Both the position numbers and the translations under genes were made by a program. Shown here one piece after another: positions 1 through 44,154 of a stretch of 44,154 bases of DNA. This stretch comes from Oscillatoriales cyanobacterium PMM_0019 (lineage in GTDB: Bacteria; Cyanobacteriota; Cyanobacteriia; Cyanobacteriales; CASBRB01): contig CASBRB010000269.1 of assembly GCA_949127975.1 (NCBI GenBank), positions 1 through 44,154 on the forward strand, in the 5' to 3' direction. A model generated the notes under the pieces. It was not told the origin of the DNA. It worked only from the letters and a program-made list of their open reading frames with translations, and made no database searches. Numbering within the stretch: the stretch's first letter is position 1; the number at the start of each line of letters is the position of its first letter.

Positions 1-1
1 C

Positions 2-3000
2 ATTCAGTAAATTAAGGCGCGTATTTTTATCATTTAAGTCTTGGGTTCGCTGCGCTACCTCTTTCTCTAAAGATGAATAAAGCAGAGCATTTTCTAAAGA
101 AATAGCTGCTTGGGAAGACAAAAGTTTCAAAATTTTGATTCTAGCCGCAGAAAAAGCCCCAACAGTTAGATTATTTTCTAAGTAAATAATCCCTATGATT
201 TTACCTTGATTAAGAATCGGGCTACATAATACAGACTGGACATTATTTAATCTTATATAGGAATCTTCAGTAAATAAGCCTTGACTGGCAGCACTATTTA
301 ATACCACATCTTCGCGAGTTCTTTCTACATAATTAATTACTGTAACTGGTAAATTATGATAATCTTCAACTGAAATCGATTGCTGTACTACTATTGCATC
401 AACAGAAGCTTCAGCTTCAATCAGTAGTTTTCCATCTCTTACCAGAATGAGTAAGCCGATTTGCGCTCCCGCATTTTCTATCATTAAGCGCATTAATTTT
501 ACTAGCAATTTATCTAAAAAGATTTCACTAGAAATCGTTTGTGCAGCTTTCATTACTGTCGCTAAATCCAGTGCTTCTGATTGAGTTGTGTTAGAACTTT
601 CAAGGGAGTTAACGCTAGTTGGTGTAAAAGTTTTAGCAAGCAACTGTGGATATTTATTTTCCAAATCTTCCACTTTACGAACAGCCCCCCATTGCTGGTA
701 GCAATAGCGAGCTTCAGTTAGATAAATTTTGGCAAATTTTTCTTTGCCTTTACTTAACCAGAACTTAGCTGCCAATTCGTTGCCTAGAGCTACATCTTGG
801 ATAAAGTCATTTTCTCTAGCTGATTCAATGGCAGAGTCGTACAAATCGATAGCTTCTTTCCATTTTCCAGAAATAAAATGTATTTCTGCCTCTACCAAGA
901 GGTATTTGTGCAAAAAATTTTCTGGGCAATTATCTACCCAAATTTTCATCTGATTTTGATTAGCTTCTAACTTTGACCAATATTGTTCTTTTTCTAAGTC
1001 TGAAGCTGATGCATAGAGGGCTATTAGTGTAAGTGAAGTATAAAAATTATATTCAGCTGCGGTAAATAAAGTTACAATTGCATGGAGGATTTCTTTGTCT
1101 AAATTAGAATATTCTAATGCTTTAGAAAAGTTGTCGTATAAATAAAATACTTGCATTTTTAAAACAAAGTATACCCCTAAAGACATAAAGTTTTTATGTT
1201 CATTACAATTTGTTATATGTTCTCGATCTTTCTTCAGATCGAAGCTGTCAGAAATTAACGTCAAATCTTGCAAATCGTCTAGGGCTATTTTTATCCCTAA
1301 AAGTGTATCCATTGACCACTGAGATTGGTATTTATTAGCTATTTTTAAAGAAATAAACAACTCATCATTCAAGGTTTTTAAATTTTTGCCTTGGTGAAAA
1401 TAATTGATCGTTTTCAGGATTAAATTATAGCAAGCAAATAACAAGTTTCCAGATTGTAAACAGATCTTATACCCTTCATTTAACAAATCTTCGTGCCATT
1501 TGAGATGTTTTACCCAATGGTTTAAGCCAGAACCAATCGTTATATAATTTTGACCCCTTTCAGGCTGGTTAGGAAACTTCTCAGAAAGCTTGACACCCAA
1601 CCAGCCAAACTCATAGCCAGATTTATAATCAGATAAAACAACCACCAAGTTAATGCCATAGGATGAATAGCAATATGATGATACTGGAGAGTTACCATAT
1701 TTTAGAAATAATTTTATAATTTTTATAGTCACTAAAGACCAAAGCTCTGGGTTATTAAAAAATGTAGGTGAAATTATATTAGCTAATAAATTTATAGTCG
1801 TATTTATTTCAGGATTATCTATTTCTGGTAAATCCATTAATGACAAAATATCTCGATCGCTTAAACTGTTTTGGAGTTCAGCTAATTCGCTTTCTATCGC
1901 TGGCTTTATATCGGTCAAATCTAAGTCGATACCTAATAACTGCAAACCCCTTATCCCAAATTCAATAGCTTTTGTATATTTACTAACCAGCGTGTACATC
2001 ACAATCAGTGTATTATACATATTTGCTTTTTCTAATGTCGAATGTGCTTTAGCCAATATTTGGTTAACATAATGTTCGGACTTGTCAAAATTACCGTTTA
2101 AATATTCAACCTCTGCCCGTTCTTTATATAGTTCATAAGCCAATTCATAGTGGTTACTCCAGATATCTTCCGTTAATTTTTCCATAGCTGAGATCGCATA
2201 TTGCAGGGCTGCCAAATAAGCGGTAGCAGATTTAGCTTTTTTGCTAGCTATCAAATTCAAATATGCTAACTCAATTTTTTCCGATTCTGATTTTATCAAA
2301 TCTCCGCTCGCATTCAGATGATTAACCAGATCGAAAATTTTCTCCTCCCGTTCTGATAAAGGAGTGCTTTCCAGTATGCGCCTGCCAATCCTCAGATGAA
2401 CTGCTTTTTTATTTTCCTCATCAATTAGAGCATAGGCGGCTTGTTGCACGCGATCGTGTAAAAATTTATACTCAAATATTACCAGCTGAGAATTCATTAT
2501 TTCTCTTGAGGTAAGCTGTAATTGTGATGTAGGGATAATCAGTTTTGACTGGATGGCTGGCAACAGTTCTTCAAAGGTTCCAGTCAGAGTTGTTTCAGTA
2601 ATCATCGCCAGATTAGTTAAATCAAACTTATTCCCAATACAAGCCGCTAATCGTAAAACTTGTTGCACTGATTCTGGTAGTTTTTTCAATTTCCCGATCG
2701 TTAACTCTACCACATTATCAGTAATCTCCTTTGCTTCAATCTCAGCGATATCCCACTGCCACTTGACACTCACTTGTACTTCCGACGAACCTTGAAACTT
2801 TAATAAATTTTCCTGGTATAAAGTAGTTAAAAATTGATTTACAAAGAAGGGATTACCTTGAGTTTTCCCTATCACCAGCTCTGCCAAAGCCTTTACTGTG
2901 TGCTTATCAGCATGTAGAGTATCAGCAATCAAGTGAGTCACATTCTCCAGGTTTAAGGGGGATAAGGTAATCTGGTTTATCCTAGTTCCTTGCTGACGAA

Positions 3001-4537
3001 GCTTGTTTATCGTCATCATCAAGGGATGCTCCGAGTTGACTTCATTATCTCTATAAGCCAGAATCAAGAATAAATATTCGATCTTTTCTTCCGTCATCAT
3101 CAACTCTATGAGTTTGAGTGTGGCAGCGTCTACCCACTGTAAATCATCTAAAAATATTACTAAGGGATGCTCTAGCTGCCCAAACACCCGAATGAAGTTT
3201 TGAAAAACTCTATAAAAACGCTGATTAGACTGCTCTGCTCCCAATTCGGCGACAGTTGGTTGTTTGCCAACAATTAGTTCTACTTCGGGAATCACATCAA
3301 TAATAATTTGCCCGTCACTACCAAAAGCTTCTAAGAGTTTTTTCTTCCAGATGTTGATTTGCTCTTCACTTTCGGTGAATATTTGCCGGATCAATGATTG
3401 AAAGGCAGCCGCTATAGCCGAGTAAGGAATGTTCCGCTTAAATTGGTCAAATTTTCCAGAAATAAAATAGCCACGCTGCCGAGTGATGGGTTTATACATT
3501 TCTTGCACTAGCGCTGATTTACCAACACCTGAATAACCCGATATCAACATCAGCTCTACTCTACTTTTTCCCGATTCAGGGGGTTGAGATACTCGTTCAA
3601 ATGATGTTAACAAAGTTTTCAGTTCTGCTTCTCTGCCATACAGTTTTTCGGGAATTTGAAACTTTTCATAAATATCTTGACTGCCCAGATGAAAATCTTC
3701 TATTTTTTCTAATTGTTGGAGTTGCGTTAAACATATCTGCAAATCTGCTTTGATTCCGCAAGCACTTTGGTATCTCTCTTCTGCTGTTTTTGCTAACAAC
3801 TTCATCACCACTTCTGAAACAGCTTTAGGAATCTCTGGCTTGAGTTCGTGGGGTGGCACTGGATATTTCGCTATGTGACAATGCACCAACTCCATCGCAT
3901 CATTAGTAGGAAAAGGCAGTTGGTAAGTCAGCAATTCATAAAAGGTAGCTCCTAGGGAATAAAAGTCTGTGCGATAATCCATTCCTCGGTTCATTCTACC
4001 TGTTTGCTCTGGAGATAAATAAGCTAATGTTCCTTCTAATACATTGGGATTGCCCATCGCAGGATTTTCCCGGGATAACACGCTGGCAATCCCCAAGTCT
4101 ATCAGTTTGAGTTGCTCGGTTTCCGGATTTAAAACAATATTAGTTGGATTAATATCTTTGTGAATAATATTTTGCTGGTGAACTGCGTCGATGGCTTCAG
4201 CAATTTTGATAGCCATGTTTAAAAATTCAGACAGGGTAAACTTTATGGAATTCATTAAGATTTTTAATGATGACCCGCCAAAATCCTCCAAAACTATTAC
4301 TACAGTGTTCCGATATCGCGAAAACTCATAAGCTTTAATAACCCCTTCCAGGTTCAGAGAGCGGGTAATTTCATATTCTTGCTTATATCTGCGTAGCTCT
4401 TCCAGAGTGGGATAATCTTCCTTGAGTACCTTCAGGATAACTGGTTGACTATCCCTGATGCGGATACTTCGATAAACCAGGGAATGGTTACTTTCATAGA
4501 TTTGAGCAACAATCTGGTAGCCTGGAAGTACAATCAT
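2..4537 (-). CDS. Giant Ser/Thr kinase-AAA ATPase-GAF signalling protein (3' end outside window)
   Basis: About 1512 codons are visible and the frame is still open at base 1, so the protein is partial. An N-terminal protein-kinase domain (about residues 5-265) has candidate Lys36, catalytic loop HKDINPTN (126-133) and a DLG in place of DFG at 147-149. An AAA/ORC-like ATPase follows, with Walker A GYSGVGKS (334-341) and Walker B FLDD (462-465). A long helical, TPR-like middle region leads to a GAF domain (about 1315-1485) and the start of a coiled coil (EVAQRTQDL). Known cyanobacterial proteins of this layout usually continue into PAS/histidine-kinase or GGDEF modules; that part is not visible. 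There is no signal peptide or membrane segment, so it is likely a cytosolic multi-sensor. The ATG lies one base after the uvrC stop, so co-transcription and translational coupling are likely. The ligand is unknown. Confidence 0.9.
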   Translation of the reverse strand, partial: MIVLPGYQIVAQIYESNHSLVYRSIRIRDSQPVILKVLKEDYPTLEELRRYKQEYEITRSLNLEGVIKAYEFSRYRNTVVIVLEDFGGSSLKILMNSIKFTLSEFLNMAIKIAEAIDAVHQQNIIHKDINPTNIVLNPETEQLKLIDLGIASVLSRENPAMGNPNVLEGTLAYLSPEQTGRMNRGMDYRTDFYSLGATFYELLTYQLPFPTNDAMELVHCHIAKYPVPPHELKPEIPKAVSEVVMKLLAKTAEERYQSACGIKADLQICLTQLQQLEKIEDFHLGSQDIYEKFQIPEKLYGREAELKTLLTSFERVSQPPESGKSRVELMLISGYSGVGKSALVQEMYKPITRQRGYFISGKFDQFKRNIPYSAIAAAFQSLIRQIFTESEEQINIWKKKLLEAFGSDGQIIIDVIPEVELIVGKQPTVAELGAEQSNQRFYRVFQNFIRVFGQLEHPLVIFLDDLQWVDAATLKLIELMMTEEKIEYLFLILAYRDNEVNSEHPLMMTINKLRQQGTRINQITLSPLNLENVTHLIADTLHADKHTVKALAELVIGKTQGNPFFVNQFLTTLYQENLLKFQGSSEVQVSVKWQWDIAEIEAKEITDNVVELTIGKLKKLPESVQQVLRLAACIGNKFDLTNLAMITETTLTGTFEELLPAIQSKLIIPTSQLQLTSREIMNSQLVIFEYKFLHDRVQQAAYALIDEENKKAVHLRIGRRILESTPLSEREEKIFDLVNHLNASGDLIKSESEKIELAYLNLIASKKAKSATAYLAALQYAISAMEKLTEDIWSNHYELAYELYKERAEVEYLNGNFDKSEHYVNQILAKAHSTLEKANMYNTLIVMYTLVSKYTKAIEFGIRGLQLLGIDLDLTDIKPAIESELAELQNSLSDRDILSLMDLPEIDNPEINTTINLLANIISPTFFNNPELWSLVTIKIIKLFLKYGNSPVSSYCYSSYGINLVVVLSDYKSGYEFGWLGVKLSEKFPNQPERGQNYITIGSGLNHWVKHLKWHEDLLNEGYKICLQSGNLLFACYNLILKTINYFHQGKNLKTLNDELFISLKIANKYQSQWSMDTLLGIKIALDDLQDLTLISDSFDLKKDREHITNCNEHKNFMSLGVYFVLKMQVFYLYDNFSKALEYSNLDKEILHAIVTLFTAAEYNFYTSLTLIALYASASDLEKEQYWSKLEANQNQMKIWVDNCPENFLHKYLLVEAEIHFISGKWKEAIDLYDSAIESARENDFIQDVALGNELAAKFWLSKGKEKFAKIYLTEARYCYQQWGAVRKVEDLENKYPQLLAKTFTPTSVNSLESSNTTQSEALDLATVMKAAQTISSEIFLDKLLVKLMRLMIENAGAQIGLLILVRDGKLLIEAEASVDAIVVQQSISVEDYHNLPVTVINYVERTREDVVLNSAASQGLFTEDSYIRLNNVQSVLCSPILNQGKIIGIIYLENNLTVGAFSAARIKILKLLSSQAAISLENALLYSSLEKEVAQRTQDLNDKNTRLNLLN

Positions 4538-4538
4538 A

Positions 4539-6452
4539 TTAGGTTTCTAAGGTGGGATGAAAATAATCGTAGATTTGCTGGGCTAAATGAGGACCAATTC
4601 CTGGAACTTTAGCCAGTTGTTCTGGTGTCGCTTCCCGGATGTAGTCGAGGGAGTGAAAGTGTGCTAGCAGTTGTTTTTGCCGATGGAATCCCAATCCTGG
4701 AATGTCATCTAAGCGCGATCGCTTTAGTTTATCACTCCGCTGCTGCCTGTGAAAAGTCACGGCGAAGCGGTGAGCCTCATCTCGCAGTCGTCGCAATAAC
4801 TGCAGCCCTGGTTGCTCCGAATTAGTCTGTAATGGTAGAGATTCACCTGGTAGAAATATCTCCTCTCGCTGTTTGGCAAGACTAACCACACGCAAGTCTT
4901 CCAGTAAATTCATCTCTCGCAAGACGCTGACAACTGCTGACAACTGCCCTTTACCGCCGTCAATCATCACTAAATCTGGCCAATCAGATCGATTTTCGAT
5001 TTTGGCAAAATCATCTGTTTCTACATACTTGCGGAAGCGGCGCTGGATGACTTCTGCAAGGCTGGCAAAATCATCTGAATGCCCAGATCGGACCTCTTCA
5101 CTTTTAATCTTATAGTGACGATAGTGTTGCTTTGCTGGTAAACCGTCTATAAATACTACTTGAGAAGCCACCGCATTAGATCCCTGAATGTGGGAGATGT
5201 CGTAGCCTTCAATTCGTCGCGGCAATTCTGGCAAATCAAGAATGCTGGCTAAATCCTGCATCGCTTGGGCGTTGGCATCGCCTAATTTTTGCATCCGCGC
5301 TAGTTCATACTCGGCATTGCGCTCTACCATTTCAATCAGCTCGGCTTTGGTTTGCCGTAGGGGAGTGATAATGCGTACTTTGCTCTGCTTGCGCTCAGTT
5401 AAAAACTCTGCCAACATTTCCCCATCTGGCAACTCATATTGCACCAAAACCTCGGATGGTATTTCTACAGAGTCAGCGTTTTGATAATGCTCCTCTAATG
5501 CTCGCTGTAAAATTGCTCCCATCAACTCCCCCTCTTTCCCCCCCGTTGATGGGGGTAACTCTGCGACAAAACCTAGCCGCCCTACCAGTCGCCCAGCCCG
5601 AATTTGAAATAGTTGAATGCAGGCGTGTTTGTCGTCAGATGCCAGAGCGATCGCATCTCGCGAAATGGTATCATCAGGCAAAGATACTTTTTGGTCTGCT
5701 GTCAGGGATTTCAGCCCTGAAATCTGATCTCGGATTTTCGCTGCCTGCTCAAAGTTCATCGCCTCAGCAGCTTGTTTCATCTGTGAGGTGAGAGTATCTA
5801 TCAGTTCACCTGTGCGCCCTTGGAACACCATCGCTACCTTTTGCAGCGTCTTGCGGTAATCCTCTGGTAAAATTAGCTCTTGACAGACTCCCGGACAGCG
5901 CCCTAGGTCGTAGTTCAGGCAGGGGCGATCCTTGAATAGTGGTTGAGGGCGCTGCCGCAGGGGGAATATTCTTTTTACTAGATGCAACGTTTCCCGCAAC
6001 AGTCGGGCGTCAACATAGGGACCGTAGTATTTGTCTTTTTCTTTTGCCAGACGTCGATTGCGGGTGATGAAGATGCGCGGATACTGCTCTGACCAAGTAA
6101 TCAGGACGTAGGGATACTTTTTGTCGTCTTTGAGCAGGACGTTAAAGTAAGGTTGGTGCTGCTTGACAAGATTAGCTTCTAGTGCTAGGGCTTCTGCTTC
6201 TGTATCGGTGACGATAAACTCAATCTCTGTCACCTGTCGCACCATCATGGCGATGCGGGGACTGAGGTTTTGGGTTTCCCGGAAATAGGAGCGGACGCGC
6301 GATCGCAGTTTCTTGGATTTGCCAATATATAGTATGCGATCGCTAGCATCGCGCATGAAATAAACACCCGGCTCAGGTGGTATTTCCTGGAGACGGCACT
6401 CTAAGCGTTCCGGATCTTGAACTAGGGGCAGGATATGAGCAGAGGTTGTCAT
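4539..6452 (-). CDS. uvrC: UvrABC excinuclease subunit C
   Basis: 637 residues, normal for UvrC, the nuclease that makes both incisions around a UvrB-marked lesion in nucleotide excision repair. The N-terminal GIY-YIG domain shows GVY (29-31) and YIG (42-44). A UVR motif that contacts UvrB lies near residues 205-240. The RNase H-like 5'-incision domain includes the segments [10 protein letters not shown] and [10 protein letters not shown]. Tandem helix-hairpin-helix motifs (IPGLG, VPGIG) close the C-terminus. The ATG at 6452 gives a natural start. The next gene on this strand, a multi-domain kinase, begins one base after the stop codon. Confidence 0.97.
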
Positions 6453-6783
6453 TGACCTTCATGCCTAGGGAATCCATCGACTCGATACTATATTATTAGT
6501 ATAATCTAAAAGGCAATCGCCCGCCATGAACGATAAACCCGACCAAAACCAGCGCATAGCTGAAATTAAAGCAACTATTGCCAAGGTTTTCAAACCAAAA
6601 TGGTTGGGTTTCGTTCCTCAACCCAACCTACAAAATCATGAACCAGCACTAAATTATGTTGCTGACAAAAAGTAATGGCTAAGTACACAAATATCTTCGC
6701 TACCAGTAAAGCAAAATTACAATGAGCAAGCCAATTCAACTGACAGCTAGTGTCTGCGAATGTTAGATACTTTCGGTGTCAAC
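6453..6783. other. Intergenic region with a palindromic repeat and a relic of the neighbouring aminotransferase gene
   Basis: This 331-bp gap separates the uvrC start from the aminotransferase stop; both genes are on the minus strand. It holds a copy of the GTTGGGTT-type palindromic repeat (about 6603-6632) joined directly to a 48-bp near-copy of aminotransferase coding sequence (6633-6680). A plus-strand ORF of 49 codons (6526-6675) runs through both repeats; its C-terminal half is therefore repeat-derived and it is probably not a gene. Confidence 0.7.
6603..6632. repeat. GTTGGGTT palindromic repeat (REP-like)
   Basis: A ~30-bp unit (TGTAGGTTGGGTTGAGGAAC then GAAACCCAAC, here on the minus strand) that folds into a short hairpin. 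Other copies: 17351-17380, 22178-22207, 22334-22363, 27748-27777, 36388-36417, 41030-41059. All lie between genes. Confidence 0.9.
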
Positions 6784-7965
6784 CTACACTAGAAAAGATG
6801 CGTTTGCCCTGGAAATCCTCTCTACTGCGGCTTCTAAAATCGCTGGTTCGTGTACTAGGGCAAAGCGGACATAGCCTTCACCAGATTTACCAAACCCAGC
6901 GCCTGGAGATACTGCAACGCCAGTTTTTTCTACTAACTGAGTACAAAATCCCACAGAATCGCTGATCCAATGATCGGGCAGCTTTGCCCAAACGTACATA
7001 GTGGCGGCTGGTGTGGGAACTTGCCAGCCAATTTTGTCTAAGGCTTTGATGAAGGCATCCCTTCGTTTCCGGAAAGTTTCTACTGTTGCTTTGACTTGAT
7101 TTTGAGAACCGAGCAAGGCTGCGATCGCACCGTTTAAAATACCTCGGTACTGGTTGAAATCGATCGCGCTTTTCACCTGTCGCAAGGCGCGAATCAGCTC
7201 GGCATTTCCGATCGCATAGCCGACGCGAAAGCCTCCCATATTGTAAGACTTGGACAGGGTAAAAAACTCAATTGAGACGCTTTTATCCGGGTCAGCTTGC
7301 AGAATTGAGGGGGCTTCTTCGTCTTCCAAAAACACCAAGTCAGCATAAGGGAAATCGTGAACCAGCACTAAATTATGTTGCTGACAAAAAGTAACGGCTT
7401 TCTGGAAGAAAGATATGGGAGCTACAGCGGTAGTGGGGTTGTGGGGATAGCTCAACACCATCATTCGCGCTTGAGCTAGCACTGAAGTCGGCACATCCTC
7501 AAGCACTGGTAAAAACCCATTCTCTGCCAAGATTGGCATCGGGTAGATTTGTCCACCAGCCAGGTAAACCCCTCCGGCATGGGAAGGATAACCAGGATCA
7601 AGGAGCAGGGCAAAATCCCCAGGGTTCAGCACTGCCAACGGTAAGTGGGCGGTGCCTTCCTGGGAACCAATCAGGGGAAGTACCTCTGTTTCTGGATCGA
7701 CTGGTATACCGTATTTTGACTTATACCAACTGGCTGCGGCTTGACGAAAGTTTTGCGTACCGTGAAACAGCAAGTAGCCGTGAGTGCTGGTGTCCTGTAA
7801 AGACTCTTGAATCGCGGCTATGACATGCTCCGACGCGGGTAAGTCCGAAGATCCTAGAGACAGGTCGATTATTTTCTGTCCTAAGGCAGATGCTTTTGCT
7901 TTTGCCCGATCCATGTCTGCAAACACATTAGTTTGCAGGGGTTGTAAACGCTTGGCAAACTGCAT
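6784..7965 (-). CDS. Class I/II PLP-dependent aminotransferase (LL-diaminopimelate aminotransferase-like)
   Basis: 393 residues with the fold-type I aminotransferase signature. The Schiff-base lysine is Lys239 in TLSKSYNMGGFRVGY. Asn176 (NPT), Asp204 and Tyr207 are in the positions that hold PLP. The family includes aspartate aminotransferases and DapL-type LL-diaminopimelate aminotransferases; cyanobacteria use the latter for lysine and peptidoglycan precursors, but the exact substrate cannot be read from sequence. The ATG at 7965 starts 2 bp after the stop of the thioredoxin-like gene, so the two are likely co-transcribed. A 48-bp piece of the gene (7352-7399) is nearly duplicated in the downstream intergenic region. 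Confidence 0.9.
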   Translation of the reverse strand: MQFAKRLQPLQTNVFADMDRAKAKASALGQKIIDLSLGSSDLPASEHVIAAIQESLQDTSTHGYLLFHGTQNFRQAAASWYKSKYGIPVDPETEVLPLIGSQEGTAHLPLAVLNPGDFALLLDPGYPSHAGGVYLAGGQIYPMPILAENGFLPVLEDVPTSVLAQARMMVLSYPHNPTTAVAPISFFQKAVTFCQQHNLVLVHDFPYADLVFLEDEEAPSILQADPDKSVSIEFFTLSKSYNMGGFRVGYAIGNAELIRALRQVKSAIDFNQYRGILNGAIAALLGSQNQVKATVETFRKRRDAFIKALDKIGWQVPTPAATMYVWAKLPDHWISDSVGFCTQLVEKTGVAVSPGAGFGKSGEGYVRFALVHEPAILEAAVERISRANASFLV

Positions 7966-7967
7966 TT

Positions 7968-8303
7968 TTACGTGCTAGGGGTGAGATGGGTTTCCAATAT
8001 AGTTGCTAACTTCTGTTTGCTGATTGCTCCTTCCAAAGATGCAATCACTTCACGATTTTTAATCAACCTAAGTGCTGGCACACCTTCCACGCAGTACTGC
8101 TTGACTGTTTGGGGATTGGGATCGACTTCCATCTTCACTACCTTGAGGCTTGCGCCATAATTTGTCGCTGCCCAATCAACTGACGGTGATACCAGGCGGC
8201 AAGGACCACACCAAGGAGCCCAAAAGTAAACCAATACCGGGTGTCCGGCTTGTAAAACTTCGGTTTCAAAGTCGGTATCAGTAATGGAAATAACCTTAGT
8301 CAC
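7968..8303 (-). CDS. Thioredoxin-fold protein with WCGPC active site
   Basis: 111 residues, the size of a single thioredoxin domain, with redox motif WCGPC (31-35) and a likely cis-proline in GVPALRL. It is a soluble disulfide reductase with no signal peptide. The start is GTG at 8303 with a GGAG ribosome-binding site upstream. The stop is 2 bp before the aminotransferase ATG, so the pair looks like an operon. The partner is not inferable; a role in keeping the aminotransferase or other enzymes reduced is only a guess. Confidence 0.93.
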   Translation of the reverse strand: MTKVISITDTDFETEVLQAGHPVLVYFWAPWCGPCRLVSPSVDWAATNYGASLKVVKMEVDPNPQTVKQYCVEGVPALRLIKNREVIASLEGAISKQKLATILETHLTPST

Positions 8304-8411
8304 GCTACTCCCTATTAAAATAATTTAGCTGCCTTGTCCACTATCTATGCCAGTTACGGCAATTGCAACTGGAATATTTCAGCGGCAAGAGTTGTTTTTC
8401 TGTATTTTAGC

Positions 8412-8464
8412 TTGAAGAACCCCACCTAAATCATAGATTTGGATGGGGATTCCGAGAAAACCCC
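8412..8464. repeat. 53-bp hairpin repeat, copy 1
   Basis: A 53-bp stretch between vipp1 and the thioredoxin gene recurs with scattered mismatches at 31982-32034. It can fold: a CCCCACCTAAATC arm faces a GATTTGGATGGGG arm across a tiny loop, followed by the shared TTCCGAG and AAACCCC. It may be a small palindromic repeat or an IS200/IS605-type end. No gene is attached to either copy. Confidence 0.6.
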
Positions 8465-8470
8465 ATAGCG

Positions 8471-9244
8471 CTACTGGTTAAGTTTCCTTTTCAACTCTTC
8501 TAATTCCGCATTAATAACTGGATGAGATTGAGAGCCGGATGTTTGGGCCGCTGGCGGTAGCGCTTGAGTCGGCTGTGCCCCACTACCTAATAGCATTTGT
8601 GCTTTCATTGCCGCCAATTCATCATCAACATCGCTGCCAGCTTCGAGTTGAGCGAATTGGCTTTCCAAATCTGCCCCGGCGAGCTCGGCTGCTGACTGAG
8701 AACGGGCTTCCATCATCAAGACTTTTTCTTCCATCCGCTCGAAGGCAGCCATTGCACTGCCAGTATTCATGGAGCCAATGGTATTTTGCAACTGCTCGTT
8801 AGCCTTAGCTGCCTGAGCCCGTGCCTTGAGCATATCCTTCTTAGTCTTGGCTTCGGAAATCTTGCTTTCCAAGGCCATTAGGTTACGCTTCAGGCCGTCT
8901 ATTTGAGAGTATTGCTGATCCAACTGGGTTTTGAGGGTGGCGGCGGTGTCGCTGTTATTCTTTTTGCGTAGCAGCGCTTCCCGCGCCAAATTTTCATCAC
9001 CTTTTGACAGAGCCAACTGGGCTTTGCGCTGCCACTCGTTGGCATCTGTTTGGGTTTTGTTGTACTGTTGCTCAGTGCGTTTTTGGGTAGCAATTGCTTG
9101 TGCCACGGCTTGACGCAGCTGCACCAGGTCCTCTTGCATATCAATTATCGACTGCTCCAGAATTTTTTCTGGATCTTCAGCCTTGCTAACCATGTCGTTC
9201 AGGTTGGCTCTAACGACTCGCCCAATCCGATCGAATAATCCCAT
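8471..9244 (-). CDS. vipp1: Vipp1/IM30-type membrane-remodelling protein (ESCRT-III/PspA superfamily)
   Basis: 257 residues, almost all helical. The N-terminal amphipathic helix 0 (MGLFDRIGRVVRANLNDMVS) and the EDPEKILEQ segment are PspA/IM30 hallmarks, followed by long coiled-coil helices. Beyond the PspA core is a linker and a final helix ending in NAELEELKRKLNQ. This C-terminal extension separates Vipp1 from PspA and supports thylakoid biogenesis or maintenance. It acts as oligomeric rings or rods on the thylakoid and plasma membrane. A second, tail-less PspA-like gene lies upstream on the same strand (10793-11488), separated by a broken transposon. Confidence 0.93.
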   Translation of the reverse strand: MGLFDRIGRVVRANLNDMVSKAEDPEKILEQSIIDMQEDLVQLRQAVAQAIATQKRTEQQYNKTQTDANEWQRKAQLALSKGDENLAREALLRKKNNSDTAATLKTQLDQQYSQIDGLKRNLMALESKISEAKTKKDMLKARAQAAKANEQLQNTIGSMNTGSAMAAFERMEEKVLMMEARSQSAAELAGADLESQFAQLEAGSDVDDELAAMKAQMLLGSGAQPTQALPPAAQTSGSQSHPVINAELEELKRKLNQ

Positions 9245-9367
9245 GATGTTGTCTATCCTTTTCGAGTGTAGTAGGTTTCTGGGTTTAATTGAGTTCGCGA
9301 AATGATACTAATATTATTGCCAGTCTAAACTGCTCTTATTCCAGTGCTATCTTTAAGCCTCACATCT

Positions 9368-10636
9368 CTAAGAAAGATGCGCAACTCTAACATCAGGGGC
9401 AGGAGTACCAATAGAAATTTGGTTATCCTGTACGCTGAAGGCGATAGCCTGCAAAGCTGCTAATAGATTATTAACAGCGCCTACCCAATCACGGGGATAA
9501 TTAAAACCACATGATGGGCATTTAAAAACCTTGTTTCCCCCAAGCTTGTGGTGAATCTTTCCACAATGGGGACAGGTTTTTGATGTATAAGACTCGTTAA
9601 TACGGATGATTAACACTCCTTGACGCTTGGCAGCCTGTTCTAAATGTTCTGCAAAGCGTCCAAAAGCCCAACTCAACATATTGCGAACTGATTTCTTATT
9701 AATCTTCCTGGTTGCCTTAAGAACCATCTGTGATGTTTCATAAGTAGGAAGAAATACAAGTTTGTAAGTGTTCACAATTAAGTTAGTGGTTTTTCTGTGT
9801 AAATCATCAACCAAGCAACTAATTTTAAACCGCAGCCTACGAATTGCTAGTTGCAGCTTATAACGCAGTCTCTTGTTGGCTTTACCTTTGGCTTTAACTT
9901 TTTGGCTAATTAATTTGTCAAGGTGCAGACATAATCTAGTAATACGCCCAATATCTCCCTTGCCAATCTCCAAAATATTTTCGCCATCGTAACCAGTAAG
10001 AAAACAGCGATTCCCTGGATCAAACGCAATCACTTTATCTGAACCAGTCACAATCACTGATTTATACTGTGGGAAGCAAGCAAACCATTGTCCACGTTGA
10101 TAGACGAGTTCTGTACCATACTCACATTTTTGTGGGACTTCATAACCCCACGCAGTACAATACAACAAGCCTTTCACCTTTGTAGGAAACCAAGTACCAT
10201 TTTTATAAGCATCATTCTTAAACTGAATAACTTGTGATTTATCCCGACAAGAACGAAACCTCATTTTGGATAAACCACGCTCCCCAACAGGTTTAGACAT
10301 CCAAGCTTTTTTAGCTTGCTTACTCGCTTGTTCTGCTTCACAAACCGCCTCTTGTCGGGTTTTCCCTAAACACTTTGTCCTCTGGGTACTGTTGGCAGCA
10401 ATATTCAGATTGTCTCTCAAGTGAGTCACGTTGGGAACTGGTACTAACCCTTGCATAACAAACAGTTCTAACTGCTCGTACCCGTCCTGATAATCCTTCA
10501 ACTTCCGTTTTAATGAAGCGTCTGTGACCACCTGGTGTTCGGTACGTTTTGAGCATACCTTCACGATCCCATCGTCGCTAGAGTCAAAGATGAACTCCTT
10601 TGAAACAGCCTGCCGCCCTTGGTGTGATGTACTCAT
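9368..10636 (-). pseudogene. tnpB: TnpB of an IS607-type element, N-terminus lost in a deletion
   Basis: The 422-codon ORF contains most of a TnpB (Cas12-ancestor, RNA-guided nuclease of IS200/IS605 and IS607 elements). RuvC-I is at AFDPGNRCFLTG and RuvC-II Glu in PTYETSQM. A zinc finger has the pairs CPHC and CPSC, and RuvC-III Asp is in YPRDWVGAVNN. Roughly the first 90 residues are not TnpB: they are the tnpA coding sequence read in another frame. A deletion has therefore fused the front of tnpA to the back of tnpB and removed the TnpB N-terminal domain. The protein is unlikely to work. The 3' end of tnpB, where the guide (omega) RNA normally overlaps, is still present. Confidence 0.82.
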
Positions 10637-10643
10637 CGGTCAT
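10338..10643 (-). pseudogene. tnpA: Truncated serine-recombinase TnpA of IS607 family, two nonsense codons
   Basis: Reading from ATG 10643, one frame gives an IS607 TnpA start (MTDEYITPRAAG), a TGA at 10586-10584, a TAG at 10580-10578, then RRWDREGMLKTYRTPGGHRRF-like MerR-type DNA-binding sequence. The serine-recombinase motif YARVSTSSQRDSLERQ follows. It ends at a stop after about 101 codons, while intact TnpA is about 200. The two stops fall inside the helix-turn-helix, and the catalytic domain is cut off shortly after the active-site serine region. The overlap with the tnpB ORF in another frame shows where the deletion joined the two genes. Confidence 0.8.
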
Positions 10644-10792
10644 ACGTGACGCATCAACACTACCTCTCGATTGTAGCTAGCTCTTTTAGATTTGTCAAGC
10701 TATATTACCTTCATGAGATATCTCCCTATCTAATCAAAGCTCTAGAAATTTACAGCCCCGATCGGTAGGGATTAATATTATCTTATAAAAAC

Positions 10793-11488
10793 TTAATCTA
10801 GTCGCAATCCTGGGGGTACTGGATTGTTCCCTGCCAGGAGTTGCGCTTTCATGGCCCCTAACTCTGCGTCAATTTCATTGTTATCTTCCAACGAGAGAAA
10901 TTTTTTTGCTAGATCGTCGCTGTTGAGGGAAGCGAGAGCTTCGGATTGAGCTTCCAACTGCAGGACTTTATCTTCCATCTTCTCGAAAGCTTTTAAGGAA
11001 CTGTCACTATTGACATTGCCCAGCATTTCGTTAAGTCTCACGGCAGCTTGAGCCGATCGGGCACGGGCGATATACATATCTTTTTTGGTTCTCATCTCAA
11101 ATATTTTTCTCTCCAGTGTCCCCATATCCTGCTTCAGCTTGCTGACGAGGGCGTTTTGCTGCTGAATTTGTTGAAACAGCGCCTGTGCCGTCTCCTGGTA
11201 AGATTTGCGCTTGGTTAGGGCTTGCCGCGCTAAATCGTCGTCCCCCTTTTGCAGTGCTAACTGGGCACGACGATACCATTCATCGGCTGTGGTTTGATTT
11301 TGGCTGTGTTGTCGATCCGTGCGTTTTTGGGTGGCGATCGCACACGCCACCGCCTGTCGCATTTGAATCACATTTTGCTGCATATTTTCCACAGTCTGCT
11401 CCAGGATTTTTTCTGGATCTTCTGCTTGACTAATCAGACTGTTTATGTTAGAACGAACTACCCGCCATATGCGATCGATCAATCCCAT
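10793..11488 (-). CDS. pspA: PspA/IM30 family protein without the Vipp1 tail
   Basis: 231 residues from ATG 11488, chosen because MGLIDRIWRVVRSNINSLIS aligns with the start of Vipp1. A longer in-frame start at 11560 would add an unrelated 24-residue leader and overlap the upstream gene. It shares the EDPEKILEQ segment and long coiled coil with the Vipp1 at 8471-9244, but ends at the core and lacks the ELEELKRKL-type helix. PspA proteins bind stressed inner membranes and counter proton leakage. It starts 19 bp after the stop of the SPOR-like gene, so the two probably share a transcript. The relation to Vipp1 suggests an old tandem duplication. Confidence 0.9.
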   Translation of the reverse strand: MGLIDRIWRVVRSNINSLISQAEDPEKILEQTVENMQQNVIQMRQAVACAIATQKRTDRQHSQNQTTADEWYRRAQLALQKGDDDLARQALTKRKSYQETAQALFQQIQQQNALVSKLKQDMGTLERKIFEMRTKKDMYIARARSAQAAVRLNEMLGNVNSDSSLKAFEKMEDKVLQLEAQSEALASLNSDDLAKKFLSLEDNNEIDAELGAMKAQLLAGNNPVPPGLRLD

Positions 11489-11507
11489 AACTGCTACTCC
11501 CGAAAGT

Positions 11508-12815
11508 TTATGGATGATAAACCCAGGCAGAAATACCTTTTTGTTGAAGTTCCTGAGCAAATGTTAGAGCTTGATACTCTTTATTGAAAGCTGCCACTTG
11601 AATGCGTTCGCCATCAGGGAAGTTAATCATATAGGCAGTTTGAGCAATTTTGCGTACCTGTGCTAAATGGGTTGGGCTGACGTAGTTAGTCAGTACGTAA
11701 TAGTAATCCTTTCGCAGCCGTGTAGAGCTTGGTCCCATTTTAGTGGCACTCACAGACGTTGCTGGTGTCTTTTTAATGCTGGGTGTAGGTTTTGGCACCT
11801 GGGAAGAAGGTGTTGGTGCAGTTGGTTTGATTGACGTAGGACCTGCCAGGGGTGGGAGATCTGGAGGTGGCTGTACCGAAGGTGGTAACAGAGCGTCTGC
11901 TAAATCTTTAGGATTTCCCTTAACAACAGTGCTAGTTCCAGGATTTACCACCGCAGTTGGTGAGGCTGGCTGTAACCGAGTCGCAACAGCACTGGATTTT
12001 TTTTTCAAAGCAGGAAGGGTATTTAAATTCAAATCTACAAATTCATCGGCAGCGAGATTCGGACCGTTAACAATTGGCGATGCTGTTACTGTTGAGTCGG
12101 TGGCTGGTGCTTTCTGTGGTTTATTTGGAGCCACAGTGGACGTTCGGGGCTTACTGCCCATACCCAGATTGCTGGTTTGTTTCACCACTAAATAGCCCAA
12201 AAGGGCACAGCAAAACAGCAATATTAATATGGACACGGCTGCCAGTGGAGTCAACCATTTGGCTGGTACGCGACGTTCTGTCTGGATTTGAGTTTCTTCG
12301 TCAGCCAGACTCCATAGCAGTTGTTCTGAAGACTCTAGATAGTCTTCTGGCGGCACGGGGGTAGCACCTTGGTAAACTAAATTTCCTCCCACAGATGCCA
12401 TCCTTGAGGTTTCCCTACCATCAGCAGGATGTTCGGGGCTTGGATGTGCTGGTTCGGCTGTACTGAAATCAGTACTAGAGGCGTAAGTCGATGAAGATGG
12501 CTGCTGAATATTTGGTATTGTTTGCGCAGCAGGCGTCGTTTCTACATATCCATCAGCGGAATTCGGGGCTGACGTTGCTTCTGATGCTAACCCCTCACCG
12601 AGGGACTGATTCCTAAATGCTGTAGGTTCTAGGGAAATCAAGTCTATAGATTTACCAGATGAATGCCCCATAGCGGACATCACCGGACGTTTTCCTCTTT
12701 GACGCCGATAGCGGGTTAATTCTTCCTCAAGTTGGATGTCAAGACTGCTTAAAGCTGCTTGTAAGGTTGGGTTGATGGACTGAGTTGGTGAGACAACAGA
12801 GGGAGCTTGACTCAT
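11508..12815 (-). CDS. Single-pass membrane protein with C-terminal SPOR-like domain
   Basis: 435 residues. About 185 N-terminal residues are polar and presumably cytoplasmic. One membrane segment (about 187-212, LTPLAAVSILILLFCCALLG) is followed by a Pro/Thr/Ser/Ala-rich linker. A compact C-terminal domain (about 365-435, DYYYVLTNY...QVAAFNKEYQALTFAQEL) resembles SPOR domains, which bind denuded septal peptidoglycan. The topology matches cell-envelope or division proteins. It sits directly upstream of pspA. The SPOR assignment rests on pattern only (length, RIQVAAF, final hydrophobic strand). Confidence 0.75.
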   Translation of the reverse strand: MSQAPSVVSPTQSINPTLQAALSSLDIQLEEELTRYRRQRGKRPVMSAMGHSSGKSIDLISLEPTAFRNQSLGEGLASEATSAPNSADGYVETTPAAQTIPNIQQPSSSTYASSTDFSTAEPAHPSPEHPADGRETSRMASVGGNLVYQGATPVPPEDYLESSEQLLWSLADEETQIQTERRVPAKWLTPLAAVSILILLFCCALLGYLVVKQTSNLGMGSKPRTSTVAPNKPQKAPATDSTVTASPIVNGPNLAADEFVDLNLNTLPALKKKSSAVATRLQPASPTAVVNPGTSTVVKGNPKDLADALLPPSVQPPPDLPPLAGPTSIKPTAPTPSSQVPKPTPSIKKTPATSVSATKMGPSSTRLRKDYYYVLTNYVSPTHLAQVRKIAQTAYMINFPDGERIQVAAFNKEYQALTFAQELQQKGISAWVYHP

Positions 12816-13006
12816 GGCTGGGTTCCTAACCAGTTTTTTAATTGCTGATTTTAGACGGGTATTGAGCTGGTAGCGGTTGTTTTAAATTTATTGCACATTT
12901 TGTGCATAAAGGCAACGATCGCGATCGATCAACAACAGTTTCGGTTTAGCTACTATCTAATGAGATAGGTGGCAATCTGGTGAGAGTCGATACCTGGTAA
13001 CTGACG

Positions 13007-13570
13007 ATGTCATTCAAATCGCTCAATCATATCTTAATAGATCTGGAAAGTCACGCGGCTTTTCAGGGGGTGCTAGAGTTTCGACATCTTTCCGCCTGTT
13101 GGACTCAGGTTGTGGGAGCAACGGTTCGGGTACATACTCGCCCAGTTTCCATATCCAGGGGTGTGCTGTGGGTAGCTACATCTAGTTCTTCCTGGGCACA
13201 AAATCTTTCTTTCCAGCGACATGGAATATTGAAGAAGTTAAACGCCCTCCTGCCTAGTCCATTAGAAGACATTCGCTTTTCTACGGCGCAGTGGTCCAAC
13301 GACGCTAGCCACAACAACTCCCAGGATGCTCAAGTAAACCAGCATCCCAGCTTTGTTGGTGAGCCTGAGTCTATACCATCGGGGAGTATGGGGTCTGCAC
13401 TGAAAGACCCTAACGCGGCTTTTGATCACTGGGCCAAGGTAGTCCAGAAGCTCACGCAACACTTACCTGTTTGCCCCCAGTGCCAGTGTCCCACGCCAAT
13501 GGGAGAACTCCAACGCTGGGGGGTTTGTGCCCTCTGTACTGCTAAAGAATTTAAATGTGAAAATTTTTGA
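13007..13570 (+). CDS. DUF721 (DciA-like) protein with C-terminal zinc ribbon
   Basis: 187 residues. The first ~90 carry the DUF721 pattern (HILIDLESHAAFQ...WTQVVGATVRVHTRPVSI...LWVATSSSSWAQNLSFQ). DciA proteins of this family help load the replicative helicase in bacteria lacking DnaC. A poorly conserved middle leads to a C-terminal CPQC...CALC pair that should bind one zinc. It is transcribed divergently from the SPOR-like gene. The stop is only 2 bp before a 20-copy 7-bp tandem repeat, so the 3' untranslated region is repeat-derived. Confidence 0.82.
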   Translation: MSFKSLNHILIDLESHAAFQGVLEFRHLSACWTQVVGATVRVHTRPVSISRGVLWVATSSSSWAQNLSFQRHGILKKLNALLPSPLEDIRFSTAQWSNDASHNNSQDAQVNQHPSFVGEPESIPSGSMGSALKDPNAAFDHWAKVVQKLTQHLPVCPQCQCPTPMGELQRWGVCALCTAKEFKCENF

Positions 13571-13571
13571 A

Positions 13572-13712
<141 letters not shown>

Positions 13713-14159
13713 ACATACATTCATTTTCTGCTGCAGACCTCTTATCAATTTCTACCCTTAGATAGATGATTAAGTATATATGGTTTGGGGGGGTTTCCTT
13801 GACTGATTAGCTTATTTGTTGATTTTTGCCACTTGAACCGATAGTTTCAAGCTGGATTCCATAGTGGAATTCAGTTGTCTAATGACTTCCTTCTATTTGA
13901 CGTTTGGCTTGATCCCTACCTGGTTTATAGCAAATCAGTATGGTTGCTCATCATACTCCTAAAGAAATAGGTGGCTTTTACTCGCGCCAATGTATCTTTC
14001 TATAAAGAGATTCTAAAGAAATTATAAAGGAATAATTTGGTTGGGGATCGCTAGAAACTATACAGGTAATTGATTACCAGCTTTCAGACCCTAAAATCGT
14101 ACCAGCTAAATTGAAAGATGAAGACTAAATCAAAACAATACCATCGAAGAGCAATCGCC
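13713..14159. other. Intergenic region upstream of the small four-Cys gene
   Basis: AT-rich spacer with no convincing gene. The only structure I see is a small inverted repeat near 13852-13875 (ATTCCA and TGGAAT arms). An in-frame ATG at 14118 would extend the next gene by 14 residues; I prefer 14160. Confidence 0.5.
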
Positions 14160-14465
14160 ATGAAGACACTAAATGATTTTACTTCTGCTTGTCGTTATTG
14201 CCGGTATTACAACCCGGAAGGACGTCGCGGTGGTATGTGTCAGCAACTGGGGGTTCCTGTACGAGGCACCTGGAAGGCTTGTTCATTGGCGCTCCCACCC
14301 TTTGCACCTTCTTGGGAAACTTTGGAAGGGATGATGATTTTATCAGATAAAAACCTAAAAATACAGGAAACAATAGCGTCAAACTGTGCTTTAGGCTACA
14401 CTGAACCAAAAATCGCAGAAGAAAAGATACCTTCTACCCCAACAAAGCTAGCTGCCTTAGTGTAG
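14160..14465 (+). CDS. Small conserved-looking four-cysteine protein
   Basis: 101 residues from ATG 14160 (MKTLNDFTSA...). The N-terminal half has Cys11 and Cys14 in CRYCRYY, Cys27 in GGMCQQLG and Cys41 in WKACSLALPPFAPSWE. This CxxC...C...C spacing looks like a metal site (zinc or iron-sulfur). The tail is polar and repeat-free. Small proteins of this type occur in cyanobacteria without assigned function; I do not know the role. A longer start at 14118 adds a basic leader. It is convergent with menB, and a hairpin lies between them. Confidence 0.7.
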   Translation: MKTLNDFTSACRYCRYYNPEGRRGGMCQQLGVPVRGTWKACSLALPPFAPSWETLEGMMILSDKNLKIQETIASNCALGYTEPKIAEEKIPSTPTKLAALV

Positions 14466-14504
14466 TTAACCCTTGAAAAGAAAAATTTTATCTAAAAATT
14501 TTAA

Positions 14505-14529
14505 GTAGGGTGATCTCAGATCGCCCTAC
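14505..14529. terminator. Hairpin between convergent genes
   Basis: The arms GTAGGGTGATC and GATCGCCCTAC pair over 11 positions with one G-T mismatch and a 3-nt loop. It is flanked by AAAATTTT-like runs on the left and AAGTTTTAAAA on the right, so it could stop transcription from both the four-Cys gene and menB. Confidence 0.55.
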
Positions 14530-14573
14530 AAGTTTTAAAAGAAACCCAACCCCAATACCCCTTGCCCCTGCTC

Positions 14574-15407
14574 CTAAGGTAGCCAGGGGTATTGGCGAAA
14601 ATCGGGTTGACGTTTTTCCAGGAATGCCTGTTTGCCTTCGGCTGCTTCTTCAGTCATGTAATATAGGAGAGTGGCGTTACCAGCGAGTTCTTGCAGACCA
14701 GCTTGACCGTCGCAGTCGGCATTAAAGGCAGCTTTTAAGCAGCGAATCGCGATCGGACTTTTTTCTAAAATTTCTGATGCCCATTCAATACCTTCCGGTT
14801 CTAGTTGAGCCACTGGAACCACACAATTAACTAAGCCCATGTCCAGGGCGAGCTGTGCATTGTACTGGCGGCAGAGAAACCAAATTTCCCGCGCTTTTTT
14901 TTGCCCGACAATCCGCGCCAAATAGCTAGCGCCAAAACCGCCGTCGAAACTGCCTACTTTGGGACCAGTTTGACCAAAAATAGCATTATCGGCAGCAATT
15001 GTCAGATCGCAAATTAGGTGCAGGACGTGCCCACCCCCAATGGCGTATCCAGCAACCAAGGCAATCACGACTTTAGGCATGGAGCGGATGAGGCGTTGCA
15101 AGTCGAGGACGTTTAAGCGTGGGATGCCGGATTCGTCAACGTAACCACCATCACCGCGAACACTTTGATCCCCACCAGCACAGAAGGCGTATTTGCCGTC
15201 AGTATGAGGTCCAGCCCCAGTGAATAGCACCACGCCGATGTTGGTGTCTTCGCGGGCATCACAAAAAGCGTCGTAAAGTTCAAAAACTGTTTTAGGACGA
15301 AATGCGTTACGCTTGTGAGGACGGTTGATGACAATTTTGGCGATGCCGTCGGTTTTGTAATATAGGATGTCTTCGTAGGTTTTGGCGGGTTGCCAGTTAA
15401 TTTGCAT
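14574..15407 (-). CDS. menB: 1,4-dihydroxy-2-naphthoyl-CoA synthase
   Basis: 277 residues, crotonase fold. MenB closes the second ring of naphthoquinone from o-succinylbenzoyl-CoA. Signature segments are [45 protein letters not shown] and the C-terminal [12 protein letters not shown]. The [12 protein letters not shown] form has Gly where actinobacterial enzymes have a catalytic Asp; this is the class reported to use bicarbonate as catalytic base. The product feeds phylloquinone of photosystem I. It lies 7 kb from menD/F and 10 kb from menA/H/C, separated by an accessory island. Confidence 0.97.
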
Positions 15408-15468
15408 AAGTCAAGGGTGCGGAAGTTAGCCTGAGAATTTTAACCTATGGTAAATCTATTGAACTAAG

Positions 15469-15493
15469 AATCCCCTTATTTTTAGACCGGGGA
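15469..15493. repeat. TCCCC/GGGGA hairpin
   Basis: Short hairpin followed by ATGTCAA, in the menB/kinase divergent spacer. The sequence AGAATCCCC...GGGGA.TGTCAA recurs at 29954-29986. Such hairpins occur at the right ends of IS200/IS605-type elements, but no transposase is attached here. Confidence 0.4.
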
Positions 15494-15531
15494 ATGTCAA
15501 GATAGACTCAATTAGCTGATCTCTACCCAGT

Positions 15532-17283
15532 ATGAGCTACTGCCTCAATCCCCATTGCCAGAATCCCAAGAACCAAGCTGGGACAATATTTTGCCAAAAT
15601 TGTGGGTCAAAGTTATTGCTTGGCGATCGCTATCGTGCTATTGAACCTATTGGTCAAGGTAGCTTTGGCAGAACTTTCGTGGCAGTGGATGAGTACAAGC
15701 CATCCAAACCGTACTGCGTAATTAAGCAGTTTTTACCCCAAGACACCAGTTGGGATCAAGCAGCTAAATTGTTTCAACAAGAAGCACAGCGGCTAGAAGA
15801 GTTGGGCAAGCATCCCCAAATTCCCGACTTGCTAGCCCATTTTGAGCAGGACTCACGCCTGTACCTCGTACAAGAGTATATTGAAGGGCAGAACTTAGCT
15901 GAGGAACTCCAACAGAACGGCTGTTTCAGCGAAGTCCAAACATGGGCTCTGCTCAATGATTTACTGCCAGTGTTGCAGTTTGTCCACGATGGACAGGTAA
16001 TTCACCGAGATATTAAACCACAAAACATTATTCGTCGCCATACTGATGGCAAGCTATTTTTAGTCGATTTTGGTGCTAGTAAGCTGCTCTCGACTAGCGC
16101 CCTGGCAAAAACTGGAACCATGATTGGTACCCCCGGCTATATTGCTCCAGAACAAATCGAAGGGAAAGCCGTTTTCGCCAGCGATCTCTATAGCTTGGGA
16201 ATCACCTGCATTTATCTGCTAACAGGAATCAACCCGTTTCGCCTGCTCAGCGTTGGCATCAATACCTGGCAGACCTATCTCAGTAACTCTGTCAGTATTC
16301 AGTTAGTTCGTATTATCGACAAGCTGTTATATCCAGATATAAAACAACGCTATCAATCGGCAGTTGAGGTAATGGTAGATATCACTAATTTCCAGTCTAT
16401 CAATACTACTCCCTTAACTAGCACACCTATCTTTTGCAATCTCCCGCCACCAGCAACAACTGAATCGGCACTTGTCGTCGCTAAAATTGGTTCAGCTAAC
16501 TATAGAAACATTGCTCAAGCGATCAAAAACGCTCAGCCTGGGACTCGCATCCTGGTGCGTCCTGGCTTTTACCAGGAAAGTTTGGTGATTGATAAGCCTC
16601 TAGAGATACTAGGTGATGGTTTGGTGACGGATATCATCGTTGAAAGTAAAGGTTCGCCCTGTATCCGCATGCAGACTGATTATGCAGTGGTGCGTGGTTT
16701 GACACTGCGTCACCGCGCTGGTAATTTCTTTTTTGAAAACTCTGACTACGCTGTTGATATTCGCCAAGGGCAATTGATTCTGGAAAATTGCGACATCAGT
16801 TCTATAGTAGCTACCTGTGTAAAAATTCACGGTGACTCGGCCGATCCTCGCATTCGTGGCTGCAAAATTCACAATGGTAAAGGGCGTGGGGTTCTGGTTA
16901 CTAAGCATGGGCGCGGTATTTTAGAGAGTTGCGAAATTTTTGGCAATCACTTCGAGGTACAAATCTCCTCTGGCGGTAATCCCATTATCCGAAATTGCCA
17001 AATCCATGATGGCAAGGGTTTTGGTATTTGGGTTGATGAGAACAGCCAGGTAACGGTGGAGGATTGCTACATTTTTGGCAATGTCGAGGTAGGAGTTTAT
17101 ATCAGCTCTGGTAGCAACGCCACTATCCGGCGATGCCACATTAATTTTAATGAAGGTCATGCTGTATGCGTATCTCTCAATGGTGCAGGAACAGTTGAAA
17201 ACTGCGACTTAACAGGCAATAGTGGCGGTGCGTGGAACATCGCTTCTGGGGGTTCAGTGCGTCGCAGCGGAAATAGAGAATAG
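15532..17283 (+). CDS. Zinc-ribbon Ser/Thr protein kinase fused to a right-handed beta-helix
   Basis: 583 residues. A zinc ribbon (Cys4, Cys9, Cys21, Cys24) is followed by a protein kinase domain (about 34-290) with glycine loop GQGSFGRTFV (41-50), Lys65, catalytic HRDIKPQN, DFGAS and GTPGYIAPEQ; all catalytic residues are present. After a linker, residues ~305-580 form a parallel beta-helix. It starts with the pectate-lyase-like AQAIKNAQPGTRILVRPGFYQE unit and continues with ~23-residue rungs (IRNCQIHDGKGFGIWV, VEDCYIFGNVEVGVYI). There is no signal peptide or membrane span. Beta-helices of this sort bind carbohydrates or act as scaffolds; here one likely recruits the kinase or its target. 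It is divergent from menB. Confidence 0.9.
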   Translation: MSYCLNPHCQNPKNQAGTIFCQNCGSKLLLGDRYRAIEPIGQGSFGRTFVAVDEYKPSKPYCVIKQFLPQDTSWDQAAKLFQQEAQRLEELGKHPQIPDLLAHFEQDSRLYLVQEYIEGQNLAEELQQNGCFSEVQTWALLNDLLPVLQFVHDGQVIHRDIKPQNIIRRHTDGKLFLVDFGASKLLSTSALAKTGTMIGTPGYIAPEQIEGKAVFASDLYSLGITCIYLLTGINPFRLLSVGINTWQTYLSNSVSIQLVRIIDKLLYPDIKQRYQSAVEVMVDITNFQSINTTPLTSTPIFCNLPPPATTESALVVAKIGSANYRNIAQAIKNAQPGTRILVRPGFYQESLVIDKPLEILGDGLVTDIIVESKGSPCIRMQTDYAVVRGLTLRHRAGNFFFENSDYAVDIRQGQLILENCDISSIVATCVKIHGDSADPRIRGCKIHNGKGRGVLVTKHGRGILESCEIFGNHFEVQISSGGNPIIRNCQIHDGKGFGIWVDENSQVTVEDCYIFGNVEVGVYISSGSNATIRRCHINFNEGHAVCVSLNGAGTVENCDLTGNSGGAWNIASGGSVRRSGNRE

Positions 17284-17432
17284 AATAAAGCGATCACAAT
17301 TCGTAGGGGCAATCCCCCTGTGGTTGCCCAGTGTGCCAGTGTGCGTAATTTGTAGGTTGGGTTGAGGAACGAAACCCAACATCACCCGTGTGGGTTTATG
17401 TTGGGTAACGCGATAGCGAAACCCAAGCTACA

Positions 17433-17566
17433 ACTGCCTCTATATATAGCGGGTTCGTAGGGGCAAAGAGGGAGAGGGAGAGGGAAAAGGAAAGGGAAGA
17501 ATTCACTCTTTCCCTTTCCCTTTCCCTTTCCCTTGTCCTGTGTGTGCCCAGTTTGCGTAAGTCCTG
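17433..17566. repeat. Expanded copy of the ~90-bp palindromic element
   Basis: It keeps the ends of the family (ACTGCCTCTATATATAGCGG on one side, TTGCGTAAGTCCTG on the other). The middle is replaced by purine-rich GGGAGA/GGGAAA runs facing pyrimidine-rich CCCTTT runs. These can pair, so the expansion keeps the hairpin. A second copy with the same type of filling is at 19854-20010. Confidence 0.75.
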
Positions 17567-17567
17567 T

Positions 17568-17606
17568 CATAGTTAATCCAAGTTCGCGTCAAAGTTAGAC
17601 TATGAA
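17568..17606. repeat. 39-bp sequence shared with the region upstream of the 19433 ORF
   Basis: About 85% identical to 19399-19437. Both begin CATAGTT and end in ACTATGAA, giving short terminal inverted repeats. At 19399 it leads into the ATG of a truncated ORF; here it is followed by other repeats. It may be the end of an unrecognised mobile element. Confidence 0.5.
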
Positions 17607-17620
17607 TTGCCCGACAGCCC

Positions 17621-17642
17621 GCCAGGGGTTTAAACCCCTGGC
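17621..17642. repeat. Perfect 22-bp palindrome
   Basis: Arms GCCAGGGGTTT and AAACCCCTGGC meet at the centre. It is followed by an AGTCCTCT/AGAGGACT hairpin at 17653-17671. Together they look like one compound intergenic repeat. Confidence 0.7.
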
Positions 17643-17743
17643 TAATAGCTCAAGTCCTCTGAAAGAGGACTAATCAGTTTACCACCTTTTAACCAGGTAT
17701 TAGCACCTGCTAAGGCTAGGCCCGATCATACGTAGTAAGGGGT

Positions 17744-17834
17744 CAGGACTTACGCACTGCCTCTATATATAGCGGGTTCGTAGGGGCAAACCCCCTGTGG
17801 TTGCCCCTATATATGCCAGTGTGCGTAAGTCCTG
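17744..17834. repeat. ~90-bp palindromic (MITE-like) element, complete copy
   Basis: 91 bp bounded by a perfect 14-bp terminal inverted repeat (CAGGACTTACGCAC and GTGCGTAAGTCCTG), with inner arms CTATATATAGC and CCCTATATATG and a GGGGCAA...TTGCCCC core. The whole unit folds into one long hairpin and encodes nothing. Other copies or partial copies are at 17301, 17433, 19721, 19854, 22371, 27636, 28852, 29855 and 34923. Confidence 0.88.
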
Positions 17835-18324
17835 GGGGTAACTAATACTGGTCGAGCAGCATCTCGTTTCCCGTCTCGTCTCTGGGTAAGATCTGAAAGG
17901 GTACTAAGTTTAATGGACATAAGCACCACCACTCTTCTGATGTGGCTCATAGAGCAATTGGCGTGAGTGAGCACTGTCGATAGCGCAAGCGCGATGACTA
18001 GCGTCGATTGCCTCCGGCCCCAGTACGGGTACGAACTCTCACTTTTTCGCGTTGCTCCCACAGAATCCCCCTCAGAATAATTTTTCTGATGGGGTTCTAT
18101 GACACTTGCCAAAGTGCTTTTAGATAAGCCAGAATTGCTTAAAGAGGTGTGGCAGGCGCTCGATAGTAGTGCTGATAGGTGAGGGGCGCGTGTGAGGGTG
18201 GGTTGCATAAGCTGGAGCCGAGGGAATTGGGTAATGCTCTGGGTGAGAGGATTTTTGAGGTTTTACCCAAAATAAGCGTGCCTGAGTTATAAGTAAGAAC
18301 TGAGAGGAATCGTCACATAAAGCT

Positions 18325-18741
18325 ATGTCCGCAAAAGATATCTTTCATGCCATTGTACGTTCAGCACTGGAAAAGGAAGGGTGGACGATTACTCACGATC
18401 CTCTGTATCTTAAGATAGATGAAGATAAGCTGTATGTGGATTTAGGTGCTGAGAATAAATTATTAGGAGCAGAGAGGTACGGACAGAAAATAGCAGTGGA
18501 AATTAAAAGTTTTTTAGGTCTTTCATTGATTAATGATTTTCACGAAGCGATCGGTCAAGCTTGGAACTATAAAGTGGTTCTGGAAGAACAACAGCCAAAT
18601 AGAATTCTTTATCTAGCAGTTCCAGAAGATATTTATGAAGAGTTTTTTACTAGACGTTTAGCTCAAATATCAGTGACACGAATGCAATTAAACTTGCTTG
18701 TATTTAATCCTATTAGAGGGGAGATTGTAGCATGGAAATAG
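18325..18741 (+). CDS. xisH: XisH family protein (PD-(D/E)XK-like nuclease fold)
   Basis: 138 residues matching XisH, first described as a factor needed for excision of the fdxN element in heterocystous cyanobacteria but widespread outside it. The fold belongs to the restriction-endonuclease-like superfamily; the core is visible as YVDLGAE followed by IAVEIKSFLG (Asp plus ExK). The start AKDIFHAIVRSALEKEGW is typical. The stop overlaps the xisI start by 10 bp, so the two are translated together. No xisF recombinase or nif gene is present. A nuclease role is inferred from fold only. Confidence 0.92.
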   Translation: MSAKDIFHAIVRSALEKEGWTITHDPLYLKIDEDKLYVDLGAENKLLGAERYGQKIAVEIKSFLGLSLINDFHEAIGQAWNYKVVLEEQQPNRILYLAVPEDIYEEFFTRRLAQISVTRMQLNLLVFNPIRGEIVAWK

Positions 18742-19064
18742 AGAAATATAGAAAAATAATTAAATCGATTGTCGAAAAAAATTCTGACTGCAATGCTGAC
18801 GATCGGGAAGTGGAGACTCAAATTGCTTTCGATCTCGAACGCGATCGCTACCTAATGTTTCATGTCGGGTGGCGTGGAGAAAGACGAGTTTTTGGATGTG
18901 TCATTCACATTGAGATTAAGGAGGAAAAAATTTGGATTCAACGAGATGGAACTGAGGTGGGGATAGCCAACGAGCTAATTGAAGCCGGAGTGCCTAAGTC
19001 TGATATCGTGCTAGGATATAGGTCGCCTTATATGCGTAAGTTTACAGAGTTGGCAGTGGGGTAG
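18732..19064 (+). CDS. xisI: XisI family protein, partner of XisH
   Basis: 110 residues, full length for XisI. Typical segments are YRKIIKSIV, RYLMFHVGW, HIEIKEEKIWIQRDGTE and the C-terminal VLGYRSPYMRKFTELAVG. XisI and XisH are nearly always adjacent in cyanobacteria. Overlap with xisH by 10 bp implies coupled translation and complex formation. The biochemical role is unknown; the arrangement (nuclease-like protein followed by a small partner) would fit a nuclease with its inhibitor, which is my inference. Confidence 0.92.
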   Translation: MEIEKYRKIIKSIVEKNSDCNADDREVETQIAFDLERDRYLMFHVGWRGERRVFGCVIHIEIKEEKIWIQRDGTEVGIANELIEAGVPKSDIVLGYRSPYMRKFTELAVG

Positions 19065-19432
19065 TTAGGAGGAAGGTCATATTTTATTCGATGGTACCAT
19101 ATAGGTGAGCGATCGCTCATCTTCTGAACCGTAACTATAACCTGTGTTTATAGTTACGGTTCAGTTCGCGCTGATTTATCTCATGAAGAGGATCGCACGG
19201 CAGGGGTGATCTAGTGGGAGCAACGAACGCGAAAAAGTGAGAGGGCGTGAGATCGATCGTGCTGGAGGCTCACGCTCTATGAGGTAGTCGTAGCCTTCTA
19301 TACCACAATTAAGGTGTTATGGAACCCCACTAGAGAGGTATTATGTCTAGGCGCTAAAATCTTCACAAAACTTAATTTAAGATTTGTGAAGTTAAATTCA
19401 TAGTTGATCCGAGTTTACGTCAAACTTATACT
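19065..19432. other. Gap after xisI with strong hairpin and inverted flank
   Basis: No gene. It contains a HIP1-like TGAGCGATCGCTCA palindrome near 19106, a perfect 17-bp-stem hairpin (19124-19164), the right-hand member of the inverted pair that brackets xisHI (19214-19243), and a 39-bp repeat (19399-19437) that runs into the next ORF. Confidence 0.65.
19124..19164. repeat. Perfect 17-bp inverted repeat, 7-nt loop
   Basis: Arm CTGAACCGTAACTATAA, loop CCTGTGT, then the exact reverse complement. It begins 60 bp after the xisI stop. No T-run follows, so it is not a classical intrinsic terminator. It could be an mRNA 3' stabiliser, a protein-binding site or a minimal palindromic element. Confidence 0.75.
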
Positions 19433-19625
19433 ATGAATAAACATCTATCAGCTACATTGGATTTGGTCAAAGTTATTCAAGTTTTTACCCAAAGAGTTAA
19501 AACCCTGCTAGAACTAGACCGAGTTGACTCGAGTGAGGGAAACACTATTAAAGAAAGAGAACAGGCGATTCGAGATGCAGCCTTAATTTTGGCGGGAGAA
19601 TGTATAGCGTTACTATTATTTAATT

Positions 19626-19707
19626 GGGAGCAATCCGAAAAAGTGAACTTGGCTTCAAGATTACCCCGAATCCTCCCCCATTTTTCGGTAGTAGGGGCGC
19701 GTCCCGC
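19626..19707. repeat. 82-bp direct repeat, left copy
   Basis: It starts GGGAGCAATCCGAAAAAGTG and ends GGGGCGCGTCCCGC. The copy at 20850-20931 differs at about five positions. CCGAAAAA and TTTTTCGG inside it are inverted. The pair flanks the Rpn-type nuclease gene. Confidence 0.85.
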
Positions 19708-19720
19708 TATATGTAGTATA

Positions 19721-19812
19721 CAGTACTGTAGCACACTGGCATATATAGGGGGCAACCACAGGGGGTTTGCCCCTACTCACCCGCTATATATAGAGGCAGT
19801 GCGTAAGTCCTG
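19721..19812. repeat. ~90-bp palindromic element
   Basis: A copy starting CAGTACTGTAGCACACTGG and ending GCAGTGCGTAAGTCCTG. This variant of the left end recurs at 19854 and 28852. It lies inside the 3' part of the truncated ORF at 19433. Confidence 0.8.
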
Positions 19813-19853
19813 AACTTGTTGATCCCTCCACAGGGACATAGATTAAAATCTAT

Positions 19854-20010
19854 CAGTACTGTAGCACACTGGCATATATAGGGGCAACCAAAGAGGGAGA
19901 GGGAGAGTGACTGGGATTGGGTGAATTCTTACCTTTCCCTTACCCTTACCCTTACCCTATGATTGCCGCCCCTCTCACCCGCTATATATAGAGGCAGTGT
20001 GTAAGTCCTG
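19854..20010. repeat. Expanded ~90-bp palindromic element
   Basis: 157 bp. The outer parts match the family; the core is replaced by GAGGGAGAGGGAGAG and CCTTTCCCTTACCCTTACCC runs, as in the copy at 17433-17566. It ends 53 bp before the Rpn-type gene start. Confidence 0.75.
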
Positions 20011-20063
20011 TCTATGTCACTGTGGGTGCGATCTCTCTCAAACTCAATTGCGCAACTTTAGGT

Positions 20064-20840
20064 ATGAAAACTGATAGCATCTTTTATCAACTCTTTAAGA
20101 ACTTTCCTGAGCTGTTTTTTGAACTAATTGGTCAATCCTCAAGTTCTGTAGTATCTTATACCTTCGAGTCGCTGGAAATCAAAGAAACAATCAAACGGAT
20201 TGATGGAGTCTTTTTCCCTACTAATAATACCGCTCAACCCATTTATTTTGTAGAAGTCCAATTTCAACCAGATCCTGAATTCTACTACAGATTGTTTACG
20301 GAAATTTTTCTCTATATCGGACAAAATAGACCGCAAAAGAAGTGGCGTGCTGTGGCGGTATTTGCCCGACGGAGTATAGATAGAGAACTCCCAATCGAGT
20401 ATCAAGGCGTGCTGACAGTTCCCCAATTACAAAAGATCTATTTAAATGAGTTAGGCGACAGTGCCGAACACTCTTTAAAACTGGGGATGGTGCAGTTAGT
20501 AGTAGAGGATGAGGAAACAGCGCAGTCAAAAGCTCGACAATTAATTCAGAAAGTCCAGCAGCAACTGTCAGATGAAGTATCCAGGCGACGCATGCTAGAA
20601 TTGATTGAAACAGTGTTGGTGTATAAATTTGGTAATTTGAGCAGTCAGGAGATAGAAGCGATGTTTGGCTTAAGTGATTTAAAACAGACTAGGGTATTTC
20701 AAGAAGGCAAGCAAGAAGGCAAGCAAGAAGCTAAGTTAGAAACAGTGCCTTTACTTTTGCGTTTGGGGTTGAGTGTGGAGCAAATAGCTCAGGAATTAAA
20801 GGTGGACATCGAGGCAGTCAGGAAGGTAGCTCAAGGATAA
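20064..20840 (+). CDS. Rpn/DUF2887-type PD-(D/E)XK nuclease-like protein
   Basis: 258 residues from ATG 20064 (MKTDSIFYQLFKNFPELFFELIG, the usual start of the family); a longer in-frame start at 20022 would begin inside repeat-flanking sequence. The nuclease core shows Asp in RIDGVFFP and the E-x-Q variant in IYFVEVQFQ. The C-terminus has the usual QEGKQEGKQEAKLE linker and a short helical tail (LSVEQIAQELKVDIEAVRKVAQ). Rpn proteins promote recombination or cleave DNA, and members hop between sites. It is flanked by 82-bp direct repeats. Confidence 0.85.
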   Translation: MKTDSIFYQLFKNFPELFFELIGQSSSSVVSYTFESLEIKETIKRIDGVFFPTNNTAQPIYFVEVQFQPDPEFYYRLFTEIFLYIGQNRPQKKWRAVAVFARRSIDRELPIEYQGVLTVPQLQKIYLNELGDSAEHSLKLGMVQLVVEDEETAQSKARQLIQKVQQQLSDEVSRRRMLELIETVLVYKFGNLSSQEIEAMFGLSDLKQTRVFQEGKQEGKQEAKLETVPLLLRLGLSVEQIAQELKVDIEAVRKVAQG

Positions 20841-20849
20841 CTTGACAAA

Positions 20850-20931
20850 GGGAGCAATCCGAAAAAGTGAACCTGGCTTCAAGATTATCCCGAATCCTCC
20901 GCTATTTTTCGGTAGTAGGGGCGCGTCTCGC
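20850..20931. repeat. 82-bp direct repeat, right copy
   Basis: It begins 10 bp after the Rpn-type gene stop and is about 94% identical to 19626-19707, in the same orientation. Confidence 0.85.
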
Positions 20932-21039
20932 CACGTCCTGGACTTTAGTCCTCAGCTAAATTAATATAGAAGAAGGTAGAGCTAGAGGCACCTGGTTGTG
21001 ACAGAGCAAAATATCCGGGCGTGGAAGGGCGAGAACATC

Positions 21040-21708
21040 ATGCAGTCCCTACTGAGAAATTTGTTGGTGATGTCCACAGGGAGTATAATCGCGGTAGCGC
21101 TGATCGTCGGTGTCGGCGTCTGGCGCACGGGTGAAGGCTTCATCGAGCAACTGGAGGCAATTTTCCACCCGAAACCGCCTGCACCTCAAGTTGATGTGCG
21201 CTCCATGATTCTCAATCAAGTACAGGGAGCAAGTGAGTTGACAACTGCTATCTTGACAACGGAGACAGTGGTTCCGACTCACCAGGATAGTTCATTTGCT
21301 GGATATGTAGTCGGTACAACCAAACTGCTCTACATTGCTTATGGCCAAGTGCGGGCTGGGGTTGACTTAGGCAAGTTGAAACCAACTGATGTGGAGATAA
21401 ATAACAATATTCTCCGACTACACCTCCCACCGCCAAAAATTCTCGACAGCAAAATTGACGTTAATCGCTCCAAGGTGTATGAATACGATCGGGGTTTTTT
21501 GAATTTAGGACCAGATGTAGCACCCCAGTTACAGACACTAGCTGAGCAAGAAACACTAAAAAAAGTCGTCTCGGCTGCTTGTGAGTCAAATTTGCTGCAA
21601 CAAGCTAATGATAGGGCAAAATTGGTTGTTACTCAACTTTTGAATACAGCGGGGTACAAACAAGTTGAGGTGATTGTAACTCCGCCACCTCCGAGAAGTT
21701 GTTCGTAA
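21040..21708 (+). CDS. DUF4230 membrane-anchored protein
   Basis: 222 residues from ATG 21040; an upstream in-frame GTG at 20998 would add 14 residues. The N-terminus is MQSLLRNLLV followed by one membrane span (MSTGSIIAVALIVGVGVW). The body carries the DUF4230 pattern (LTTAILTTETVVPTHQD, YIAYGQVRAGVDLGKLKPTDV, LRLHLPPPKILDSKIDVNRSKVYEYDRG). It probably faces the periplasm or lumen with a short cytoplasmic tail. The function of the family is unknown. A broken ParD-like gene starts 9 bp downstream. Confidence 0.85.
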   Translation: MQSLLRNLLVMSTGSIIAVALIVGVGVWRTGEGFIEQLEAIFHPKPPAPQVDVRSMILNQVQGASELTTAILTTETVVPTHQDSSFAGYVVGTTKLLYIAYGQVRAGVDLGKLKPTDVEINNNILRLHLPPPKILDSKIDVNRSKVYEYDRGFLNLGPDVAPQLQTLAEQETLKKVVSAACESNLLQQANDRAKLVVTQLLNTAGYKQVEVIVTPPPPRSCS

Positions 21709-21717
21709 GGAGTAACC

Positions 21718-21963
21718 ATGATTATTAGTTTAAAACCAGAACACGAACAATTCATTCAGTCTCAAGTGGCAAGGGGGAGATTTGCCAATCAGGAGGAAGT
21801 GATTGATACGGCTTTTCGCTTGTTAGAAAAGCTTCATGGTGAGTATTAACAATGGATAGAGGAAACGCGGGACAAGATTGATATGGGGATTGCAGAACTT
21901 GACCGAGGGGAAGGATTAGATGGGGAAGCTGTTGTCGCGGGGATTCTAGAGAGATTTAACTAG
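21718..21963 (+). pseudogene. ParD/CopG-type antitoxin gene broken by a nonsense codon
   Basis: The frame reads MIISLKPEHEQFIQSQVARG...EEVIDTAFRLLEKLHGEY, then TAA at 21847-21849. It continues in the same frame as QWIEETRDKIDMGIAELDRGEGLDGEAVVAGILERFN to a TAG at 21963. The whole 82-codon frame matches ParD-type antitoxins, and the stop looks like a CAA-to-TAA change in an EYQQW segment. A good AAGGAG ribosome-binding site precedes the ATG. No ParE toxin gene follows; the next 480 bp are repeats. Confidence 0.8.
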
Positions 21964-22117
21964 GCTGCCGGGAAGTCCCGACTACGAACCACAACTCTAT
22001 AAAAGGTTTGTAGTAAGGGCTTTAGCCCTGGATTGGGACTAAAGTCCCGACTACAAACCACAACTCTATAAAAGGTTTGTAGTAAGGGCTTTAGCCCTGG
22101 GAAGGGGACGAGCCGTG

Positions 22118-22210
22118 CCGACTACGAACCACAACTCTATATTAAGATTCAGACTTTTCAAATCCTGCCTCTACAATGTTGGGTTTCGTTCCTCAACCCA
22201 ACCTACAACT
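22118..22210. repeat. 93-bp direct duplication, copy 1
   Basis: Near-identical to 22274-22366 (one A/G difference seen), offset 156 bp. It contains a GTTGGGTT palindromic repeat. Confidence 0.85.
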
Positions 22211-22273
22211 ACGAACCACAATTCTATACAAGGTTTGTAGTAAGGGCTTTAGCCCTGGATTGGGACTAAAGTC

Positions 22274-22366
22274 CCGACTACGAACCACAACTCTATATTA
22301 AGATTCGGACTTTTCAAATCCTGCCTCTACAATGTTGGGTTTCGTTCCTCAACCCAACCTACAACT
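22274..22366. repeat. 93-bp direct duplication, copy 2
   Basis: Second copy of 22118-22210. The near identity implies a recent tandem event. Confidence 0.85.
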
Positions 22367-22370
22367 CAAA

Positions 22371-22444
22371 GTGTCAGCATATATAGGGGCAACCACAGGG
22401 GGATTGCCCCTAGCGCTATATGTAGAGGCATTGCGTAAGTCCTG
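22371..22444. repeat. ~90-bp palindromic element next to the menD stop
   Basis: It ends GCGTAAGTCCTG one base before the menD stop codon (menD is on the minus strand). The left end is shortened (GTGTCAGCATATATAGGGGC). Confidence 0.8.
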
Positions 22445-22445
22445 T

Positions 22446-24191
22446 TTAGTTGCCGCTTAGGGCGAATTTTCCTAAGTTATCTTGCCGCCAAATAGCATCT
22501 GCCTTGCGATCGGTTTGCAATTCTAATACTCGAATTCCGTTGGTTGGCAGAGGGTTTAATCTTTGCTGCAACTGCTCCCAGGAATTAATTAATTCATGCT
22601 TAACATCGTAAGTTTTACACAACTGGGCAAAATTAATATGCTGGGGTGTGGCAAAAAAATCTTCAAAGGGTGGCTCGAATTGGGCGATCGGCAAGTTTTC
22701 AAAAATACCGCCGCCATTGTTGTTGATTAATACAATGGTTAAATGCCCGAAAAATTTGTTTCTTAATAAAAAACCATTCGTATCGTGTAATAAGGCTAAA
22801 TCTCCTGTCAACATCACACTGCTTTTATGGCGATGCGCTATTCCTAAAGCAGTGGATAAAGTGCCATCAATGCCATTAGCACCCCGGTTGAAAAACGGTA
22901 GTACACCTGAGTTGCTGGGTGCCCAAAAAAATTCCACATCTCGCACGGGCATACTGTTGGCAATAAATAGGTGTGTTCCTGGTGGTAAAACCTGGGATAA
23001 TAACCAGGCGGCTTTACCTTCAAATAGCTGGTTCATAGTAGTCATTGTCAAATCGATCGCTGTCCTAACTTTGGCTTCGGCTGCACACCACAACTGGAGA
23101 TATTCGTTTGGTAGTGGCTTTGACGTCGCTCCTACAGCTAGCTGTTCTACTGAAGTCCACAAATGAACCGTTCTACCGTGAAGAGGATCGAGATTGTGGT
23201 AGCTGGGATCTATTACCCATCTTTGCGGTTGGGCTTTATCCAGCCAGGCTCGTAACTCTTTACTGGTGGGTAACTCTCCTATCTGAATCACCATGTCGGG
23301 CTTCAGTTGTTGTGCTAACTGTTGATTCCGCAAAATCAAGTCATAGGTGGAAATTAAAGAGGGGTTCAAGTCGACATAGTTTCTCAATGGGGATAGTCCC
23401 TCAGCCAGCAGAGCCCATCCTAAAAATTGAGAAAGTTGAGCGATCGCACTACAATATTCCTGTGGAGACTGGGGTTGAGCCGAACCAGCGATAATAATAC
23501 CGCGCGGGCATTGCCGCCATTGTGATAAAGGCAGGCGCATACCCCCGCCGCTACCTGGAGAAAGAAAATTAATCAGCGGTGCTACTCCAGCAAAGAAGTC
23601 TTCTACTGGAAACTGCAACTTCATGGTGAGGGAGTCAAGTTGCTTAATCGGAGCGAGGGGGTCACGAAAGGGTATATTGAGATGAACACAGCCAGGAACA
23701 GCGTTCATCGATCGCTCCCAAGCATAAATCACCGTCTGCCGCAGATAGCCCAGCATCCCCATATCCAGAGAAGGAACGGCTAACTCGGCTTGCCAGTTAG
23801 GATAATTACCATATAATTTTACTTGGTCGATCGTCTGCCCAGAATGGCAATCTCGCAATTCCCTCGGACGATCTGCGGTTAAAATTAACAGGGGTACTCG
23901 ACTTTCCCTAGCTTCAATTATCGCTGGGTAAAAATTAGCCGCAGCGGTGCCAGAAGTGCAAACAACTACCACAGGGCGTTTGGTTGCCCTAGCAATGCCC
24001 AAGGCAAAAAAGCTTGCGGAGCGTTCATCCATCACCGGGATGGCTTCGATAGGGTAAGCTTGGGCAAAAGCAACAGCTAAAGGTGTAGATCTCGACCCCG
24101 GACAGATAACAGCGGTAGTTAGTCCTAGTCGCTTTAAGGTTTCTACCAGAATAGAAGCCCAAACGGTATTTATGTTACGAAAATCAATCAT
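22446..24191 (-). CDS. menD: 2-succinyl-5-enolpyruvyl-6-hydroxy-3-cyclohexene-1-carboxylate synthase
   Basis: 581 residues, a ThDP-dependent enzyme that condenses isochorismate with 2-oxoglutarate. The N-terminal Pyr domain shows VICPGSRSTPLAVAF and TSGTAAANFYPAIIEA. The C-terminal PP domain has the Mg/ThDP motif GDLALLHDTNGF...NNNGGGIFENLP. Catalytic surroundings such as RGANGIDGTLSTALGIA are intact. The ATG at 24191 is 6 bp after the menF stop, so menF-menD form one transcription unit. The stop is one base from a palindromic element. Confidence 0.97.
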   Translation of the reverse strand: MIDFRNINTVWASILVETLKRLGLTTAVICPGSRSTPLAVAFAQAYPIEAIPVMDERSASFFALGIARATKRPVVVVCTSGTAAANFYPAIIEARESRVPLLILTADRPRELRDCHSGQTIDQVKLYGNYPNWQAELAVPSLDMGMLGYLRQTVIYAWERSMNAVPGCVHLNIPFRDPLAPIKQLDSLTMKLQFPVEDFFAGVAPLINFLSPGSGGGMRLPLSQWRQCPRGIIIAGSAQPQSPQEYCSAIAQLSQFLGWALLAEGLSPLRNYVDLNPSLISTYDLILRNQQLAQQLKPDMVIQIGELPTSKELRAWLDKAQPQRWVIDPSYHNLDPLHGRTVHLWTSVEQLAVGATSKPLPNEYLQLWCAAEAKVRTAIDLTMTTMNQLFEGKAAWLLSQVLPPGTHLFIANSMPVRDVEFFWAPSNSGVLPFFNRGANGIDGTLSTALGIAHRHKSSVMLTGDLALLHDTNGFLLRNKFFGHLTIVLINNNGGGIFENLPIAQFEPPFEDFFATPQHINFAQLCKTYDVKHELINSWEQLQQRLNPLPTNGIRVLELQTDRKADAIWRQDNLGKFALSGN

Positions 24192-24197
24192 TTTTGA

Positions 24198-25619
24198 CTA
24201 TACTAATGCTTTTAGCAAAGCTTGAAGTTTTAGTTGCACTTCTGCTAATTCTCTGTCTGGATCGGAACCAGCAACGATACCAGCACCAGCGTATAGTCTA
24301 GCGTTACACCCGTCTATTAGTGCAGAGCGGATGCCCACTATAAACTCACTGTTACCTTGGTAATCTACCCAGCCAAGTGGGGCGGCATAAAGCGATCGCT
24401 CAAAAGGTTCATAACGCCTAATCTCCTGGCAAGCGATATCTCTTGGCACACCAGCAACGGCTGGGGTGGGATGAAGTTCCGCTAAAATCTCTAGAGGATG
24501 TATGCCAGAAGGCACTTTCGTCTGGATAGGTGTCCATAAATGCTGAATATTGGACAGTTGCAGCAGAGCAGGCAACGGTGTCATCTGGGGGGTTAAACCT
24601 AGCTTTATGAGGCGTTTAGTGATATAGTTAATCACAACTAAGTGTTCCCGCCGTTCTTTATCGCTATGCAGTAGACCATTGGCAAATTCTGCATCCTCCG
24701 CTGTGGTTTTTCCTCGTGGAGCTGAGCCAGCTAAGGCATCTGTCACTAACTGCTGATTTTGAATACTAATTAAGCGTTCGGGACTGGCACCGATAAAATT
24801 TTGTCCCTTGCCATTACTGGTGGAGAAAATATAGCAACCCGGATTAAGCCTACGCAAATTATGCAGAGAATGTACTACCTGAAAAGGTACAGGTGAGGTA
24901 ACATCGACGGCGTGAGCTAGGACAATTTTATGCAATTGGTTAGCGCGAATCGATTCTAAAGACGAGCTAACAGCCGACTTGAAGTTATTAATATCGCTTA
25001 TGTTGAGATTTGTTAAAAATCCTGGTTTAGAGGTGGTAAGATTTGATAGAGTATTTGCTTTGGCTCTAATTTGTTGAAAATCCTGCCATAAAGTAGAAGC
25101 GATGATTTTGATATTAGACTGATGACTGATTTTTATATTAGCAACTAAAACTCCTTTATTGGCTTGACGAGACACTTGTAAACGTGGTAAAAAAATGCTG
25201 GCAGATGGAAAAGGAGACTCACTGTTTAGTGGCTGCTCGTAAAAGGTGAAGCTACAGAAGAAATGAGGACCAGCATAAGGTAGGTTTGTCATGCCAGTGG
25301 TAATTATGTTGGCAAGGCAAGATTTGATAAAATGTTGGGCTTGGTAAAATCGGGAGTGTGCTTTTACCTGGAGAGATGCCACGGTGTCAATGGCAGCGAT
25401 CGCTTCTTTTTCCCCGGCTTTCTCAAAGTAAAAATGTAGTCGATCTGGTTGAGCAAGTGCCGAAAGTACAGCCAGGGGGTCAACTGGCGGAATCTCTATC
25501 GAGAGACTAAGAATTTTTGTCTGGTCTTTTTGCAGTTCAGTCCGCTTAAAGACTAACAGAAACTGATGCAGCTCCTTACAGTCTTGAAACAGGTCAGTGC
25601 GATACGGTGTGACTGTCAT
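24198..25619 (-). CDS. menF: Isochorismate synthase
   Basis: 473 residues of the chorismate-binding (MST) family. It converts chorismate to isochorismate, the first step to phylloquinone. C-terminal signatures are FIGASPERLI, ALAGSAPRGKT, HLWTPIQ, HPTPAVAGVP, ERSLYAAPLGWVD and YAGAGIVAGSDPDRELAEVQ. The ATG at 25619 overlaps, as ATGA, the stop of a possible 47-codon leader ORF that repeats part of the MenF N-terminus (KELHQFLLVFKRT, MenF residues 15-27). menD follows 6 bp downstream. Confidence 0.95.
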   Translation of the reverse strand: MTVTPYRTDLFQDCKELHQFLLVFKRTELQKDQTKILSLSIEIPPVDPLAVLSALAQPDRLHFYFEKAGEKEAIAAIDTVASLQVKAHSRFYQAQHFIKSCLANIITTGMTNLPYAGPHFFCSFTFYEQPLNSESPFPSASIFLPRLQVSRQANKGVLVANIKISHQSNIKIIASTLWQDFQQIRAKANTLSNLTTSKPGFLTNLNISDINNFKSAVSSSLESIRANQLHKIVLAHAVDVTSPVPFQVVHSLHNLRRLNPGCYIFSTSNGKGQNFIGASPERLISIQNQQLVTDALAGSAPRGKTTAEDAEFANGLLHSDKERREHLVVINYITKRLIKLGLTPQMTPLPALLQLSNIQHLWTPIQTKVPSGIHPLEILAELHPTPAVAGVPRDIACQEIRRYEPFERSLYAAPLGWVDYQGNSEFIVGIRSALIDGCNARLYAGAGIVAGSDPDRELAEVQLKLQALLKALV

Positions 25620-25759
25620 AGAGGGGAGAATCGCAAAGTTTTTTGAATTTTGTGGCCAATTGAGTATTGATGACTATAAATCATGGTATAGCTAGAGGGT
25701 ACAGTCCGCTTAAAGACTAACAGAAACTGATGCAGCTCCTTACTGACACGCTGGCTCAT
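25616..25759 (-). CDS. Possible 47-codon leader ORF overlapping the menF start
   Basis: From ATG 25759 the frame reads MSQRVSKELHQFLLVFKRTV and continues to a TGA at 25618-25616 that overlaps the menF ATG by 4 bases. The KELHQFLLVFKRT segment comes from a 42-bp exact duplicate of menF (25702-25743 equals 25538-25579). It may be a translated leader coupled to menF, or the remains of an older menF 5' end left by a duplication. No family similarity is seen in the rest. Expression is unproven. Confidence 0.35.
   Translation of the reverse strand: MSQRVSKELHQFLLVFKRTVPSSYTMIYSHQYSIGHKIQKTLRFSPL
25702..25743. repeat. 42-bp exact copy of menF coding sequence
   Basis: Identical and in the same orientation as 25538-25579 inside menF, 164 bp away. 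The rest of the menF-menA spacer (25620-25924, 305 bp) shows no other recognisable element. Confidence 0.95.
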
Positions 25760-25924
25760 GGAACCAAACCCTGATGCAGGTGCGGTTGAAGCGCTGCCTT
25801 TCGCCCGCCGCAGGTGTTGCCTTGGCAGTTGCCGTTGCTCGCTGCTGAGTCAGGGGCGGTGTAGTGGGTGTAGTAGGATCGCGGTGGCTTTAAAATCATA
25901 GTTGGTGTTAATTTAATCAATCTG

Positions 25925-26821
25925 ATGACTACAAGGATCGTTGAACAGCCAAACAAAAAATTGTGGCTAGCAGCACTTAAGCCGCCAATGTACAGCGTTG
26001 CCGTTATTCCAATTTGGGTGGGAACTGCTGTGGCTTTTGCTGAAACTCGAACTCTTCACGAACAGATTTTTTCTACCTTTTTAATGTCAGCAATTTTAAT
26101 TGTTGCATGGCTGAATCTGAGCAATGATGTATTTGATTCAGAAACAGGGATAGATAAAAATAAAGCCCATTCCCTCGTCAACTTGACAAGTAACAAATCT
26201 TTAATCTTTTGGCTGGCGAATCTGTTGTTATGTTTAGGTGTTCTGGGCGTTTTGGCAATCTCCTGGTGGCAACGTGATTTAACAGTAATCGGGTTGGTAA
26301 TCCTGTGTTGCGCTTTGGGCTATAGCTACCAAGGACCTCCCTTTCGCCTAGGCTACCAAGGTTTGGGGGAAATTATCTGCTTTATTTGCTTTGGACCTCT
26401 GGCTGTTGCCGCAGCATACTATAGTCAAGCCCAAACTTGGTCTATAACTAGCATCGCCGCATCTATCATTGTGGGGATTACCACCAGTTTAATTTTGTTT
26501 TGTTCGCATTTTCACCAGGGAGAGGATGATTTGGCAGCCGGGAAGCGATCGCCCATAGTTCGCCTCGGCACTGAAAAAGCTGCCCAACTTTTAATCTGGT
26601 TCGGCGGCAGTATCTATGTACTGACGGTGCTATTTGTGGTATTGCGAGTTTTTCCAGTTTGGACACTACTAATCTTTGCCAGTTTACCCTTTGCCTTGCA
26701 ATTATTCCGGCACGTAGGCACCAATCACGATCGGCCAGAAAAAGTGAGTAACTGCAAATTTATTGCCGTAACCTTGCATTTCTGGAGTGGTATCCTACTA
26801 GGACTGGGTTTCGTGCTGTAG
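25925..26821 (+). CDS. menA: 1,4-dihydroxy-2-naphthoate phytyltransferase
   Basis: 298 residues, UbiA-type prenyltransferase with about eight or nine membrane spans. The first Asp-rich motif is NDVFDSETGIDKNKAHS and the second is EDDLAAGKRSPIVRLG; these bind Mg and the prenyl diphosphate. It attaches the phytyl chain to the naphthoquinone ring in the membrane. It is transcribed divergently from menF, and menH begins 13 bp downstream. Confidence 0.95.
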   Translation: MTTRIVEQPNKKLWLAALKPPMYSVAVIPIWVGTAVAFAETRTLHEQIFSTFLMSAILIVAWLNLSNDVFDSETGIDKNKAHSLVNLTSNKSLIFWLANLLLCLGVLGVLAISWWQRDLTVIGLVILCCALGYSYQGPPFRLGYQGLGEIICFICFGPLAVAAAYYSQAQTWSITSIAASIIVGITTSLILFCSHFHQGEDDLAAGKRSPIVRLGTEKAAQLLIWFGGSIYVLTVLFVVLRVFPVWTLLIFASLPFALQLFRHVGTNHDRPEKVSNCKFIAVTLHFWSGILLGLGFVL

Positions 26822-26834
26822 GGGTACACATAGA

Positions 26835-27632
26835 ATGGTGAAGTTTGAAGAATATAAATTTCACTATTCTTTTACAGGTAGCAGAGATCAGCCGCCAATT
26901 CTTTTTTTGCATGGATTTATGGGCAACAGCAATGACTTTAATAGTGTAATGGCATTGCTGGCTGACCATTTTTATTGTATTGCTGTCGATCTTCCCGGAC
27001 ATGGAAACACCTTGGTGAGTGGTGGGGAGGAGTGCTACACAATGCCGAACACTGCCCGTGCGTTGCTTTGCTTACTAGACAGTTTAAATATAGAAAAATG
27101 CTTTTTAGTTGGTTATTCTATGGGTGGCAGGTTGGCGTTATACATGAGTCTTCATTTTCCAAACTGCTTTGCTAAAGTTGTACTTGAATCTGCCTCGCCA
27201 GGGTTAAAGACCGATGGGGAACGATTGGCACGAATTCAGCATGATGCCAAATTAGCAAACCAACTGGAAACCAGCGATTTTAAATCTTTTTTATTAAACT
27301 GGTACGAGCAGCCAATTTTTAATAATTTAAAACAACACCCTCAATTTGTAGACTTGTTCGAGAGGCGGTTGCAGAATAATCCTTTAGAATTAGCTCGATC
27401 GCTCCGGCAAATGGGAACTGGTTGCCAGCCTTCTTTATGGACTAAACTTGCTGATAATAAAATACCTCTGCTTTTGTTAGTAGGTGAACATGATGATAAA
27501 TTTATATCTATAAATGCTGCAATGACTAAAATTTGTAAATTGGCACAGATAAAAATAATTAAGGGTTGCGATCATAATATTCATTTTGAGCAAATAAATA
27601 AATGGGTAACACAAGTGAGAGACTTTTTTTAA
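26835..27632 (+). CDS. menH: 2-succinyl-6-hydroxy-2,4-cyclohexadiene-1-carboxylate synthase
   Basis: 265 residues, alpha/beta hydrolase fold. Motifs are LFLHGFMG (oxyanion side), nucleophile Ser95 in LVGYSMGG, acid residue in LLVGEHDDKF and His in KGCDHNIHFEQ. In MenH this triad eliminates pyruvate from the MenD product. Position between menA and menC supports the assignment. A palindromic element begins 3 bp after the stop. Confidence 0.92.
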   Translation: MVKFEEYKFHYSFTGSRDQPPILFLHGFMGNSNDFNSVMALLADHFYCIAVDLPGHGNTLVSGGEECYTMPNTARALLCLLDSLNIEKCFLVGYSMGGRLALYMSLHFPNCFAKVVLESASPGLKTDGERLARIQHDAKLANQLETSDFKSFLLNWYEQPIFNNLKQHPQFVDLFERRLQNNPLELARSLRQMGTGCQPSLWTKLADNKIPLLLLVGEHDDKFISINAAMTKICKLAQIKIIKGCDHNIHFEQINKWVTQVRDFF

Positions 27633-27635
27633 GGA

Positions 27636-27730
27636 CAGGACTTACACACACTGGCATATATAGGGGCAACCACAGGGGGTTTGCCCCTACGAACCCGCCC
27701 GCTATATATAGAGGCAGTGCGTAAGTCCTG
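27636..27730. repeat. ~90-bp palindromic element after menH
   Basis: 95 bp from CAGGACTTACACACACTGG to GTGCGTAAGTCCTG, with GGGGCAACCACAGGGGGTTT in the core. It lies between menH and menC in the otherwise co-directional operon; a GTTGGGTT repeat follows at 27748-27777. Confidence 0.88.
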
Positions 27731-27888
27731 AAGGACTAAGGTAAGCTTGTAGGTTGGGTTGAGGAACGAAACCCAACTGTTTTTTTTTGGGATATTTTCA
27801 GTCCTGTTCATGGTTAACTTAGGACTAAAGTCCTCACTACGAGCCTTTTTTGATGTTATAGTGAAAGCTATTATAGGGGGGCAGTAGC

Positions 27889-28839
27889 GTGACGACGCCC
27901 TATCAGTTAGAGTTTCGTCCTTACCAGCGCCGATTTAGGCAGCCATTACAAACCAGTCACGGCAGTTGGGAAATTCGAGAGGGCATTATCCTCCGCCTCA
28001 CCGACGAAACTGGGCGAGTGGGCTGGGGTGAAATTGCCCCTCTCCCCTGGTTTGGTTCCGAAACCCTAAAGCAAGCCCTGGATTTTTGCCACCAGCTAGG
28101 CTCGGAAATTACCCCAGAGACGATTTTCTCAATCCCAGATGCCCTACCCGCCTGCCAATTTGGGTTTGAGTCAGCTTGGGAAGCATTGAGCAGTAATCTA
28201 CAATCCAAAATCCAAAATCTAAAATCTAAAATAACCTACAGTTGCCTATTACCATCTGGGGTGGCTGCTTTGCGCGAGTGGCAACCACTATGGAATCAGG
28301 GATATCGCATCTTCAAATGGAAAATTGGCATCGCCTCAATAAAACAAGAACTTAATATTTTTCACCAGCTCGCTGATGCACTGCCAGCCTCAGCCCAACT
28401 AAGATTAGATGCTAACGGCGGACTTAGTTGGGAAGAAGCAAAAGAATGGTTGCAGGTTTGCCAAGAGTTGCCAGTGGAATTTTTAGAGCAACCGCTACCT
28501 GTTGAGCAGTTCGACGCTTTGTTGGAGTTGAGTACCCAGCATTCTACCCCCATAGCCTTGGATGAATCTGTAGCCACACTCGCTCAGCTACAAGCCTGTT
28601 ATCGGCAAGGTTGGCGGGAGATTTTTGTGATTAAGCCGTGCATAGTGGGTTCACCCAAAAGGTTGCGCCAGTTTTGCCAACAACATAAAATAGATGCTGT
28701 CTTCTCCTCCGTATTTGAAACAGAAATTGGTAGAGAAGCGGCGCTGAATCTGGCAACACAGTTGAGTCATAACAGAGCGGTAGGTTTTGGCATTGATCGC
28801 TGGTTCGTTTCAGGAATGGCAAATAATTTTATTCCCTAA
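27889..28839 (+). CDS. menC: o-Succinylbenzoate synthase
   Basis: 316 residues of the enolase superfamily; dehydrates the MenH product. Visible catalytic set: Lys pair in FKWKIG, Asp in LRLDANGG, Glu in EFLEQPL, Asp in IALDESVA and Lys in FVIKPCIVGS. The start is GTG at 27889, behind a GGGGGG-rich Shine-Dalgarno-like run. The 256-bp gap from menH is filled with repeats, so menC may be transcribed separately. menE, which often follows, is absent; a palindromic element starts 12 bp after the stop. Confidence 0.93.
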   Translation: MTTPYQLEFRPYQRRFRQPLQTSHGSWEIREGIILRLTDETGRVGWGEIAPLPWFGSETLKQALDFCHQLGSEITPETIFSIPDALPACQFGFESAWEALSSNLQSKIQNLKSKITYSCLLPSGVAALREWQPLWNQGYRIFKWKIGIASIKQELNIFHQLADALPASAQLRLDANGGLSWEEAKEWLQVCQELPVEFLEQPLPVEQFDALLELSTQHSTPIALDESVATLAQLQACYRQGWREIFVIKPCIVGSPKRLRQFCQQHKIDAVFSSVFETEIGREAALNLATQLSHNRAVGFGIDRWFVSGMANNFIP

Positions 28840-28851
28840 CGGGAAGATTTA

Positions 28852-28942
28852 CAGTACTGTAGCACACTGGCATATATAGGGGCAACCACAGGGGGTTTGC
28901 CCCTACGAACCCGCTATATGTAGTGGCAGTGCGTAAGTCCTG
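28852..28942. repeat. ~90-bp palindromic element after menC
   Basis: 91 bp, CAGTACTGTAGCACACTGG ... GTGCGTAAGTCCTG, 12 bp downstream of the menC stop. Very similar to the copy at 19721-19812. Confidence 0.88.
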
Positions 28943-29027
28943 ATAAAGCCCCCTTCATCAGGAGGCTAGACAAAATTAAGCTCTGTTTATCTGCGATCGA
29001 TTAGAATTCTTTAGAAACTCCGGTGCT

Positions 29028-29645
29028 TTAATTGTTACCCGACGAGCTACCAGATTTATTCTGGCTACTAGACTTATCATTGCTTGTGCTAGAGCTACTC
29101 TTGTCAGAATTTGACTTACTCGTCGAAGTTGATGACTCTGAACTAGAATTTGGAGGTTGAGCAGGATTGACGTTAACTGTTGTACTGGATTTTGTATTAG
29201 CTGGCTGTTGCGATGGATTAGGAACGTTAACGTTAACATCCGTTCTCGGAGCTGGTGCTGATTGTTGAGGAACCGAAACCGGAACCTGTTCAACCGTATG
29301 CTTTTCGATGACAGTTGTCTGTTTAGTTTGACTTTGAGAAGCCGCAGGTGAGGATACAGGTGCAGGCACTACGGCAGGGGCGGGAGTTGGCTCCGATCGC
29401 GGATACCAGAAGAACATAGCCGCCAAAGCTAGCCCTACCAATGATGTCAGAGTAATGCCGACTAACAAGCCACGAGCAGCATTATTGTTATCACGCACTT
29501 CTAGTCCATCCTCTTGAAGGCTCTGCTCAGTAACGCGACCATGAACGTAACCATCCCGATAGGAAACTGCTCTGTCTGGATCTACGTTCCCATTGGTATT
29601 AACGTGGTTCGGGTCATTGGAATTGCGATTTTGTAGGTTAGCCAT
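29028..29645 (-). CDS. Single-pass membrane protein with Pro- and Ser-rich C-terminal tail
   Basis: 205 residues. An Asn/Asp-rich cytoplasmic part (to about 58) precedes one membrane span (GLLVGITLTSLVGLALAAMF). A Pro/Ala-rich stretch, the ESSTSTSKSNSDKSSSS-type serine-rich tail and GSSSGNN end follow. No enzymatic motif. The low-complexity tail is probably extracytoplasmic and flexible. I do not recognise a named family. Confidence 0.8.
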   Translation of the reverse strand: MANLQNRNSNDPNHVNTNGNVDPDRAVSYRDGYVHGRVTEQSLQEDGLEVRDNNNAARGLLVGITLTSLVGLALAAMFFWYPRSEPTPAPAVVPAPVSSPAASQSQTKQTTVIEKHTVEQVPVSVPQQSAPAPRTDVNVNVPNPSQQPANTKSSTTVNVNPAQPPNSSSESSTSTSKSNSDKSSSSTSNDKSSSQNKSGSSSGNN

Positions 29646-29854
29646 TTGTGCCTGCCAGAAATAATTAACGGGATATGGTTAAAAACTGTTCAAGGTTGAG
29701 TGTTTTTGAACTATTTTCTTTCTTCTACTGATTAAGTTAACTTTTTTAGTAGCTTCTATGACTCTATCCTCAGAATGGATTCTCTCCTCTATCAAAAGAT
29801 TGAATTTTAAGGTTAAGTGGGTGGGCTCCAATTACAGTCTAAAACTCAAGCGAT

Positions 29855-29943
29855 CGGGACTTACGCAGGCTGGGCATATATTGGGGCACCCACAGGGGAT
29901 TGCCCCTACGAACCCCTATATGTAGTGTAGCTGCGAAAGTCCT
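29855..29943. repeat. Diverged ~90-bp palindromic element
   Basis: Ends read CGGGACTTACGCAG and CTGCGAAAGTCCTA. The core GGGGCACCCACAGGGGATTG is recognisable. Together with the copy at 34923-35010 it shares the TGTAGTGTAGCTGCG variant of the right end. Confidence 0.8.
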
Positions 29944-30071
29944 AGTGATATTAGAATCCCCCGAGTTTTAACCGTGGGGATATGTCAAAAACTGGCTTTA
30001 TTCTACAAATTCACTCTTTGGCAACAGTTTACCGATCGCAACCGTCTACTAAAATTAGAGAGTAACAGACT

Positions 30072-30092
30072 GTTATATCAAATTGATATAAC
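30072..30092. promoter_or_regulatory. Perfect 21-bp palindrome upstream of the exporter (candidate operator)
   Basis: Arms GTTATATCAA and TTGATATAAC around a single A, ending 27 bp before the ATG of the DHA2 exporter. Size and placement fit an operator for a TetR- or MarR-type repressor, and TATAAC could be part of a -10 box. No regulator gene is adjacent, so the protein is unknown. Confidence 0.6.
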
Positions 30093-30119
30093 ATTTAGTG
30101 CAATCTGCGATCTTACCCC

Positions 30120-31703
30120 ATGAGCACAACCCGTCAGCGTCCAACACATGAGAAGTCTGGTTATGTCGAAGGTCCATTGAAGTGGGCGATCGCGCTTACA
30201 GCTTCCCTAGGAGCCATACTGGAAGTGATAGACACCAGCATCGTCAACGTTGCCTTAGCAGATATGCAAGCAACACTTGGGGCAACAGTCAGCGAGATAG
30301 GCTGGGTGGTAACCGGTTATTCGATCGCCAACGTGATCCTGATCCCTTTAACTGCCTGGTTAGGAGATTACTTCGGTAAGAAAAGATACTTCATCTTCTC
30401 TCTCGTGGGCTTTACCATCGCCTCAGTGATGTGCGGTTTATCCATAAATTTAAATATGCTGATTGTCTCCCGCATCATCCAAGGTTTGTGTGGTGGCGGG
30501 TTACTTGCCAAGGCTCAAGCCATCCTGTTCGAGACATTCCCACCCCACGAGCAGGGCATTGCCCAGTCTGTTTTTGGAGTTGGGGTGATTGCCGGTCCCG
30601 CTATTGGTCCCACCCTAGGCGGCTTCCTGACTGATGGTCTAGGCTGGCGGTGGATTTTCTTCGTGAACATTCCCTTTGGGGTGTTGGCAGTTTTTATGGC
30701 ATGGCAGTTTTTGCTAGCTGATGACAAAAAGCAAATAAGTAAAAAGGTAGATTGGCTGGGGATAGGACTGTTAACAATTTCAGTAGGCAGTTTGCAGACG
30801 TTTTTAGAAGAAGGGCAACAGGATGACTGGTTTCAATCCGGTTTCATCACCACCCTGGCAATAGTTGGCACTATTGGACTAGGAATGTTTATCTGGCGGG
30901 AACTGACAACGCCAAACCCTGCTGTTGACTTAAAAGTGCTGCGCTATCGTTCCCTATCAGCCGGGAGTCTCTACTCAGCAATTCTGGGGATGGGACTGTA
31001 TGGAGCGCTGTTTGCCGTGCCAATCTTTGCCCAGAATGTACTCCACTTTACGGCGACGCAGACGGGTTTATTGCTGGCTCCCGGAGCCTTGGCATCAGCG
31101 ATCGTGATGGTGCTGTTAGGAAAAATATCTGGTAAAGTCGATCCCAGACTGCTAATTGCAGGCGGAGCGATCGGCACAGCTTTAGTAATGTTTCAACTGT
31201 CAACCATCACCCCGCAAACAGGAACCGACGATTTATTTTGGCCCCTAGTAGAGCGGGGAGGGGCGACAGTGCTGATGTTTCTCCCATTGAGTTTGGCAAC
31301 TTTAGGTCCCCTGCCCAAGAAGGATGTATCAGCAGGATCGGGATTTTATAATCTCACCCGCCAACTTGGAGGCAGCATAGGGATTGCCGTACTGACAACA
31401 ATGCTTACTCAACGTGAAGCTTTCCATCGAGCAACGCTGCTAACGCAAGTTAGTCTTTACAATTGGCAAACTAATCAGCGAATCGATGCGCTTACAGCAG
31501 GAATGGAAAGTAAGGGGATGGACCCTACTACGGCAAAGGCGCAAGCGCTTCAATTGATTAGTCATGCGGTCGATCTTCAGGCTGCTGTCATGTCGTTTGA
31601 AGATATCTTTAAAGTGGTTGGGATCGCCTTTCTGTGTTCCCTGCCCCTGCTGCTTTTCCTAGGTAAAGGAGGTGCCAAAGGTCAGGCACCAGCAGTCCAT
31701 TAG
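30120..31703 (+). CDS. DHA2-family MFS drug efflux transporter (EmrB/QacA type)
   Basis: 527 residues with about 14 membrane spans, the DHA2 subfamily of proton-coupled drug exporters. Motif segments include LEVIDTSIVNVALADMQ in the first span, GWVVTGYSIANVILIPLTAW, WLGDYFGKKRYF (motif A region), RIIQGLCGGGL and GVGVIAGPAIGPTLGGFL (motif C). The C-terminal half carries GSGFYNLTRQLGGSIGIAVL. No partner membrane-fusion protein is seen next to it. Likely controlled by the palindrome just upstream. Substrate unknown. Confidence 0.93.
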   Translation: MSTTRQRPTHEKSGYVEGPLKWAIALTASLGAILEVIDTSIVNVALADMQATLGATVSEIGWVVTGYSIANVILIPLTAWLGDYFGKKRYFIFSLVGFTIASVMCGLSINLNMLIVSRIIQGLCGGGLLAKAQAILFETFPPHEQGIAQSVFGVGVIAGPAIGPTLGGFLTDGLGWRWIFFVNIPFGVLAVFMAWQFLLADDKKQISKKVDWLGIGLLTISVGSLQTFLEEGQQDDWFQSGFITTLAIVGTIGLGMFIWRELTTPNPAVDLKVLRYRSLSAGSLYSAILGMGLYGALFAVPIFAQNVLHFTATQTGLLLAPGALASAIVMVLLGKISGKVDPRLLIAGGAIGTALVMFQLSTITPQTGTDDLFWPLVERGGATVLMFLPLSLATLGPLPKKDVSAGSGFYNLTRQLGGSIGIAVLTTMLTQREAFHRATLLTQVSLYNWQTNQRIDALTAGMESKGMDPTTAKAQALQLISHAVDLQAAVMSFEDIFKVVGIAFLCSLPLLLFLGKGGAKGQAPAVH

Positions 31704-31714
31704 GTTGAACAATT

Positions 31715-31936
31715 CTAGAGGGGCGACGAGGTAGCCTGCTCTAGCTTCGCCCAAGTCTGAGGACCAACAACGCCGTCTGGAGGCATACCTTGTTTTTGCT
31801 GAAACTGTACCACAGCAGTTTCGGTATTGGGGCCAAATATACCATCGCTGGAGCCGAGTTCGTATCCTAGCTTGTTCAACAACTCCTGTAATTTTTTAAC
31901 TTCTTTTCCAGCATCCCCCTGTTGCAAAGCCTTCAT
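31715..31936 (-). CDS. Small peptidoglycan-binding-like protein
   Basis: 73 residues, essentially one PG_binding_1 domain: GDAGKEVKKLQELLNKLGY, DGIFGPNTETAVVQFQQKQG and PPDGVVGPQTWAKLE. No signal peptide, so it would be cytoplasmic unless exported otherwise. The same domain occurs twice in the 34124-34843 protein. It converges with the exporter gene, 11 bp between stops. Confidence 0.88.
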   Translation of the reverse strand: MKALQQGDAGKEVKKLQELLNKLGYELGSSDGIFGPNTETAVVQFQQKQGMPPDGVVGPQTWAKLEQATSSPL

Positions 31937-31981
31937 TATTCTTCTCCCTTAGTGCTTCTCAGGATAAATTTTAACTGCTCT

Positions 31982-32034
31982 TTGAAGAACCCACCGTCCA
32001 TCATAGATTTAGATGGGGATTCCGAGTAAACCCC
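31982..32034. repeat. 53-bp hairpin repeat, copy 2
   Basis: Matches 8412-8464 at most positions (shared TTGAAGAACCC, TCATAGATTT, GATGGGGATTCCGAG). Found upstream of the small peptidoglycan-binding gene. Confidence 0.6.
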
Positions 32035-32205
32035 AATAAGGTAATACAGAGATAGTTCTACAGGTTAGCTTGACTATCAAGGTGTTTCAGTATTCGAGGC
32101 TCTCGATCGCCAACCAAATGATGGTAGAGTGAGGTTGGGGTGGTTTGGGTTTTGCGGCTACTGCGTGCAATATCAGTCCCCTTGTCGTGTTACCAGGTAG
32201 CCACA

Positions 32206-32245
32206 AATTGGAGTAAATTGGAGTAAATCGGTATAAATCGGAGTC
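32206..32245. repeat. Array of 10-bp direct repeats
   Basis: Four consecutive units of the type GGAGTAAATT, GGAGTAAATC, GGTATAAATC, GGAGTC with strict 10-bp period. The array lies about 27 bp upstream of a TTGACA box. Confidence 0.8.
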
Positions 32246-32271
32246 ATGGTACTACTCAGATGACCGAAGTG

Positions 32272-32301
32272 TTGACATTCCTACTTAAGGAGTTGTAATA
32301 T
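32272..32301 (+). promoter_or_regulatory. Promoter-like TTGACA-18-TAATAT
   Basis: A perfect -35 box (32272-32277), an 18-bp spacer and TAATAT (32296-32301); an overlapping TATAAT is at 32299-32304 with a 21-bp spacer. It points into sequence with no ORF, so it may drive a non-coding RNA. Confidence 0.45.
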
Positions 32302-32580
32302 AATTGGCAGATCGAGCCAGCAAGCGTGGGCCTAGAGATGTCGCTGACAAATAACAGCAAGCGTTAAAGTTTAGGAAGTTGGCTTGAAATTTTCCCCAAA
32401 AAGCCTAGATTGGTAACTTTCTAGGTGTACTATTTGGCTGGTTCAGATTGTACCGGGCTTGGGTAGCCACACCCATTGCGTTCCTACTCCACTACGCTCC
32501 AACTGGTTGAGTCTACGACTCACAAGAGCTGGTGGATGCGCTTACAGAGGAGCCGAAGAAAGTGAACGGTGATTTCGGAT

Positions 32581-32624
32581 TTATTACGTTTTATTACGTT
32601 TTACTCCGTTTTACCGACTACTCC
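32581..32624. repeat. Array of 10-bp repeats in opposite orientation
   Basis: TTATTACGTT, TTATTACGTT, TTACTCCGTT, TTACCGACTA, CTCC. Read on the other strand the third unit contains CGGAGTAAAA, close to the left array units. Each array is next to a copy of TCCCCTTGTC (32177-32186 and 32622-32631). Confidence 0.75.
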
Positions 32625-32760
32625 CCTTGTCCCGTCGTGCTATATCAAAATGTCCCGCTCAATTGCTGGTAGCAGGTTTTGCGGGGATGGTTTTTTTTGG
32701 CTATTTTTTCTCGCTTACAGAGCTGTATCCTTTATCAGATAAGGCTTTGAGCGAATTATC

Positions 32761-32853
32761 AAGACTTCCCAACAGAGAAGATTTCCACCTAAAAAAATCG
32801 GGAGCGTGGGAGCCCCCGTGTTAAAACCTGGGGAGGAAACGCGACACGTCTGA
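32761..32853 (+). pseudogene. Possible TnpB C-terminal tail relic
   Basis: One frame ends KKIGSVGAPVLKPGEETRHV and stop at 32851-32853. This resembles the C-terminal tails of IS1341-type TnpB proteins, where the coding end overlaps the guide-RNA scaffold. Nothing upstream in the frame looks like the RuvC or zinc-finger parts. Weak call from memory of the tail pattern. Confidence 0.3.
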
Positions 32854-33304
32854 ATAAATTGCAGAGTTATGCTATAATAAAGTCAACAGGTCAATTATAT
32901 CGACCTAAAGAGTGGGCTGCGGGAAAGTTATGCCGTCGTGCGAGTACGCACGACCGCTACGAAGAGTGGAAGATATCGATCCCTTGTGGGTGGAGTCCAG
33001 GAACCATCGCCTCGCTCCGGAGCAATCATCTGACAGTCGGATATCCAGCTTGCTCCGGCAGAAAAACTGGAGAATCCCTGTCTATGACGAGCAGGGAGTG
33101 TCAAGGCAGTCACACCATGAAGCGAAAGCTCTGGGAAAATACGGTCAATCCCACACATATACAAAAAAGAGTGCTATGATGGTAGATGAGAATTAATTCG
33201 GTTGCAGTGTTTGTTTTTATTATTGACAGGTTTTCCCTTTTGGTATTGGCAGGCTCCTCTCCGAAATCTAACTCTCTACACTCACCTAATTTTGGAGATA
33301 ATCC

Positions 33305-33607
33305 ATGTCAATTTATGTAGGCAACTTATCCTACGATGTCGCCGAAGCCGACCTCAGCCAAGTTTTTGCCGAATATGGAACGGTTAAGCGGGTTCAGCTA
33401 CCTACAGATCGTGAAACAGGTCGCAAGCGCGGGTTCGCATTTGTCGAAATGGGTACAGAGGCAGAAGAGACGGCGGCTATTGAAGCTCTTGACGGTGCAG
33501 AGTGGATGGGGCGCGATCTGAAGGTTAACAAAGCCAAACCTCGCGAAGATAACAGACCCTCTGGTGGATACGGGGGAAATAATCGTAACTTTTCCCGACG
33601 TTACTAA
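33305..33607 (+). CDS. rbp: RRM RNA-binding protein (cyanobacterial Rbp type)
   Basis: 100 residues: one RRM with RNP2 IYVGNL (3-8) and RNP1 RKRGFAFVEM, then a short Gly/Arg/Asn tail (SGGYGGNNRNFSRRY). Cyanobacterial Rbp proteins bind RNA, and members are cold-induced or guide mRNAs to membranes. AGGAGATAATCC-like sequence (GGAGATAATCC) gives the ribosome-binding site. The short glycine tail marks the Gly-rich subclass. Confidence 0.95.
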   Translation: MSIYVGNLSYDVAEADLSQVFAEYGTVKRVQLPTDRETGRKRGFAFVEMGTEAEETAAIEALDGAEWMGRDLKVNKAKPREDNRPSGGYGGNNRNFSRRY

Positions 33608-33643
33608 ACATCCTCAACTCTGCATTTAACTATAAAGAAAAAA

Positions 33644-33667
33644 GGAGCTTCGGAACTCCGAGGCTTC
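33644..33667 (+). terminator. Hairpin downstream of the RRM gene
   Basis: Stem GGAGCTTCGG / CCGAGGCTTC with loop AACT and wobble pairs, 37 bp after the stop, preceded by AAAGAAAAAA and followed by TTATTG. A weak-U intrinsic terminator. Confidence 0.6.
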
Positions 33668-33785
33668 TTATTGCTCAGTTGACGCCAAAGAAAAGAAATA
33701 GCATGATGCTTAATTAATTAGAAACAGGGAGCTTCGGTTAAACTCGTACTCCTTTAATTCATAAACATCAAGGAGCATTTTAACA

Positions 33786-33995
33786 ATGAGCAAAACACTG
33801 AAACCACATCCAAGTCTTCCCAGTGCATATATAGTGCTGAATAACTATGGCTATCAGCTTGGCATTGTTCAGCATCAAGGAGGTGTATGGTTAGTATTGC
33901 ATCATCGGGAAGTTCTACCATCATACCAAAGCAGAGTTGAGGCAGTTACAGCATTGACTAAACTCTGCAATCGGAGACCAAAAAAGTCTGCATAA
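33786..33995 (+). CDS. Small hypothetical protein
   Basis: 69 residues, basic, no membrane segment. SLPSAYIVLNNYGYQLGIVQ and GGVWLVLHHREVLPSYQSR suggest a compact beta-rich domain, and the end RRPKKSA is basic. AAGGAG lies at a good distance before the ATG. I do not recognise it; proximity to the RRM gene may be incidental because a terminator separates them. Confidence 0.65.
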   Translation: MSKTLKPHPSLPSAYIVLNNYGYQLGIVQHQGGVWLVLHHREVLPSYQSRVEAVTALTKLCNRRPKKSA

Positions 33996-34123
33996 GTTAA
34001 CAAATTTCGATTGAAGTAGCTCAGCATAGCATTATTTAGCCAAGCTAAACATTACGTTTGCCTTTTTGCCAACTTAATGTCGGCAGGGGTCTGCATCAAG
34101 TAGTTCATCTTCACCAATGAGAG

Positions 34124-34843
34124 CTAGCGCAGCAGAGCGTTCCAAGTAGCTGAGCCGACTATACCATCAGGATTGAGCTTAAAGTTTTCTTGAGCTGATT
34201 TTACGGCTGCTTGTGTTTCTGAGCCAAAGACGCCATCCACCTCTCCTTTGAAAAAGCTAAGGGCGCGTAGGCGCTGTTGCAAGCCGATAACAGCGGAGCC
34301 TGACATACCTAATCGCAGTATAGGAAGATTGACGGATGGGGGCGGGGAATTGTCCGGATTAGGATTGGAAATAATTTTTTGAGAAGCAGTTGTGGCAGTG
34401 CGGCTATCGGTGGTAGACGGAACAGTAAAAATAGTCACTGAGTTATTTGAGTCAGATGAGCCTGTTGTAGTTGATGGGGCTGGGGGGAACAGGTTTCTCC
34501 AAGTATCTGAACCAACGACGCCATCAGGATTTAAACCAGCAGCTTGCTGAAATTTGGCGACAGCTTGGGCGGTGGTGTCTCCATAAAAGCCATCTACAGC
34601 ATCAGTGTAAAACCCTAAAAGTTTGAGCGCCGCTTGCAGTTCAGACACTTCGACGCCTTTGCTACCGAGCTGAAGAGTTGGTCGATAGAATCTTGCTGAG
34701 GCTGTCACCTGAGCAGTATTTTCAGTATCATTGGCGACGTCTAATGATGCTGCCGCGACGGGCGAGTAGCAGAGGGCAATACTTAGTAAACTGCTAAACC
34801 AAACCATTAACCTAGCCCTGCTTTTTGTCAGGCTGTCAACCAT
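34124..34843 (-). CDS. Secreted protein with two peptidoglycan-binding domains
   Basis: 239 residues. A signal peptide or anchor (ARLMVWFSSLLSIALCYSPVAAA) is followed by PG_binding_1 domain 1 (LQLGSKGVEVSELQAALKLL...GLNPDGVVGSDTWRNL). A Ser/Thr-rich linker leads to domain 2 (LRLGMSGSAVIGLQQRLRAL...KLNPDGIVGSATWNALL). No catalytic domain is fused, so it is a wall-binding adaptor or structural protein. It likely resides in the periplasm. Confidence 0.92.
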   Translation of the reverse strand: MVDSLTKSRARLMVWFSSLLSIALCYSPVAAASLDVANDTENTAQVTASARFYRPTLQLGSKGVEVSELQAALKLLGFYTDAVDGFYGDTTAQAVAKFQQAAGLNPDGVVGSDTWRNLFPPAPSTTTGSSDSNNSVTIFTVPSTTDSRTATTASQKIISNPNPDNSPPPSVNLPILRLGMSGSAVIGLQQRLRALSFFKGEVDGVFGSETQAAVKSAQENFKLNPDGIVGSATWNALLR

Positions 34844-34922
34844 GTTTAATCAACCCTTCAGATTTGAGATTTGCGCTTTTAAATTTTAGATCCACTATCC
34901 CTTCGAGCCAGAAAAATTTGTA

Positions 34923-35010
34923 AGTACTGTACAGAATGGGCATATATAGGGGCAACTACAGGAGATTGCCCCTAGGAACCGCTATATGTAGTGTAGCTGC
35001 GTAAGTCCTG
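34923..35010. repeat. ~90-bp palindromic element (diverged copy)
   Basis: AGTACTGTACAGAATGGGC ... CTGCGTAAGTCCTG, 48 bp beyond the M16-like gene stop. Confidence 0.8.
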
Positions 35011-35058
35011 TTTGTATTTTTTTCCCCGATGCTCCCGATGCTCGCTTAATACATAATC

Positions 35059-36309
35059 TTAGAACGGGAAGGGAGTAACTGCTGCTTCCGGACCAACCAG
35101 AGACACATAGGGGCGTTGAATAAAATATCGGCAAGCCACTTCGTGCGCGGTTTCTGGAGTGACAGCGGTGACTTTCTCCTGAAATTGGGTATCAAACTCA
35201 ATCCCCAGTCCGATAGTCTCGTACCAGCCGAATACCTGGGCGAGTTGTGAATTTGTTTGCTTACCTAGGGCATACTGACCTAGGAGCTTGTTTTTAGACG
35301 CTTGCAATTCATCGGCAGTTAGCTTGGTGGTGCAAAGCCGTTCGACTTCGGTGTGCAAACCTGCATAAGCTTGCGCCGTATTTTCTGGTGCAGTGCCCAT
35401 ATAAACTACAAACTGGGAAGCATCCAGGCGCGTAGGATAAAATGCCGATACTTCATAAGCTAAACCCCGCTTTTCCCGCAGTTCCACAAACAAGCGACTA
35501 GAAAGACCATTCCCGAGATAGGTGTTAAGCAACTTGAGGGCGGCATAGTCGGGGCTTTGCACCGCTGATGCCAGATATCCCAGCATCACCATAGACTGCT
35601 GAGTTGGCAGCGCCGTAACGTTTGTACCTGCCTGGGATGTCAGGGGAGGTAGTTGCAGCACTGGTAAGGGAGATGCTGGAGGTTGCCAATCGCCAAAAAC
35701 TTTCTCAACTAGGGCGAGTGCTTCTGCTGCTGTTACGCGGCCAGCAATACTAATCACTATATTATCAGGGCGGAAATATGTTTGATGATAACGCTGCAAG
35801 TCGGCACGCCCTAGGCTAGACACAGAAGCTTCTGTTCCCAAAATTGATAAAGCGTAGGGATGTTGTCCGTACATTGCCTGCCGCAATTGCTCGAAAGCTA
35901 CGGTAGAGGGCTGCTCTTGCTGGGAACGAATATCCTGGAGGGTGAGGCGTCGCTCTAGTTCTACTTCGGTTTCTGGGAAAGTGGGCTGGAGCAACAATTG
36001 TCCTGCCAGATGTAATATATCAACAAAATCACCAGAAACCGTCTTTAAACTTAGTTGGAAGTAATCGCTAGCGGCATCAGCACTCAGACTTGCTCCCACT
36101 GACTCTACCCGCTCGGCAATTTCTATTGACGACAGTTGCTCTGTGCCTTTGGTAATTACTGCTGACAGCAGATGAGACAGCCCCGCCTGTTCCCGTGCTT
36201 CCCATCGGCTACCTGCCCGGATAAAAATGCGAGCCGCAATTATATCAGCGGCTGGATTTTCCACCACCAGCAGCAGGATACCGTTGTCTAAAATGTTGCG
36301 ATGGATCAT
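35059..36309 (-). CDS. M16 peptidase-like protein, non-catalytic subunit type
   Basis: 416 residues, two-lobed M16 (pitrilysin) fold. The position of the zinc motif reads AGLSHLLSAV, so HxxEH is missing. The C-terminal lobe keeps LFVELREKRGLAYEVSAFY, which contacts substrate in processing-peptidase partners. Such proteins pair with an active M16 subunit; the adjacent gene (36563-37861) has the intact motif. A repeat-containing 253-bp gap separates the two. Confidence 0.9.
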   Translation of the reverse strand: MIHRNILDNGILLLVVENPAADIIAARIFIRAGSRWEAREQAGLSHLLSAVITKGTEQLSSIEIAERVESVGASLSADAASDYFQLSLKTVSGDFVDILHLAGQLLLQPTFPETEVELERRLTLQDIRSQQEQPSTVAFEQLRQAMYGQHPYALSILGTEASVSSLGRADLQRYHQTYFRPDNIVISIAGRVTAAEALALVEKVFGDWQPPASPLPVLQLPPLTSQAGTNVTALPTQQSMVMLGYLASAVQSPDYAALKLLNTYLGNGLSSRLFVELREKRGLAYEVSAFYPTRLDASQFVVYMGTAPENTAQAYAGLHTEVERLCTTKLTADELQASKNKLLGQYALGKQTNSQLAQVFGWYETIGLGIEFDTQFQEKVTAVTPETAHEVACRYFIQRPYVSLVGPEAAVTPFPF

Positions 36310-36562
36310 AGTTTCTTGTTGGCTCTACCGTACTTAGGGTGATTAAAAAATCTTATCTATAGTTGGGACGCCTTTAAGGATAAGCGTTGTAGGTTGGGTT
36401 GAGGAACGAAACCCAACAAAAAGGTGTGAAAACCTTGGGGTTTCCCTCTGTTGAAGCGGAGAGCCCATTGATTAGTAAAATTTATCACACTAAGTAAGGG
36501 AGAGCCACTTGAAGCATATTTAAGGAAGGATTAACATAAAGGAATAAAGTTATAAACTACCA
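36310..36562. other. Spacer between the two M16 genes with extended repeat
   Basis: A GTTGGGTT palindrome at 36388-36417 is followed by about 95 bp (to 36511) that is partly conserved after another copy of the same palindrome at 41030-41059; the best match is around ATTGATTAGTAAAA and GGGAGAGCCA. Confidence 0.7.
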
Positions 36563-37861
36563 CTAAGCGGGTTTTAGTACCGTTACTGCGTAGAATTTAG
36601 GAGAAAGATAGCGTTGAGCTATCTGTTGAATTTCTGAAGATTTAAACAGCTTAATTTGTTCTGGATAAGTCACGGCCACTTCTGGGTTAGCGATAGTATT
36701 GTAGTAACCGTATAAACCTGCAAGTTGCGTCGGGGTTTCTGTGGAAAAGGCATAATCATTACACAGCAAGCGTTTACATCGCGCCAGTTCTGCTTCTGAC
36801 ACTGGCTCGCTAAGCAACTGGCATAATCTAGAACATATCAATGCCTCTACTTGCTCTAAATAATGGCTATCTAAACAAGCACTAATGGTAAACAAACTAG
36901 AGTCCCGCTGTAGCGAGAAATTACTACTAATGCCCTGCACTAATCCCAGCTCTTCCCGCAATTCCCGAACCAGCCGGGAAGAGCGCCCATCTGCTAGCAG
37001 TACGGAAAGCAAATCTAAGCCGTAGGCATCCTTTAACTGATCAACTCCTGGTCCCATCCAGCCCATCAACAGGCGAGATTGCTCTAGCCTGGGAAAGAAT
37101 AGTTCCTGACAGCGGATTTCTGTTATTGGTGGTTCTGCCTCAATTTGCGCTTGGGGACAATCAACAGGTAAAGAGAAGTCTTGGAACGATCGCTGTACCA
37201 ATTTTAGCGCGATTTCTTTGGCAACACCCCCCACAATCACCACCGTCATGTTTTCCGGTTGATAGTGACATCGATGGAAGGAGCGCATTTGTTCAGGCGT
37301 ATACTCCATCAGCTTAACTTCCGTTCCCAGAATCGATCGCCCGTAGGGGTGACGCTGGTAAATACTCTCTGTCAGAGCTTGGAATGCCCCAAAATCAGGA
37401 TCGTCAGAGCAGGAGCGGATTTCTTCTAGCACTACATCCCGTTCCCGAACAAATTCTTCTTCGGGAATCGCTGCATTTAATAGTAGTTCTGCCAATGCTG
37501 GCACGGTGTCTTCTAAATACTGCGCGGCTGTGGTGATGAAAAAGTGAGCATAGTCGTGACTGGTTGCTGCATTGCTTACTCCTCCCCGATTTTCAATCAC
37601 CGCGTCAAACACACCGGGTGCTAGTTTGTTGGTACCTTTGAAAATCATGTGTTCGAGGAAGTGAGCCATGCCACACCACTCTTCTGGTTCTACTATAGCA
37701 CCAGCACGAACCCACACATCAACCACCACCACAGGTGTGGCAGGCATGTGTTGATGAATCACCGTTAACCCGTTGTCCAGTCTGAAGACATCAGCTGGAA
37801 ACCTTGAAGCCGTCAAAAGCTGAGTCGATCCTGTTAATTTGTAGCCAAAGATAGAAGTCAA
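36563..37861 (-). CDS. M16 zinc peptidase, catalytic subunit
   Basis: 432 residues, M16 family. The inverted zinc motif HFLEH (in MAHFLEHMIFKGT) and the downstream Glu in the EFVRERDVVLEEI segment complete the metal site. The C-terminal lobe has SRLVRELREELGLVQGISSNF. It resembles processing-peptidase-like bacterial M16B proteins that work as heterodimers. Its likely partner is the neighbouring non-catalytic protein. No signal peptide is evident. Confidence 0.93.
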   Translation of the reverse strand: MTSIFGYKLTGSTQLLTASRFPADVFRLDNGLTVIHQHMPATPVVVVDVWVRAGAIVEPEEWCGMAHFLEHMIFKGTNKLAPGVFDAVIENRGGVSNAATSHDYAHFFITTAAQYLEDTVPALAELLLNAAIPEEEFVRERDVVLEEIRSCSDDPDFGAFQALTESIYQRHPYGRSILGTEVKLMEYTPEQMRSFHRCHYQPENMTVVIVGGVAKEIALKLVQRSFQDFSLPVDCPQAQIEAEPPITEIRCQELFFPRLEQSRLLMGWMGPGVDQLKDAYGLDLLSVLLADGRSSRLVRELREELGLVQGISSNFSLQRDSSLFTISACLDSHYLEQVEALICSRLCQLLSEPVSEAELARCKRLLCNDYAFSTETPTQLAGLYGYYNTIANPEVAVTYPEQIKLFKSSEIQQIAQRYLSPKFYAVTVLKPA

Positions 37862-38333
37862 TTTCCATCAAACGCGATTTTATGTATCTTAGCGCTTTAT
37901 GAACAAAAAATCCGAATTTTTTGATACAAAATATCCAAAGTGATGGCTATTGCTGAGGAAAATCCAAACCTTTCTGCTTTTTGTCAGTTAAAAATCCCCA
38001 AGTCTACTAAACTTGGGGAATTAATTTTCGTTAGGCTCACCGCAACGCCGTTTTACCTCAGTTTATGACCTGGATAAACCAGGTGGGTACCTTCGCTCTG
38101 GCTTAAAGTTTCCGGGTACTGTGCCCGGTTTACTGCTGCGAGAGCTTTTTTGGTTCCCTTTTTCTTTAGGCATAGATCAAAAAACGTTATTGGCAGTCAC
38201 CAACGTCGTAGTGGAACCTCTCTATTTACTATAGCGCTTAAATTTGTGTTTGTGTACGAAAGGAGATTGGGATAGGAAGAATATTGAAAACTCACGCATT
38301 TGGGGCGCTCTAGGTACCGCCCCTAGGGAAAAC
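37862..38333. other. Gap holding a hairpin/terminator and a possible TnpB 3' relic
   Basis: 472 bp with no intact gene. On the minus strand a frame ends GTKKALAAVNRAQYPETLSQ... and stops near 38060, followed by a TCCCCAAGT/ACTTGGGGA hairpin. This order (coding tail, about 40 bp, hairpin) resembles the right end of an IS200/IS605-type element. Confidence 0.4.
37995..38019 (-). terminator. TCCCCAAGT hairpin with T-run on the minus strand
   Basis: A perfect 9-bp stem with a 7-nt loop. On the minus strand it is followed by TTTTTAAC, so it can end purK transcription; on the plus strand ATTAATTTT follows. Confidence 0.6.
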
Positions 38334-39479
38334 TTATCTGTACCAGATAGATTCAAGGTTATGGGCGCAAGCTTGTGCTTCAGAGCGAGACGGCGTATCC
38401 AATAGCACGGTGACGTGTCCCAGCTTCCGACCAGGGCGGGATTCTGTTTTACCATACCAGTGGACGTAGGATTGGGGTAACTGGCTCAACTGTTGACGTT
38501 TGGCAAAGTAGTCATTCTGCCCATACTCATAGCCCAGTAAATTCACCATCACGGCTCCCCCACAGCCCAGGGAAGAGTTACCCAAGGGTAAACCACTAAC
38601 CGCACGGAGATGCTGTTCAAACTGTGAAGTACAGCAAGCGTCGAGGGTGAAATGCCCAGAATTGTGAGTGCGGGGGGAAACTTCATTTACCAATATCTTG
38701 CCGCTGGGGGTCAAAAATAGCTCAATACCAAAGACACCCACAGCTTCCAGGCTATCTAATAGAGTACGAGCGATCGCCTCAATCTCTACTGCCAAGGTTA
38801 GGCTAATCTCAGCAGGCACCAAGACGCGACGGCATACCTGCTCTTCCTGTTGAGTTTCCACCACTGGGTAAACAACTACCTTACCAGTAACAGAACGGGC
38901 AGCAATTACAGCCAGTTCCCGCTCAAAGGGAATAAATTCCTCCAGCAACAGCGCACTTTGTCCCAGTCGCTTCATAATAACTTCCAGGGCGTCTTTATCT
39001 TTAACGATGAAAGTCCCCTGACCATCATATCCGTGGCGTCGGGCTTTCACAACCACAGGAAACCCTAACTCTTCTATTTTGGATTGAGTGTTCTGCTCTT
39101 CTTTCCTCATCACCTCGTCAAAAGCGACGAACCTAGGAACGGGCAAACCTAAATCTCTTAAGTAGCAGCGCTGGTGATACTTATCTAATAAGGGAGCCAA
39201 CACCGACAAGCCTGGGCGAAAACAGACACCCTGTTGGGCTAGCGGCATTAAAGCCTCTAGATTAATAAACTCATTTTCAAAGGTGATCACATCGCAGCGA
39301 GTTGCCAGAATAGCTGTAGCCGCGCTATCATTGATCGGAGCAAGAATAGTATCGGCGGCAATACTGACTGCGGGATCGTTGGCATGGGGCGTCTGCACCA
39401 CCAATACCATCCCCAGCTTTTCCGCTGCGCCTGCCATCATCCAGGCTAGCTGCCCCCCGCCAATTACACCCACCCGCAT
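38334..39479 (-). CDS. purK: N5-carboxyaminoimidazole ribonucleotide synthase
   Basis: 381 residues, ATP-grasp family. It converts AIR, bicarbonate and ATP to N5-CAIR in purine synthesis. The N-terminal pre-ATP-grasp domain starts RVGVIGGGQLAWMM. The ATP-grasp part shows FPVVVKARRHGYDGQGTFIV, LLLEEFIPFERELAVI and VNEVSPRTHNSGHFTLDAC. The start follows the pentapeptide gene stop with no gap, so the pair is probably co-transcribed. purE is not nearby. Confidence 0.96.
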   Translation of the reverse strand: MRVGVIGGGQLAWMMAGAAEKLGMVLVVQTPHANDPAVSIAADTILAPINDSAATAILATRCDVITFENEFINLEALMPLAQQGVCFRPGLSVLAPLLDKYHQRCYLRDLGLPVPRFVAFDEVMRKEEQNTQSKIEELGFPVVVKARRHGYDGQGTFIVKDKDALEVIMKRLGQSALLLEEFIPFERELAVIAARSVTGKVVVYPVVETQQEEQVCRRVLVPAEISLTLAVEIEAIARTLLDSLEAVGVFGIELFLTPSGKILVNEVSPRTHNSGHFTLDACCTSQFEQHLRAVSGLPLGNSSLGCGGAVMVNLLGYEYGQNDYFAKRQQLSQLPQSYVHWYGKTESRPGRKLGHVTVLLDTPSRSEAQACAHNLESIWYR

Positions 39480-40013
39480 CTATCGACACCCCAAAGAATC
39501 ACGAGTTGCTACACCAGTTTTGGAATTTACACCACTCGCCTGTTGGCAGAGTTGTTTAATTTGTGCCCCGTCCAAAATAGCGTCGCTGAAGTCAGCACCG
39601 TTGATATTGACATCCTCAAAGACAGAACGCAACAAAATGCTTTCTACTAATATAGCATCGCTTAAATCCGTGTCCTTGAATAGTACCTGATCGATCATGG
39701 CATTGGTTAAATCTGCCCCATGCAGATTAGTTGCTCTCATTACCGATGCGCTCAAAACGGCTCCTCGCAAGTCAGCACCCGCAAAGTTTGTCATTGTCAG
39801 ATTGGCGTTGGAAAACTCCGCTGTCTGCAGGGTTAAACCGGAAAAATCCTGCCCCGTCAGCTCGGCATTGCTAAACGACAGGGGAGGAGGATAGTTTCCT
39901 GCTTGTGCCGAAGCCGCCCAACCCAGGATAATCAGCGCCGATAGAAGAGCTGCTAGTTTCCGAAAAACTATAGACAGCCGATGTATAAGATCTTGATGGA
40001 TGATGTTCAACAA
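39480..40013 (-). CDS. Secreted pentapeptide-repeat protein
   Basis: 177 residues. A signal peptide (RKLAALLSALIILGWAASAQA) suggests export to the periplasm or thylakoid lumen. It is followed by A(D/N)LxN-type pentapeptides (SNAELTGQDFSGLTLQTAEF ... NGADFSDAILDGAQI) forming a right-handed quadrilateral helix. Two Cys occur in the C-terminal cap. No ATG is available; the start is one of two TTG codons at 40013 or 40010. It ends directly against purK and starts 5 bp from the oppositely oriented holin-like gene. Confidence 0.85.
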   Translation of the reverse strand: MLNIIHQDLIHRLSIVFRKLAALLSALIILGWAASAQAGNYPPPLSFSNAELTGQDFSGLTLQTAEFSNANLTMTNFAGADLRGAVLSASVMRATNLHGADLTNAMIDQVLFKDTDLSDAILVESILLRSVFEDVNINGADFSDAILDGAQIKQLCQQASGVNSKTGVATRDSLGCR

Positions 40014-40018
40014 AGGTT

Positions 40019-40360
40019 ATGCCACACTTCTTGCTAACTTGGCTACTCACAACTGTGTCGTTGCTAATTACAGCTTATCTTGTCCCAGGCTTCATAATCA
40101 AAAGTTTTGTTGCCGCCGCTATAGCTGCCGTGCTTTTGGGCTTGGCAAACGCTGTAGTCCGACCTATACTGGTATTTTTCACCCTGCCGCTTACCATTTT
40201 GACATTGGGGCTGTTTTTGTTTGTGGTTAATGCCTTCACCATTTGGATAGTAGCTGCCTTCACACCTGGTTTTCACATCACAGGTTTTTTCCCTGCTTTG
40301 GTTGGTTCAATTATCGTAAGCGTGGTTAACAGCGTGCTTAATCGCCTTTTTCCAGGCTAG
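40019..40360 (+). CDS. Phage-holin-4-like (YvlD/DUF360) membrane protein
   Basis: 113 residues with about four membrane spans: TWLLTTVSLLITAYLVPG, AAAIAAVLLGLANAVVRPIL, LPLTILTLGLFLFVVNAFTI and FFPALVGSIIVSVVNSVL. The VRPIL and LTLGLFLF(V)VNA segments mark the holin-4 superfamily, found widely in chromosomes with unknown function. ATG 40019 is only 5 bp from the divergent pentapeptide-repeat start, so its promoter must lie inside that gene. Confidence 0.85.
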   Translation: MPHFLLTWLLTTVSLLITAYLVPGFIIKSFVAAAIAAVLLGLANAVVRPILVFFTLPLTILTLGLFLFVVNAFTIWIVAAFTPGFHITGFFPALVGSIIVSVVNSVLNRLFPG

Positions 40361-40450
40361 TTAAAACTTTGTTACGCACCAGGCTGCATTTTTTTACCAA
40401 CAGAGTCAAAACTGAGATACCCACGTCGCTATGAGTTATACTTAACCCTT

Positions 40451-40924
40451 ATGACGAAACCATTAGATGAAACTCTCTCGATAGAAATTGCTAAACGCAT
40501 CAAAAGCAAGGCTAATGGCTGCTTTAAAAATGCTTATAATGCAGCATTATTGACTGAGGGATCAATGTATGTGCAAGGCTTTTTAGTTTTTCCTGGAGAG
40601 CCATACAAACCCATTGAGTATAGCTGGATTGAGATTGGCGATCGCATTGTCGATCCCACATTTCCGCACTTAAACAAAAATGCTACAGAACTTTACTACT
40701 TTCCGGTACAAAGTCTGAGTGTCAAGCAACTGAAAGCAGCAATAGAAGAAGCTGAAGAAGATTATCCAGATGACGATCCACTTCCTATTTATGGTGCTGG
40801 GCCTTACGAGTATTACGGCGACGTGATGTTGGGCGGTAATGATTACTTAGAAGCGTATAAACAAGCAGAATCTAAGTGCAGGGAGCTAAATAAACCTAAA
40901 ATAGGGAGCGACGAGAAAAATTGA
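40451..40924 (+). CDS. Hypothetical protein with papain-like Cys/Asp pattern
   Basis: 157 residues, soluble. GCFKNAYNAALL places a Cys before a helix, and EYSWIEIGDRIVDPTFPH resembles the EHAW...G..IDPT strand of transglutaminase/NlpC-like folds. The usual His position is occupied by Tyr-Ser here, so it may be an inactive relative. The C-terminal half is acidic (EEAEEDYPDDDPLPIYG). I cannot name a family. Confidence 0.65.
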   Translation: MTKPLDETLSIEIAKRIKSKANGCFKNAYNAALLTEGSMYVQGFLVFPGEPYKPIEYSWIEIGDRIVDPTFPHLNKNATELYYFPVQSLSVKQLKAAIEEAEEDYPDDDPLPIYGAGPYEYYGDVMLGGNDYLEAYKQAESKCRELNKPKIGSDEKN

Positions 40925-41163
40925 TAGTTCGCGAGCGATGGACTATCACAACCAACTTTTTCGTTCGTAGTGAGGGCTTTAGCCCTTACTGTTCGTAGTG
41001 AGGGCTTTAGCCCTTACTATTCGTAGGATTGTAGGTTGGGTTGAGGAACGAAACCCAACATATTAGTTGAAAAACCTCAGGTTCCTTTCTGCTAAAGCTT
41101 TCAGGCAATTGATTAGTAAAACTTATCACGCCTAAGTACGGGAGAGCCATTTAGTTAGTATTA
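40925..41163. other. Repeats upstream of the hemagglutinin relic
   Basis: Two exact 28-bp units (40963-40990 and 40991-41018, start GTTCGTAGTGAGGGCTTTAG) plus a partial third, then a GTTGGGTT palindrome at 41030-41059 with the extended tail shared with 36388-36511. Confidence 0.85.
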
Positions 41164-41361
41164 CTGGAGTTGGCGATAGCTGTCAATGCTCAACAAGGTT
41201 TGGGTGGGCGAGTTACTGTTAATGCCCAAGAAATTTTCGGCGCTTAGTTGCGGGCAGGGAATATCAACCAAAATTACATTACTGCCACTTCCGATCGCGG
41301 CCTGCAATTCAGCGGCATCGTTCAACTCAATCTACCACAGTTCGACGTTTTCCAGCGGTGA
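41164..41361 (+). pseudogene. C-terminal relic of a second hemagglutinin-like gene
   Basis: The frame reads NAQQGLGGRVTVNAQEIFGA, TAG, then LRAGNINQNYITATSDRG and LQFSGIVQLNLPQFDVFQR with a stop at 41359-41361. It aligns with residues ~725-785 of the intact gene downstream (NKGFGGRVTVNTQGLFGIQF ... FGGIVQLNIPQFDPTQG). An internal stop and the loss of everything upstream show a dead tandem copy. Confidence 0.85.
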
Positions 41362-41398
41362 CTTTGCTAAAATCGCTAAATTATGGAGATTTTAAGTT

Positions 41399-44101
41399 TT
41401 GAATAAAAAATTCTTGGTTTGTCATGGCATCGTGTTGAGTCTTGCCGTCTCCGTTCCAACAGCGGCACAGATTAAACCCGATAACACGCTGCTGCATAAC
41501 TCGCGCTCGTCGCAGTTGGGAAATGTTATCCAGATTGATGGGGGGACTAGGGCAGGTAATAACCTATTCCACAGCTTCACTCAGTTCTCTGTGCCTACAG
41601 GTGGCACAGCTTTCTTCAACAACGCTCTCGATATCAGCAACATCTTCAGTCGGGTGACGGGTAGAGAAGCATCATTCATCGATGGCACCCTGAAAGCCAA
41701 CGGTACTGCTAACCTATTTCTGCTCAACCCTTCGGGGATTGTCTTTGGTACTAATGCCAGCCTGAATATCGGCGGCTCGTTTCTGGCAAGTACGGCGCGG
41801 AGCTTGAAGTTTGCCGATGGCACCTTTTTCAGTGCAGCTCCCAGCCAAACAACGCCCCTGTTAACCATCAGCGTGCCTGACGCCTTACAATTTGATTCTA
41901 CATCGGGTCAAATTATCAATCGTTCCTCTGCTACGGCTTTAGATCCTGACTCTGGCTCTGTTATCCCCGTCGGACTCCGGGTGCAGCCTGAGAAAAAATC
42001 GCAACCTGGGAAAACATTGGCTCTAGTAGGCGGTGATGTCCTGTTAGAAGGTGGCGTGATGACATCGCCAGGGGGACGAATTGAACTAGGCAGTGTTAGA
42101 GGTGAGGGGCTGGTAAGTTTAAACCCAACTGCCACTGGCTGGGCTTTAGAATACCAGGGGGTGTCAAACTACGGAGATATCCAGCTTTCCCAACAATCTG
42201 TAGTTAATGCTAGTGGCTTTGGCGGTGGGGATATCCAAGTGCAGGGCAAACACGTCACGCTTAACGGCGGTTCCCGCATTACCTCTTTTATTCTGGGAGC
42301 GCAACCAGGAGGAAATATAACTGTCAACGCCTCCGACTCTCTAGAATTAATTGGAGGCGGCAGATTTCAAGAAATCTTACTGAAATTGATCTATGGAACT
42401 TTAACAAGCACTCTCGACACTGGCTTATTTAACGCGAATTTTGGTAGTGGAACTGGTGGCAACATAGCGATTAACACGCCGAAGCTGATTGCCAGCAATG
42501 GAGCATTTATCTCTACTTCTACTTTTTCCTCTGGAGCTGGGGGTAATCTAACTATCAACGCTCCCCAGTCTGTAGAGTTAAGTGCATCTGCCTTGGTTAC
42601 TGGCACCGCAGGTACTGGCAATGCCGGTGAGTTGACGATTAATACTGGGGCGTTGATTTTCCGAGATGGCGGGTTAACCGCCACAGTTGTTGCTACTACA
42701 GGTAGTGGAAGGGGAGGAGATCAAACTGTAAATGCCTCATCAATGGAATTGATTGGTGGCAACCAACTAGAAATTAGTCTTACTAATGTTGTAGCCCCCA
42801 TAGTGGTTGACAGTGGATTGTATTCGGCTAGCTTAGGTACTGGCGCTGCTGGTGACTTAACGATTAATACTCGATCGTTAACGATCCGCAATGGGGCAGG
42901 ATTATCAGCTACGACTTTTTTTTCTGGGCAAGGTGGCAATATATTAGTAAATGCTTTTTCGATAGAAACCTTAAACCCTGCGTCCCGCAATATTGGTTCT
43001 GGGGCTTTGTCCGTTGGCGCTGCGGGTTCTGGTAATGCTGGTAATTTGATGATTAATACTGGAAGGTTGATCTTACGGGATGGCGGACAGATAGATAGTT
43101 CGACTATAGGATCTGGTAGTGCGGGAAATCTTACTGTTAATGCTAATGAGTTTGTCGAACTGATTGGACAACCAACCGGTATAGTTAGCGGCTTATTTAC
43201 TGATGCTCTTGCAGGAAGTGGAAATGGTGGCAACATAACTGTAGAGACAGGCAAGTTGGTTATTCGAGATGGGGCAGCAGTAAATGTGGGTAATATTCCA
43301 ATCCGCAGGTACAACCCATTACCTCCAGGAACGGGAAGTCCTGGCAATCTTCAAATCAACGCCCGCTTTATCCTACTTGACAATAATGCCCTTCTCACAA
43401 GTAATACCCTAGCAGGAAACCAGGGGAATATTACTATTAAATCCCAAGAACTCCAAATGCGACATGGCAGTAATATTACTACTAACGCTCAAGGCACTAC
43501 CACTGGAGGCAATATTGCCATCGATACTTTAACTTTAGCCGCCTTAGAAAATAGCGATATTAGTGCCAATGCCAACAAAGGCTTCGGCGGGCGAGTTACT
43601 GTTAACACTCAAGGACTTTTTGGTATACAGTTCCGGGCAAATAATACCGATCGGAGTGACATCACTGTTACTTCTGCTCTCGGCCCGCAATTCGGCGGCA
43701 TCGTTCAACTTAATATACCACAGTTCGACCCGACTCAAGGATCTGTCGAATTACCCAAGGCTGTGGTAAATCCTTATCAAGTGGCAAATATCTGTCCAGC
43801 AGAGCGGGACAATTCTCGACAGGTTCAGACATTTATTAGAACCGGACGCGGTTTACCACCGGGCCCTGGGGAAGCGCTCACTAATGATTCAGTTTTAGTC
43901 GGGTTGGTGGATTCGGCGGAGCTTCACGGAACCCGAACTGGTAGAACTTCATCCACTAAGCTGACAAGTCCAACTGTTGCTCCGGTGGCAGCTACTGGAT
44001 GGGTACTTAACAATAAAGGCGAGGTTATTCTTATCGCAACTCCACCCACTGTTACACCTCACAGCCCTTGGCTTCCTAATAGCGGTTGCCATGCACCTTA
44101 A
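41399..44101 (+). CDS. Two-partner-secretion exoprotein (filamentous hemagglutinin-like)
   Basis: 900 residues from TTG 41399, chosen because it gives a full signal peptide (MNKKFLVCHGIVLSLAVSVP) with GGAG 10 bp upstream; no in-frame ATG fits. The TPS domain (about 30-150) shows SRSSQLGNVIQIDGG, HSFTQFSVPTGGTAFF and NLFLLNPSGIVFGTNASLNI. A long beta-helix follows with rungs such as GSGTGGNIAINT and GSGNAGNLMINTG, then the family's C-terminal ICPAERDN...FIRTGRGLPPGPGEAL. It is secreted through a TpsB-type outer-membrane porin, not present in the window. Role probably adhesion or surface; a partial relic copy lies just upstream. Confidence 0.92.
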   Translation: MNKKFLVCHGIVLSLAVSVPTAAQIKPDNTLLHNSRSSQLGNVIQIDGGTRAGNNLFHSFTQFSVPTGGTAFFNNALDISNIFSRVTGREASFIDGTLKANGTANLFLLNPSGIVFGTNASLNIGGSFLASTARSLKFADGTFFSAAPSQTTPLLTISVPDALQFDSTSGQIINRSSATALDPDSGSVIPVGLRVQPEKKSQPGKTLALVGGDVLLEGGVMTSPGGRIELGSVRGEGLVSLNPTATGWALEYQGVSNYGDIQLSQQSVVNASGFGGGDIQVQGKHVTLNGGSRITSFILGAQPGGNITVNASDSLELIGGGRFQEILLKLIYGTLTSTLDTGLFNANFGSGTGGNIAINTPKLIASNGAFISTSTFSSGAGGNLTINAPQSVELSASALVTGTAGTGNAGELTINTGALIFRDGGLTATVVATTGSGRGGDQTVNASSMELIGGNQLEISLTNVVAPIVVDSGLYSASLGTGAAGDLTINTRSLTIRNGAGLSATTFFSGQGGNILVNAFSIETLNPASRNIGSGALSVGAAGSGNAGNLMINTGRLILRDGGQIDSSTIGSGSAGNLTVNANEFVELIGQPTGIVSGLFTDALAGSGNGGNITVETGKLVIRDGAAVNVGNIPIRRYNPLPPGTGSPGNLQINARFILLDNNALLTSNTLAGNQGNITIKSQELQMRHGSNITTNAQGTTTGGNIAIDTLTLAALENSDISANANKGFGGRVTVNTQGLFGIQFRANNTDRSDITVTSALGPQFGGIVQLNIPQFDPTQGSVELPKAVVNPYQVANICPAERDNSRQVQTFIRTGRGLPPGPGEALTNDSVLVGLVDSAELHGTRTGRTSSTKLTSPTVAPVAATGWVLNNKGEVILIATPPTVTPHSPWLPNSGCHAP

Positions 44102-44154
44102 AGTACCTCGAAGTTTTAGTCAGTTTAAATGGGGGTTGAGTTTGGCAGTTTTGA

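What the first reader, a model, noticed from the sequence alone, without database searches (positions are those of the whole stretch)
32177..32631. Oppositely oriented 10-bp repeat arrays bracket a promoter-bearing non-coding segment
The left array (32206-32245, GGAGTAAATT-type) and right array (32581-32624, AACGTAATAA/CGGAGTAAAA on the other strand) have strict 10-bp period, one helical turn, as in response-regulator or transposase binding arrays. TCCCCTTGTC lies just outside each array. Inside is a TTGACA-18-TAATAT promoter and no ORF. This could be a non-coding RNA locus or a non-autonomous element unlike the other repeats here.
Basis: partly seen in the sequence, partly recalled or inferred. 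Interest (0 to 1): 0.6.

Follow-up and report, generated by a model that had tools for sequence, protein, structure and literature searches.

The report
Miniature IS607 transposon carrying guide RNA
The segment is a 440-bp miniature jumping gene, a stripped-down relative of the IS607 transposons, that has lost both protein genes but keeps the transposase landing sites at its ends, a promoter, and a structured RNA that looks like the guide RNA of the transposon's TnpB (Cas12-like) protein.

Summary
Window 32184-32623 is one of at least six full and about ten partial copies of a non-autonomous, IS607-family element in this cyanobacterial genome. The two 10-bp arrays correspond to subterminal transposase-binding repeats; their layout (four helically phased motifs 19-58 bp from the left terminus, 3.4 from the right) closely matches that published for IS1535. 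Autonomous relatives in other cyanobacteria carry tnpA (serine recombinase) and tnpB between the same kind of ends. An empty site shows insertion at a TC dinucleotide without target duplication. The right part (32400-32623) encodes a structured RNA with strong covariation and a pseudoknot to the transposon terminus: the IS607 right-end RNA (reRNA), guide-RNA scaffold of TnpB. No Rfam family covers it. The tnpB-less copies carry a conserved sigma-70-like promoter that the protein-coding copies lack. An independent tnpB-less reRNA element exists in a Xenococcaceae genome, with compensatory changes between its two copies. The cognate TnpB family lacks the third RuvC aspartate in every member yet is under purifying selection. 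Expression and trans use of the RNA are inferred, not shown. New variant of a known kind.

The parts
32187..32621 (+). Body of the non-autonomous IS607-type element (flanked by the TC cores)
   Evidence: Shared end-to-end by 6 full copies with unrelated flanks; boundaries fixed by the empty site of a relative
32184..32186 (+). GTC at the left junction: TC = recombination core dinucleotide, G = invariant left-flank base; inferred TnpB target-adjacent motif (A/T)GTC
   Evidence: Present at the left junction of all compared copies; by analogy with ISXfa1, where the TAM GGG contains the GG core
32622..32623 (+). TC core dinucleotide at the right junction
   Evidence: Empty site L143 ..GTTG-TC-CTCTATGC versus occupied L117 ..ACTG-TC-[element]-TC-CTCTATGC; all copies end ..CTACTC or ..TTACTC
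32205..32244 (+). Left subterminal array, 4 x 10 bp (AAATYGGAGT), 19-58 bp from the left terminus: predicted TnpA binding sites
   Evidence: same layout as IS1535 LE motifs a-d (about 20-60 bp from the LE terminus, helically phased; PMC6188088)
32580..32613 (-). Right subterminal array, 3.4 x 10 bp, same motif in inverted orientation, 9-42 bp from the right terminus: predicted TnpA binding sites
   Evidence: IS1535 RE motifs lie 10-28 bp from the junction
32272..32301 (+). Sigma-70-like promoter TTGACA-18-TAATAT, firing towards the RNA and the right end
   Evidence: Same position in 5 of 6 full mini-copies (10-12 of 12 consensus bases; TTGACA-18-TATAAT exact in C476 and C471) and retained in partial copies C243, C103, C300, C488; not found at this place in the tnpB-bearing copies
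32400..32568 (+). Structured core of the right-end RNA (reRNA) scaffold; helices P1 32403-32426 and P2 32427-32437/32443-32453, plus the domain that begins at about 32480
   Evidence: 16-sequence alignment: 95.2% of cells paired versus 82.8% shuffled; 19 of 39 pairs with changes on both sides; slid controls 37-46%; 165 bits against the model; no Rfam match
32461..32466 (+). GGGTAG, predicted 5' strand of the pseudoknot with the right terminus
   Evidence: Pairs fully with the terminal hexamer in 16 of 17 sequences; co-varies to GGGTAA/TTACTC in L124 and L167
32618..32623 (+). CTACTC, 3' strand of the pseudoknot; last scaffold bases before the guide, containing the core TC
   Evidence: analogous to ISXfa1, in which the fixed flanking nucleotide belongs to the scaffold (PMC10711439)
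32624..32643 (+). Host flank that would serve as the ~20-nt guide of the reRNA (inferred)
   Evidence: Position directly 3' of the scaffold; different in every copy; inference from published IS607 reRNAs

Best explanation
Shown: 32184-32623 is a tnpA-less, tnpB-less miniature derivative of an IS607-family transposon. Its two 10-bp arrays correspond in position and phasing to the subterminal repeats on which an IS607 serine transposase (TnpA) assembles to pair the ends. The family inserts at a TC dinucleotide without target duplication. Its right half preserves the reRNA of the parent element. Inferred: a TnpA supplied by an autonomous copy binds both arrays, excises the element as a circle and integrates it by strand exchange at TC. 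The internal promoter transcribes an RNA of roughly 320 nt that runs through the right end into the host flank and yields a reRNA whose guide is that flank. A TnpB encoded elsewhere in the genome (C255 or C46 copies) takes up this RNA and recognises (A/T)GTC followed by the flank sequence, which exists only in the re-closed donor site. Because TnpB of this family lacks the third RuvC Asp, the complex more likely binds or marks the empty site than cuts it, unless the active site is rearranged.
For: Multi-copy with sharp common ends and unrelated flanks. The same ends bound 1.8-2.1 kb copies with TnpB-like ORFs of 441 and 448 aa, with decayed tnpA in C46. Autonomous tnpA+tnpB relatives L117, L120, L121; TnpA has Resolvase PF00239 (1e-17 to 1e-18) and an N-terminal HTH. 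The empty site defines the TC core and the absence of a TSD. Array geometry as in IS1535. reRNA: covariation against shuffled and slid controls; terminus pseudoknot with a compensatory change; RNA downstream of tnpB in the coding copies; stem-loops-plus-pseudoknot plan as in ISXfa1. Promoter conserved among mini-copies. Independent tnpB-less reRNA element in G061 (two 416-bp copies, L178 and L180): 7 pairs changed on both sides and kept, 5 changed on one side and kept, 2 broken.
Against: No transcript data. No intact cognate tnpA was found in this draft genome (512 contigs): the tnpA copies behind matching ends (C46, C310) are decayed, and the intact TnpAs are only 42-49% identical; for two of them the upstream DNA has no matching arrays. 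Within the window genome's own mini-copies, changes in helices keep pairing no more often than chance (5 kept, 6 broken without C123; expectation about 0.39), so selection on the RNA there is not demonstrated. TnpB lacks the RuvC-III Asp in all members, so the standard cut-to-retain role may not apply.
Confidence: 0.85

Rival explanations
1. Plain IS607-derived miniature element: the RNA sequence is only a relic of the parental 3' region, kept because the right end lies there. It has no RNA function, and only the ends matter for mobilisation by TnpA in trans.
For: Own-genome mini-copies show no excess of pair-preserving changes. A 93-bp copy (C20) and solo right ends without RNA exist, so ends alone can move or persist. 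The right-end tip must be kept for TnpA anyway.
Against: The RNA segment is the best-conserved part of the mini-copies (mean pairwise identity 0.927 versus 0.857 for the spacer), although it is not needed for end function as far as known. A promoter is conserved only in the tnpB-less copies. The G061 tnpB-less copies show 7 double compensatory changes. The window copy keeps 37 of 39 pairs.
Confidence: 0.4
2. Exapted guide-RNA locus (TldR-like): nuclease-deficient TnpB plus RNA used by the host or element to regulate genes rather than to maintain the transposon.
For: The TnpB family lacks the RuvC-III Asp in every member but has dN/dS of 0.07-0.14. There is an independent promoter for the RNA.
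Against: Guides differ in every copy and simply equal the flank; TldR guides are conserved and match a host promoter (own knowledge). The elements are still mobile-like, with many insertion sites.
Confidence: 0.08
3. Response-regulator or other transcription-factor binding arrays around a regulatory region, without mobility.
For: 10-bp phased direct repeats next to a promoter.
Against: The whole 440-bp unit recurs at unrelated sites, the same arrays bound IS607 tnpA/tnpB genes in other genera, and an empty site exists for a relative.
Confidence: 0.01

Closest known systems
IS607-family transposons (IS607, IS1535, ISC1926, ISXfa1)
   Same: Subterminal helically phased repeats, no terminal inverted repeat or target duplication, dinucleotide exchange, serine-recombinase TnpA followed by TnpB and a reRNA in the autonomous relatives
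   Different: The window copy lacks both genes; core dinucleotide is TC instead of the GG of IS607/IS1535; arrays on both ends are multi-motif (4 and 3.4)
reRNA of IS607 TnpB (ISXfa1 reRNA, PMC10711439; RAGATH-18-derived reRNA, PMC11061315)
   Same: Lies downstream of tnpB up to the right end, several stem-loops plus a pseudoknot of the guide-proximal nucleotides, the fixed flanking dinucleotide belongs to the scaffold, guide is the flank
   Different: Not recognised by Rfam RAGATH-18 or any other Rfam model; here also carried without tnpB and under its own promoter; inferred TAM (A/T)GTC rather than AGGAG/GAGGG/GGG
Miniature non-autonomous IS derivatives (MITEs; PATEs of IS200/IS605; ORF-less HEARO/IscB RNAs)
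   Same: Short multi-copy unit with parental ends and no transposase; ORF-less HEARO units likewise keep the guide RNA without the nuclease (own knowledge)
   Different: Ends are oppositely oriented repeat arrays instead of terminal inverted repeats or hairpins; serine-recombinase rather than DDE or HUH chemistry; contains a promoter
Nuclease-deficient TnpB/Cas12 relatives (TldR, Cas12m, Cas12k)
   Same: The cognate TnpB family has lost a RuvC catalytic residue yet is conserved
   Different: Asp and Glu of RuvC-I and RuvC-II are kept and an extra Asp is invariant in RuvC-I (DxD); it sits in an IS607 element together with tnpA in the autonomous copies

Membership tests
IS607 family | Serine-recombinase TnpA with N-terminal HTH encoded between the ends | tested here: met
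   Met in autonomous relatives L117 and L120 (Pfam) and L121; decayed tnpA in own C46; absent from the window copy itself
IS607 family | Multiple subterminal motifs at the ends, often helically phased | tested here: met
   versus PMC6188088
IS607 family | No target-site duplication; exchange over a 2-bp identical core | tested here: met
   Empty site of the L117 insertion; flanks of 12 copies
IS607 family | Core dinucleotide GG (as in IS607 and IS1535) | tested here: not met
   Core is TC; GG is described for the studied members, not as a requirement for all
Miniature non-autonomous IS derivative | Short, multi-copy, no transposase, ends shared with an autonomous element | tested here: met
Miniature non-autonomous IS derivative | Mobilised in trans by the parental transposase | not testable with these tools
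   Needs a transposition assay; no intact cognate tnpA found in the draft genome
reRNA (omega RNA) of IS607 TnpB | Conserved structured RNA between tnpB and the right end, supported by covariation | tested here: met
reRNA (omega RNA) of IS607 TnpB | Pseudoknot between the guide-proximal nucleotides (including the flanking core) and a scaffold loop | tested here: met
   GGGTAG/CTACTC, with compensatory GGGTAA/TTACTC
reRNA (omega RNA) of IS607 TnpB | Expressed and bound by TnpB, with the flank as guide | not testable with these tools
   No RNA or binding data
RAGATH-18 RNA (Rfam) | Match to the Rfam covariance model | tested here: not met
   No match at the gathering threshold or at E up to 10
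TnpB RNA-guided nuclease (cognate protein, C255/C46/L117) | RuvC catalytic triad D-E-D | tested here: not met
   D217 and E314 invariant, RuvC-III Asp replaced by Gly (HSGLNAARN) in all 9 family members aligned, versus HADLNA in the Bacillus and Enterococcus TnpBs. NCBIfam guided_TnpB E=2.5e-13 but below cutoff. AlphaFold2 model too poor to test compensation

The most novel reading that the evidence does not exclude
A two-level genomic parasite. The mini-element borrows TnpA for movement and a nuclease-deficient TnpB for RNA-guided recognition of its empty donor site, producing its own guide RNA from its own promoter. RNA-guided binding without cutting would then help an IS607 element (retention, exclusion or target marking), a role of TnpB not found in the literature searched here.
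Probability: 0.25. Interest if true: 0.75.

Novelty: new variant of a known kind. Interest (0 to 1): 0.55.

Why it matters
It ties short oppositely oriented 10-bp arrays to the end architecture of IS607 transposons and shows a mini-element that keeps the guide RNA but not the nuclease, with its own promoter. If such RNAs load TnpB in trans, each mini-copy adds a new guide to the cell's repertoire and gains donor-site surveillance without encoding the protein, a testable model of how guide RNAs became separated from their nuclease. The associated TnpB family, conserved across cyanobacteria without its third RuvC aspartate, allows a direct test of whether TnpB can serve a transposon by binding rather than cutting.

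Tried and rejected
A 10-bp target-site duplication (TCCCCTTGTC): rejected, because no other copy has one and the empty site shows only a shared TC; a pre-existing tandem TCCCCTTGTCCCCTTG in the target would account for it, but no such sequence was found elsewhere in the genome at 1 mismatch or fewer. CAST/Tn7-like ends (TGT..ACA, 5-bp duplication): considered from the CCCTT flanks of the window copy, rejected on the other copies. IS200/IS605 origin: rejected once serine-recombinase tnpA was found between matching ends. Known Rfam RNA: none. Relatives in viral contigs: none. Structure prediction of TnpB: mean pLDDT 55.7, not used. Selection on the RNA among own-genome mini-copies: not demonstrated. 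Other IS607 TnpAs of the genome as mobiliser: for the two whose upstream DNA was read (C420, C160) there are no matching arrays.

Full report
Observation. The two arrays are real: 32205-32244 (4 copies) and 32580-32613 (3.4 copies), period 10, the same motif in opposite orientation, with lag-10 identities of 25/30 and 22/24 that nothing else in the 44-kb window reaches. The promoter-like TTGACA-18-TAATAT and the absence of an ORF are also correct. TCCCCTTGTC is a direct, not an inverted, repeat.

It is a repeated unit. A search of the window's own genome (5.7 Mb, 512 contigs) gave four further copies matching query 105-544 or 119-544, a fifth in two pieces (C123), and many partial ones, all stopping at the same points. 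Alignment shows a common unit of 410-461 bp starting GTCRTNTYAC and ending GACTACTC, inserted in unrelated flanks. Profile searches with the two ends paired them further apart in other contigs: C46 (2067 bp), C255 (1804 bp), C310 (2324 bp) and, in another genus, G041:C400 (lengths). C46, C255 and G041 carry one large ORF each, of 441, 448 and 438 aa.

Which transposon. The ORF is a divergent TnpB: NCBIfam guided_TnpB E=2.5e-13 although below the curated cutoff, and a profile built from an alignment that also holds two Firmicutes TnpBs matches Cas12f and a TnpB in the PDB. Relatives at 49-63% identity lie in Xenococcaceae, Moorena, Rhizonema, Calothrix, Dulcicalothrix, Scytonematopsis and an Oscillatoriales MAG. 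In L117, L120 and L121 tnpB is preceded by a 189-190 aa serine recombinase with an N-terminal HTH (PF00239 E 1e-17 to 1e-18 for L117 and L120), the layout of IS607 TnpA, between ends with the same motif. In the window genome the tnpA of C46 and C310 is decayed.

Mechanism of insertion. The L117 element sits inside the tnpA gene of another IS607 element. Uninterrupted homologues show the empty site: AAGCCCGTTG-TC-CTCTATGC against AAGCCCACTG-TC-[element]-TC-CTCTATGC. Hence a 2-bp core, TC, and no target duplication, as expected of a serine transposase; IS607 itself uses GG (PMC6188088). Applied to the window, the body is 32187-32621 between TC cores. The base left of TC is G at every left junction examined, and the base before that is A or T in nearly all copies (one exception, L178).

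The arrays. [quoted passage not shown] The window arrays lie 19-58 bp and 9-42 bp from their termini. This is a close positional match, though binding itself is inferred.

The RNA. The 170-190 nt upstream of the right array are conserved in all full copies, with or without tnpB. An alignment of 16 sequences gives a consensus of 39 pairs; 95.2% of cells pair (shuffled 82.8%), 72 cells carry changes on both sides (shuffled 20.2), and structures slid by 1-3 columns drop to 37-46%. A further interaction, GGGTAG with the terminal CTACTC, holds in 16 of 17 sequences (one has a single mismatch) and co-varies to GGGTAA/TTACTC in L124 and L167. In ISXfa1 the reRNA has stem-loops plus a required pseudoknot of the guide-proximal nucleotides, and the fixed flanking base is part of the scaffold (PMC10711439). 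The same plan here places the guide at 32624 onward. No Rfam family matches. A covariance model finds 10 copies in the window genome and hits in 4 of 386 sampled cyanobacterial genomes, the window's own included. The window RNA folded alone is not unusually stable (z = -1.03); the support is comparative.

Evidence that tnpB-less copies matter. Five of six full mini-copies and four partial ones carry TTGACA at the same place with a -10 hexamer 18 bp on; two are perfect consensus. The tnpB-bearing copies lack this segment. In G061 (the Xenococcaceae MAG of L116) two 416-bp tnpB-less copies, L178 and L180, differ at 10 of 207 positions left of the RNA. Inside the RNA they differ at 30 of 164, 21 of them in paired positions, with 7 pairs changed on both sides and kept, 5 changed on one side and kept, and 2 broken. 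This argues that base-pairing is maintained in elements that do not encode TnpB, although gene conversion from other copies could also import whole helices. In the window genome the same test is neutral: 5 kept and 6 broken.

The cognate TnpB. RuvC-I Asp and RuvC-II Glu are invariant, but the RuvC-III Asp is Gly in all nine family members aligned; a second Asp (DxD) is invariant in RuvC-I. dN/dS is 0.07-0.14, so the protein is maintained. Whether it is nuclease-dead or rearranged is open; the predicted structure was too poor to tell.

Conclusion. Identity as a non-autonomous IS607 derivative: about 0.93. Carriage of a TnpB-type reRNA scaffold: about 0.9. Use of that RNA by TnpB in trans: about 0.5, inferred. 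The kind is known (mini-IS, IS607 reRNA). The combination (orphan reRNA under its own promoter, TC core, no Rfam family, TnpB without RuvC-III Asp) is a new variant as far as the searched literature shows. That library is open-access only.

Noticed in passing
window 9371-10636 (-): A second, canonical TnpB (422 aa, Cas12f1-like TNB zinc ribbon, E 1e-19), overlapped at its start by a broken IS607-type tnpA match (10371-10631, two stops).
   Followed up: partly
L042, L040, L117 and relatives (TnpB proteins): RuvC-III Asp replaced by Gly in every member of this TnpB family, with an extra invariant Asp in RuvC-I (DxD) and purifying selection; possibly a nuclease-deficient or rearranged TnpB clade inside IS607 elements.
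   Followed up: partly
G000 contigs C207, C236, C273, C447, C506 (L059, L110-L113): Solo right ends: only the last 18-29 bp (..ACTCCGATTTACTGACTACTC) with unrelated DNA inside; origin unexplained.
   Followed up: no
L043:2350-2442 (-): A 93-bp minimal copy: about 17 bp of left end fused to about 76 bp of right end.
   Followed up: no
L117:3178-5997: Nested IS607 elements: an autonomous copy inserted in the tnpA of another IS607 element, giving a clean empty-site comparison.
   Followed up: yes
L166 (G050:C176:1983-2163): A weak reRNA-model hit (31 bits) downstream of a more distant TnpB (41% identity), probably a sister family.
   Followed up: no
window 13572-13713: Heptanucleotide array CAGGAGT, 20 copies at 95% match, like cyanobacterial short tandem repeats.
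   Followed up: no
window 21972-22370: Compound tandem repeat (69-bp and 156-bp periods); a similar 28-bp unit recurs at 40963-41026.
   Followed up: no
window 38033-38217 (-): 6S RNA (Rfam RF00013, 94.8 bits).
   Followed up: no
window 31711-31940 (-): Short ORF of about 70 codons (MKALQQGDAGKEVKKLQELLNKLGYELG...) that looks like a single peptidoglycan-binding domain; a longer PG-binding protein lies at 34127-34843 (-).
   Followed up: no
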